Assembly: GCA_025201365.1 (NCBI GenBank)
Contig: JAIXMF010000071.1
Coordinates: forward strand, 1 to 46,256
Origin: Syncephalis plumigaleata
Lineage: Eukaryota; Zoopagomycota; Zoopagomycetes; Zoopagales; Piptocephalidaceae
Length of the DNA: 46,256 bases
Reading direction: 5' to 3'
Position 1 is the first letter of the stretch; each line of letters opens with the position of its first letter. Below the pieces are notes generated by a model. The model did no database searches. It worked only from the letters and a program-made list of their open reading frames with translations, and had not been told where the DNA came from. Positions 1-46,256 of the stretch are shown in pieces. Position numbers and translations under genes: made by a program.

Positions 1-1026
1 TTTCTACGTGCACCAAGACGCTAAACACGTATAATAGTGATATAGATAGATAGCATATAGCATATAGCGTATAGATATGAACGCGTTAGTTCACTTGTCA
101 TTATCATCATCTTTATCATCTTGCTTGTTATACTACTTACATGAGCCATATTGAAAGTTAAATAGAGTAGGTAAGAATAATAATAACGAGGATGATGATG
201 ATAACGGTAAAAAGTAAGGAGTAAGAAGAGTAGATGGCGAAAGTGATAAAGTAATAGCGAGATAACTTGCGAAAGGGTGGAGGATGAAAACACGAGGAGA
301 TTGAATGGTGAACAAAATGGCCAAGGCCCACTGATTGGCTGTAATCCCATCATTGACCACATCCATTCATTTATTCGCACACACGCGTGCACACACACAC
401 ATATACATACACGCGCACGCATACTTTGATAGACGTATCTGCATGTCTGTAAGGATTGACAGCATATTACAATGCATCTTTTCTTACTGAAAGGATAGTA
501 AGATTACTACTAATGAAATACTTTGCATTTTACTTGTAAATACAAAGACATGAAAGGGATCAATTCTATTAGCTATGACGATCCATGTAGGCATGCCAGT
601 ATTATTATTTGATTAATGCTAATGAACAAGTGAATTAGCAATAAGCAACAACTCGGTTAACCATGATCGTTTACATAGGAGATCTGAATATGGTTCGAGT
701 GTTTAATCCATGAATATGGCTTTATACAAATCAGTAACGAGTCATTTCGTTAAAAGTAAATAAAAGAATATTAATGTTAACTGTACGGTTCATTGCTTAT
801 ACAGTTGTGAGTGGGTGAGACTGTTCATAAATATTAGAGTATGCTATCCATTTCTATGATGCTTGCTCATATGTTTGTTGCTTTATATTGGTAGCGATAT
901 TGGTAGAATGAATGACCAATACTAAATAAGAAACTACATTACATCAAATGAATGGAGTGATTGTTAGTCATGCTATTACAAATACTCACATACTCCATAA
1001 CCATATGCTGTATTTAATGAGCATTG
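1..1026. other. Intergenic, no gene recognised; purine-skewed stretch at 150-350
   Basis: No exon with recognisable protein similarity was found. The segment around 150-350 is rich in purines on this strand, so its complement reads as long hydrophobic pseudo-ORFs in the same style as the repeat family further on. A short CA/CG-rich alternating stretch lies at about 380-420. Confidence 0.4.
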
Positions 1027-1950
1027 TAAATCGTGTATTTATTAAATAAACTATGCTGATAATGCTTACGGTTAATGGCATAGGAGTAGCAACGAGTGAA
1101 CAAATAGAATACACGATAGACAATATAATAAACAAGCAGTAACTAGTAGAATGACTGACTTGTCACGAAAGAGCAAGGAATGAGCAGGGAAGGGTGCATG
1201 AACACGTATGCCAGTTTATTCGAAGAAGTAGTGTATGCTTGTATGTGGTAAATAGAGTATGTATATGGCAGTAAACAAATAAAATACAAATAAAAGCATG
1301 ACGTAATAGTGGCATACAAACAGATGACGGAAAAGAGTGGTAAAACTAAAAGGTGCATATTACAACGAGAACAGTGAACGCTTAAACATTGATAAATAAG
1401 CAGGACGGTGATAGAAAACAAAGAACTAGAACGAACAATAAACAAGGCTTATTGTTATAGTAATAATAACGACAAGCGAGCATGTAGATAGGTTAGAGCA
1501 AGAGGAAAACAAAGAGATAAATAAAAGTCATAAAGATAGTATGACAGAATAGCTGTTATTGGAAATGTGTATGCTAAAGTGAAAGAGGAAGTAAGTGGAA
1601 TGCGAATGACACGAATAAGGCGCGTATTACTGAGAAAGTAGATAGGTAAATAAAAGGAAAAGGAATAAATAGCATATAGTTAAGAGGAAGTAGACGTGTG
1701 TTGTTTACTGACAAGTGGAATGTAGTTAAGACTAAGAAGGCATTTACTGTTTAATGACAAGGGAAATGACAGGGAAATGAGGTTGACACGAATAAGACAG
1801 TATGTAAAAGAAGTCAACGACAAGTGGAATGTAGTTGACACGAAGAAGACAGTATTGGTAAAGAAGTCAAGGAGGAGGAAAAGGAAGTAACAATGAAATG
1901 GATACTTAGAAGTGGATTAGTTCACCATTAATGTCATTAGACACTAGTAA
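1027..1950 (-). repeat. Repeat family R1, copy a (direct repeat of 16988-17800)
   Basis: About 0.8-0.9 kb that aligns by eye, in the same orientation, with 16988-17800. Both start near an AAATCGTGTATTTA motif, continue through AGCAACGAGTGAACAAA, and end near CCATTAATGTCATTAGAC. The pyrimidine-rich strand is the minus strand. Its right part (about 1590-1860) holds roughly four degenerate copies of a 45-60 bp unit containing TTGACACGAAGAAGACAG; the other R1 copy has about two. The ORFs inside are low-complexity Leu/Ser/Tyr/Phe-rich strings, which I take as a composition effect rather than genes. I see no terminal repeats, polyprotein or target-site duplication that would assign a transposon class. 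Confidence 0.75.
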
Positions 1951-2304
1951 CAAACATGTCGATTAGTATTAGTATTTATTAATTGCTAGTAATAGACGAA
2001 TAAACTAAATATTCTTTATTAAGCATCTTTGAATGGTTCTATTTGAATGACAATGAAGTGCTTTGTGTATTTGGCTCATGTGTATAGATTAATTACAATA
2101 AAGATATTGCTATAATGACGTGACATGACGTGATGTGTTAGTTGACGTGTAGATTAGCAATATCAACATGTCATCTTAGTCATACGAACTATGAAATTCA
2201 CATATAAAAATGAAGCTATACAAGCAGCTAGTAAAATAGAACATCTGCTCTTTACTGCTTTTATTTCGAAGCATACTGACTACTCTCTCTCTTACCTGTT
2301 TTAG
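1951..2304. other. AT-rich spacer ending in a 3' splice site
   Basis: No gene seen. The last bases (about 2280-2304) form a pyrimidine tract followed by TTAG, a credible 3' splice site for the kinase fragment that follows. No convincing upstream exon with kinase N-lobe motifs was found. Confidence 0.35.
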
Positions 2305-3120
2305 TTATATAAAATTACCATTAAAGCTAAGTTCAAAGAAAGCGATAAACGCGTTTGTAATGCTATGGTGGAGTGCGCTTTTGCGTCAGCTACTGGCGTT
2401 ACTTTTAAGTATAGCCAGTCGCCCACTGCGGTCTACGCAGACTTTGGGCTAACTGAGAAACTCGTGCCACCGACATCGCTCATAACTGAGTTCGGTGGCA
2501 CGAAGGCTTATATGGCGCCAGAGGTGTTTACAGCACACAATCTAGAATGGCGTGTCATTACGAGAGGGTTCGAGCTCATGGATCGAAAGCTACTGCCCTT
2601 TCTAGAATTGCCATCATTAATGAAGAAGGGGTATGGCAAGGCCTCCGATATGTGGAGCCTTGGCATAATACTGTTCGAGATGCTGTTTGGTAAGTGACTA
2701 GATAATTACAACTTACTTATACTAATACCAATGCCATTATTAGGAAGACTACCATTTCAAATGGCTGACGATTGTTACGAGCAGTTCCGCAACACTCTAA
2801 AAATGGATGTTGCCGCTTTAAACCGGCATGGGCGAGTCACCGATGAGGGTAAGTATAACAATTATTATGAATTTATATTTGCTAACTATTGATTAGGCAT
2901 GGAGCTCATTTGCAATCTACTAAAAGTAGATGCCAACAAGCGATATACCGTGGATGATGCGCTGGCTTGCTCGTGGCTTGCTGAGCTAGCGGCGGAAGAG
3001 GCAAGCTCCTCTGCTTCAGCACAGCAACCCCGCAAGCGCAAGTGGCGCAAGCCCTCCCCTTCAACTCGCACCAACTACCCGCGCGATGCCAAGCGGGCCA
3101 ATGTCAATTACAAATGGTAA
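2305..3120 (+). pseudogene. Protein kinase C-lobe fragment, N-lobe absent
   Basis: Three exons (2305-2689, 2744-2848, 2897-3120) join in frame into about 237 codons. Visible kinase elements are ADFGL (metal-binding DFG), YMAPEV (APE motif), DMWSLGIILFEMLFG (helix F region) and a final LLKVDANKRYTVDDAL segment, the usual C-lobe end of Ser/Thr kinases. The glycine loop, the VAIK lysine and the HRD catalytic loop are all missing, and about 30 residues are inserted between APE and DMWSLG. It therefore cannot be a complete kinase as read. The C-terminus is a basic tail (RKRKWRK). It lies between repeat copies R1a and R2a, so truncation by rearrangement is likely; an unrecognised set of upstream exons is the alternative. 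Confidence 0.6.
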
Positions 3121-3639
3121 GTAAGCTTCTATTTCAATACATACATGACTAACATATCTTTAGTTAAATATGTAACACTACTTTCTTCTTTCCTTCTTAG
3201 ATCATCTTTTGCTCAACATGTATTCTATACTAAATAAATTCTATGCTTTATTCTAATTCTCGATTACTCTTACAATCAAAATGATGCTAACAGCACATAC
3301 ACAAATCATTAATAAATGCTTATACTGTTCCTTTATCACACATGTAGTTGAATGCCTAGCATACTGAATCTATTTATTCAAGTGCTCGACAATATCATCA
3401 TACATAATTTATTTTAATCATCACTTTAAGCAGATACAACTAATATCATCTTGCTACTCACCTCATTCCACCTTTACTTTCATACGCTCACTTTCGCTCT
3501 CTTTACTCATTATGACTATCTATTTCCATCATTCTACCTTTCCACTACATACACATGCTTGTCACTACTGCCATTTCACACTGCATATATTCACTATTCC
3601 ACCTATTGCTCATTTCCCTTGTTATTTACTTCTTTACAC
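3121..3639. other. Pyrimidine-rich spacer leading into repeat R2
   Basis: No gene recognised. From about 3430 the strand becomes pyrimidine-rich and grades into repeat R2. ORFs of 90-130 codons here are low-complexity and overlap each other in two frames, the behaviour of skewed non-coding sequence. Confidence 0.4.
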
Positions 3640-4630
3640 AGTACGCGTCTTCTTCGTGTCAAGTGCATTCTAGCTGCTTCCCTTGTTCCCCTTTCCCTTC
3701 TTTACCAATATGGGTCCTCTTCGTGCTAATCTCATTTCCCTTGCCAGTAAACAACACATGTCTACTTCCTCTTGACTATATGCTAGCTATTCCTTCCTCT
3801 TTTATTTACCTGTTTACTTTCTCAGTAATACGCGTCTTCTTCGTGTCATTGTATTTTTCTATTCCTTGTTTATTGCTTCCGGCTATTCTTTTGTTTACTA
3901 CTAATCTCAACTCATTTATGTGCTCATTGTCTTTAGTATCCTAGCATCTTTGTTATTGCTTGTTATACTCATTAGCATACACTGTTCTGTCTTGTATGCG
4001 TAATGTTGCTTATGTGTCTGCTATCCTCGCTGATACACGTCATCTCCACCTTGTCTTTCTTCCACTATTCGTTCATATATCACTCCACTCTATCATAATA
4101 ATATCTATACGTTGTTATTCCACTACAAACATACGTCGTTTCTGCAAGTTGTTTGAGTATGCGTGTCTTTGTACCGAGTACTTATTACTTTATTCCTTGT
4201 TCCTTTTCTTTCTTTCTTAACAATATATCACTTATCGTTAGTCTATTCCTCGGTCTTGTTCCATTCTATTCTTGACTACCGGTAACGTACAACCTGCTAA
4301 GCGTGCTGATCAGTTATTCATTCGCGGCATTTGCTATTCCTCGCTATACAGACAACGCTGCTTCTTGTCTATACAATAGCGTGTTTATTTACCTTAATTG
4401 CCGCTGATTGGCATAATAGGGTAATGCAAATAACTAAACGTGCACGCTATATGCATTCTGCTCTTCTTCTCTTCTGCTTCTTCAGCTCATTTTCTACCGT
4501 TTCTCTATGCTTTCTCGCTCTCACATATCACTTACACGTCTAATAAATTGCCATGGATCACACCTGTCCATTTTGTTTATCGCTTTCTTTGGTCACATAC
4601 ATGTAGACATTATCGTAGTGTTATCAGGTG
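3640..4630 (+). repeat. Repeat family R2, copy a (inverted relative to 21150-22090)
   Basis: About 0.95 kb whose complement matches 21150-22090; over 4331-4543 the coordinate sum with the other copy is constant (25782), so there is no net length change there. The left part (about 3640-3860) carries three copies of the unit containing CGTCTTCTTCGTGTCA, which is also found on the complementary strand of R1. R1 and R2 therefore share one module and differ in the rest. Similarity to the other copy stops near 4630. ORFs inside are low-complexity and not considered coding. Confidence 0.75.
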
Positions 4631-5150
4631 TAAGCGTATATGTATGATCCTTTGCCATATACGTGCTAACAATTCATTAATTGGAATGATTGGTATACTG
4701 CTCGTTCTTGATTGTACTATATTGCCAGCAAACAGCGAAGGCTCATTTTAGTTTAATCATTCTATTTTATTGCCGTATTATAATCTTGTCTTGACTGTAG
4801 ATGGCTTCGTGGCATGGACCTGTGTTTATATGAGTGCGTTAACGTACCAATATTGTCTTTATTGTTATATTTCAATGATCATTGAATGTACGATTAATTA
4901 AGCATCGTTATTATTACTATAGCACATCCAGACGTAGAGTTCGATAACGACTCGATATACAGCATATGATCATGGAGTATGCGAGTATTTATAATGTGCA
5001 TCCGATTTATTTGATATGGTATAATTGACACTGTAAACTATCGTTGAAGCATTTGGTAAAATCGAGTATTGCATTCTCGTTGTAAGCATATATGCATACG
5101 CGGTCATTCCATTCACTAGTTTGCTAGCTATTAAATTGTTAATAACATTA
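4631..5150. other. AT-rich spacer without recognised gene
   Basis: No coding similarity recognised on either strand. Sequence resumes coding character only at about 5160. Confidence 0.35.
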
Positions 5151-5159
5151 GTCGAATAG

Positions 5160-5435
5160 GACTACAAGACAGCACAGGACTTACGGGTAAGATGATAGCA
5201 AAAGACATGTATATAAATCCATCTAATAAACTGCACTAGATTTATTGATTTTGAATCGAATAAAGTAGTACCGGTGGTCATAGCAGCAATGAATGGATTT
5301 GAAGTAGGCGGCAATAGCCTCCATGTTATTACAGCCATGATACCTGGTACATTGATCGAAGGCATGGAGGCATTAAAGGGATCGGGACCACATCAAGCAT
5401 CACCTGCTATGGTAGTCAGTAATGGTTATGATTAA
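5160..5435 (+). pseudogene. Relic of an RRM splicing-factor gene (PUF60-like)
   Basis: Two exon pieces join in frame: one ending at 5186 and one at 5240-5435, separated by a 53 bp GT-AG intron (5187-5239). The joined reading includes HRTYGFIDFES and AAMNGFEVGGNSLHV. These resemble the RNP1 strand and the final strand of the second RRM in PUF60-type poly(U)-binding splicing factors (family pattern HxGYGFIEFE ... MNxFxLGGQxLRVGxA). It then ends after about 30 more residues. No first RRM, no C-terminal UHM domain and no start codon are visible, so this is a gene fragment. It is followed at once by a short piece of repeat R1. The family call rests on recalled motif patterns, not an alignment search. 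Confidence 0.55.
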
Positions 5436-5441
5436 TTACAT

Positions 5442-5505
5442 AGAGGTAGCAATGAGTGAACGAAGAGAAGTCACAGTAAACAGTATAATAACCAAGCAGC
5501 TGTTA
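5442..5505. repeat. Short fragment of repeat R1
   Basis: The segment AGCAATGAGTGAACGAAG followed by AAACAGTATAATAACCAAGC matches the left part of both R1 copies (about 1087-1140 and 17048-17100) with scattered substitutions. The rest of R1 is missing, so it is a stub directly abutting the RRM relic. Confidence 0.5.
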
Positions 5506-5756
5506 ATACTACTACGGTTGGATTTTTTTGTAAATTATAGATACTGGTTGATTATACTAATAATAATAAACTGAGTGATTGATTCGGAGAAGCGAGATCA
5601 TTCACTTTATTAGTAAAAGCTCGTCACTTTTATAGCTGGAAATGCTTCATAATCGTATGACGTACAATTACACAAAGAAATGGTAAAGCGAAACACGTTG
5701 TGTTTGTAGAATTGATATGACTTCATTACAAATATACTATGATTTATTGATACTTG

Positions 5757-7384
5757 CTATAGTTCGCCATATTCTTGTATTATTCGCGCATGGCTGTCAT
5801 CGGGACTATGTATCGTACCAAACATTGCATCAATTTCGAAGTACACGCGTATGCTTAATGGTTCCGATTCGCATATAATTTCTTTTGTATTGATGTCTAC
5901 AAGCAATTGACTGACTTTATCAGTATAATTTTCTACATAAAAAACATAGAGATCCCCAATAATATGCTTGACGAACATTGTATCCGGTATTTGTAATACT
6001 TGATCGCCATTGCAAAATAAGTCTGTCCATACTTTCGTCGGTTCAGAATTAGGCATTAAGTAATCGCATCCAGCCCTTAATAATGGGATAGGTATATGCT
6101 GGTCAGAAATAGTGTAGCAATTACGTGGAGTATGGCTTTGATCGCTGGATGTTACATTATGAATTATGTGTGAATCATAATTGGGATGACCATGTAATTT
6201 AAGGAGCATATGCGAATCGTATGAATTATAAGTAACTACTAATGCATTCATTACCCTCTCAGGTAGATGAAACCAGCCACTTCGCAATTGTACAACAGGA
6301 TTATTGCTCGAGAATTGGTGTAATGCCCATTCAATACGATCTGTACCATCGTCTTTGACTATTCTTGCCGTGTACACTATTGCTGTATCATTGGTTGTTT
6401 TGTATAAACATCTCGCATTCCATATACCATCAGTGCTTCCTGCACACATGATACTATTATCTATATCGAATACCATTATACCGGCTGAATTCATTGATAA
6501 TTAGTACTAGTTATATTGTATCATTGTACAATTATCACACTTACAAATTAACGAACCCTTGAATTCCCCGTGTATTTCATGCACTAATAACGCCCATTTC
6601 CCCTCAATTGTCTTTACTTTATACTGTACTGGAACATCGAATGTAGTGAAAATACCACCATGTCTGCGAGTAAGTATTTCTACACTATAGTTGGTATCGC
6701 TCTCGATTTCCCTAAGAGATACGGCTATATAATGATCACCCATCACATAATCATCCTGAGCTTCATTATTAGTATCCAGTAAAAGAACGTTTGGTGATGT
6801 GAGGAATGTACTGTTATACACAATATTGTTGCTTGTTCTAAGATTTGAGTGCGGCAAATATTCTATAGTATAATTATGAATTGGTGTTTTGTCTGAGCGA
6901 CTTTGTTGTTCGATAAATATAGGATTATCTCTACCATCTCTGCGATAACGTACTGCATTATCGGCACTTCCATATCGATACGCGTGGTCTTGCATCGCCC
7001 AAATCGCCAATTATTCTCGGTGCTCACTCGTCGACGATATGTGTTGTACCAGTCCACATTCTCTAGTAGATCGGCTCGTTTATCCGATGTACATGGATTG
7101 TTGACATCCGTGCGTATACACCATAATACGAAATTTATCTCTTTAGCATAATGGGCTCCCGATAGGAAATCCCTATGGTATAGTGCTTGCCATAATGCTC
7201 TATCATTTCGAATACTGCTTCTTAACAAGCGACAACATGCTGATAAACGCAATAATTCGATATGACCAAATAGACTACGGAAGACACGCTGGTCATGAAA
7301 TGGAAGACAATTCAGACAGTCTAGTAATCTACAAGACGAGTTGGAATTACTCGACATTTCAGTAGTATCAGTAGAAGTAGACAT
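5757..7384 (-). pseudogene. F-box-like gene with an apparent frameshift
   Basis: Read from 7384 leftward, the protein begins after a Ser/Thr-rich start with LPFHDQRVFRSLFGHIELL and SACCRLLRSSIRNDRALWQ, the spacing of an F-box, then DWYNTYRRRVSTENNWRFGR, a segment common just after F-boxes of propeller-type proteins. The frame is then lost near 6990-7015 and continues in another frame (readable from 7010 to 6545) without a credible splice pair to explain the shift. A 60 bp intron (6485-6544; GTAAGT donor, TACTAAT branch site, CAG acceptor) removes the two in-frame stops near 6500 and joins the last exon (5757-6484). The remainder is about 400 residues of beta-rich, undiagnosed sequence. F-box proteins recruit substrates to SCF ubiquitin ligases. 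A single-base sequencing error would restore a functional gene, so pseudogene status is provisional. Confidence 0.5.
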
Positions 7385-7804
7385 GATGAAAAAGAATAAA
7401 GGGCAATATTGGTGCTTGCTTTGTTCAGTGCATCTTTATAATGGAAAGCGAGAGGATGCATATAACAAGCTTCAGTCAAGCAGGATGTAAAAATGACGCG
7501 ATATATGCTTTACATAATAACATTTATGTATGAAAAATTACTATTGCTGTTTTCTTTCTTTATTTTGACGCATTACCAAGTTGATTTTATCCAAATCTTA
7601 TCGAATCCGATTGACCCGCAACATCATGCACTACAATGCGTCATCGACGTAGAAATCCGAGTGTTGCAGAGTTCGACTTTACACATCTCACCAGCGATAC
7701 TTTATCATCCCTATAACTGCCGTCATCAACGGATCGCGTCTTCAACTGTTGCCTTCTTCTTAGTTCTATTTTTTTGTAGCAAATATAAACTACCTCGACA
7801 GAAT
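7385..7804. promoter_or_regulatory. Divergent promoter region between F-box-like gene and RPN2
   Basis: The 420 bp separate two divergently read genes, so promoters for both should lie here. A TTTATAATGG element at about 7434 could serve as a TATA-like element for either direction. A 113-codon ORF (7493-7834) runs through the RPN2 start in the correct frame but its upstream part is not conserved-looking. I see no clear proteasome-associated control element. Confidence 0.35.
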
Positions 7805-10800
7805 ATGGCTGCCATTACCTCTGCCAGTAAGTAGACCGGATGACTGACTAATTAATAAGCAGCTCGTAGCTAATCCGATCTTACACGCGTGTTATTGTCC
7901 CTATTTGCTTGCAGGTGGCGTGCTATCTCTGTTAGACGATAGGGAGACGGAACTCCAAGTGTATGCACTCCAGAAACTCGACAGTATTGTCAATATCTTT
8001 TGGTCAGAGATCGCTGATCATATTGCGAAAATGTAAGCATAGTTAGATGATGAAGCTGATGAGAGGAGTACTTATTGATCTTACGTTCTTTTTAGCGAAC
8101 TATTGCACGAAGATGAGGGTTTTACTCATCGTGCATTAGCTGCCTTGGTAGCATCCAAGGTCTACTACTATCTAGGCGAATACGATGAGTCGCTTTCGTT
8201 TGCCTTGGGAGCAAGTAATCTATTTGATCCATCAGCCAAAACAGAATACACGGAAACGCTCACGGGTAAGCGTCTAATAGTTGCATTGTTTATTCCATCA
8301 AGCTTATGTATATATATATATATATATATATATTGATAACGATGATGCCATCATTGATGTAATATAGCCAAAGCTGTAGAGAAATACATTAAATTGCGCA
8401 CGAATCATGCCGATATGGATCCACGCCTAGCCGAGATTGTTCATCGTATGTTCCTGCGCTGCTTCGAGGATGGTGAATACAAACAAGCAATTGGCGTGGC
8501 TTTGGAATCCCAGCACATTGATTATCTAAAGGATGCAATTACTCAGGGTGATACGCCACATCTACTACCCTATGTATTGGATGTATGCATGACTTTGGTG
8601 CAGAATCTTGAGTTCCGTAATGCGGTAAGTGTATACGATGTAATATGATAGTCATTGTTGCGTAGTATTAACATGGCTCTTTATATCAAGGTGCTACATT
8701 TACTGGTGCAAACCTTTAATGAACAAGCTGAACCCGACTATATTTCTATTAGTCAATGCTTGTTGCACTTGAATGATAGCGACGCATGTGCATCAATGTT
8801 GCATACACTAACTTGTCAATCTGAAGTAAGGCAATATAAAAGTTATATAGCTAGTTCTAACGACGACGACGACGACGATGATGATGATGATGATGATGAT
8901 AACACGGTATTAGGATGACTACTTGATTGCCTGTCAAATTGCTTTCGATATGGTTGAAAGCGCCACGCAACAATATCTACGTAGTGTTTCCACTGCTTTG
9001 ACCGCATCTCAATCCAAGGTATATGATTATTCATGGGTATCTGCTTAATATGTATTAATTGTGCATTGTAGGATTCTGACGAACATGCAACACGATTCGA
9101 GCATCTGGCCAATATCTTGTCGGGCAGTGTGTCAATTCGACTCTACCTTGAATGTCTCTACCGCAATAATCATACGGATTTATTGATTCTAAAGAATACC
9201 AGAGTATGTATAGTGTTATGAAAGACATCGTATGAGCATGTGCAATTCTAACCTTTATTCCATTATAGACTGCATTAGATTCACGTAGCTCCATGTATCA
9301 TAGTGCGGTCACCTTTGCCAATGGTATAATGAATGCCGGTACAACCAGTGATCGATTCCTACGCGATAATCTTGAATGGTTGTCGCGCGCATCTAACTGG
9401 TCCAAGTTTAGTGCCACCGCAAGTCTAGGCGTCATTCATAAGGTATTGTCTAGGAGTGACGAGTTTTTATCAAAATGTAATACTAACCATTGATTCTAGG
9501 GACATGTCACGGAAAGCTTGAATCTTCTAGCACCTTACCTGCCCCAAGGCAACAATAGTACCAGTGTCTACTCTGAGGGCGGTGCTTTATATGCTCTTGG
9601 TCTAATTCACGCCAACCACGGAGCTGACGTGGTCGAGTATTTGCAGAACGCCCTACGTAACAGTCAAGATGAAGTTTTACAGCATGGTGCTTGTTTAGGT
9701 TTGGGCGTAGCTGGTATGGCCACAGGCGATGAAGGTATGTTTTCTCTTTCTTTCTTTTTACGAATAACATACACGGATTATAACTTGATGACAACTATTC
9801 TAAAGGATTATACGAGGATATTAAAACGGTGTTGTTTGCCGATAGTGCAGTAGCCGGAGAAGCTGCCGGTCTAGCCATCGGCCTGGTCATGTTGGGTTCT
9901 GCCTCGGAACGAGTTCTTGACGAGTTACTCCGTTACGCGCACGATACGCAACACGAGAAGATTATTCGAGGCATCGCTATCGGTGTGGCACTTATGATGT
10001 TTGGCAAGGAAGCAGAGGCTGACTCGTTGATCGAACAACTAAAGAGCGACAAGGTAGGTCACGAATGATATTAGCGTGTCGACCAATTGATTAGTAACAA
10101 TGTTAATGATACAGGATACTATCCTGCGTTACGGCGCCGTTTATACCATTGCCATGGCTTATTGCGGCACCGGTAATAATAAGGCGATCCGCCAATTGCT
10201 TCACTTGGCCGTAAGCGATGTCAACGATGATGTACGTCGTGCTGCTGTAACCGCCCTTGGATTCATTCTCTTCCGTACACCGGAGCAAGTGCCTCGTCTT
10301 GTACAATTGTTGTCGGAAAGTTACAATCCTCATGTGAGATATGGTGCTACATTTGCATTGGGTATTGCATGTGCCGGTACAGGCATGAATGTAAGTGAAT
10401 CAGTAATAATATTGATAATAATAATAGTAGTGATTCTGTTTTGATAATTAATCATATGAATATATACAAATATACAGGATGCCATTGCTATTCTAGAACC
10501 TATGACTAAAGATTCAGTTGATTTCGTACGACAAGGTGCACTAATTTCATTGGCCATGGTATTACAACAACAGAATGAAGCCATGAATCCAAAGGTAAAT
10601 AGATCATGAATACGCACATTAGCTTTATACTTACAATTGCTTTAATTACTGTAATAACTATAACTAGGTTACTAGAATTCGTAGCTTATTTGAAAAGATT
10701 ATAGCCGAACGTCATCAGGATCCGGTAGCCAAGTTTGGCGCTGTTCTCGGTCAAGGCATTATCGATGCAGGCAAGTATTGAGTATTATTAATAATATCAT

Positions 10801-11992
10801 AGCTAATAATAACATCATTAATAGGTGGCCGTAATGTAACCATTGCTCTTCAGTCGCAGTCAGGTCAAGTCAACATGCCTGCCGTTGCTGGTCTGGCCAT
10901 ATTTACCCAGTTCTGGTATTGGTATCCATTGATGCACTTTATGGGTCTATCCCTTACTCCAACCGCACTTATTGGATTGAACAAGGATTTAAAGGTAACT
11001 AATGAAGAAATGAAGCGAGATGTATACATGCTACAATGATTGATTATAATATATGTATATGTGTATGTACTAGGTGCCTAAATTCAACTTTGTCTCCAAT
11101 GCTAAACCATCACTATTTGCCTATCCACCCGAGACTAAACCTCCTACCGCCAATATTGTAGAAAAGGCAAGCAATACTACTATTACTACTATTGCTCCTG
11201 TTAGCAATACAAGTACATGTGAATAACAAACGTTTATTTAAACATTATATAGGTTGCTACCGCTGTATTGTCAACCACAGCCAAGGCGAAAGCACGAGCC
11301 AAGAAGCAGGAAAAGGAGAAAGCACCCGAAGAACAATCTATGGAAGTGGTATGACTATTATCATCATTGCTGTTGTTGCTGTTGCTGTTTAAATCAGTTT
11401 GATATACAACTAATGCTTGTACACTTGTTCATTAGGATGACATCAAGGAAACTGAAGAGGCGGAAACATCCACCGATGCCAAAAAGGTAACTACATTCTA
11501 GTTATAGTTGTACTTGTGCCTAATCCACAAATCAATATGAATAGCCTGCGGGACAAGAGAAAAGCGAGGCTGACTCTGAGGAATTGGCAAACATGTCACG
11601 AGTATTGCCAACACAATGGCGATTCGTTAGCTTTAGCAATGACGCTCGATACATTCCAGCCAAAAAGGTAATCACTGATGCCAAGCATAATAGTCAACAT
11701 AGAATGAAGCGCAACTAACTAACTCCTTTTTCCTCATTAGAACAAGCTTGGAGGTATATTAATGATGAAGGATACTCGTCCGGAAGAGGAGGAAGACCTT
11801 GTATCCGTCAATGTCCCAACAGGTAAGAATGATCGTTTTATTTACATATCACACACGACGTAGCGAGTGCTTATCCCGTTTACAACCATTATAGCAACTG
11901 CCGCCCGTGCAATGGGAGATGAAGCCGACGCGTACGCCAGCGATGAAGACATGACACTACCGGAGGCATTCGAGTATCCCTTCGAGGATTGA
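7805..11992 (+). CDS. RPN2: 26S proteasome regulatory subunit Rpn2/PSMD1, 20 exons
   Basis: Largest non-ATPase subunit of the 19S base; it scaffolds ubiquitin receptor and deubiquitinase docking. Exons: 7805-7826, 7915-8032, 8096-8265, 8368-8624, 8691-8825, 8914-9018, 9072-9203, 9269-9442, 9500-9734, 9806-10053, 10115-10390, 10478-10594, 10668-10770, 10825-10994, 11074-11166, 11253-11348, 11436-11486, 11545-11667, 11741-11822, 11895-11992. They join into 934 residues, close to the usual 930-1000. The start [17 protein letters not shown], the proteasome/cyclosome repeats ([36 protein letters not shown]), GIIDAGGRNVTI and the C-terminal acidic tail are family hallmarks. A KEKA/EEE-rich linker sits near residues 800-860. 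Two introns use GC donors (10771 GCAAGT, 11167 GCAAGC); both are required to keep the conserved frame. Its stop lies 27 bp from the convergent ARV1 stop. Confidence 0.97.
8309..8333. repeat. (TA)n microsatellite in RPN2 intron 3
   Basis: About eleven TA units inside the intron 8266-8367. Confidence 0.9.
8861..8900. repeat. GAC/GAT trinucleotide repeat in RPN2 intron 5
   Basis: About 40 bp of GAC then GAT units inside the intron 8826-8913. If the intron were retained the tract would encode an aspartate run in frame until the acceptor, but flanking conservation supports removal. Confidence 0.85.
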
Positions 11993-12019
11993 GTATAAAC
12001 AGTGAAAATGATTAAACTT

Positions 12020-13202
12020 TTATGCAGCCACTAGTCCGAAGGGGAGAATATTGCCCGTTAACTGAATAAATATATACTGAGTCAGCCAGCGTACAGCAAC
12101 ACTAATCAAGAGAATGGGCAATGAAATGCTTAAACCTGAATCTAGAAATACTATAGAGTGAAGGAGTAACAATGCTCACATTAGATCGATAGAGTGTAGG
12201 GGGGGGGGGGGGGAGTATTTCTCGTTGTCTATATCGCAATACTATTCTTACCTGATACTGCTTCCAAATTTGAAGTGATCTCAAATAGACCGAGTAATCT
12301 AGCGTATTCAGGACGAGAATAGTTCCAAATAATCATAAGAATCAATAGTAATTTGCTGAAACTCGATATGATTAATGCCATAGACAGATAGTTGTACCTA
12401 TGAGATAGGAGTAATTAGACGATGCTTGTTGTCAAATGCTCACTCAATACCTACTTGATAATTGGATGTTTCTTCGCGTATAATAGCCATACTAGACAAT
12501 GCACCGTCAAATGGAATACAACTAGTTCTGTTATAGTTTATGTGTTAAAGCAGCAATGATTATTACTACTATTATCATTTACCTATGGTACATAATAGCA
12601 GTAGATAGAAATACTGTGTAAATGCGCTAAAACTAAAGAATGTCTGAACTGTTTCGGCGTAATATTGCTCAAGACGATACCAGCGAATATCTAGATACAC
12701 GTCATCAATGAAAGTGACAAAACTAACTCGCGTCGTTTACTTGCACCATTACACGGCTATGACTTACAAACATCAAATAACACGAGTAGAACACCTAATT
12801 TAACCACACTTGGCTGTATATAGCATTATTGTTAAGCGCATATTTATGTATACGTATTCATTATAGCACTTGAATATGAATTCACTTACATGAAATCCAT
12901 GGTCACGATACTCTAATCGATTGAATAATAAATGGCGATACACTTGCGGTTTATGCAATAGAAGATCGATGAAAATGATAACAAAATCCAATTCGACGTA
13001 TTTATCAACAAAGCGTTTACAGAATTCCTACAATGGTATTTATTGCATTTACTATCAGTTAGATTCTTACTTCTCTCGTCTACGCTATACATATAGATAT
13101 ATATATCATAACTACGCTTACACAGGGTGTCAATCGAATATTGCCCTTGCTATACTCGGTGTAGAGAGTGTTGGCAGGTCGTCCACATTCAACACAGAGC
13201 AT
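12020..13202 (-). CDS. ARV1: Arv1 lipid-homeostasis protein, 7 exons
   Basis: ER membrane protein involved in sterol traffic and GPI-precursor supply. Exons on the minus strand: 13122-13202, 12890-13027, 12768-12813, 12583-12690, 12455-12527, 12252-12397, 12020-12150; 723 nt, 240 residues, frame intact throughout. The start MLCVECGRPANTLYTEYSKG, then GNIRLTPCEFCKRFVDKYVE (the second CxxC arises exactly across the first exon junction) and ELDFVIIFIDLLLHKPQVYR are the diagnostic Arv1 homology domain with its zinc-binding CxxC pair. The remaining exons encode several hydrophobic helices (VVKLGVLLVLFDVYIRW, FLDSGLSISLPILLISVAV). The chosen Met gives the usual N-terminus directly ahead of the first CxxC. 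The last intron (12151-12251) contains a 15-base homopolymer. The gene converges on RPN2. No single long ORF reveals it because most exons are under 150 bp. Confidence 0.93.
12199..12213. repeat. G15 homopolymer (C15 on the coding strand) in ARV1 last intron
   Basis: Fifteen consecutive G on this strand, inside the ARV1 intron 12151-12251, about 50 bp from its 3' splice site. It is by far the longest G or C run in the window, and its exact length may be unreliable. Confidence 0.9.
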
Positions 13203-13440
13203 GATGACGCAGGGACATGAGCAAGAACGAAGCAATACTTGTATTATAGATAATAAAGTGGAAAAGAAAAACACTGAAATGTATACTTGATTCGCTTATA
13301 TAGAGGAAGAAGAGCAAAAGAATAAATCACAACCAATAATACAGTTAGAGAAAAGCAATTCAAGAAGTACGTGTAATACGACGTCATTACCTTTTAGCTT
13401 TTCTTTCCACTTGACTATACTTATTGAACCATTAAGCATC
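13203..13440. promoter_or_regulatory. Divergent promoter region between ARV1 and PTPA
   Basis: 238 bp separate the two divergent start codons, so it should contain both promoters. No specific element is recognised beyond general AT richness. Confidence 0.4.
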
Positions 13441-14726
13441 ATGTCGACTACGCACAATCAAGAGGAATCACCGGTGAACCGAGATGTGGCGTCAACTGCC
13501 GAGATATCCGAGTGGATACCACCCGCTAAGCATATTAACAGCCAAGCGGATATGGTGACATGGAAGCAATCCGAAGCGTATGCACGTCTATTACACTTTA
13601 TCAAGCAGCTGAACACTTGTTCGCTTAATCGTCGTATATCCGATCCGTGTCACGAGTCAGAGGTAGGTCATTTATACTTGTACGCGTGCAACTAGCCGTG
13701 CTTTAACGTTACCACCATATCTAGGCGATAAAACGTATTGTTGCTCTATTGGATAAACTTGATACGTGGATTGATGACATGCCACCATTACCTACACCTC
13801 AACGCTTCGGTAACAAAGCATTTCGTACGTTTATTACACGTTTAGAAGAGGTAAGCAATAAGCAAAATGGCAACGCAATCTTGTTAACCATAGGATATAG
13901 CAATCGATGGCATTGTTAGCAGAGCTGCTACCGGTGGCGTTACATCCGGCACTCGGTGATTTAGTTGCTTATTTCAGTACATCCTTCGGTAATGGTACAC
14001 GTATCGATTATGGTAGTGGGCATGAACTCGCCTTCATCGCTTGGCTATGCTGTCTAAGTGGTATTGGATATCTAGAGGCGGACGACGAAACCGCAATAGT
14101 GATGCGAGTATTTACTCGGTAATAACGGCAACAATAGCACTATTCCTTTTATTACTTAGTAATCATATATATCCTACCATTGCTGTATAGATATTTACGT
14201 CTTGTTCGTCGTTTACAAACAGTTTACCAACTTGAACCGGCAGGCAGTCATGGTGTTTGGGGACTAGATGATTTCCAGTTTATACCTTATTACTGGGGTA
14301 GCGCACAACTACAAGGTAATATACTGTTAGAAGAGGAGGAATACGCGTTTATACGATAGGCTAACAAACAGGCTAGATCAATCGCAATACCGACCATTAT
14401 CCGTCTTGAATAAGTCGGTCGTTAACGAGCTGGCCGATGAATATTTGTACTTTGATTGTATACGCGTTATTCATTCGGTAAGCGCAATGAGCGTAGTCGT
14501 CATCAATGAGCAGTATAGCTGAATGGTATTCAAAATTGATTAGGTAAAATCCGGTCCATTCCAGGAACATTCCCCCATGCTAAGTGATATCGCTATGGTA
14601 CCTAACTGGTCCAAAGTTAATACGGGCATGCTACGTATGTACCAGGCAGAAGTACTAGGTAAATTTCCTGTCGTTCAACATTTACCGTTTGGTACATTAC
14701 TTCCATTTACAGCGGCTAAAAAATAA
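13441..14726 (+). CDS. Protein phosphatase 2A activator (PTPA/Rrd family)
   Basis: PTPA is a peptidyl-prolyl isomerase-like chaperone that activates PP2A catalytic subunits. Exons: 13441-13662, 13725-13850, 13901-14118, 14191-14325 (or 14315), 14372-14477, 14544-14726; 329 residues with the longer exon 4. Family signatures seen: [46 protein letters not shown] (the PTPA signature), [57 protein letters not shown] and [10 protein letters not shown]. The donor at 14316 (GTAATA) gives the wrong phase and a stop at once; a weaker donor at 14326 (GTTAGA) restores the frame and a full-length protein. Start is the first Met, in good context after AAGCATC. The N-terminal 35 residues are poorly conserved, as usual. 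Fungi often have two paralogues (Rrd1, Rrd2); I cannot tell which this is. Confidence 0.93.
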
Positions 14727-15600
14727 TACAGCATTCGCATTTGTTTGTTATCATTACTGTTGCTACAACACAATTACATGCTGTGTTGTATTGTAGATGT
14801 TCAATCCTGATTGCATCGGTTGCTCTCGGGAATATTATAAATTATTATTACTATGATGACGACATGATGATAGACAGTTCGTTTATTATACGATATTGGT
14901 ATTTGTTAGTCTGCTCAACTAAGAATCAATAGCAAATATTCTTTGTGTTATTATTATTGCCGCTATATTGTTATCACTGCTTATTGAATAATATCAACGA
15001 GCCTTTAAGCAACACTATAGCTCTTCATGATCCATTAAACTTACTTAATCTTCATTGCTATGTGTATAATGGCGGTAGAGTGGAATAAATGACTTGTATT
15101 ACTAATAAAAGTGCCGGAATAGTAGAATGGAATAAGTGTATGAAATGATTGATGCTGGATGAAAGAGAGGAACGAGTAGACTAAAATACAGTGTTGATTT
15201 GACAAGTAGAAGGTAATGAAGCAATAATGGAATAGGAAGGGATAGAATAGGATGAGGAGTAATGCAAATGGTATACAACAATGACATGTCAATAGAGGTC
15301 AAAATGATTCATGTTTATTAATATTGCTAGTGGATACTTGTCAATGATGGATGACAATGAGTGTTGGCAGTAAGCATTAGCATGGTTGATTATCCCGTCA
15401 TGTTGTCGTTGTCGTTGAATATTAGTTGATAGACATTTAGAATGGAATTAGTACATATTGTCTGGATGTTGTCTCTTGTATTAGCAATGAATAGAAATGT
15501 CAACTTACCGAATAGAATGGAAATAGTATGCAGCTAGCATCATTGGCATTTGAGCATTCTAATTGTAATATTGTTGGTGTATTGTAATAAATGAGCTTAC
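14727..15600. other. Spacer with purine-skewed repeat-like stretch
   Basis: No gene recognised. 15040-15300 is purine-rich on this strand with overlapping low-complexity minus-strand ORFs, like the R1/R2 material, but I could not match it to a specific copy. Confidence 0.4.
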
Positions 15601-15639
15601 CTGTAATTGATAACTATGAATGAATGGATTATAATAAAG

Positions 15640-16200
15640 TGTTAAAAATATGTTATGCCCCCATCATATCCGCAAGCGGCTGCAATGAATATGTAGCCTT
15701 GTATCCAGCGCAAACAAGCATGCTATGTTGAATCGGTTGGAGAGCCTTACGACAAATATACCACTATATTATTAAGCATTAATATAATAACATTTACTAG
15801 ACCTGGCATGTTAATAACGGTATATGTAAGCATGTCCCACCATGAACATATACAACCATAAATCTATGGTAATAACAATTAACTGGCTATTATCACCACA
15901 AATCCATAGCTGCTATTACCAATGACAAGCTTCATAAATATAATTATACTAACATTTAATAATAAAACTACAGTTGGCAGGCATGTGATCCATTTATTGC
16001 AAATGGCCATACACCACATCGACAGTATGATTACCATGTTGGCTATGCACGCATCATAGACGATGCTGCCACTCCCGTAGCAGTTCATGATATATTCAAC
16101 CGAAGCACATACGAGGGATCAGTAAATTAGCACATTTATACAAATGTATTTGTGCTAATTCGGACATAACGTATTGCAATTAGATTGCGATAAAATAATG
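15640..16200 (+). pseudogene. Coding-like remnants, possibly a decayed trypsin-like protease
   Basis: Several short stretches read like real protein rather than skewed DNA. One (about 15650-15715) reads CYAPIISASGCNEYVALYPA. Another (about 15969-16129) is preceded by ACTAAC and CTACAG, a plausible splice site, and contains YDYHVGYARIIDDAATPVAV then HDIFNRSTYEGS. The second loosely resembles the trypsin-family segment before the catalytic aspartate (V-HPxYNxxTxxNDIA), but that aspartate is not present in the obvious continuation. Frames are broken and no GDSGGP motif is visible. The family suggestion is weak; random ORFs in moderately AT-rich DNA remain possible. Confidence 0.2.
16125..16160. 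repeat. 10-bp perfect inverted repeat, 16-nt loop
   Basis: AATTAGCACA (16125-16134) and TGTGCTAATT (16151-16160) are perfect complements. It could fold as a hairpin; no role is evident. Confidence 0.7.
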
Positions 16201-16527
16201 CAGCAAACAATAATTTGACATACACGAAAACATATCATTAAATAGTGTCAGTCACTATAATAGCAAGTAAGCTAGGCTTCCTTCTCCAACGAAGGCAGCA
16301 ACATGATGATCAAATATCACGGCAAAGCATAGCTTAAATGATATTATGGTGGCAAATGATCTCAAACACATATCAATATAGAATAAAGATACGTGCTCAA
16401 GCATTTGCAAACCGATACATTTCATAATACTCGTATAATAGAGTGGCTATCACGCTACATTACAACTGAATGACCTGTAGGATAATGGCTCAGCACCATG
16501 AATTACAGGGTAATGCAGTACATATAA

Positions 16528-16719
16528 TCCAAACACCCATTTACATATGCCATTATTTTTGCAATAGCATCATATTATACAAATATACGGAATGCCTCCA
16601 AGCAAACAGATAATAAAGAAGCCTGGCTACCCGTTACAGGTTCAGACTTCACACTGATCATGATAGGATTTCACCACGTTCAGCGTTACGCTACAAGCAA
16701 GCAGTTTACAGAGCACTGA
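16528..16719 (+). other. Open 63-codon coding-like stretch without start codon
   Basis: One frame stays open from 16528 to a TGA at 16717-16719 with a hydrophobic stretch (HPFTYAIIFAIASYY) followed by hydrophilic sequence containing EAWLPVTGSDFTLIMI. It has no Met and no recognised family. It may be another eroded exon or chance. Confidence 0.15.
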
Positions 16720-16987
16720 CCTATTTTATTTTGCATATGTCTAGACAGAGAAGAGAAGTGTGAAGAGAAGCGAAGAGAGCAAAGGAATTGTGCACTTCTT
16801 ATTGACTGCCAATTGTATCGTAACTATTAGTCATTTAGGTTGTACAGGATTCAGTATTTCGTAATGGACGTTTCATCGATAGCGATAACTATCGTCATCA
16901 ATTCTATAAGGTAGACGATACAAGTGTACTAGTATAGTTGAATATTGCCATGTCATGCACTTACAAGTAGCTATTGATTAGCATGGT

Positions 16988-17800
16988 AGATAAATCGTGT
17001 ATTTACTAAATGTGTTATAATGATAATGTTTATTATTGAGTGCATAGATAGCAACGAGTGAACAAAGTGAATACACGATAAATAATGTAATAAACAAGCA
17101 GTAATTAGTAGAATGACTGACTTGTCACGAACGAGCAAGGAATGAGCAAGAAAGGTGTATAAACACGTATGTCAGTTTATTTGAAGAAGCAGTGTATGCT
17201 TGTAGGCAGATAGAGTATGTAGATGGCAGTAAACAAATGAAAATACAAATAAAAGCATGACGTAAAGGTGGCATACAAACAGATGACGGAAAAGAGCGGT
17301 AAAAGTAAAAGGTGCATATTACAACGAGAACAGTGAAGGCTTAAACGTTGATAAATAAGCAGGACAGTGACAGGAAACAAAGGACTAGAACGAACAATAA
17401 ACAATGCTTATTGGTATAATAACAATAACGACAAGTGAGCATGTAGATAGTTTAGAGCAAGAGGAAGAGAACAAAGAGATAAATAAACGGCATAGAGATA
17501 GTATGGCAGAATAGTTGCTATTGGGAATGTGTATGCTAAAGTGAAAGAGGAAGTAAGTGGAATGCGAATGACACGAAGAAGACGCGTATTACTGAGAAAG
17601 TAAACAAGTAAATAAAAGGAAAAGGAATAAATAGCATATAGTTAAGAGGAAGTAGACGCGTATTGTTTACTGACAAGTGGAATGTAGTTGACACAAAGAA
17701 GGCAGCGTTGGTAAAGAGAGAGAAAGAGGGAAATGACAGGGAAATAGATACTTGGAAATAGATTAGTAAACCATTAATGTCATTAGACGTCAATAATAAA
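16988..17800 (-). repeat. Repeat family R1, copy b
   Basis: Second R1 copy, same orientation as 1027-1950 (offset 15959 at 1445/17404). It is shorter on the right because it has fewer of the 45-60 bp internal units. The right end runs directly into the broken Gag-like remnant. Confidence 0.75.
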
Positions 17801-18502
17801 TACGTCTTGTGCATGCTTTGAAGCTTTCGTATAAAGTGGTTGACGTATTCTTCCGCTACCAAGAATTATGTGGCGCTGTTTCGCGTGTAGAATATGTTCA
17901 CCACTTTTTGGATCCGATATTCATCATGGGAAGAGCTGAGCGTATTTCATCATAAGGTTTCTGACGATGTTCGTGACATAGATGGCTTTAAGGACTGGAG
18001 GATGCTTTGGTGCTTTGGGCCGCCAAATTACTTCGCGGGAGATTTTTCTTCTTATCGCTGCATCTGACACTACTCTGTTAGCGAGTATTTCTGCGTAGGT
18101 CGTTGCTGTGATGGGTGATGGACCATTAGCCGTTTGGTTTAGCATCGCTCGTATTGGCTAGTGGTTAGTTAGCTTGGGTTGCTTGGAGGCTTCCGCTAAT
18201 TTCTTACCTACAATCGTCATAAGTTTTGTCATGTCTACGATTCTTGCTCTTGCTCCGGTTATCGGCTCACACAAATTACGTAGCTGGCCAAAGGCCTTTT
18301 CGATTTTCTTTGTAAGTGAATTGCTAATTTGCTCGTCGATCATCTTTTGAACCTTTTCCTCCGTTAATATGTCGTACATATCGAGAGAGCGTGGGTTCAT
18401 TAAGGAATCGTTGTGCTCTTCGTAGGTGTTCCTCGCGTATCGCATAGAGGTGTCTTCGTCATCAGAGTTGCTTTCCGGAATTGTGCTCTCGAAGAGAGAC
18501 AT
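17790..18502 (-). pseudogene. Degenerate Gag/LINE-ORF1-like gene remnant
   Basis: Read on the minus strand from 18502: a 114-codon ORF with an acidic N-terminus and a coiled-coil-like middle (TEEKVQKMIDEQISNSLTKK), a stop, then a 73-codon ORF from 18145 ending near KAIYVTNIVRNLMMKYAQLF. Past further stops and frame changes, translation continues with features like KKVVNIFYTRNSAT and FLVAEEYVNHFIRKL down to about 17800. The pattern (IYVxxI ... KxVxNIxYxxxxxxFLVxxxYxxxFxxKL) recalls the C-terminal part of Gag-like/ORF1 proteins next to non-LTR retroelements in zygomycete-grade fungi. No reverse transcriptase follows; instead the remnant is cut off by repeat R1b. The class assignment is inference from recalled patterns. 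Confidence 0.4.
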
Positions 18503-18842
18503 GTTCTGGACACAATGTTGGTTTCAGTTCATGCCTTCGTTAGTGACATACATGGAGCGTTCTTGATGATGAAATATCTGCGTGAGGGTGTCAGATAACG
18601 CCATTTTTTGTCCAGGTTCGAAATAACGTCGAAGTCTGTTATAGCACATAACGTCATGGAATACGACTAGCATATTCATTTACACTTCTTCATACTCATC
18701 TATATAAGGTTATAATTTATTTTATTCTATGTCCACTCTATCGTGCTTTCTAAGTGAAGGCCAATCATGTAAGTGCTTTATACTTTTTTGTAATCATTTA
18801 TTTCTAATACCATCTGGAATTAATCTTACCATAAACAGCACA
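18503..18842. promoter_or_regulatory. Divergent intergenic region and possible 5' UTR intron
   Basis: Separates the Gag-like remnant (-) from the zinc-ribbon ORF (+). A GTAAGT donor at 18769 and an ACAG acceptor at 18838 could form a 70 bp intron just upstream of the ATG at 18843. Splicing it would put the upstream ATG (18729) out of frame, which favours the ATG at 18843 as the real start. Confidence 0.35.
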
Positions 18843-20336
18843 ATGACATCTGAACTTACTTGTAAAGTATGCGGCTGCACAATCGGCAAACGTAGCACCT
18901 CTCTTATGTGCAAAAAATGTTCCGACAAAGCCAGGCGCCGTAGAAGAGCTGCTAAAGATGTACAAGGAATTGATGAGCAGAAGCATTTCAAATCCAGAAA
19001 GCTTTTTTATGCCTCAGAAATGAATTATGGTAAAGCTATGAAAGAAGGGCTGAGCATGAATTTGGGATCGATCGCGCAATACCAGGATGACCGTGTCGAA
19101 ATGATGGAAGCCATGAAGCTTTCTCCTTTTTCAATAACCGATTCGCAGAATAATGGCGCCATAGTTTTTGTCGATAAACACAACGCGACTAAACTAAAGG
19201 AGATTGCACATAAAATACATCATGTTGAAGAGATTGCGCCACCGTCTCCACCAAATCATCCCACACCAAGAAGATATATCGGTAATCCTTGCTTTGACAA
19301 AATTTTACAGTCCAGTAGATACAAGGCCGTAAAGGATATTGAATGGAGAGAATTTGACAACGACATATCCGCTTTCTTTAACGTTAGCTGGCAACTAAAG
19401 AAAGCCATGAGAGTTGCCATTCCTGCGCTGTTTTCTGGAGCGTTATTAGTAGAAGATCATCAGCTACTCTATATCACTTGTGTCGAAGCTTATTGCAGGT
19501 CTGCACACATAGATGTTCACTGTGAACATTACGTTGGTGCAGAATCGTCCCAATCGGATCCGGAAATATCGTACAACAAACACGATTTGTATAATGGCGT
19601 CTGTATCAAGGCAGCACATGAGTATAATACGGCACATATCAGAATAGGTTTACGAACAGCAAATTTATTAGTGGTTGGTTCCATCAGAGTTGATGTGGAG
19701 GACAAAGCAAGCCTTGGAATAGCAAACAACATTTTTAAACCAACAAAGTACACTCGATTGTTTTTTGACCCTAGAAGCATTCAAAAGGCAGAGCAGTTAG
19801 TTAAAGATAACATAACTGAAATACAAGGTGCTTATGATTATGCTCGCCTTCGTCAACTCCGGTCAAAGTTTGATGACAAATCAACATACTATATGTGTCG
19901 GGCTGCAGCAGATGGCTTTCTGGCTCATCAGAATTGGCCAATAACGATCTGGACGTATGCTGATATTAAAACCAAAAGTGACAAAGCAAGTTCGACAAAA
20001 ATAGCATCTTCTTTATTTGTCGAAGTCGCAACATGCGTCTTTGAGCAAAAATTACTCTCTCGTGAAACAGTAGAACAAATTCATGCTGAAATGGAAACAG
20101 CAGCAAGCAATATAAAAAAAGGAATCATTCAAAGAATACTTGAGTTATTTGGTGAAGAGACCGAAATGCCTATAATCCTAAACAAAAATCTATGCCGCTT
20201 GCTTAAAGAGTTGGCTTGTTCGATGCAGCAAGAAATTAGTGCGGAAAACATAAAAAGAACATCATATTTAGTAAAAGCATTAAAAAGTATCGCTGTGCAC
20301 GAAAGGGGGTCGACCATTTTTGATCAGCCAGATTAA
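18843..20336 (+). CDS. Intronless protein of unknown family with N-terminal zinc ribbon
   Basis: A single uninterrupted frame of 497 codons (535 if the ATG at 18729 is used) in a region where other genes have many introns. Residues 7-26 (from M at 18843) read CKVCGCTIGKRSTSLMCKKC, a CxxC-x12-CxxC zinc-ribbon or treble-clef finger, followed by a basic RRRRRAAKD cluster suited to nucleic-acid binding. The remaining about 450 residues are mixed alpha/beta; I recognise no reverse transcriptase, integrase, helicase or transposase motif and no membrane segment. The C-terminal 150 residues look helical (EQIHAEMETAASNIKKGI). It sits between R1b plus the Gag-like remnant on one side and a PC4-like relic plus R2b on the other. 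I start at 18843 because the first 38 residues of the longer form are Cys/Phe-rich and overlap a possible 5' UTR intron. Function unknown; an element-encoded or recently acquired gene is plausible. Confidence 0.65.
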   Translation: MTSELTCKVCGCTIGKRSTSLMCKKCSDKARRRRRAAKDVQGIDEQKHFKSRKLFYASEMNYGKAMKEGLSMNLGSIAQYQDDRVEMMEAMKLSPFSITDSQNNGAIVFVDKHNATKLKEIAHKIHHVEEIAPPSPPNHPTPRRYIGNPCFDKILQSSRYKAVKDIEWREFDNDISAFFNVSWQLKKAMRVAIPALFSGALLVEDHQLLYITCVEAYCRSAHIDVHCEHYVGAESSQSDPEISYNKHDLYNGVCIKAAHEYNTAHIRIGLRTANLLVVGSIRVDVEDKASLGIANNIFKPTKYTRLFFDPRSIQKAEQLVKDNITEIQGAYDYARLRQLRSKFDDKSTYYMCRAAADGFLAHQNWPITIWTYADIKTKSDKASSTKIASSLFVEVATCVFEQKLLSRETVEQIHAEMETAASNIKKGIIQRILELFGEETEMPIILNKNLCRLLKELACSMQQEISAENIKRTSYLVKALKSIAVHERGSTIFDQPD

Positions 20337-20659
20337 TCGGGGGCGTATGCGACCGATAATCCTCGCTGTAAATATTAATTAGCAATTAGTATAAGTATCA
20401 GTACCTTTAGTTTCAATAAACATTATTATCTCAGTGAAGATTCGGTGTGCAAACATTGTTTAACTGCAATTTCCTCATTCGCTAGAAGGAACCGTTTTTA
20501 TTGATCTATTAACAACATAGAATCATATTAGTATTATAATACAACTATTATTATGGTGGCTTGAACCTCTGTAAAGCACTTCGCCGTAAATGGCAGTGAT
20601 TACGTACATTATCTAAAAATAGTTTAGCTTTCTATTATTGATCAATTCACAAAGTCACT
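20337..20659. other. Spacer downstream of the zinc-ribbon ORF
   Basis: No gene seen. A TTCAATAAACATTA stretch at about 20411 could be the 3'-end/polyadenylation region of the preceding gene. Confidence 0.3.
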
Positions 20660-20906
20660 TTATACGCCTTCTCTTTCCTTTTTAACTTTGTTGATTACTT
20701 GGTCAATAATTTCCATAGATGCTTTAAATGTCTTCCACTGTTCTTCTATCAATGAAATTTCCTTCTTACTAGGACGCTCCTTTCCTTCAGCATTTATAAA
20801 GTATTCACGAAAATTAGTAAGTATAATCTGTTTCCATTCTATTTACTGCGGCGCGTTTTTTGGCTCCTAGCCGGAAATATAGATTCCCCTCAGTATCATT
20901 AGGCAT
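20660..20906 (-). pseudogene. PC4/Sub1-like transcriptional coactivator relic, frameshifted
   Basis: On the minus strand from 20906: NLYFRLGAKKRAAVNRM, then after a one-base frame change near 20820, NFREYFINAEGKERPSKK, EISLIEEQWKTFKASM and a basic tail to the stop at 20660-20662. This order (LGxxKRxxV ... xxREYYxxxEGxxxPxKKGISLxxEQWxxL) is the single-stranded DNA-binding domain of the PC4/p15 (Sub1) coactivator family, which binds ssDNA in transcription and repair. In the first frame a stop comes right after TDYTY, so as read the gene is broken unless a sequencing error or an unseen splice accounts for it. No second gene of this family is visible in the window. It is AT-rich like the neighbouring zinc-ribbon ORF. 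Confidence 0.55.
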
Positions 20907-21149
20907 CGTAATAAAAATGCTGTATCTATTGCATTTAGTCATGATATGAATGTCGATGCTATAACAATATATGGCCGTCCAACAAAGTAAGTAGGTTAAA
21001 ATTAGACATTGCTAATAAATGGAAAATTAATATTAAAGTAGAAGTATGAAAGGTAAGCTTAATAATTATAATAAAACAAGTATCAACTGATTCAATTTGC
21101 GAGGATAGAACAAAAGACTTTTACAAGATGTAAAGCATTTACATATTTA

Positions 21150-22090
21150 TACATGTGGTAACACTACAACAATGTCTACATGTATGTGACCAAAGAAAGA
21201 GATAAATAAAATGGACGGGTGTAATCCATGGCAATTTATTAGACGTGTAAGTGACGTGTGAGAGCAAGAAAGCATAGAGTGACGGTGGAAAATGAGCAGA
21301 AGAAGCAGAAGAGAAGAACAGAAGAATGCGTATAGCATGCTAGTTTAGTTACTTGCACTGTCCTATTATGCCAATCAGCGGCAATCAAGGTAAATAAACA
21401 CGCTATTGTATAGACAAGAAGCAGCGTTGTCTGTATAGCGAGGAATAGCAAATGCCGCGAATGAATAACTGATCAGTACGCTTAACAGGTTGTACGTTAC
21501 CGGTAGTCGAGAATAGAATGGAACAAGACCGAGGAATAGACTAACGACAAGTGATATATTGTTAAGAATGAAAGAAAAGGAACACGGAATAAAGTAATAA
21601 GTACTTGGTACAAAAACACGCATACTCGAACAACTTGCAAAAACAACGTATGTTTGTAGTGGAGTAACCGCGTGTAGATATTATTATGATAGAGCGGAGT
21701 GATATATGAACGAATAGTGGAAGACAAGGTGGAGATGACGTGTATCAGCGAGGATAGCAGACACATAAGCAACATTACGCATACAAGACAGGGCAGTGTA
21801 TGCTAATGAGTAGAACAAGCAATAACAAAGATGTTATGATACTAAAGACAAATGAGCACATAAACGAGTTGAGATTAGTGGTAAACAAAAGAATAGCCGG
21901 AAGCAATAAACAAGGAATAGAGGAATGCGAATGACAAGAGGGACAGTGTTGGGAATATGCGAGGAAGTAAATAAAAGAAAAAGGAATAACTAGCATATAG
22001 TTAAGAGGAAGTGGACGCGTGTGTGATTTACTGACAAGTGGAATGTAGTCAAGACTAAGCAGACAGCATTGGTAAAGAAGTAAAGGGAAG
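21150..22090 (-). repeat. Repeat family R2, copy b
   Basis: Inverted copy of 3640-4630. Similarity runs from about 21150 to 22090 on the minus strand. Relative to copy a, the tandem-unit module at its start is reduced to one clear unit plus a decayed one. The ORFs here are mirror images of those in copy a and are low-complexity. Confidence 0.75.
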
Positions 22091-22109
22091 TAATAATGAA
22101 TTGGTACTT

Positions 22110-22350
22110 AGATTGCGCTTGACTGGCCTGGTATCCATGATCATACAATTCGCTCCTCATACTTTTCAGTAGCAAATCTCCCGCTTCCTTCTTCTGCCAC
22201 GTGATTCCAGCCAATCAAAGGTCAGATCGGAAATCTATATGAATTTCACCGTAACCCTCTCACTATCGGCCGTAACTCATCTTTATGATAAGAAGTGGTT
22301 CTGCTTCTCATTATAGATAAATAATCAATATCTCAATTTGCCTTGCAACG
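22110..22350 (-). pseudogene. Coding-like fragment truncated at repeat R2b
   Basis: On the minus strand, about 35 codons (22110-22214) read AGITWQKKEAGDLLLKSM followed by RSELYDHGYQASQAQ. This is ordinary protein-like sequence unlike the skewed repeat next to it. Upstream, other frames give short protein-like pieces (YHKDELRPIVRG) interrupted by stops. Family not recognised. It stops where R2b begins. Confidence 0.25.
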
Positions 22351-22950
22351 GTTCTCGGCAATCTACGGGTACTAAGTGAGCTAGTAAATCTTGTATTAAC
22401 TTAGTAAAGATGCACTATTAATGACTTTCACCTACTCAAGTACCTATTCTCTTTCCTTAGCTTTTAGCTATGTAAACGCATACGCATTATTATCAGAAAT
22501 AAAACAATTAACATTGAAACACATAAAAAATACTCCAGCTATCCTAGCATTATCTTTATTGTATAGTTTAGTAAGAACTTTCGAATCTTTCAGTAACATT
22601 ATTTCTGGCTAACGCAATTGTCGCGTTACAATTAATACATTGCCATTTCTATATGCTGTATAAAATAACAGCAATATGCCATTTGTAATACTTTATCATC
22701 TCATAGTTACTTGCTTCAACTACGATCTACGTAAGTATCGCAACTTGAAAAACACATTGACATGTTTTTCGTACAATTGCGGTAGCAGCCACTGCTGACT
22801 AAATCACCTGATCTTAGTAATTTGGTTCATCTCATTTACGATTCAGCTGAATCAGCTTCGTGTATTACTAACCATTATCCACTGAAGTTGACTTGGAAAA
22901 CAGATGACAAATTCAACTCACCACACACTTGACTAATCTACGCCTCGACA
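22351..22950. other. AT-rich spacer upstream of the pirin promoter
   Basis: No gene recognised on either strand. A 63-codon ORF (22421-22612) has no conserved features. Confidence 0.35.
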
Positions 22951-22957
22951 CAAAAGC

Positions 22958-22965
22958 TATAAATA
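22958..22965 (+). promoter_or_regulatory. TATA box upstream of pirin gene
   Basis: TATAAATA lies 114 bp before the first ATG of the pirin gene (23072). With initiation about 30 bp downstream, the leader would contain no ATG before 23072, which supports the longer N-terminus. Confidence 0.4.
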
Positions 22966-23071
22966 AAAAGCAAACGTAACACTTTGCCTCGTCACTTTAT
23001 CCAAAACAACACGCTTCTACTTCAACAACCGTAACTAATAACAAACGTTATAGCATACGGTTATTTGTTAT

Positions 23072-24362
23072 ATGCTATCTATTCTAGCCTCATTACTGAC
23101 TAGTTCATATACGTTAGCCTTACTCGTCGTATTCGTTGCTATTTTCTACATTCAACAACAGCTCGAATTATATTCAAGTTTGAACCAACCTTCCAACATG
23201 AGTGCTGCCGCTACATTCCGTTCTATTGCCAAAGTGGTCGCTAACCGGGAAATGGCCGAAGGCATGGGAGCTCGAGTTCGTCGCAGTATTGGCACAGCCG
23301 AAGTGCGTCGACTTGACCCATTCCTTCTTCTGGACCACTTCACCATCAAGCCACCTGCAGGCTTCCCGGATCATCCACATCGTGGCTTTGAGACTGTAAC
23401 CTACGTTCTTAAGGGTAAGTTTCTATAATGGATTCTTAAAAAAGCACTGTTTAACATAGTACTATTATCATTATTATAGGAGCGGTTGAGCATGAGGATT
23501 TCGCGGGACATCGTGGTCGTATTGGACCAGGGTAAGTATAATATAACTCATTATAACTGCAATATTTACTTACTTGAACAATAAATATAGCGATCTACAA
23601 TGGATGACTGCAGGACGCGGTATTGTCCATGCCGAGATGCCTGCTGTACAGGAGGAATCGGTCGGTCTTCAGCTATGGATTAATTTACCTGCCGATCAGA
23701 AAATGTGTGAGCCAGCTTATCAGGAAATGCTAGACAAGGAAGTACCACGTGCCTCACCATTAGGCGAGGATGGCGGTGCTGAGGTGAAGGTTATCGCTGG
23801 CGAACAGTTTGGTGTACATAGTAGAGTACGAACCCGTACCCCTATCCTTTATGTGGATGTTAAATTGGAGGCAGGCAAGGAATTGGAGCATGTAAGTAGT
23901 AGAATGCGTGATAGCAACCTATGAAGTATAACTAATTATTATTATTGTTAAAATACATAGACGATACCCGCCTCTTACAACGGTCTTATTTACATTCTAG
24001 AAGGTAGTGGTGAATTCGGTAGTGGAAACACGAAATCGACCCTTTATCATACGCTACTACTAAGCCATGACGGTAATCGTATGAAGGTCAAAGCGGGCGA
24101 TGATAAGCCACTGCACTATCTGCTTATTGCCGGTGAACCACTTAATGTAAGTCCCCGTTTGTGGCGATGAAAAGGAAGTTGAATAGCGTAGATTAGACTG
24201 ACACTTGTGCTATTACGTTTATAGGAACCAGTAGTACAACACGGTCCATTTGTAATGACAGATGAGGAGGGCATTACCAATACGATGCTTGATTATCAAA
24301 CGAACAGCAATGGATTTGAACGTGCACGTAAATGGCGATCAGAGATTAGTGGTCGTCATTAG
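23072..24362 (+). CDS. Pirin-family cupin protein with hydrophobic N-terminal extension
   Basis: Pirins are iron-binding bicupins; animal pirin is a nuclear transcription cofactor and some microbial ones are quercetinases. Exons: 23072-23414, 23480-23531, 23591-23891, 23961-24146, 24225-24362; 339 residues. From the second Met (23198) it would be 297, the usual pirin length. Family hallmarks: RSIGTAEVRRLDPFLLLDHF, FPDHPHRGFETVTYVL and AGRGIVHAEMP. The likely metal ligands are His101, His103, His145 and Glu147 in the long form. The C-terminal cupin carries IYILEGSGEFG and HYLLIAGEPL. The first 42 residues contain a strong transmembrane/signal-anchor helix (LALLVVFVAIFYIQ), unusual for pirins. 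It either targets the protein to a membrane or compartment, or translation really starts at 23198. Its stop is about 35 bp from the left arm of the large inverted repeat. Confidence 0.93.
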
Positions 24363-24397
24363 GCACGGCAATGATTAATTAACATTATAGTGACTCG

Positions 24398-24584
24398 CAC
24401 AACTGCCGGAATGTATTCCACTTTTTGCGATTATATCCATTACTCCGTATAAGCTTACTCAATTCTATTCATTTATAATAAAGCTTGTTTCCCTTTATCT
24501 AACGATATACAAATGATACTATGTTAATTAATAAATATTTATTCTCTATGCTTCAAAGATCATCACTGCATTCCGGCAGTTGTG
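24398..24584. mobile_element. 187-bp MITE-like unit with 16-bp perfect terminal inverted repeats
   Basis: CACAACTGCCGGAATG (24398-24413) is exactly complementary to CATTCCGGCAGTTGTG (24569-24584). The interior is AT-rich and non-coding. The same unit forms the outer end of the right arm (29287-29473), where the outermost copy has two substitutions. No target-site duplication is obvious, so the class is uncertain. Confidence 0.5.
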
Positions 24585-25760
24585 AGGGTAAAATCCAATG
24601 TCTAATTATCTTCTAATAATCTTGTTAATACCTTATTAATAATGTGTAGAATTTTGTAATGGAATGTTAATAAATATATTGACTTTACTAATGCCTTTCA
24701 TTATGATTTCCACTTTCCATTTGCTCCTCGCTACGCTAACACCACACTCTCATCGAATACACTCCCATACCTGTATTCCTCTTCTCATTGCTCGTTTGTT
24801 GTTCTCGGTCACCTTCACTATTCGTATATTCCTATTCCTATTGTTACTGCTGCTGCTCTAGCAATAAGTCAACGTCACGTCATACGTTTACGCGTTCTAT
24901 TCGTTTTCTCTATTGTCTTTACTTCTTTGCAGCTTGTGGTGCTTTTCTACGGACTGCCACTGCAATTACACGTTATATGCACTTTATTCCACTGTGTTTG
25001 TCCTCCACTCTATAGCACTCGTACATGATAAGGCTACACTGTTTATTTGTATTCTATGCTGGTGCTTGTGCCTGTGCACGATACTCCTGCTACTTGTTGA
25101 CCCTCTCCCTTGTTTATCAAACTGCGATACTGCACTCCCGTTAGATCCGTACCAGTTACCCGTATTCTATCACTGTATGCTCCTATGGAATACTCACACT
25201 GTTTGTTTACCGGTCTGTATTCGTATTGTTATTAGTCTGTATTGACTACTAGGAGTAGCTTTATATGCGTACATGCAGGTTAGTCGACCAGGAATATACT
25301 GCTATAGCTTCTCCCGGTAGTATGCCACTTGCTAAAACATATTGTTTGGTTAATATCACTCACAGCGAACACTGCTTCTCAATAGTTTATTGACAGCACT
25401 GCTTGTTGCTTGTACTGATAGCTCGTTCGTTTACTCGTCTACTACTCTATTCATATACTCGTATCTCTATTGTTTATTTGTAATCTACACGGTAAGTGGT
25501 GTATACGCGGTATTCACTCTATTCACTAGCTGCTGCTACTGCTCCTCTTTCTTGTCGTGTCAACTCTGTTTATTTGTTTATTTGTTTATATTCTATAAGC
25601 ATATGTGCTCATTCGCTCTATTTACTCCTACTGCTATCCATACTACTTGTTCCTCTGCTTCTATTCTCATTCAGCCAATAAACACCGTATCAACTTCATA
25701 CATGTCATTGTATTCTCTACACTCTATTGAGCATGCTTTGCTTTCAACCGATGTAGCTAT
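24398..25760 (+). repeat. Left arm of large inverted repeat (about 1.36 kb)
   Basis: The reverse complement of this arm recurs at 28111-29473. Paired coordinates always sum to 53871 (for example 24664/29207, 24913/28958, 25390/28481), so there is no net insertion or deletion along the arm. Long stretches are identical, and differences concentrate at the outermost 40 bp and in the inner 200 bp. The pyrimidine-rich strand is the plus strand here. Identity stops near 25760. No coding capacity is credible; ORFs are low-complexity and mirrored in the other arm. Confidence 0.92.
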
Positions 25761-26134
25761 GCCAGTAAGCAAGCATTCACCATTCATAATTATCAATTAG
25801 CATTAGTCATTCTGTATAGTCATTGTATATCTAGTTGTATACACGTAGTCAAGTCCATTGCTGGCTATACTCCTAATGACGAGCACATCATATTGCAGCA
25901 GTACATTTAAAAGCTATAATAATATTGTATCGAAATAGTGAATATGTTTTATTGATGATGAAATTATTAGATCATACAGCGATAGCAGTAGTTGTATGGT
26001 CATGCTGTGCGAGTGTCATCACATTCTCATTGTCTATATGATTGCTAATCGATTCAATGACATATTAGTATTTTAGTAGAATGAATCAGCTATTGCTCGA
26101 TACTTACCGTATACTAATAGTGTATCGATTATAA
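25761..26134. other. Unique spacer inside the inverted repeat, 3' of the kinase-like gene
   Basis: No gene seen; AT-rich sequence between the left arm and the kinase-like stop codon. Confidence 0.35.
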
Positions 26135-27363
26135 CTAGAGAGTGCGTGGTGGCAGTCCTCCTAATGCTCGCATAGGAGAGGAACAAGTAAACCGGTCATA
26201 TTCTATTGTATAATACGCTCGTGTAAGGCGAAACACCGCAGACATGGCCGCTTTTGCATCGCCTAGTTCTAACTTGGCATAACGTGGACGTTGATTAAAC
26301 GTTTTTAGATATTCTAATGCGACTTCTCTGGTTATTCCATAGTTGGAGGTATAAGGATTATGCATTTGATGGATAAAATAAAGGACAAACGGTTCCAAAA
26401 AATCCTTCATCGCATCTTTAAGCCCATGACAGCTCTCGTAGTTTTGACGTGGATTCGGTGACGAGTACTCTTCATTATTCGGATTTATCGGTCTCCAGAA
26501 AAACTGCTTTCTAAATACTTCTGTTGCATCTAAATCAATGATTTTTACGCCAACTATTCTGCCAGTGGGATCTTGCTGTAACATGATATCTACACTTTGT
26601 TGTTAGCGCATTACATAGTTATAAATGCTTACTTACTTCTCGGATGTAGATCATAATGAATAATGCCGGCATTGTAAAGGTAAATCAAGCCTATAAAACA
26701 ATTAGTAATCATGTTATATAAATGACCATAATGCTTACCTTTAATAATATCAGATAATATCTCTGAAGTAATAATAAATGCCTGAGAAACGGTATGTTCC
26801 TTAAAGTATTCTGATAGAAGCACACCATTGATGTAGCTGTAAAGATGGCAGAAATATTCAATATCATTGTCTTTTTTATCAAAGCCAAATTGATGCAACG
26901 GATCCATAACATGCTGTCGACCTATTGTGTAGAAACCTGCCAAATTCTTCTTTGCTTCCTTCAATGCCTGTTTTATGCCATATGATGAGTAAGGCTATTC
27001 GAATAATAGATCGATACACTTACTCTGAATGCATCTACTTCATTAGATGCCTTGTCGCATTTCATAAAGGCAACTTGATTATTCCAAGTTACTCGAGCAA
27101 GACTAAGCTCTTTATCATCTCCACCACCCCAGCGTATATCCGATAATCCAAGCTTTTTCTGGTGTTCCATAACGTATTCTTGGGCAAAGGTGGTTATAGG
27201 ATGGTCACCTATAAACAAGTTAGCAGACATCGGATAGATCACATATGAATGGCTTGCCTTCCTTATTGTAAACACCATCATACGGATGAACACTAGATAT
27301 TTGAGATAGCAGTGCTAAAGCACAAGTGCTAATAGCCAATGCAGAATGTGGAGTTACTCGCAT
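26135..27363 (-). CDS. Predicted secreted protein-kinase-like protein, 5 exons
   Basis: Exons (minus): 27258-27363, 27024-27208, 26739-26967, 26637-26690, 26135-26589; 1029 nt, 342 residues, intact frame. The N-terminus MRVTPHSALAISTCALALLS is a typical signal peptide, with likely cleavage near residues 24-26. The body shows a degraded but complete kinase core: QVAFMKC (candidate VAIK lysine), GIIHYDLHPRN (catalytic-loop Asp and Asn, the Asn created across the exon 4/5 junction) and KIIDLDAT (DFG-equivalent DLD). The C-lobe is short and ends in LGGLPPRTL. Intron 1 (27209-27257, 49 bp) uses a GC donor (GCAAGC). The gene is the only one inside the 2.35 kb spacer of the large inverted repeat. 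Secreted or luminal kinases are uncommon in fungi; the substrate is unknown. The key residues suggest an active rather than a dead kinase, but this is inference. Confidence 0.8.
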
Positions 27364-28110
27364 ATTGTTCGTTACGACCTAAGCGCAAAGAAGTGGATGT
27401 ATTTATGTTGTGCGTGTAAATGAGGTGAGGATAGTGAGCTATCGAATTGTTCACGGCAAATGGCTGCTCATTTATAGGTGAGTAGTCGACGGTTGCGGTA
27501 TTAGAATGTCGTTTAAGTAAAAAGTAAAATAAACAAAATACGGTATCGCTTACCATGTGTGATTACCGATTATAGATATTAGATGATATTTATAGATCTG
27601 ATTCTATTACAGCTAACATGAGTGAATTCAGAATAGTGTATTGAATTTAGCTGCGATTGAAACGTGTAAGATCGATATTGAAATGCAATGGAATTCGATT
27701 TAGTTTTAATAATAGCTCAATCAATATGATGCATTGGTATGCAACTAGCTAACATTAGAGCATTCGAGATAATAGACAAGTCATTGAATACACTCCAACT
27801 ATGATGGCAATGACCATTAAACCATTGTTTCTACTTGTCAGCTATACTGTCATTCAGTTATAGTTCATGATTCAAGTATTAGGTAGTAATCGTGTATTCA
27901 TGTCAATGCACGCACGTTCACGTCAGATGATCAGTATCTATTGTGTTGTTCGATGGTTTGCTATACAATTCATTACAATGACTACAGGTAAATATACATC
28001 CATTGATATTAATGCATCCTCAGCGAGTGGATGAGTAATATATTCTAGTTGACTGCATACTGCTGATAACTGAATAAGAATGATAGGAATAGCAGCAGTA
28101 GTAGTAGTAG
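27364..28110. other. Upstream region of the kinase-like gene inside the inverted repeat
   Basis: Contains the promoter of the minus-strand kinase-like gene. A 75-codon minus ORF (27329-27556) overlaps the true start in another frame and shows no conservation. No second gene recognised. Confidence 0.4.
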
Positions 28111-29473
28111 CTAGCTATATTAGTTGAAAGCAGAGTATGCTCAATAGAGTGTAGAGAATACAATGACATGTATGAAGTTGATACGGTGTTTATTGGCTGA
28201 ATGAGAATAGAAGCAGAAGGACAAGTAGTATGGATAGCAGTAGGAGTGAATAGAGCGAATGAGCACATATGCTTACAGAATACAAACAAACAAACAAATA
28301 AACAGAGTTGACACGACAAGAAAGAGGAGCAGTAGCAGCAGCTAGTGAATAGAGTGAATACCGCGTATACACCACTTACCGTGTAGATTACAAATAAACA
28401 ATAGAGATACGAGTATATGAATAGAGTAGTAGACGAGTAAACGAACGAGCTATCAGTACAAGCAACAAGCAGTGCTGTCAATAAACTATTGAGAAGCAGT
28501 GTTCGCTGTGAGTGATATTAACCAAACAATATGTTTTAGCAAGTGGCATACTACCGGGAGAAGCTATAGCAGTATATTCCTGGTCGACTAACCTGCATGT
28601 ACGCATATAAAGCTACTCCTAGTAGTCAATACAGACTAATAACAATACGAATACAGACCGGTAAACAAACAGTGTGAGTATTCCATAGGAGCATACAGTG
28701 ATAGAATACGGGTAACTGGTACGGATCTAACGGGAGTGCAGTATCGCAGTTTGATAAACAAGGGAGAGGGTCAACAAGTAGCAGGAGTATCGTGCACAGG
28801 CACAAGCACCAGCATAGAATACAAATAAACAGTGTAGCCTTATCATGTACGAGTGCTATAGAGTGGAGGACAAACACAGTGGAATAAAGTGCATATAACG
28901 TGTAATTGCAGTGGCAGTCCGTAGAAAAGCACCACAAGCTGCAAAGAAGTAAAGACAATAGAGAAAACGAATAGAACGCGTAAACGTATGACGTGACGTT
29001 GACTTATTGCTAGAGCAGCAGCAGTAACAATAGGAATAGGAATATACGAATAGTGAAGGTGACCGAGAACAACAAACGAGCAATGAGAAGAGGAATACAG
29101 GTATGGGAGTGTATTCGATGAGAGTGTGGTGTTAGCGTAGCGAGGAGCAAATGGAAAGTGGAAATCATAATGAAAGGCATTAGTAAAGTCAATATATTTA
29201 TTAACATTCCATTACAAAATTCTACACATTATTAATAAGGTATTAACAAGATTATTAGAAGATAATTAGACATTGGATTTTACCCTCACAACTGCCGGAA
29301 TGCAGTGATGATCTTTGAAGCATAGAGAATAAATATTTATTAATTAACATAGTATCATTTGTATATCGTTAGATAAAGGGAAACAAGCTTTATTATAAAT
29401 GAATAGAATTGAGTAAGCTTATACGGAGTAATGGATATAATCGCGAAAAGTGGAATACATGCCGGTAGTTGTG
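28111..29473 (-). repeat. Right arm of large inverted repeat (about 1.36 kb)
   Basis: Inverted copy of 24398-25760. The outer end at 29473 carries the same MITE-like unit (29287-29473). It lies 284 bp upstream of the carboxypeptidase start codon. Confidence 0.92.
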
Positions 29474-29757
29474 TGTGTAACCATACTAGTTTGTCTGCTC
29501 CTTCCAGTCTACCATGTATATAGCATGGATATTGATGTTGTTAAAAATAGAAATGGCAATATTTACTAATAAAAGGCTAAGCAACCGCAAGTACGCACCA
29601 CGTCTTACGTTTCTCTTTCACTCCCTTATTACACTTGTCACCCTATTGCTACTCAACTCAATCTCTCACTTACTCTCCTTTTTGTCTCCATTATTGATAT
29701 TTGTCAATACTAACTATTCTACCTGTTCTATATCGCTTATTAAACTACACTTACACT
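29474..29757. promoter_or_regulatory. Upstream region of the carboxypeptidase gene
   Basis: 284 bp between the right arm and the ATG at 29758. It becomes pyrimidine-rich toward the start codon (about 29620-29757), as often seen in fungal promoters and leaders. No specific element called. Confidence 0.35.
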
Positions 29758-31418
29758 ATGCGACAACTCTATTTGTTAGGAGCACTGCTCCTGGCGGTTC
29801 CAGTTTACGGTAATGTCCGTTGGAGGTCGACTTCGATGCGACAAACCGTCTTCCAACAGCCAGAAACAACCTTGAGTGACGTATTCTCCCCAGTTAATAG
29901 TATACTGAATGACGACGACAATTCGTCCGGTTTCGAGCAGTTCAAAGAGGAGACTAGTCCAGCCAAGCTATTCTCCGTGCCAGCTGGCGAGAAACCCGTC
30001 AAGACATTGCGTCAAGAAGAGGACACTACGGTGCTCACGCTGTCCAACGTGCCTGGATATTCACTTCAATTCAAAGAACCGAACCTCTGCGATACAAGTG
30101 TCCGCCAATACTCGGGATACCTTAACATCAAAGAGGATAAACACTTTTTCTTCTGGTTCTTTGAATCACGCTCATCTCCAGCCAAGGATCCACTTGCTCT
30201 TTGGCTGAACGGAGGTCCTGGCTGCTCATCCCTGCTCGGTTTATTCATGGAGCTCGGACCTTGCCTTGTCAACGAGAACGGCAATGATACACGTATCAAT
30301 CCATCAAGCTGGAATACTCAGGCCAACGTGATATTCTTGGATCAAGTAAGTGACAATGCTTAAATGATTAATACCATCATTATTAACAATATCTTTATTT
30401 GCAACAATCTCGATAATGACGATGATAATAGCCAGTGAAGGTTGGCTACTCTTACGGCAATAGTCCATCCACTTCTGATGATGCCGCCAAAGATGTCTAC
30501 GCTTTCTTACAACTATTCTACGAAGCATTCCCGCAATTCCAAAAGAATGACTTCCACGTATTTGGCGAATCTTATGGTGGACATTATGTGCCAGCCATAG
30601 GCGACGAGATTCGTCGTAGGAATCATGGTGCGACCAAGGACAATTACCGAGTGGTACCGCTGAAGAGTATTGGTCTGGGTAATGGATTGACTGATCCACT
30701 AGTGCAGTACAAATACTACTCGAAGATGGCTTGCGACAACTCGTATGCTCCAGTGCTGAGTAAATCGGAATGTGCCGACATGGACAGAGCCTATCCTACA
30801 TGTGCCAGACTCATCAACTTTTGCTACAAGTATTCCTCGGCATTTACGTGTGTGCCAGCATCGACCTATTGCAACAAGCGTATTCTCGAGCCGTACATGC
30901 TGACCGGTTACAATCCATACGACGTGCGTGGCAAATGTCCTCCTAACACACCACTGTGCTACAAGGAACTCGAAGCGATCACCAAGTACTTGAACCAGCC
31001 GCATGTCCTTCGTGCAGTCGGTGCCAAAGTGGACAAGTTCGAGCAATGCAATATGGAAGTGTATCAACGATTCACCGGATCAGGCGATTGGATGCGTCCT
31101 TACGTTCATCGTGTGCCAAAATTACTAGAAGAAGGCATTCGAGTGCTTGTCTATGTGGGTGATGCCGACTTCATTTGCAATTGGATGGGCAACAAAGCAT
31201 GGGCGGTGGAACTAGAATGGTATGGCAAAGCTCGCTTTGCCTCTACCAAGGACAAGTCATGGATTGTCGATGGAGAAGAGGCAGGTATGGCGCGCGAGAG
31301 TGGCCCGCTTACTTTCTTGCGTATTTATAAGGCAGGCCATATGGCGCCGTACGATCAACCGACTAATTCACTTGACATGTTTAATCGCTGGTTGCATAAC
31401 AAGAGTTACGCAGCATAG
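29758..31418 (+). CDS. Serine carboxypeptidase (carboxypeptidase Y type, S10)
   Basis: Vacuolar or secreted exopeptidase that removes C-terminal residues. Two exons (29758-30345, 30432-31418) give 524 residues, with an 86 bp intron at [11 protein letters not shown]. The start [18 protein letters not shown] is a signal peptide; residues about 20-110 look like a propeptide, as in CPY. Catalytic features: [10 protein letters not shown] (about 150-158, oxyanion region), [11 protein letters not shown] with nucleophile Ser about 243, GDADFICN with Asp about 440 and [10 protein letters not shown] with His about 499. Cysteines at [12 protein letters not shown] and nearby fit the CPY disulfide pattern. 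The substrate-binding loop reads PVKVGYSYG, with Lys where yeast CPY has Asn. I choose this Met because it gives a clean signal peptide; upstream sequence is promoter-like. Confidence 0.96.
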
Positions 31419-31600
31419 ATTGTGATAGCTAGACATGAATATTCTTTCGTTTTCCTTCTTAGCTCATTGAATGATGATAATAAAGAATAGTTACATGGTG
31501 TGCATGATGGATTTGTAAATTGTTATTGCTACCATTACATGTTAATGAAGTGACACGGCTATACATATATACATATCAACATTTCTGCATTGTTTAATGT

Positions 31601-32390
31601 TTATTCATATTCTCGAGGGAATAAAAGATGCATATTATACATGCCTGTTATCGCGGTTTGTATCGACCATTTCAATGTCGTGGTCATTGAATAGCCTCTC
31701 GTGTATCGACATATGACGAAGCTGAACAGCATCTGACTCGCATGCAAACCAATGTATAGCCAATAAGCAGCAACCACTCCATTCTCGCCTATGGTGCAAG
31801 TAACAATGCCTAATGGCAGTGGATGTTCTATGACAGGTATGCAATAGGCATAGATAATGACGACGCCCAATGATACGAATGCAATATACGTCGCTAGTGG
31901 CAATCGTTTAAAGTATTCCGGTCGTGTAGAACGCTAGTCCATCGAGTAGTAGTTAGTACGCATATGTACATTTGTATTTCATGTTACTCACGCCTACAAG
32001 TGGCAATAAACAATGGGCACCGCATAGCATCGTGCTTGCCATGCACGCAATAGTAGTGGGCCATGTGTAGCCACGACGACAACAGATAATGGTGGCGATA
32101 TACGTTTCAGTGAAATGGCAAAACAATAGAATCCAAAATGGTACACCTATGTAAAATGTGCCTAAACAGCGTTGTATAAAACTAACAGGCCATGGTGCCA
32201 TTGAATGAGGGACAACGTAGATTGACACGATCAATCCTACCATTAGTAGGTTGGCGATATACATCGATAATGACAGTGGCTGCCATACTCGATAATCATG
32301 ACGTTTATCCACTTCTTTATTCGCATTCAATATGGATGATGTCTGTCCATTCGATAAAGTGCTAGTATTACTACGTTGATGCAACGACAT
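31601..32390 (-). CDS. Multi-pass membrane protein with two similar halves (TMEM254/DUF4499-like)
   Basis: Two exons (31992-32390 and 31601-31933, intron 58 bp) give 243 residues with about six hydrophobic segments. Each half contains a related block: FCHFTETYIATIICCRRGYT followed by TTIACMASTMLCGAHCL, and LHASQMLFSFVICRYTRGYS followed by TTTLKWSIQTAITGMYN. The H-x6-8-ICxxRxGxxxxTTxxxxxQT pattern resembles the small DUF4499/TMEM254 membrane domain, here as a tandem pair. Function of that family is unknown. A longer start at 32459 would add a hydrophobic signal-like segment; I use 32390 because the sequence after it (MSLHQRSNTS) is a normal cytosolic lead-in. The ends converge with the carboxypeptidase gene. 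Confidence 0.65.
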
Positions 32391-32622
32391 TATACTCGAT
32401 GACACTAATAAAAGAAAGCAGGAAACCCATAAACAATGACGACCACAATAACAATTCAAGTGAGTGGACGGAATAGAATAGACACAAAGATTAGTGATAA
32501 ACTAATATTGCCTAAACTTTTTTATTAGAATCATTACTGATTATCAAATCAAATCAAAATATATCTATCTTTTTCTTGCCTGTTGCCATTGTCATATTAA
32601 TGGTCCCAAGCCATAATATACC

Positions 32623-36616
<3,994 letters not shown>

Positions 36617-36801
36617 TATTCAACAACATGAACAATCAAGATAATACACAAATAAATATAAACACACAGGTAGAGAAAAGTTATTTAATAATAATCAAGA
36701 AATTCGCTATATGCCCTATATTGTTGTTGTTGTTGTAGTTGATGTTGATGTTGATGTAGTAATTATAATAATGAGAATGAGGATAAGGATAGACATGATA
36801 C
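36617..36801. other. Convergent 3' region of AlaRS and RAB6, with a GTT/GAT repeat
   Basis: 185 bp separate the two convergent stop codons. It contains AAATAAATATAAAC (about 36650, a possible polyadenylation region) and a TTG/GATGTT microsatellite at about 36721-36757. Confidence 0.6.
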
Positions 36802-37813
<1,012 letters not shown>

Positions 37814-38857
37814 TGTGCTTATATCTTTACTGATACTACTACTGATAATATATAATGATAATGATGATATCTGATGGATATACTGCCCGCTAACTAGTAG
37901 AGGTACGTGTGCGTATGTACGGTTCAAAAGTAAAGGTGGTGAACACGAAAGGGATAGTCAGGATGAGCGTATCTCCTTTTGGAACAGAATCGATATATGT
38001 ATATGTATATATCAAGTTTCAACTAGGAATAGGGTCAGTAGAAGGGTCAATACCAACAGTAGCAACAAATAGCCTAGTGTATATCACGGAGTACTAGTAG
38101 TGTTTTGGTTTTGAAAAACAAAAAGAGAATGGCAATAGGAAGATGGGCGACAATAGGTGGTGACGACGACTTTGTTTCCTATATATAAATATAGATAGAT
38201 AGAGAGTAAGATAACGGTTTAGTTACTCTCGATAGACGTGGACACACACACACACACACACAGATAAAGCGAGATAGACGTACAATCACGAGAGTGTATG
38301 TGAATAGACAAATGCTACGAGGAGAGAGAAGGAGATGACAACAACGGCAACAACGATACCGTTCAAAGTTAGCGAGAGAGGAGAGAAGCAAAGGGATCGA
38401 ATCATGACAATGTATTTATGTATACATCTCGACTACCTGTTTTTTAGTGGTGGAACCATAGACTTTGTAAGTTGATTGGACGATTGTCGTCATCCAATGG
38501 ATTCTCAATGTAAAGTCTGTTCTTGTGTCTTGTTGGCAGTAATACACACTGCAAGCCCTTTGTTATCACGACAAGCATTACCATTAGACGATATCTACTA
38601 GGGAATAGCTAGTATCAAAAGTATGTATATATATGATATATGATCGTGTCTATTAGATACACTTATAAGCAGTGTTTGATTACATTACAAACAGAATAGA
38701 GTGTAAGTATTTGTAAGTATATTATCAAATGAGAAGCATATCTACAAACTTACACGTTGAAGAATAAATAACAAGGTACAACATCCATTTACTAGGAATA
38801 CATCTAGCATGATTAGCCATAGATTATTTATGTCATAGATCGACATTTGCTCATTGA
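37814..38857. promoter_or_regulatory. Divergent intergenic region RAB6 / GUP1-like, with CA repeat
   Basis: About 1 kb between divergent genes. Contains a (CA)11 microsatellite at 38241-38262 and purine-rich stretches around 38100-38400 that generate low-complexity minus-strand ORFs. No additional gene recognised. Confidence 0.45.
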
Positions 38858-41600
38858 AATAGTAATAATACGAATACTAATGCGGAGTTTTCATTCACTC
38901 GTCTCTTTAATACTACGCTTGTCACTACGCTTTATTCATTCATCGTGTTCTTGCTCCCTTTCTCTCTCTTCTTGCTTGCCATTATTTTACATTGCGTTTT
39001 TTGTTATAGTGACTTTTATCGACCAGTCTATCCAAAGGTAAATACTGACTAGACTTGTTTGTTGCTATTGTCTTATTTATATAGACATAATCTCATCAGT
39101 TATACGATTGAATATCGTGCATATAGTTTGCTTCTTAGGCACCAGTAGTGTCACTGCCATATACCGCCATCTCTTTACTATTGGCACGTATGCGAGAACG
39201 ATCACCGACTAGTCGTGTCGAGTTAGCGACATTCCCAAGCGACAACAACAACAACAATAATAATACAGCAGATGACACAAGTGTTACTGTCGTAAAGGAT
39301 GAACGACGACACAGTTCTACCGATACGATATCACCTTCACGATGGAATACGGGCGAGTATTACGTTTACTATATAGTAGCTGGTATTGTTATTCCCTATA
39401 TGCTATGGTCTACGTACTATTTGAGTTCAGGTATGTCTCTATTATTGATAAACTTGCTATATACATGACATATTAATTAATGTTGTTGTTGTTATTACTG
39501 CTGCTATGCTATGCTATTAGATCATTTACCTAATTATAAAGTATATGAACATACATTATCAAATGGTTGGCTATTCGGCAGGAAACTAGTAAGTAACTAG
39601 CATAGTCCATAGTCTATATTCATATGTATACTAATAGTTTATGATTTATGTTAGGATAATACAGATGTTCAGTATAGGGAATTTCGTCATCACATTCCAT
39701 TGTTAGCGGTAGTCGCGCTCATTTACGTGACCATTAGTCGATTACTGGATGTTTTCACATCTACTACACGGAATGGTCAACTTTTGCGTAATGTATCAGC
39801 ACGTCGTGTGTTCTATCTCGTATCATCAGCAGTGTTTATGGTGATCATTAGCGGGTCTAATCTCATTAAGATCCTACTGATTATCAGTATCAATTACGCG
39901 ATCGCTAAAATTGGCAAGGGAACACGCTGGAACCCTATCATCACTTGGATATTCAATCTAACAGTGCTACTATTTAACGATCAGTTCGAGGGTTATCGCT
40001 ACGGCGGTATTAGTAGTGCCTTTGAATTCCTAGTAGGTTACAGTTGTAATACTCATCGTCACTACTACTACTACTAAACTCTATCATTTGTTAGGATAAT
40101 CATCGTGGTCTTATGCCACGCTGGGAAATCCACTTTAAATTTGCCATGCTACGTATGGTTTCATTTAACATGGACTACTACTGGTGTTGTCAAGTAGCTT
40201 ATCAAGAAATAGAGGTACTCGTTTGTTTATTTGTTTACTATTATAATCGATTATTAACACTTATATAGAACAAAGAACAAACCGATAATGAACGTGCACG
40301 TATTCAATCACCACGTAAAGCACACGAGTACAACTATTCGAACTACTTGGCCTATCTCTTCTATATTCCACTTTTCCTTGCTGGTCCAATTATTACATTC
40401 AACAACTTTGTAGCACAAGTAAGCATTTTGATTATTGATCATCATTATAGAATACTATAACTCATTCAACAATGCTGTTAGATGCGTCGTAAACCAACCG
40501 AGATTACCGATAAATCCACATTACTCTACGCACTACGTGTACTCGGTGCCATACTCTGCATGGAGACAATGATGCACTACTTTTACGTGGTCACCATTAG
40601 CAAGACACATGCATGGTCTGGATTCACTCCATTCCAGATTAGTATGGTGGGCTACTTTAATCTCAAGTTTATATGGTTAAAGGTAAGCATGATCATCAAT
40701 CACGACACTATTGTTTGTAACGACCACATCATTACCTGTACTAAATCTATGTAAATGACATACTAGCTATTAATCATTTGGCGATTCTTCCGTTTATGGG
40801 CCATGGCTGATGGCATTGAAGTCATCGAGAATATGAATCGTTGTATGAGTAACAATTATTCAGCTCAAGGATTCTGGCGTAGCTGGCATAGAAGTTACAA
40901 TCGATGGCTTATTCGGTAATTGAAGATACATGAATATATATATATATATATATATGACTATGATAGAGGTACTAATTGATTTGCTCCATAATCGATATTA
41001 GATATGTGTACATTCCCTTGGGTGGTAGCAAGTATTCCGCCTATAATATGTGGCCGGTATTTACATTCGTGGCTATATGGCATGATGTATCGTTTAAATT
41101 ATTGGCATGGGCCTGGCTAATCTGTCTATTTATCCTACCCGAGATCGTGTTAACCCGTGTATTCCGTCCGTATCGTGTAAGTATCACGTAATGATTAGCA
41201 TGTAGATGTCTCTTTATGCTCGCTTCTATTCACTGATCATTCATATGCATAATAATTATAGAAATTAAAATACTATCGACACATAGCAGCTATAGGTGGT
41301 GTAGGCAACATTCTAATGATGATGGTGGCCAATCTAGTTGGATTCGCTGTCGGTGTGGATGGTATAAAAGAAATGGCCAGACTCATTGTTACTCCCAGTG
41401 GTAAGTAGCAGTATCGCATTTGTTTATTAATCACTATTTATTGCTAACACGTATATATTAACATATATCTACGTATTATCATTGTTATAGGTATTGGTTT
41501 CTTAATCTTTGCTCCTATTTGCGTGTTCATTGCCGTGCATCTTATGTTTGAAATTCGTGAAAGTGAAAAGAGACGTGGTGTCACTGGTAACAATTTCTAA
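38858..41600 (+). CDS. GUP1: Gup1-like membrane-bound O-acyltransferase (MBOAT)
   Basis: Gup1 remodels GPI-anchor lipids in the ER; related proteins (HHAT) palmitoylate Hedgehog. Exons from 39139: 39139-39430, 39521-39588, 39655-40032, 40095-40214, 40269-40418, 40482-40682, 40767-40915, 41002-41176, 41262-41400, 41491-41600, giving 593 residues in frame. Signatures: [77 protein letters not shown] and [16 protein letters not shown] with the MBOAT active-site His. About ten hydrophobic helices. An Asn8 run (39242-39265) lies in the cytosolic N-terminal segment. The preceding exon (ending 39037, open from 38858) supplies a signal-anchor helix ([19 protein letters not shown]) and joins in frame, but contains no ATG. 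The start codon must be in a further upstream mini-exon, with an acceptor perhaps at 38862, so the 5' end is unresolved. Confidence 0.9.
39242..39265 (+). repeat. AAC/AAT repeat encoding poly-Asn in the GUP1-like gene
   Basis: AAC and AAT units encode about eight consecutive Asn in the hydrophilic N-terminal segment of the MBOAT protein. Confidence 0.85.
40932..40955. repeat. (AT)n microsatellite in a GUP1-like intron
   Basis: Uninterrupted AT units inside intron 40916-41001. Confidence 0.85.
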
Positions 41601-41780
41601 TGATTCTTATTTGTGACATTGTTGTTACTCGTACATCTACAATGAATCATGATAGAGGATGTGACACTTTAGTAATAATAATATGTGTAATGTCTAGTCT
41701 TTTTAATGTTTGTTTACTCATTGAAACACAATAACAATAATGATAACAAAATATAGATGGACAATGCTTCTTTTAACGAA

Positions 41781-44700
41781 TTATACTGTGATTTGAGGAT
41801 TAGGGATGCTTCGTATATTGGATGTTGATGCATTAGTAGAGGACATTGGTGTTTGTCTACCGAATACACGTCGTACTAGTAAGATTAGCCATGTCCATCG
41901 ATCGGCATTATGTAGTGGAACACTAGCATTCGGTTTACGTGTCTCTTCTTGTACAATATCGGCATCATCAGGATGAACACTACGCTGATAACTATAGAGT
42001 TGATTAGTATATGAATTATTATTAATAACAATAGAGTACTTACTATTGATATAGATAGTCAGGTAAACAGCAAACAGCAACAGTAATGGCTATACCGAAA
42101 TAGTGACCACCCATTGTGTACAACTCAAACATGACAGGTTCCTCCAAATAGTTGAACAACTCTAGGCCATACATGAATAACACATTGGCTACTAGACTAA
42201 GTCCAACGGTGGCTGCAAATACCCAAACCCATCGTCTAATAATAATAACAGCAATCATTAGTATAGATAAATACAAATATACAATGTCATCTACTTACCG
42301 AATAGTTAAAGCAACCTTGATACATACGACGGTTAGGGCAAAATTGCCTACTAGGAATGCTTGAGTGGAATGACTAACAGCTTTACCATTGGATAGCATG
42401 ATACCATCACCTATTACAAAGATGAAAGCACCAAATATCACTAATATCATACATGAATTAATAAGAGCAATTGGTATTATGATGGCGTATACACAAACTA
42501 ATGCTACTTACCAACAGAATGCCAAACGGAAGCAAATGCCCAGCGTAACTCTAGATTGACATTCCAGAATCGACCATCTTTAACCGATTTATATAGACGA
42601 GGATACTATTGAATGATTAGACAATTAGTATGACATGACAATACTCTCATCCTTCTATTCTCTACTTACCATGGCAATTTTATCTTCATCAACGTCTTTA
42701 TCAAAAATGGCCATTGCAATGGGGAATAAACTAGTATAGGCGACATTCCACAAGGTGAGAAAGTAGGTGTTATAGACCGCCTAATCACGATGTAAAGAGA
42801 GGTGGTATAAGTATACATGTTGGTTGTGTTATTATAGAACATCATATTGCATTCTATCCGATTTGCTTACCTCGCCACACCATGCATTAAAGAATCCAAA
42901 CCAGAATTGTACGGTAATAAGGGCAATACTCTTGTAGAGTGAATACAGAATAATATTCGCAATACGCATATAGGAATATCGACCGTGTACCGATAATAGA
43001 CGACGTAATGCTTTGAATTCCACAAAAGAGTAATCGCTAGCACGTACTGCCTGTGCACCTTCCATGCCTTCAATGCCCACACCTACGTGTGCTTCCTATT
43101 TCATTGTTACATACATACATACATGTAAGTAAATACACACAAATTAATAAACAAGTATCATTTGCATATTACACGTTACTCACCTGAATCATACTGACAT
43201 CATTGGCACCATCACCAATACTAAGGGTTACCTTGAATAGTTGCTTCTTTACCAAGCGTACTACTAAAGCTTTCTGTAATGGTGTGACACGACAACAAAT
43301 AACCTAACATTCATCGAGTATGATAATATGACTATGATTAGTTACACATGTCATGAATTGCTGTTTAACATCGTAGAGGAGACATACCGAACGACAACGA
43401 ACACCAATTTGTAGAAACTTCTTAGCCAAATCAGGTAGTAGTAGAATATAAACGAGCGATTCACCATCTACTACTAGAGCATTCTTAGTACTCTAATGAT
43501 CATAGTATTAGTGACAAGTAAGCATGATGAATGACAACTTACATCGTCGACTGCCTCGATTTCACCAATGAATTGATCGAGTAGTGCCGCACATTCAGGA
43601 CCTGATTTAGCATTCAACGTCATGATATTCATGGATGCCGATATTAAACGCGATGATTTGCCTACTTTAATGGCGGTTTCTTGTTTATCACCCGTAAGTA
43701 ACCAAATACGAATATCGCACTAATCATCATAACACATTCATTAGTATAACTTTCATCTATATACATATATTAGATTACTAGTAGTATTACCTGTAATAGA
43801 TATTGAATAGTTTCTGGTACTTGATCTTGTAATTTATCCTCAATGGCTGAACAACCCAGTAAACGTAAACGTACTTCCGCCAACTCTGATGCTCTTGCCA
43901 CTTTTCGATCACGATTACGTAGTGCACATTCTGCCTTATCGTAACGACGTGCAAATGCCTCGTACTCTCCCGTTTTGAATTGTTTCCATGCCATCATTAG
44001 GGTACGTAGTCCATTCACCGAGAACTCGAGTAATGCGTCATTCGTAGCTGCTAGCACTTTCTTATCGGTATCATCTCGTAGTCGTTGAGTAATAATGTTA
44101 TCTGCACCTTTACAAAACAAAAAGGTACCTAATTATAATCATACAGTTATATTATTACTACTGTTATACATTATTATTGTGATATCAAATGATTTACCTT
44201 TGTCATTACGAACAATCACCGACATACGCTTACGATCTGATGTGAAATCAAGTATGCGTAAGAGTTCATAGGTTTCTTCTTGACCTAGATGTATGTTTAG
44301 TCTACGTAATTACCATTGACAACTATCGTGTATACAACTTACCAAATACTGAAATAGTAATAATATCCTTGGAACGATGCAACAATAATCCGTCATCATC
44401 TCGTAATCCGTATAATAAGGCTGATTCATCGGGTGATGGTGATTCATACAATACACTAGTGCCATCTTTATCGAGTACAGGTATGGCAGCGTGACAAATG
44501 GCGATACATCGTATAAAGTTAGCAATTTGCTCCTTTTCTTCCGTATCTGTTATTGTCTACTCATTTATGACAATGAACAATGTTAGTATTCATACTGTAA
44601 TGCAAGTATCATATCACCGATCATTTACCTCATAGTATTGCTTCATAGCACCGACATTGGCTGTTTCATCAAATGTTTGATAACCAACATGCCATTTGGC

Positions 44701-46256
44701 TAGTCGCATTACATTTTGAGTTAATGTACCAGTTTTATCAGAGAAGATATACTCGACCTAATCATAATAATCATAGTAATGCATTGTTAGTTTATCCTTC
44801 CTATAAATGATCATAGTAGATATATATACACTTACTGCGCCGAGATCTTCATTTAAATTAGAATTGTGCACCTTCATCGCTCGACCGGTGGATGATTTCA
44901 TTTCATCATCCCATGACATGAAACTAGCCTGAGCAACTCGAACCAATTCCACAGAGACAAACACGGAAATAGGAATGACAAAACTATAAACTACAAAGAA
45001 TACCATGAAAACACCAAATATTTCCTATGGATAACGAATAAATGGACATGTTCAGTATGTATTACATCTTCAATACACTATCGAGAACTACTTACTCGTG
45101 ATTCTGATTGTGTCGTATTTTTGGGAGGTAAATACCATGCATTCGGATAATTGGCATTTCTTTGTGATGTCTAATATGATATTATGTGTAAATATACAAT
45201 CCTGACTATTGTAATACTGACACTTATAATTGACTTACCGAAGGAATAGCATAGAGACATGTACTGACAATAAGTAAAATAGCATTGAATGCAAAGATGA
45301 ATGAAATCAACTTGTTAAGACGTCGTTCAAGTGTAGAGAATTTAAGACCGGTTTGTTTTAAATTTCTACAGTAATAATTGTTATGAGCATATCATTCTAA
45401 TCAATATTATCTACTGGAGTATTGCTCTTACTTGAATACTTTAGTATCTTCACCGGCATAGATAACTGCTCCATAGATATACTCTGTGTTACGTAGGGTT
45501 GATCCTCGAAGTAGTAATTGTTCCATACTTAATGGTGTCATATCTGCTCGTCGATCGTCGATCTCAAGGGTGACAAGTCCTTCAAAGACGTTTAGTCGTT
45601 CATTGGGCATCTCGCATTCAACATGACCGCGTAATCGCATGATATCCTACAAGTATAGAATAAATACACCATTCAATGCAACTACACGGGTAAATCACAC
45701 TTACTTGAGGTGTATTGAATCCCTGCGTTAATTGAATAGCATCGCGTGTTTTCAAACTAGTTTCACCGTCCAACTCTACAGTGTCGATGTAACAAGTGCC
45801 ATCTTCGTTGGATGAGGATAATAGGACGAGATCTGCCGGTACAGGTATATCCTTGGTAAGATACACCTAGCAATGGATATATAAATAAATATATAGATCT
45901 ATTATAGGTCATGTATTATTGCTTACCACATCACCTGGAACAATATCCATACTAAGCACCGTTTGATGTTGTCCATCACGTACCACCGTAAACTCCTTGG
46001 TATTTGCTTGTTTATCCTGCTTGTATCGTTTCTAATCGATGGTATTAGTAATTGCTGGCTATGTCTCAATAAACTAATGATTACTACATCTTGAATACTT
46101 ACATAATCTTCAAGACCATCTTTAATTGCCGTGATAAGCAACACAATGCAAAGTGGTAACAGTTCAGAGGTTGGATCCAATGACGGTTCGAGTAAAACAA
46201 AAATAGCAGCTAATAAGAAATAAATATTATAGAAACGACGGAAAACTATATATAAA
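41781..46256 (-). CDS. P4-type phospholipid flippase (Drs2/Dnf family), 5' end beyond window
   Basis: P4-ATPases move aminophospholipids to the cytosolic leaflet of Golgi and plasma membranes. Many exons of 60-350 bp on the minus strand. In protein order: MDIVPGDVV (about 45935-45960), [10 protein letters not shown] (45755-45780; DGET dephosphorylation motif of P4 enzymes), [15 protein letters not shown] (phosphorylated Asp; 44725-44739 encodes DKTGT), [14 protein letters not shown] (44080-44120, nucleotide binding), [14 protein letters not shown] (43190-43220) and [20 protein letters not shown], a strongly diagnostic P4 block. Transmembrane segments 5-10 follow, then a hydrophilic tail with [12 protein letters not shown]. 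The last exon is 41781-41991; its junction removes an apparent stop after LPDYLYQ. The N-terminus, first helices and start codon lie outside the window. It converges with the MBOAT gene, 180 bp stop to stop. Confidence 0.95.

Follow-up and report, generated by a model that had tools for sequence, protein, structure and literature searches.

Pirin, kinase-like and carboxypeptidase genes around a long inverted repeat

We analysed a stretch of 46,256 nucleotides from Syncephalis plumigaleata, hereafter the window. It corresponds to contig C353 in an assembly of 32.6 Mb and 383 contigs, which we searched for further copies of the features described below. The centre of the window holds a long inverted repeat that encloses a kinase-like gene and is flanked by a pirin gene on the left and a serine carboxypeptidase gene on the right (table 1). 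Each arm of the repeat is 1374 nt long, and the two are 99% complementary and lie 2352 nt apart. The inverted repeat noticed in the first-pass annotation is real and its constant coordinate sum of 53871 was reproduced, but the arms of 1363 bp reported there begin 12 bp further in than those we measured. In an ungapped comparison of the two arms 18 of the 1374 positions are mismatched. These differences are unevenly placed: seven are found in the outermost 41 sites, none in the next 1131 and 11 in the innermost 202. In an alternative alignment, two 4-base gaps near 25566-25580 offset each other. No gene was recognised inside the arms.

Table 1. Coordinates of the inverted repeat, the enclosed gene and its neighbours in the window.
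Feature	Coordinates	Strand	Basis or remark
Pirin gene, left neighbour, intron-split	23072..24362	+	PF02678 in two exons; end read by eye
Left arm of the inverted repeat	24386..25759	+	Pairwise arm alignment
Outer part of left arm	24386..24709	+	Rare; includes a stretch of ~190 bp with inverted ends, CACAACTGCCGG
Inner ~1043 bp of left arm	24710..25752	+	Dispersed repeat; 35 matches beyond this locus among those scored
Spacer between the arms	25760..28111		Opposite orientation on contig C112, with respect to the flanks
Kinase-like gene, 5 exons, 342 aa, hydrophobic N-terminus	26135..27363	-	Splicing by eye and Pfam match
Exons 1 to 5 of the kinase-like gene	27363-27258, 27208-27024, 26967-26739, 26690-26637, 26589-26135	-	Splice sites picked by eye
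Right arm of the inverted repeat	28112..29485	-	Pairwise arm alignment
Serine carboxypeptidase gene, right neighbour, intron-split	29758..31418	+	PF00450 in two exons

The kinase-like gene is the only gene recognised in the spacer, as first annotated. Its first intron is GC-AG and the other three are GT-AG. The spliced protein matches the Pfam family Pkinase (PF00069) with an E-value of 1e-9 and 38.6 bits, above the cut-off of 31.7; an earlier gene model, in which introns 1 and 3 were read through, fell slightly under it. PF00069 was matched by all seven family members tested (E of 0.1 or better), and a profile of seven members, drawn from the 12 copies free of internal stops, matches solved protein kinases with a best E-value of 7e-8. 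The catalytic lysine, the HxD aspartate, the asparagine and the DFG-type aspartate were assigned from motifs by eye. They correspond to K85, D187, N192 and D210 in the window protein, so the core catalytic residues reported earlier were found. The first three are conserved in all 12 copies that lack internal stops and D210 in 11 of them, the copy on C68 having a glycine at this position. Judged from these matches, the gene product is a kinase-like protein of the protein kinase superfamily. It is probably secreted, its hydrophobic N-terminus resembling, by eye, a signal peptide. Among viral contigs, the kinase alignment yielded 19 pattern matches and, by tblastn, no relative.

Spacer orientation and arm identity in two probable haplotypes

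Our comparison of haplotypes at this locus concerns two of them, both taken from assembly contigs. Contig C112 matches the window in the same order and direction on both sides of the inverted repeat, at 97-98% identity (window 21967-24385, 29490-32523, 32562-33500 and 37000-41998), and the match ends to the left of 21967. The flanks beside the arms are identical at 1711 of 1744 positions (98.1%) and at 1617 of 1629 (99.3%). We read C112 from these alignments as the other haplotype of the window locus. The spacer itself matches in the opposite direction: 2206 of 2348 positions (93.9%) are identical when it is reversed, versus 865 of 2035 when it is not. Hence, the sequence just inside the left arm of the window matches that inside the right arm of C112 and vice versa, a necessary consequence of the reversal. 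In the window the kinase gene points at the pirin gene; on C112 it faces the carboxypeptidase gene instead. The proposal that this is an invertible segment is upheld to this extent, in the assembly: the spacer is reversed between collinear flanks. One part of the right flank (31242-32474) recurs at 97% identity on C11 and at one further site of C112, and the flank is therefore not wholly unique. A third contig, C207, matches the window on the left side at 99.4-100% identity and has the same left junction and the same orientation. It ends inside the spacer and shows many small gaps towards its end. We read it, by sequence identity, as a second and poorer contig of the haplotype of the window.

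Among the central 1131 sites of the arms, left and right show no difference in the window and 26, in patches, on C112, while 45 sites separate both arms of the window from both arms of C112; none of the 1131 follows the flank or the spacer. Four of the 41 outer-edge sites follow the flank. No site in the entire 1374 follows the spacer, and the arms thus hold no trace of the position of a crossover. The earlier suggestion of ongoing gene conversion agrees with the absence of left/right differences in the window and with the 45 haplotype-fixed sites. The suggestion of a recent duplication is not supported, because the palindrome ends at the same outer points on C353 and C112. Divergence between the haplotypes is 5.3% in the arms, 6.0% in the spacer and 0.7-1.9% in the flanks. 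This excess of the arms and spacer over the flanks is left unexplained by a simple inversion.

A dispersed family of arms and kinase copies

The search with the arm gave 42 matches from 40 of 219 candidates scored, of which 40 were counted as arms (two shorter than 80 bp were omitted); arm sites were grouped by hand. Five of these arms belong to the locus itself: two on C353, two on C112 and one on C207. The inner ~1043 bp of the arm account for the 35 scored matches outside the locus, at 89-94% identity and with a few of them partial. The outer part is much rarer. At full length and at least 97% identity it was found only on C353, C207 and C112 among the scored matches (40 of 118 candidates); at C113:78656, 326 of 343 bases are covered, at 82% identity.

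A copy of the kinase adjoins 20 of the 35 outside arms. Seventeen are single arms placed 5' of the copy (15 identified by spacer matches, plus C109:128 and C141; at C109:128 the arm and the kinase are separated by some 1.9 kb of other DNA), one, on C68, lies on the 3' side, and two bracket a single kinase copy on C271, where the outer parts of the arms differ. The other 15 have no adjoining kinase among the matches listed, which cover the part of the candidates that was scored. At five of these 15 sites (two on C118, and C184, C46:163k and C112:2348k), the stretch examined contained no kinase. Matches to the kinase protein comprise 147 pieces, which fall on 33 contigs and, when grouped at 1.5 kb, make up 56 places; haplotype duplicates are included, and 116 of 231 candidates were scored. 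It had been stated that the reading would be refuted if the arms were abundant dispersed repeats sitting here by chance. This objection is half borne out: the inner arm is indeed dispersed, but it often adjoins kinase copies.

Orientation also differs at other loci of the family. Between C68 and C113:48k the left arm and the right surroundings are collinear at 93% identity, whereas the kinase segment they enclose matches in reverse, at 82%; the inverted repeats common to the two loci span only ~180-200 bp. C118 and C13 share collinear surroundings (92-93%), with the flanks of the kinase reversed (90-92%), although C118 is without the kinase itself and a single flanking repeat was seen for C13. 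These two comparisons involve paralogous loci. They therefore indicate that orientations vary within the family, and are not proof that one locus flipped. In the three pairs that seem allelic or closely related (C362/C379, C81/C35 and C109/C101) the orientation agrees.

The kinase copies have diverged most in their large exons. Among 20 copies (190 pairs), exons 2, 3 and 5 have median identities of 0.68, 0.70 and 0.64, whereas the short exons 1 and 4 stand at 0.79 and 0.78 and the four introns at 0.79-0.86. The 5' flank reaches 0.89, with a 100-bp stretch of only 0.73, and the 3' flank reaches 0.92 (171 pairs). We repeated the comparison with a stricter set of 11 copies (55 pairs) without internal stops, from which near-duplicates of the C101:227k copy were excluded. 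In this set, identity is 0.63-0.70 in the large exons and 0.75-0.85 in the introns, and the short exons (0.79 and 0.76) fall within the range of the introns. The corresponding median distances are 0.37 for dN, 0.63 for dS, 0.25 for introns, 0.12 for the 5' flank and 0.07 for the 3' flank. Since dN is lower than dS in all 55 pairs, dN/dS shows no sign of positive selection, and this candidate explanation is unsupported. The pattern, as read from these sequences, fits a family in which the flanks and, to a lesser extent, the introns are homogenised while the exons escape. Alternatively, introns and flanks may be under constraint. A scan for shared tracts singled out 14 of 181 divergent pairs, and none of 400 shuffles reached the observed run. 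This is only suggestive, because uneven constraint along the gene can also yield such tracts.

Proposed arm recombination, its alternatives and related systems

We propose that the two arms of the locus recombine with each other. Repair without crossover would copy one arm onto the other, which would produce the identity of the central part observed within the window haplotype. An occasional crossover between the arms would turn over the 2.35-kb spacer, so that the two homologous contigs would come to carry the kinase gene in opposite orientations, as they do in the assembly. We see the inversion most likely as a side effect of this recombination, not as a programmed switch: the arms resemble each other, and the near upstream region of the gene moves along with it. 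We give a probability of about 0.7 to the joint reading that the locus belongs to a dispersed family of segments with kinase genes, in this case with its kinase gene enclosed by a long inverted duplication, and that ordinary recombination between its inverted repeats accounts both for gene conversion within the haplotype and, by crossover, for the inversion of the spacer. Our confidence is tempered because no arm site follows the spacer and the right flank is partly duplicated.

The main weakness of the inversion reading is its reliance on the assembly. The spacer of one haplotype may have been placed backwards and the arms smoothed by polishing, which could make them look more alike than they are. 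A segment of 2.35 kb between near-identical arms of 1.37 kb could be misplaced by an assembler, and the sole other contig found across a junction, C207, stops inside the spacer amid its small gaps. Yet the two arms still differ at 18 of the compared sites in the window and at 34 on C112, and they have edges linked to the flanks as well as haplotype-specific sites. Opposite orientations also occur between C68 and C113:48k, where the repeats are far shorter, though these loci are paralogues. We consider an artefact improbable on balance.

A regulated switch, in which the segment flips to alter the expression of the kinase or of its neighbours, seems very unlikely. The assembly does contain both orientations, and the gene faces a different neighbour in each, but in both the ATG is preceded by its own 748 bp of spacer and then by a near-identical arm. 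Moreover, no recombinase gene was recognised when the spacer was inspected. We place equally little weight on a foldback element or another DNA transposon that carries the kinase gene between inverted ends of 1.37 kb, even if such long ends, the dispersal of the inner arm and spacer, and an outer edge that seems to coincide with the end of a dispersed repeat (as seen at a single further place, L042) would suit it. The captured-gene foldback element first suggested is unsupported, because the complete arm, outer and inner parts together, is confined to C353, C112 and C207 among the scored matches (as a pair to the first two; 40 of 219 candidates for the arm, 40 of 118 for its outer part) and inspection by eye revealed no clear target-site duplication, although a TA of two bases is possible. 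The outside arms, mostly single or without a listed kinase, likewise argue against it, as do the surrounding repeat units, in whose open reading frames no transposase was noticed by eye. Among the scored matches we found neither unrelated sites that carry copies with exactly these ends nor an unoccupied site with a clean duplication of the target.

Recombination between the arms has a close parallel in the flip/flop region of Saccharomyces chromosome XIV. In that region, inverted repeats are homogenised within genomes and the segment between them occurs in both orientations, an inversion that its authors credit to gene conversion with occasional crossover (PMC9731477). Both systems have near-identical inverted repeats at the two ends of a segment found in both orientations between collinear flanks (here in the assembly only), and in both the repeats are homogenised, here within the haplotype, with 26 left/right differences kept in the central part on C112. 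They differ in scale and in sampling. The yeast region is described as 24 kb with 15 genes and gene-bearing repeats of 4 kb, in several strains and species (PMC9731477), whereas ours is 2.35 kb with one gene and arms of 1.37 kb without a recognised gene, the inner part of which is dispersed, in a pair of haplotypes from a single assembly. Inverted repeats also mediate polymorphic inversions in humans, which are reported to be recurrent (PMC3961182), but this is another organism and apparently one without a family of paralogous gene cassettes at the inversions. The rhoptry kinases of Toxoplasma and its relatives form an expanded, lineage-specific family of secreted kinases (PMC3682881). They belong to another lineage and the likeness noted here is one of family type, secretion being guessed in our case from the N-terminus. 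In the parts of the literature that our search covered, no comparable kinase family was recognised as the same.

The locus provides a compact case in which the homogenisation of an inverted repeat and the inversion of the enclosed gene can be read from one assembly. Its setting in a large kinase family tied to a dispersed repeat is what raises its interest. We regard as speculative, and as rather unlikely in its full form, the broader idea that these probably secreted kinases sit in repeat-bracketed cassettes that act as recombination handles, with arms and flanks kept alike by conversion while the coding parts diverge and reshuffle, the inversion of a cassette being the visible side effect. 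Because the large exons of this extensive family are less alike than its introns, a link between repeat-driven recombination and the diversification of probably secreted proteins becomes testable.

Divergence between the haplotypes

Between positions 24386 and 29485 of the window, the arms differ by 5.3% and the spacer by 6.0% from C112, the contig read as the other haplotype of this locus, and the adjoining flanks differ less (0.7–1.9%).

Intron ends and individual copies in the kinase family

Among 20 family copies, 15 carry GC-AG ends at the first intron of the kinase gene and the remaining five carry GT-AG. The copy on contig C118 (stretch L012, 1315–3318) retains the two flanks of the kinase segment and lacks the kinase itself. 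Among the 12 copies without internal stops, only that of contig C68 (L015) has a glycine where the others carry the DFG-type aspartate. The C68 copy is, besides, the sole single-arm copy with the long arm 3' of the kinase.

Other repeats in the window and near the arms

The region at about 21140–22112 of the window has 86–91% identity to 31 places among the matches listed, one of them a second site inside the window itself. On contigs C271 and C1, a tandem repeat with a period of about 109 bp adjoins the long arm. The start of contig C184 (L014, 1–1591) is 95% identical to its reverse complement, which may be a product of the assembly.

Location of repeats and of the kinase-gene intron (L-numbers, stretches of other contigs)
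Feature	Location	Basis
Intron 1, kinase gene	window 27209–27257	
Further repeated stretch	window 1027–1960	within-window repeat comparison
Further repeated stretch	window 3642–4632	within-window repeat comparison
Further repeated stretch	window 16991–17806	within-window repeat comparison
Further repeated stretch	window 21150–22078	within-window repeat comparison
Tandem repeat, period ~109 bp	L010 1228–2505 and 7304–9501; L027 5018–5801
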